NCBI GenBank assembly: GCA_020432595.1
Contig: JAGQGA010000396.1
Location: 1-5,482 of the forward strand
Direction of reading: 5' to 3'
Source of the DNA: Anaerolineales bacterium
GTDB lineage: Bacteria; Chloroflexota; Anaerolineae; Promineifilales; Promineifilaceae
DNA: 5,482 nucleotides
The notes beneath the pieces were generated by a model. The model was not told the origin of the DNA, ran no database searches, and saw nothing but the letters and a program-made list of their open reading frames with translations. The translations under genes were made by a program, and so were the position numbers. Shown piece by piece: positions 1-5,482 of this stretch (positions are counted from its first letter, which is position 1; every line of letters begins with the position of its first letter).

Positions 1-1257
1 GATTTGGGCAATGTGCAGATGGCGGGGACGGCGCTGCTGCTGCTGACGGAACGAGACGGGCGGCGCAGCGTCATTGTGTTAGCGGCCAGCGGGCAGGGGT
101 TGGAAAACGTGCTTTACCGACTGATTGACCTCATTCCGCTCAACGCCGATTACGCCTTGTCCGATTGCCTGCTGCAAGGGAATTTGGCGCTGTGCCCTAC
201 CCAAATTGCCGCCGAGCCAGTGGAGGCGGTGCTGGACACTAGCACCGATACCTCACCGCCGCCAGACAGCGGTGGCGAGTTGCCTTTGCCCAGCGGGGAA
301 ACGACAGATCAGGGCGAGATTGGGCTGGGGGAGACAAAAACGGCCGTTTTGCAAACCGGCGAACAACATAGCTGGGTCTACAACCAAGGCCCCGGCTTTA
401 TTGACATTGTCGTCGAATCCGCTGATTTTGATGCCGTTTTGGAAATTCTGGATCCTAGCGGCCAAACTTTGGACTACAGCGACCGAGGCTTTGCAGGCGA
501 TGGCGAGCAGTTGACAGGGGTAGAAATACCCGATGCTGACGACTATACCATTTTGATCAGTGCCTATGGCGACGGCAGCGGCAGCTATACCTTGACCGTA
601 AGCGAAGGCGAACCCCAAACTGGTGCCCAAATTGACACCATTTTGGTATATGGCGACGACAACGGTGAGCCGCTGGCTGGCGGCAGCACCAGCGTTGACC
701 AGTTAGCCGTGCTATTGGGCACTTCCTACCAAGTGACCACTTGGTTAGCTTCTCAGGACGGTTCACTGACTGCCGAAGCCTTGGCCGGACAAGATTTGCT
801 CATTTGGGATTCGGGCGATTATCGTCAAACCGATGGGCTTGCCGACCCCAGCGTCGAGGCGATTTTTCAATATCTGGACGGGGGCGGCCACCTGGTGGTG
901 ATGGGAGCCTCGCCTCCGCTGTTTGGAACAAGTGACCTGGCTCCGCTGGCAGATGTTGAACTGGTGGGGGATGATCCGTTGTTGACCAATGGCTTTACCC
1001 CCGGTGAGGTTATTGCGCTGACCCAAACCATTGATGCCATTGCCTCTGACATGCTTGAACCGAGTGCGAACGAGCATCTCTTTTTGCAGCGTGGGCCGAG
1101 CAGCGGCCAGCCGGGTGGCACAGTGGCATTGGCGGCGGTAGATGAATTGAATGGCACACATAGCGTCTTTTTGCTGCTACCCTTTTTTGCCCTGCCGGAA
1201 ACAGTCCAGCCACTGCTGCTGGAGAATGTAATGGGCTGGCTGAAGGGTGGTTTTTAA
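1..1257 (+). CDS. Secreted PPC-domain protein with C-terminal GATase-like domain (5' end outside window)
   Basis: The frame is open from the first base of the window and no start is visible, so this is the C-terminal 418 codons of a longer protein. Three parts can be seen. Codons 1-70 end with a segment (IVLAASGQGLENVLYRL ... GNLALC) whose family I cannot name. A short Pro/Ser/Thr-rich linker follows. Codons about 105-200 look like a pre-peptidase C-terminal (PPC) beta-sandwich: a Gly-rich start, W in HSWVYNQG, the FDAVLEILDPSG strand, and the closing GSYTLTV. The last ~200 codons (from DTILVYGDDNG) look like an alpha/beta domain of the class I glutamine-amidotransferase/DUF4350 type often found at the end of extracellular proteases, with DLLIWDSGDY, GGGHLVVMG and a closing LPFFALP...LLLENVMGWL. 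Extracellular location is inferred from the PPC domain. The catalytic part, if any, lies upstream of the window. The gene ends 3 nt before the response regulator, so the two are probably co-transcribed. Confidence 0.8.
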   Translation, partial: DLGNVQMAGTALLLLTERDGRRSVIVLAASGQGLENVLYRLIDLIPLNADYALSDCLLQGNLALCPTQIAAEPVEAVLDTSTDTSPPPDSGGELPLPSGETTDQGEIGLGETKTAVLQTGEQHSWVYNQGPGFIDIVVESADFDAVLEILDPSGQTLDYSDRGFAGDGEQLTGVEIPDADDYTILISAYGDGSGSYTLTVSEGEPQTGAQIDTILVYGDDNGEPLAGGSTSVDQLAVLLGTSYQVTTWLASQDGSLTAEALAGQDLLIWDSGDYRQTDGLADPSVEAIFQYLDGGGHLVVMGASPPLFGTSDLAPLADVELVGDDPLLTNGFTPGEVIALTQTIDAIASDMLEPSANEHLFLQRGPSSGQPGGTVALAAVDELNGTHSVFLLLPFFALPETVQPLLLENVMGWLKGGF

Positions 1258-1260
1258 CGC

Positions 1261-1947
1261 ATGGCAACGATTTTGCTGGTTGATGATGATGTGATGCTGA
1301 CCAGAGTGCTTTTTACCATCTTGCGGGGGGCGGGTCATACACCGCTGGTTGCCAATACGGCTGAGGATGGATTGAGCATGGCAATGGGTGAGAAGCCAGA
1401 TTTGCTGCTGCTGGATGTGATGGTGCCGAACATGGGGGGATGGGCGGTTTGTGAGCAGGTGCGCCGCTTTTCGCAGGTACCCATTATTTTTTTGACGGCG
1501 TTGGGCAATGCCGAAAATGTGGTTAAAGGGTTGGAGTTAGGTGGGGATGACTATATTGTCAAGCCGTTTGATGAGATGGTGCTGTTGGCGCGGGTGAAGG
1601 CACATTTGCGGCGCACAGAAACGGCCGTTTCCCGTTCCGATGTTTTTGTGTTTAGCGGGGGTGATCTGTTGGTGGACTTGCCCGGACACTTGGTTGAGGC
1701 CTACGGTGCGACGGTTGATTTGACCCCGCGTGAGTTTGAACTGCTGGCATACCTGGCACAAAACGCTGGTCGGGTGGTGACAGCCCAGGACTTGGTGCGC
1801 GAAGCATGGGGAATGGAAGACGAAGCGGCTGTTGACAACCTCAAACCTTACATCCACTATCTGCGCCGCAAGCTGGAAAAAGATTCCACCTCGCCGCGCT
1901 GGGTAACAACCGTGCGCGGCATTGGCTACCGTTTAGATACCGATTAA
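1261..1947 (+). CDS. OmpR/PhoB-family two-component response regulator
   Basis: A complete 228-aa transcriptional regulator of normal length for the family. The receiver domain spans residues about 3-115, with the acidic cluster D8-D9-D10, phosphoacceptor D52 (LLLLDVMVP), T79 and K101 (KPF), all in canonical spacing. A linker follows, then a winged helix-turn-helix from about 130 to 226 with TPREFELLAYLAQNAGRVV, a recognition-helix region around NLKPYIHYLRRKLE, and the closing TVRGIGYRL. Phosphorylation of D52 by a sensor kinase would be expected to promote dimerisation and DNA binding; this is family knowledge. No kinase is present in the window. The ATG lies 3 nt after the upstream stop, with a weak purine-rich stretch (AAGGGTGG at 1243-1250) as possible ribosome binding site. 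The linker residues T121-A122-V123 are encoded by one AACGGCCGTT palindrome. Target genes cannot be read from the sequence. Confidence 0.95.
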   Translation: MATILLVDDDVMLTRVLFTILRGAGHTPLVANTAEDGLSMAMGEKPDLLLLDVMVPNMGGWAVCEQVRRFSQVPIIFLTALGNAENVVKGLELGGDDYIVKPFDEMVLLARVKAHLRRTETAVSRSDVFVFSGGDLLVDLPGHLVEAYGATVDLTPREFELLAYLAQNAGRVVTAQDLVREAWGMEDEAAVDNLKPYIHYLRRKLEKDSTSPRWVTTVRGIGYRLDTD

Positions 1948-1953
1948 CTGTTT

Positions 1954-3132
1954 ATGAGCCAACCCGACATCATTTTTATTGTACTGGATACCCACCGTGC
2001 TGACCGGCTGGGGTGTTATGGGAATAAACGGCCGTTATCCCCCAACATAGACCAATTCGCCGCCAACGCCACCCTCTTTGAACACGCTGTTGCCCCCGCC
2101 CAATGGACCATCCCCAGCCACGCCGCCATGTTCAGCGGCCAATACCCTACCGTCCACCAAGTCACCCAATCCTCTCATGCCCTCAGCCCCGACCTGCCCC
2201 ACGTAGCCGAAGTGCTGCAAACGGCCGGTTATCAAACCGTTGGCTTTTGCAACAACCCCCTCGTGGGTATTCTGGACAATGGCTTCAAGCGCGGCTTTGA
2301 AACCTTTTACAACTACGGCGGAGCCATTCCCAACCTGCCGTCTAACCCTTCCCGCTTGCCTCGGCTACTGCAACCGCTGGCCGATGCCTACACCCGCTTT
2401 CTCCAGCGCATCTCCTATCCCATCCAAAACTTTTTTGGGCAGTCGGACTTAGCCTTTCGTCTCTCGCTCAACGCCTGGTTTACCCCGCTGTGGTCAAAAA
2501 TGGCAAACTTCAAGGGACAGAATGAGCGTTCGGTGCAGGACGTGGTGCGTTTTTTGCAGGCGCGGGAACGGGAATCCGACGGACGGCCGCTTTTTCTCTT
2601 TCTTAATCTAATGGAAACCCATCTGCCGTTTTGGCCGCCGGGGCCGTTTATTGATCAGGTGGCTCCCTATTTTCGCCACAGCAAAGAGGCGCGGGCGGTG
2701 TTGCAGCGGTGGAACCGCGAGGCATACCGTTGGGCGGCACCGCTGGCTGAGCCGCTGGGGGAACTGGAAGCACAGGTGCTAAGCGATCTTTATGATGCCG
2801 AAGTGGCGTACCAGGACAACTATTTGGGGGCACTGTTTGACTGCTTAAACGGCCGTTCCAATCACCCCAACACCCTCACCATCATCGTGGCCGATCATGG
2901 CGACGGGTTAGGCGAACACAGCTATTTCGGCCACAGCTTTGTTGCCTTTGAAGAGCTTGTCCACGTGCCGTTGCTGCTGCAATGGCCGCGCCAACTGCCG
3001 CAGTCACAGCGCATTGCCACACCCGTCAGCACCCGCCGCATTTTCCACACCATTTTAGACAGCATCGGTCGGCTGCCCCACGCTGCCCAGCGCCGACTCC
3101 ATATTGCCCACGGTGTAATCCGCCTGGTTTAG
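1954..3132 (+). CDS. Sulfatase-like hydrolase (alkaline phosphatase superfamily), 3'-truncated
   Basis: The N-terminus DIIFIVLDTHRADRLGCYG is the classic start of a sulfatase/phosphohydrolase domain, with D12 as metal ligand. The nucleophile site reads TIPSHAAMFSG, with T52 where true sulfatases have the formylglycine-forming Cys or Ser (CxPSR). A sulfatase activity is therefore doubtful, and a phosphoester or phosphotransfer role is possible. METHLPFWPP and AEVAYQDNYLGAL are typical central motifs. The second metal site is intact: D314-H315 in VADHGDGLGEH, then H327. Family-like sequence runs to FHTILDSIG (residue 372). The final 20 residues are simply the antisense of the CapA-like gene, so the real C-terminus is lost. 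Relatives are usually clearly longer than 392 aa. The ATG is 6 nt after the response-regulator stop with no evident Shine-Dalgarno, so translation probably depends on coupling. No signal peptide is seen, so the product is probably cytoplasmic unless exported another way. It may be non-functional. Confidence 0.85.
   Translation: MSQPDIIFIVLDTHRADRLGCYGNKRPLSPNIDQFAANATLFEHAVAPAQWTIPSHAAMFSGQYPTVHQVTQSSHALSPDLPHVAEVLQTAGYQTVGFCNNPLVGILDNGFKRGFETFYNYGGAIPNLPSNPSRLPRLLQPLADAYTRFLQRISYPIQNFFGQSDLAFRLSLNAWFTPLWSKMANFKGQNERSVQDVVRFLQARERESDGRPLFLFLNLMETHLPFWPPGPFIDQVAPYFRHSKEARAVLQRWNREAYRWAAPLAEPLGELEAQVLSDLYDAEVAYQDNYLGALFDCLNGRSNHPNTLTIIVADHGDGLGEHSYFGHSFVAFEELVHVPLLLQWPRQLPQSQRIATPVSTRRIFHTILDSIGRLPHAAQRRLHIAHGVIRLV
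3055..3072. other. Tail-to-tail junction of two truncated genes
   Basis: Family-like sequence of the plus-strand sulfatase ends at about 3069, and that of the minus-strand CapA-like gene ends at about 3064. Past these points each frame reads the other gene's antisense, stopping at 3132 (+) and 3055 (-). No terminator, repeat or mobile element marks the joint. Confidence 0.65.
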
Positions 3133-3930
3133 CTCGTCTACGATGTCGGCAAAGGGATAGGCCAGGTTGCCCAGGGTGAGATGGTAGCCAAGCGAGCGGT
3201 CGAGCATGATGTCACCAACGGCCGTTAACCAAACCAGCGGCTCTGGCTGCCACTCAGCCCGTAAAAGGTCGGCCAACCGCGCCGTTTCGTCGGCCAACTC
3301 CGGCGGTGCCAGCAGCGACCAACTTGCTTGCAGCGGATAGTCGGGGTCGGGGGGAAAACGGCCGTTTACCCGCAGCGCCCGCAGTTCCGGCACCATTTCC
3401 CGCCACAGTCGCACGGTAATATCCACGTGGCCGTTGGCGATTATCTCCTGCGCCGCCGCCAAATCCACCTCTTCCAGAGGCGCGGTAAACGGCACCGCCA
3501 GCGCCAGCGGTTCCTGCCACAGCAAAATGCCGCTGTCGTTATTCACCAGCCGCACATCGGCACCATCGTTTGCGGATGTGATTTGCCAGCCACGCTGGGT
3601 GGGGTGCTGGGAAACGGCCGTTTGCACCAATTCCACCCACTCCTCCGGCACCGCCAGCGTAATGGGCGGCAGGTTGGTGGCGGTGGGAATCGGAGTGATG
3701 GTGGGAATGACCGTGGGCGGCAGCGTTGATGTGGCCGTGGGCTGGGTCGTCGCGGTGGCCGTTGGCAAGGGCATAGGCGTTGGTACAGTTTGGCTGGTGG
3801 GCACGATGGTGGGAATAACGGCCGTTTCCTCCCCTCTCGCCCCACACCCTACTAAAATCAGCAAACAGTAAGCAGTAAACAATAAACAGTAAACAATGTC
3901 CGTGTTCGTCCGCGTTTGTCCGCGTCCCAT
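3055..3930 (-). CDS. CapA-like (PGA_cap) lipoprotein, 3'-truncated
   Basis: I start it at the ATG at 3930 because GGAGG lies 6 nt upstream and the ATG is 1 nt past the VanY stop. The in-frame ATG at 3969 would overlap VanY by 38 bp. The 291-aa product begins with a lipoprotein signal (hydrophobic YCLLFTAYCLLIL, lipobox LVGC, C29), so it is probably anchored outside the cytoplasmic membrane. A Pro/Thr linker reaches about residue 87. An unassigned region of ~140 residues follows (VPEEWVELVQTAV ... LLRAEWQPEP), perhaps a substrate-binding-like domain. The last ~58 residues open a PGA_cap metallophosphoesterase-like domain: TAVGDIMLDRSLGYH (GDIMLDR 239-245) and GNMESALGSVGQPTD (NMES 276-279). 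This domain normally continues for roughly 200 residues with further His/Asn motifs (such as LANNH). Here it stops after GQPTDAV at the junction with the sulfatase gene, so the product should be inactive. CapA relatives act in poly-gamma-glutamate or capsule metabolism, but many are of unknown role. Confidence 0.82.
   Translation of the reverse strand: MGRGQTRTNTDIVYCLLFTAYCLLILVGCGARGEETAVIPTIVPTSQTVPTPMPLPTATATTQPTATSTLPPTVIPTITPIPTATNLPPITLAVPEEWVELVQTAVSQHPTQRGWQITSANDGADVRLVNNDSGILLWQEPLALAVPFTAPLEEVDLAAAQEIIANGHVDITVRLWREMVPELRALRVNGRFPPDPDYPLQASWSLLAPPELADETARLADLLRAEWQPEPLVWLTAVGDIMLDRSLGYHLTLGNLAYPFADIVDELNQADYTVGNMESALGSVGQPTDAV
3861..3895. repeat. Tandem 7-bp repeat (five copies) encoding a signal-peptide core
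   Basis: Read on the plus strand, the units are GCAAACA, GTAAGCA, GTAAACA, ATAAACA and GTAAACA, consensus GTAAACA. Because 7 is not a multiple of 3, three units make a 7-residue protein period on the minus strand, seen as YCLLFTA then YCLLILV. This is the hydrophobic core of the lipoprotein signal peptide of the CapA-like gene. Confidence 0.8.
3898..3927. repeat. Tandem 10-bp repeat (three copies)
   Basis: Plus-strand units are GTCCGTGTTC, GTCCGCGTTT and GTCCGCGTCC. They abut the 7-bp array with only two bases between and encode the first residues of the CapA-like protein (GRGQTRTNTD). Similar CGCGGAC-rich repeats recur between genes in many environmental genomes, by my recollection, so this may be an intergenic repeat captured into a reading frame. 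Confidence 0.65.
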
Positions 3931-3931
3931 C

Positions 3932-4846
3932 TTATTCCTCCGGCACGCAAGGCTGGGGCAAATTGGCAAGCTGGTAAGCCGTCAACGTCTGGCCGCTTTC
4001 ATGCAGCGCGGTGGCAAGTTCCACCCCCACATAGCGAAAATGCCACGGTTCATAGAAAAAACCGGTAATGTCGCTGCCATCGCGGGGATAGCTGAGGGTG
4101 AAGCCAAAGCGGTGGGCGTTTTCGCCCAGCCACACCCCCTCGCTGGTCTGGTAAAAATAGGTGTGGAACTCGATGTCGGGCACGCCAACAATGTCGGGCA
4201 GTTCGGGAGAGCCAAAATCAACGGCCGTTCCCAACTGATGCTCGCTGTGGCCGGGTCGGGCGCTCAGAATTGCTGCCCGCTCCGGCTCCTTTTCCTGCCA
4301 TTTACGGTAGGCAATCTCCTGCTGGGCATAGCTGCGGTAGCCAGAAATAAGCTGCGGCTGCAGCCCCGCCGCCTGCATCTCGGCAATCATCGCCGCCAGC
4401 GGCTCGGCCGCCACCTGGCGCAGTTGGTTGGGGTACCCCTTGGTAACAGCAAACGGCAGCAGGTCGTTAAGCGATACCAAATCCCCCGGCGCATAGTCAC
4501 GGCTGAGGCTGTACTGCTGGGTAACGATGGTGAGTAAATCATCTTGCGGCACGCGCTGGGTGCAACTGGCAATAGGGGTGGCGGTTATGGTGGCAGTGGG
4601 AACGGGGGTGGCGGTTTGCGTGGGGGTGGCGATATGAAACTGGGTGGGAACGGCCGTTATGGTGGGGGGAAGCGGAACGGCCGTTGATGTAGGCAAGACT
4701 ATGTGAGGGGTGATAGGCGTAGGGAGTGGGGCAGTAGTGGCAACAAGGGTAGCTGTGGAGTCAGGGAGGGCGGCCACGGTGTTGGATGTTTGCGGCTGGC
4801 ACCCACCCAGCAGCAGCAGTAGCAAAACAATGATAGCAGTTTTCAT
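3932..4846 (-). CDS. VanY-type D-alanyl-D-alanine carboxypeptidase lipoprotein (peptidase M15B)
   Basis: A complete 304-aa protein predicted to trim the terminal D-Ala from peptidoglycan stem peptides. It starts with a short signal peptide (MKTAIIVLLLLLLGGC) whose lipobox cysteine is C16, so it is probably membrane-anchored outside the cytoplasm. Residues ~20-93 form a Pro/Thr/Val linker. The M15B domain covers ~100-290: SGYRSY at 168-173, the zinc motif PGHSEHQLGTAVD with H203 and D210, and EPWHFRYVG with E266 (catalytic) and H269 (third zinc ligand). All expected catalytic residues are present, so it should be active. Its ATG overlaps the TGA of the upstream antitoxin-like gene (ATGA), indicating translational coupling. 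Its stop is 1 nt before the CapA-like start, with that gene's GGAGG inside the VanY end. Three AACGGCCGTT copies lie in it; one encodes T-A-V just before zinc ligand D210. A resistance role is not implied, since no van regulators or ligase are nearby. Confidence 0.92.
   Translation of the reverse strand: MKTAIIVLLLLLLGGCQPQTSNTVAALPDSTATLVATTAPLPTPITPHIVLPTSTAVPLPPTITAVPTQFHIATPTQTATPVPTATITATPIASCTQRVPQDDLLTIVTQQYSLSRDYAPGDLVSLNDLLPFAVTKGYPNQLRQVAAEPLAAMIAEMQAAGLQPQLISGYRSYAQQEIAYRKWQEKEPERAAILSARPGHSEHQLGTAVDFGSPELPDIVGVPDIEFHTYFYQTSEGVWLGENAHRFGFTLSYPRDGSDITGFFYEPWHFRYVGVELATALHESGQTLTAYQLANLPQPCVPEE
3937..3941 (-). promoter_or_regulatory. Ribosome binding site deciding the CapA-like start
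   Basis: On the minus strand this reads GGAGG, 6 nt upstream of the ATG at 3930 and inside the last codons of VanY. It is the best Shine-Dalgarno in the window. It favours the 3930 start over the in-frame ATG at 3969, which would add 13 polar residues before the signal peptide. Confidence 0.75.
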
Positions 4847-5079
4847 AGAGTGGTGTTTTGCTTCCGCTTTGCCATTTTTTCATATGCTTTCCATTCGATG
4901 TAGTCATCCCATTGGTCAAAATCCTCATCAGCAGCGGTCTCAATGTTTTGCGAGAATTCATCCCATGTTTGGGCATATTTCTGTTCATACAAACGAATCT
5001 TTTCATTGATAGCATGGGAACTAGCCAGATATTCTGCCATCAACCAAGAAGCTACATTTTGCTTTTGAATGGTAATCAT
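4843..5079 (-). CDS. Small acidic protein resembling TumE/DUF6516-associated antitoxins
   Basis: A 78-aa protein starting at an ATG preceded by GGGAGA about 6 nt upstream. The C-terminal half, with EKIRLYEQKYAQTWDEF and then DFDQWDDYIEWKAYE, matches from memory the conserved ending of small antitoxins that sit next to DUF6516/TumE-type toxins. That match is recall, not a search result. It looks mostly alpha-helical and rich in Asp, Glu, Gln and Lys, with no signal peptide or membrane segment. No toxin-like partner lies on either side: downstream is VanY (overlapping by 4 nt, ATGA) and upstream is the divergent pyrF. Composition is about 40% GC against 57-63% in VanY, and no copy of the AACGGCCGTT palindrome lies in it; both suggest horizontal acquisition. 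It is the first gene of the minus-strand unit and sits behind a good promoter, so it may be the product of the regulated transcript. It could instead be an unrelated small hypothetical protein. Confidence 0.7.
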   Translation of the reverse strand: MITIQKQNVASWLMAEYLASSHAINEKIRLYEQKYAQTWDEFSQNIETAADEDFDQWDDYIEWKAYEKMAKRKQNTTL

Positions 5080-5085
5080 CTTTTA

Positions 5086-5091
5086 TCTCCC
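5086..5091 (-). promoter_or_regulatory. Ribosome binding site of the antitoxin-like gene
   Basis: The minus strand reads GGGAGA, with 6 nt between it and the ATG ending at 5079. It supports this start and hence the reality of this small gene. Confidence 0.65.
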
Positions 5092-5104
5092 AAAGATTTG
5101 CCCC

Positions 5105-5110
5105 ATTATA
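5105..5110 (-). promoter_or_regulatory. -10 element of the antitoxin/VanY/CapA unit
   Basis: On the minus strand the hexamer reads TATAAT, a perfect sigma-70 consensus. Transcription should begin near 5098, giving a leader of about 20 nt that contains the GGGAGA ribosome binding site at 5086-5091. The expected -35 position (about 5128-5133) reads TGAGAA, a poor match, so the promoter may be weak or need an activator. The Fur-like palindrome occupies this -35 and spacer area. Confidence 0.6.
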
Positions 5111-5118
5111 CTTGAAAA

Positions 5119-5133
5119 TGACAATGATTCTCA
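5119..5133. promoter_or_regulatory. Fur-family-like operator (7-1-7 inverted repeat)
   Basis: The site TGACAATGATTCTCA matches 12 of the 14 defined positions of the Fur 7-1-7 box TGATAATNATTATCA. Its two arms are inverted repeats with one mismatch, and symmetry extends to 8-1-8 at 5118-5134. It lies 8 bp upstream of the minus-strand TATAAT and covers the -35 and spacer, the usual place for repression. Which member (Fur, Zur, PerR, Mur) might bind cannot be told from sequence. It is about 55 bp from the nearest pyrF promoter element, so pyrF control is less likely. Confidence 0.45.
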
Positions 5134-5188
5134 TAGGGGATGACTGTAGCAAAAACGGCCGTTAATGCCAACGCAGTAACCGAGGCTT

Positions 5189-5218
5189 TTGCCCATTTGG
5201 GCCAAGTGTCGCTACAAT
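5189..5218 (+). promoter_or_regulatory. Putative pyrF promoter, leaderless transcript
   Basis: TTGCCC (5189-5194, 4 of 6 to TTGACA) and TACAAT (5213-5218, 5 of 6 to TATAAT) are separated by 18 bp. The distance from the -10 to the pyrF ATG is 6 nt, so the predicted first transcribed base is at or next to the A of the ATG. The absence of a Shine-Dalgarno agrees with a leaderless message. Confidence 0.5.
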
Positions 5219-5224
5219 TTAGCT

Positions 5225-5482
5225 ATGACAACTTATTTGGAAAAACTACAGGCAATTCAACAGCAAAACAACTCTTGGCTGTGCATTGGGCTAGACCCCA
5301 TACCGGAAAAGCTGCCGGTGGAAGCGGTATCGAGGTGGGATGAACCGCTGCTGCCGTTTAACAAGGCGATTATTGATGCCACGGCCGACCTGGTCTGCGC
5401 CTACAAACCCAATTTGGGCTTTTATTTACAGTGGGGCGCAGCCGGGGTCATTGCCCTGGAGCGCACCATCGCCTACATTCCC
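5225..5482 (+). CDS. pyrF: Orotidine 5'-phosphate decarboxylase, type 2 (3' end outside window)
   Basis: The first 86 codons of an enzyme that decarboxylates OMP to UMP, the last step of de novo pyrimidine synthesis in the cytoplasm. The start MTTYLEKLQ is followed by LCIGLDPIPEKLP (GLDP at 22-25), PFNKAIIDATADLVCAYKPNLGFY (catalytic-site AYKPN at 59-63) and GVIALERTIAYIP. This order is characteristic of the longer, type-2 PyrF subfamily (usually about 260-310 aa). The frame is still open at the last base of the window. The ATG has no Shine-Dalgarno, but a TACAAT -10 element ends 6 nt before it, so a leaderless message is likely. It is divergent from the minus-strand unit across a 145-bp region. 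Use of TTG, ATT and CTG codons is similar to its plus-strand neighbours. Confidence in identity is high; the start is supported by homologous length and by the promoter position. Confidence 0.95.
   Translation, partial: MTTYLEKLQAIQQQNNSWLCIGLDPIPEKLPVEAVSRWDEPLLPFNKAIIDATADLVCAYKPNLGFYLQWGAAGVIALERTIAYIP

Follow-up and report, generated by a model that had tools for sequence, protein, structure and literature searches.

The palindrome AACGGCCGTT is a lineage-wide iterated word in about half of the genomes examined of one Chloroflexota order. It behaves like the cyanobacterial HIP1 with another sequence and in another phylum, and is thus a second natural case of the puzzle of highly iterated palindromes (HIPs). 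We studied it from a window of 5,482 nucleotides, the whole stretch of DNA analysed, in which it occurs in 12 exact copies (none in 200 dinucleotide shuffles). It is not HIP1 proper, as its sequence is not GCGATCGC and its host is not cyanobacterial. The literature searched, within the terms used, gave no description of it, in agreement with the original view; selection on HIP1 has reportedly been worked on by Xu, Lawrence and Durand in 2018.

Occurrence in the window and in related genomes

Five genes make up most of the window: an open reading frame with an open 5′ end and no match in the Pfam search (1..1257, + strand), an OmpR-type response regulator (1261..1947, +; PF00072 and PF00486), a sulfatase (1954..3132, +; PF00884), a PGA_cap-like gene lacking the C-terminal part of the domain (3055..3969, −; PF09587, positions 2-57 of 255) and a VanY-type carboxypeptidase (3932..4846, −; PF02557). 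Eleven of the 12 sites, to which no strand is assigned, lie within these genes. Eight of them encode Thr-Ala-Val, namely those at 339..348 in the first reading frame, 1620..1629 in the response regulator, 3217..3226, 3613..3622 and 3817..3826 in the PGA_cap-like gene, and 4220..4229, 4649..4658 and 4676..4685 in the VanY gene. Two are read as Asn-Gly-Arg (2848..2857 in the sulfatase and 3357..3366 in the PGA_cap-like gene) and one as x-Arg-Pro, here Lys-Arg-Pro (2027..2036, sulfatase). The remaining copy is intergenic (5154..5163), upstream of the likely start of pyrF, a label assigned from the translation of a reading frame fragment for which no Pfam match was found. The original claim that copies lie in several contexts, on genes of either strand and in three phases is borne out. 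Of the 16 copies of the core CGGCCG in the window, 12 lie within AACGGCCGTT.

Markov models of order 1, 2 and 3 predict about 0.01, 0.02 and 0.11 copies of the 10-mer in the window, which puts the excess between about 100- and 1000-fold according to the model chosen; the original estimate was more than a thousandfold. For the 8-mer, the observed-to-expected ratio under a second-order model was 29-68 in nine relatives, for each of which 30-260 kb was modelled; the small window gave 80. Together with genome-wide counts set against a reversed-motif control, these models place the palindrome far above expectation in the relatives, which were located by a pattern scan and from which the genome-wide count of the window's own genome is inferred. 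Avoidance of a restriction site does not fit this over-representation in site-rich genomes.

Among 56 genomes of the order, 29 carry 361-5060 copies of AACGGCCGTT, and 30 carry the inner 8-mer ACGGCCGT at 0.42-2.09 per kb (above 0.5 per kb in 28 of them, the exceptions being G155 at 0.42 and G401 at 0.44). These 30 genomes fall in the HIP class by frequency, given as about 500-2500 per million bases in PMC4390886, and the HIP1-like scale first proposed thus holds in the relatives. In a sample of 396 genomes of the class, 19 had 396-5060 copies of the 10-mer, three had 79-149 and 374 had at most 29; an enrichment confined to the window, which would have spoken against the proposal, is thereby excluded for the relatives. 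A 400-genome sample of the phylum contained no genome outside the order near the density of G391. On an rpoB tree the site-rich state is linked to clades, requiring five changes, whereas shuffled labels needed 17.1 and none of 500 shuffles came as low. G339 and the G071 group, inside or beside the clade, do without the word, which is therefore dispensable over evolutionary time. Sites were found both within and between genes in the relatives. The sole cyanobacterial match, in Planktothricoides (52 copies in 7.1 Mb), was a local tandem repeat.

Core, flanks and conservation of sites

The unit common to these genomes is not the 10-bp palindrome but the CGGCCG core with lineage-specific flanks. 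Across site-rich relatives the flanked form is mostly ACGGCCGT. The outer A..T prevails in the window, G391 and G376, and an outer C..G is more frequent in G002; G155 has CGGCCG with mixed flanks. Alternate palindromes occur in relatives without the main one: TCGGCCGA is the form of G098 and is also present in 10 kb of G400, and TGCCGGCA takes the place of the main form in G403. The outermost pair varies by lineage, as does the next one in some genomes, so that recognition does not always span 10 bp, and the idea that all ten positions are read gives way in the relatives to a constant ACGGCCGT or CGGCCG. The present-day variants may be read as a core that arose first and gained its flanks later. 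Inner one-off words are mildly depleted (in G003, 55 seen against about 98 expected), which indicates that any conversion of near-misses is incomplete. In HIP1, deviations gather at the first and last positions; here such end deviations do not discriminate: A1T reached 2.8-12.5 times in the six best-sampled site-rich genomes, site-poor G071 likewise has most of its deviations at the ends (A1G 2.9, A1T 1.9), and G098 had no excess of them.

Conservation at orthologous positions had been set beforehand as a check, and in relatives it goes beyond neutral expectation in rpoB, in pairwise comparisons and at fourfold-degenerate bases. In eight pairs of genomes with 76-92% DNA identity, 83-100% of sites were conserved, whereas other 8-mers with the same GC content were conserved in 13-59% of cases. 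Fourfold-degenerate third bases were 96-100% identical within sites and 51-83% outside them (seven pairs from six related genomes, all of one genus-like group). The original view that the process acts on DNA and not on protein is supported. In the rpoB genes of 50 genomes, 95 ACGGCCGT sites are confined to 11 columns. The conserved TGRPL peptide is encoded with a site in 17 of 23 site-rich and 0 of 16 site-poor genomes, and the HYGRI peptide in 22 of 23 and 2 of 18, respectively. A shared column alone proves nothing, as one TCGGCCGA column is common to 21 genomes, site-rich and site-poor. In a nine-way alignment only one of the window's three sites was common to all: the site at 2848 keeps the inner ACGGCCGT in the window and in all eight aligned relatives, with variable outer bases, that at 1620 has ACGGCCGT only in G319 among eight relatives, and that at 2027 is found in none of eight.

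Peptides, phages and methyltransferases

Some codable peptides are near saturation with sites in the relatives, where 87-99% of the codable Thr-Ala-Val peptides are site-coded. Thr-Ala-Val itself is 4.7-11 times over-represented, and an excess was also seen for Asn-Gly-Arg and, with the alternate form, for Ser-Ala-Glu. This suggests that a DNA-level process may set the frequency of particular peptides proteome-wide, an effect of relevance to codon analysis, to comparative genomics and to the matching of phages with hosts. High densities of the palindrome also occur in some phage contigs that carry virion genes, including within structural genes; in some of these contigs, which were selected for carrying the motif, site density is at least that of the hosts counted.

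A solitary methyltransferase, as originally suggested, finds no support in the two families searched. PF00145 was absent from 8 of the 21 site-rich genomes tested, 6 of 30 had no PF01555 match reaching E 1e-10, and G366 had no PF00145 and a best PF01555 match of E = 4.6e-4, absences to be read with the fact that the genomes are metagenome-assembled and possibly incomplete. A universal m5C (PF00145) or PF01555 methyltransferase was rejected, as neither family follows the sites across genomes. The apparently best-conserved PF01555 group carries a TSPPY motif, which we take to suggest N4-cytosine, and its nearest solved structures are RsrI and others. Of the 56 genomes, 12 have a member of this group with at least 70% identity, and two of these are site-poor; the group was discarded because its distribution does not follow the sites.

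HIP1 and the competing explanations

As described by Elhai in 2015 (PMC4390886), HIP1 and the alternate HIPs share with the present palindrome an 8-bp GC-rich form, a similar density, genic and intergenic occurrence, and site conservation beyond neutral expectation; the alternates of related cyanobacteria also retain a core and swap flanks (compare TCGATCGA). Unlike HIP1, the Chloroflexota word has a CGGCCG core, is extended to 10 bp in some lineages and has mixed flanks in another, and is dense in some phage contigs; no universal methyltransferase was found for it in two families, and here the excess of coded peptides was measured. GGCC, the target of N4-methylation by M.Ssp6803II, falls within the core, and Synechocystis without this mark had lowered UV tolerance and DNA content in suppressor strains, according to PMC6560206. 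In contrast with that case, a universal enzyme was not found here. The function of HIP1 itself is unsettled in PMC4390886 and PMC6604393. A case in a separate phylum separates hypotheses that HIP1 alone cannot, namely methylation-guided repair, landmark selection and self-marking; it comes with flanks swapped by lineage, site-rich genomes where the usual methyltransferase families were looked for and not found, and sites in phage contigs.

We tentatively favour, with confidence a little short of even, a lineage-wide HIP1-like DNA word that is read as a landmark from which cells and phages gain. A symmetric, probably dimeric reader of double-stranded DNA would recognise CGGCCG with lineage-specific flanks, and cells, together with the phages replicating in them, would profit from a site every ~0.5-1 kb. 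The most likely use of such a landmark would be in modifying, repairing or recombining DNA. Near-misses would turn into sites and decayed sites would vanish from the population. A neutral process of biased repair could yield the same pattern without benefit to the cell: mismatches near CGGCCG would be resolved toward the longer palindrome by mismatch- or modification-guided repair, leaving the sites as a by-product. This is the Elhai model for HIPs (PMC4390886), which calls for a methyltransferase acting on the sequence and for flanks that generate G-methyl-C. Near-random spacing (coefficient of variation 0.79-1.07 in nine site-rich genomes and G098; variance-to-mean ratio 0.61-1.70 per 5-kb window in five genomes) fits such a process, as do the saturated peptides and their excess, as though imposed on proteins. 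We nevertheless consider it unlikely, given flanks of A..T, T..A or outer C..G where the published model has G-methyl-C, several site-rich genomes that lack the two usual cytosine-methyltransferase families or match them weakly, and the mild depletion of inner one-off words.

The phage densities and the near-random spacing would also suit a Chi-like self mark, protecting or recombining broken ends by switching a helicase-nuclease to the gain of both chromosome and phage. Chi sites and DNA uptake sequences are likewise short and iterated, at intervals of about one to a few kb. To our knowledge, though, the known members of both kinds are not palindromic, and with the phage contigs having been chosen for the motif we judge a Chi-like role rather improbable. 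A sequence of the uptake type, maintained by preferential transformation among kin, would agree with the density and with the strong conservation of sites, but its presence in phage structural genes is not expected, and we give it a slender chance. Slimmer still is that of a chromosome-organising or nucleoid-protein site: a genome-wide palindrome at 0.4-2 per kb would be in keeping with it, whereas the spacing measured above is near-random and not regular, and some phages carry the palindrome too. An artefact of composition, codon usage or protein repeats is hardly credible against the reversed-motif controls, the Markov models, synonymous shuffles and the comparison of codons inside and outside sites.

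A more far-reaching reading, which we regard as doubtful, has a putative reader of double-stranded DNA for which the CGGCCG core is fixed while the flanks can evolve. It would have written the palindrome into chromosomes and proteomes across much of the order, and into some of its phages, without a conserved cytosine methyltransferase, as a second, independent HIP system. If so, the series of 6-, 8- and 10-bp variants would let the reader be found by co-variation. The same ten letters also appear in Thermus, in the TTHA0973 site, where they belong to a 14-bp regulator site, a match that we take as coincidence.

The palindrome and its lineage variants

The twelve copies of the 10-bp palindrome AACGGCCGTT listed in the original prediction were all recovered at their positions, and none appeared in any dinucleotide shuffle. 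Eleven are coding (eight for Thr-Ala-Val, two for Asn-Gly-Arg and one for x-Arg-Pro) and one is intergenic, in a window with genes for a response regulator, a sulfatase, a PGA_cap-like protein and VanY, plus a 5'-open gene without known family; a sixth gene, a fragment without Pfam match, is from its translation likely the start of pyrF. The sulfatase and the PGA_cap-like gene lie tail to tail at 3055-3135, both apparently truncated, and in four relatives (G002, G366, G238 and G258) their matches fall on separate contigs, those of the sulfatase stopping near 3053-3091 and those of the PGA_cap side beginning near 3062-3084. This junction, with the palindrome present on either side, is possibly a rearrangement or an assembly chimera.

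In nine site-rich relatives (30-260 kb each), the inner 8-mer ACGGCCGT was the strongest palindromic 8-mer, at 29-68 times the Markov-2 expectation. The pair outside it was A..T at all 12 sites in the window and at most sites in G391 (46 of 57) and G376 (56 of 66). A..T was less usual in G003 (122 of 525) and G002 (22 of 392), and C..G (62) outnumbered it in the latter. Genomes without ACGGCCGT are not all palindrome-free: G098 holds 7668 copies of TCGGCCGA in 5.1 Mb, G400 has 12 of them within 10 kb, and G403 has 3665 copies of TGCCGGCA in 4.0 Mb, counted as the reversed-ACGGCCGT control (observed/expected 32 in 37 kb). In G155, the CGGCCG hexamer was 7-fold over-represented with several flanks (29 kb). 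The site-poor comparison genome G071 contained 549 ACGGCCGT and 646 TCGGCCGA against 145 and 138 reversed words, just ~1.4-1.6 times the Markov expectation and, for its group, at most a mild excess. Since the outer pair differs by lineage and alternate palindromes exist, the proposal that all 10 bp form the recognised unit stands for the window and the relatives most like it, but fails for the order, where most forms share the CGGCCG core. Two further cases were seen: G339, with 886 TGCCGGCA in 4.7 Mb (control count) yet 1 in the 16 kb sampled, could represent a bin that is patchy or mixed, and five GCGGCCGC in 8.4 kb of contig L180 (G185; observed/expected 30, small sample) are possibly another flank variant on that core.

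Distribution in Chloroflexota and in phages

Among 396 genomes sampled from the class, 19 carried 396-5060 copies of AACGGCCGTT, 3 carried 79-149 and 374 at most 29, and all 22 with at least 79 copies fall in one order. Within the 56 genomes of this order, 29 had 361-5060 copies, 6 had 51-149 and 21 had 4-29, with 0-157 copies per genome for the reversed control, whose maximum in G403 goes with the different palindrome iterated there. Whole-genome counts of ACGGCCGT reached 15,176 in 7.5 Mb, with at least 0.42 per kb in 30 of the 56. A phylum sample of 400 genomes included three members of the order, and in it WCGGCCGW had a density of 1.06 per kb in G391. No genome outside this order had more than 1772 copies (G041, with 0.41 per kb and 628 control words), and none there reached 6 times the control. 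At the opposite extreme, several other Chloroflexota genomes (among them G514, G447, G465 and G748) had just 1 to 10 WCGGCCGW versus 859 to 1468 control words, as if it were strongly avoided. The window DNA matched all 23 genomes searched with it, picked for high or intermediate counts, the best match being 74% over the sulfatase in G371.

Three AACGGCCGTT copies spaced no more than 12 bases apart, a pattern so strict that it detects only very dense genomes or arrays, occurred in six stretches among 84,980 species genomes, five of these stretches lying in three Chloroflexota MAGs (BJ8, Go_SlAct_bin_68 and Anaerolinea sp. CH6). The sixth, from the cyanobacterium Planktothricoides sp. SR001 (L026:6114-6218), was rejected as a further iterated genome, being a local tandem array whose unit contains AACGGCCGTT within a longer inverted repeat. 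Other repeats were also noticed: stretches of ~50-120 bp in G002 (L142:9541-9661, 16869-16947 and 19760-19818) have matches at many positions across four related genomes, as expected of dispersed repeats, and the strongly over-represented non-palindromic words ACGCACTA/AGTGCGTA in L133-L139 (G371) and AATTAGGA/AGGAATTA in L160-L169 (G071) suggest tandem or dispersed repeats.

Some phages carry the palindrome, which is not evidence for all phages. Two copies within 30 bases were found in 25 viral stretches, all selected by the motif and several short; ACGGCCGT reached at least 0.8 per kb in 16 of them, with a maximum of 3.7, and stayed below this in 9. Of 20 proteins from six stretches compared with PHROGs, 11 had a match and 9 had none. 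The virion proteins, namely portal, head protease and tape measure, lie on L008, L018 and L025, the matches of L002 (endolysin-type domain, FtsK-like, ParA-like, ATPase) and L001 (DnaC-like loader) are less specific, and the single tested protein of L009 had no PHROGs match. In 11 viral groups, of which some offered a single such peptide, 78-100% of Thr-Ala-Val was site-coded.

Evidence for DNA as the target and conservation of the sites

The evidence points to DNA, not protein, as the target of the process. As already pointed out for the window, sites occur in all three codon phases. G003 had 2.02 sites per kb in called genes (long ORFs only) versus 2.00 elsewhere and G098 1.54 versus 1.55, other samples having a lower density outside genes. 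Spacing was near-random (CV 0.79-1.07; variance/mean 0.61-1.70 in 5-kb windows). In nine genomes, sites coded 87-99% of the codable Thr-Ala-Val, 71-92% of [DHNY]-Gly-Arg and 47-78% of x-Arg-Pro-[CFLSWY]; the respective figures were 3/27, 1/48 and 1/38 in G098 and 16/27, 2/85 and 0/65 in G071, so that the Thr-Ala-Val share is not low in the latter, site-poor genome. Relative to the product of amino-acid frequencies (about 8,000-72,000 codons each), Thr-Ala-Val reached 4.7-11 times and Asn-Gly-Arg 3.6-9 times expectation, against 0.88 and 0.99 in G071; over dipeptide frequencies, which themselves include sites, Thr-Ala-Val was at 2.7-4.4 times. Asp-Gly-Arg reached 2.5 times expectation in G071 without the sites, and Ser-Ala-Glu, coded by TCGGCCGA, 6.8 times in G098.

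When the regulator-sulfatase region was aligned across nine sequences, the site at 2849 was present in the window and all eight relatives, with variable outer bases. G319 alone shared the site at 1621 with the window, that at 2028 was confined to the window, and the G002 group had two shared regulator sites of its own. In rpoB from 50 genomes, 95 ACGGCCGT sites were confined to 11 columns; the conserved TGRPL peptide held a site in 17/23 site-rich versus 0/16 site-poor genomes, and HYGRI in 22/23 versus 2/18, site-poor rows excluding six genomes whose palindromes are of alternate or mixed form. A shared column is little proof by itself, because one TCGGCCGA column is common to 21 genomes, both site-rich and site-poor. 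Across eight genome pairs, 83-100% of sites were conserved versus 13-59% of equal-GC 8-mers. In seven pairs, fourfold third bases were 96-100% identical within sites versus 51-83% outside, and that of codon ACG 89-100% versus 41-75%, rarer codons giving few cases. The pairs belong to a single genus-like group (six genomes, 12-59 sites each). On a FastTree rpoB tree of these 50 genomes (five of the 56 had no rpoB match and one a short fragment), the site-rich label, cut at 0.4 per kb so that G155, G285 and G401 scored rich, required 5 changes versus 17.1 when shuffled; G339, nested in the site-rich part, is site-poor.

Relation to HIP1 and the putative reader

The palindrome is not HIP1 itself. 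It is classed as a system of the HIP kind, sharing four of the six HIP class features examined, with a mixed picture for the other two (end deviations and methyltransferase), in a variant without prior account as an iterated palindrome in the literature searched, which covered a minority of subscription papers and no bioRxiv preprints. In the published HIP model (PMC4390886), a core methyltransferase acts with a repair step favouring flanks that create G-methyl-C; here, in contrast, the flanks A..T and T..A and the outer C..G create no G-methyl-C with the outer C. Moreover, PF00145 was not found in 8 of 21 site-rich genomes examined, and in 6 of 30 no PF01555 match reached E 1e-10, with the reservation that MAGs may be incomplete. 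G366, with 14,867 sites, lacked any PF00145 match, its best for PF01555 being E 4.6e-4. A well conserved protein of the PF01555 family had a counterpart of at least 70% identity in 12 of 56 genomes, two of these site-poor.

Because these enzymes are missing or weak in several site-rich genomes and the flanks unsuitable, we prefer a putative reader other than PF00145 and PF01555 enzymes, which would recognise the palindrome while selection would keep the sites as a DNA-maintenance landmark. The main rival is neutral biased repair. Deviations of one-off words towards the end positions, a feature described for HIP1 in PMC4390886, were seen here as well, but since site-poor G071 shows them too, the interpretation does not rely on them. 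As a separate observation, PF01555 matches numbered 19-27 per genome in G002, G399, G303, G405, G238 and G248, and just two and four in the related G366 and G350.
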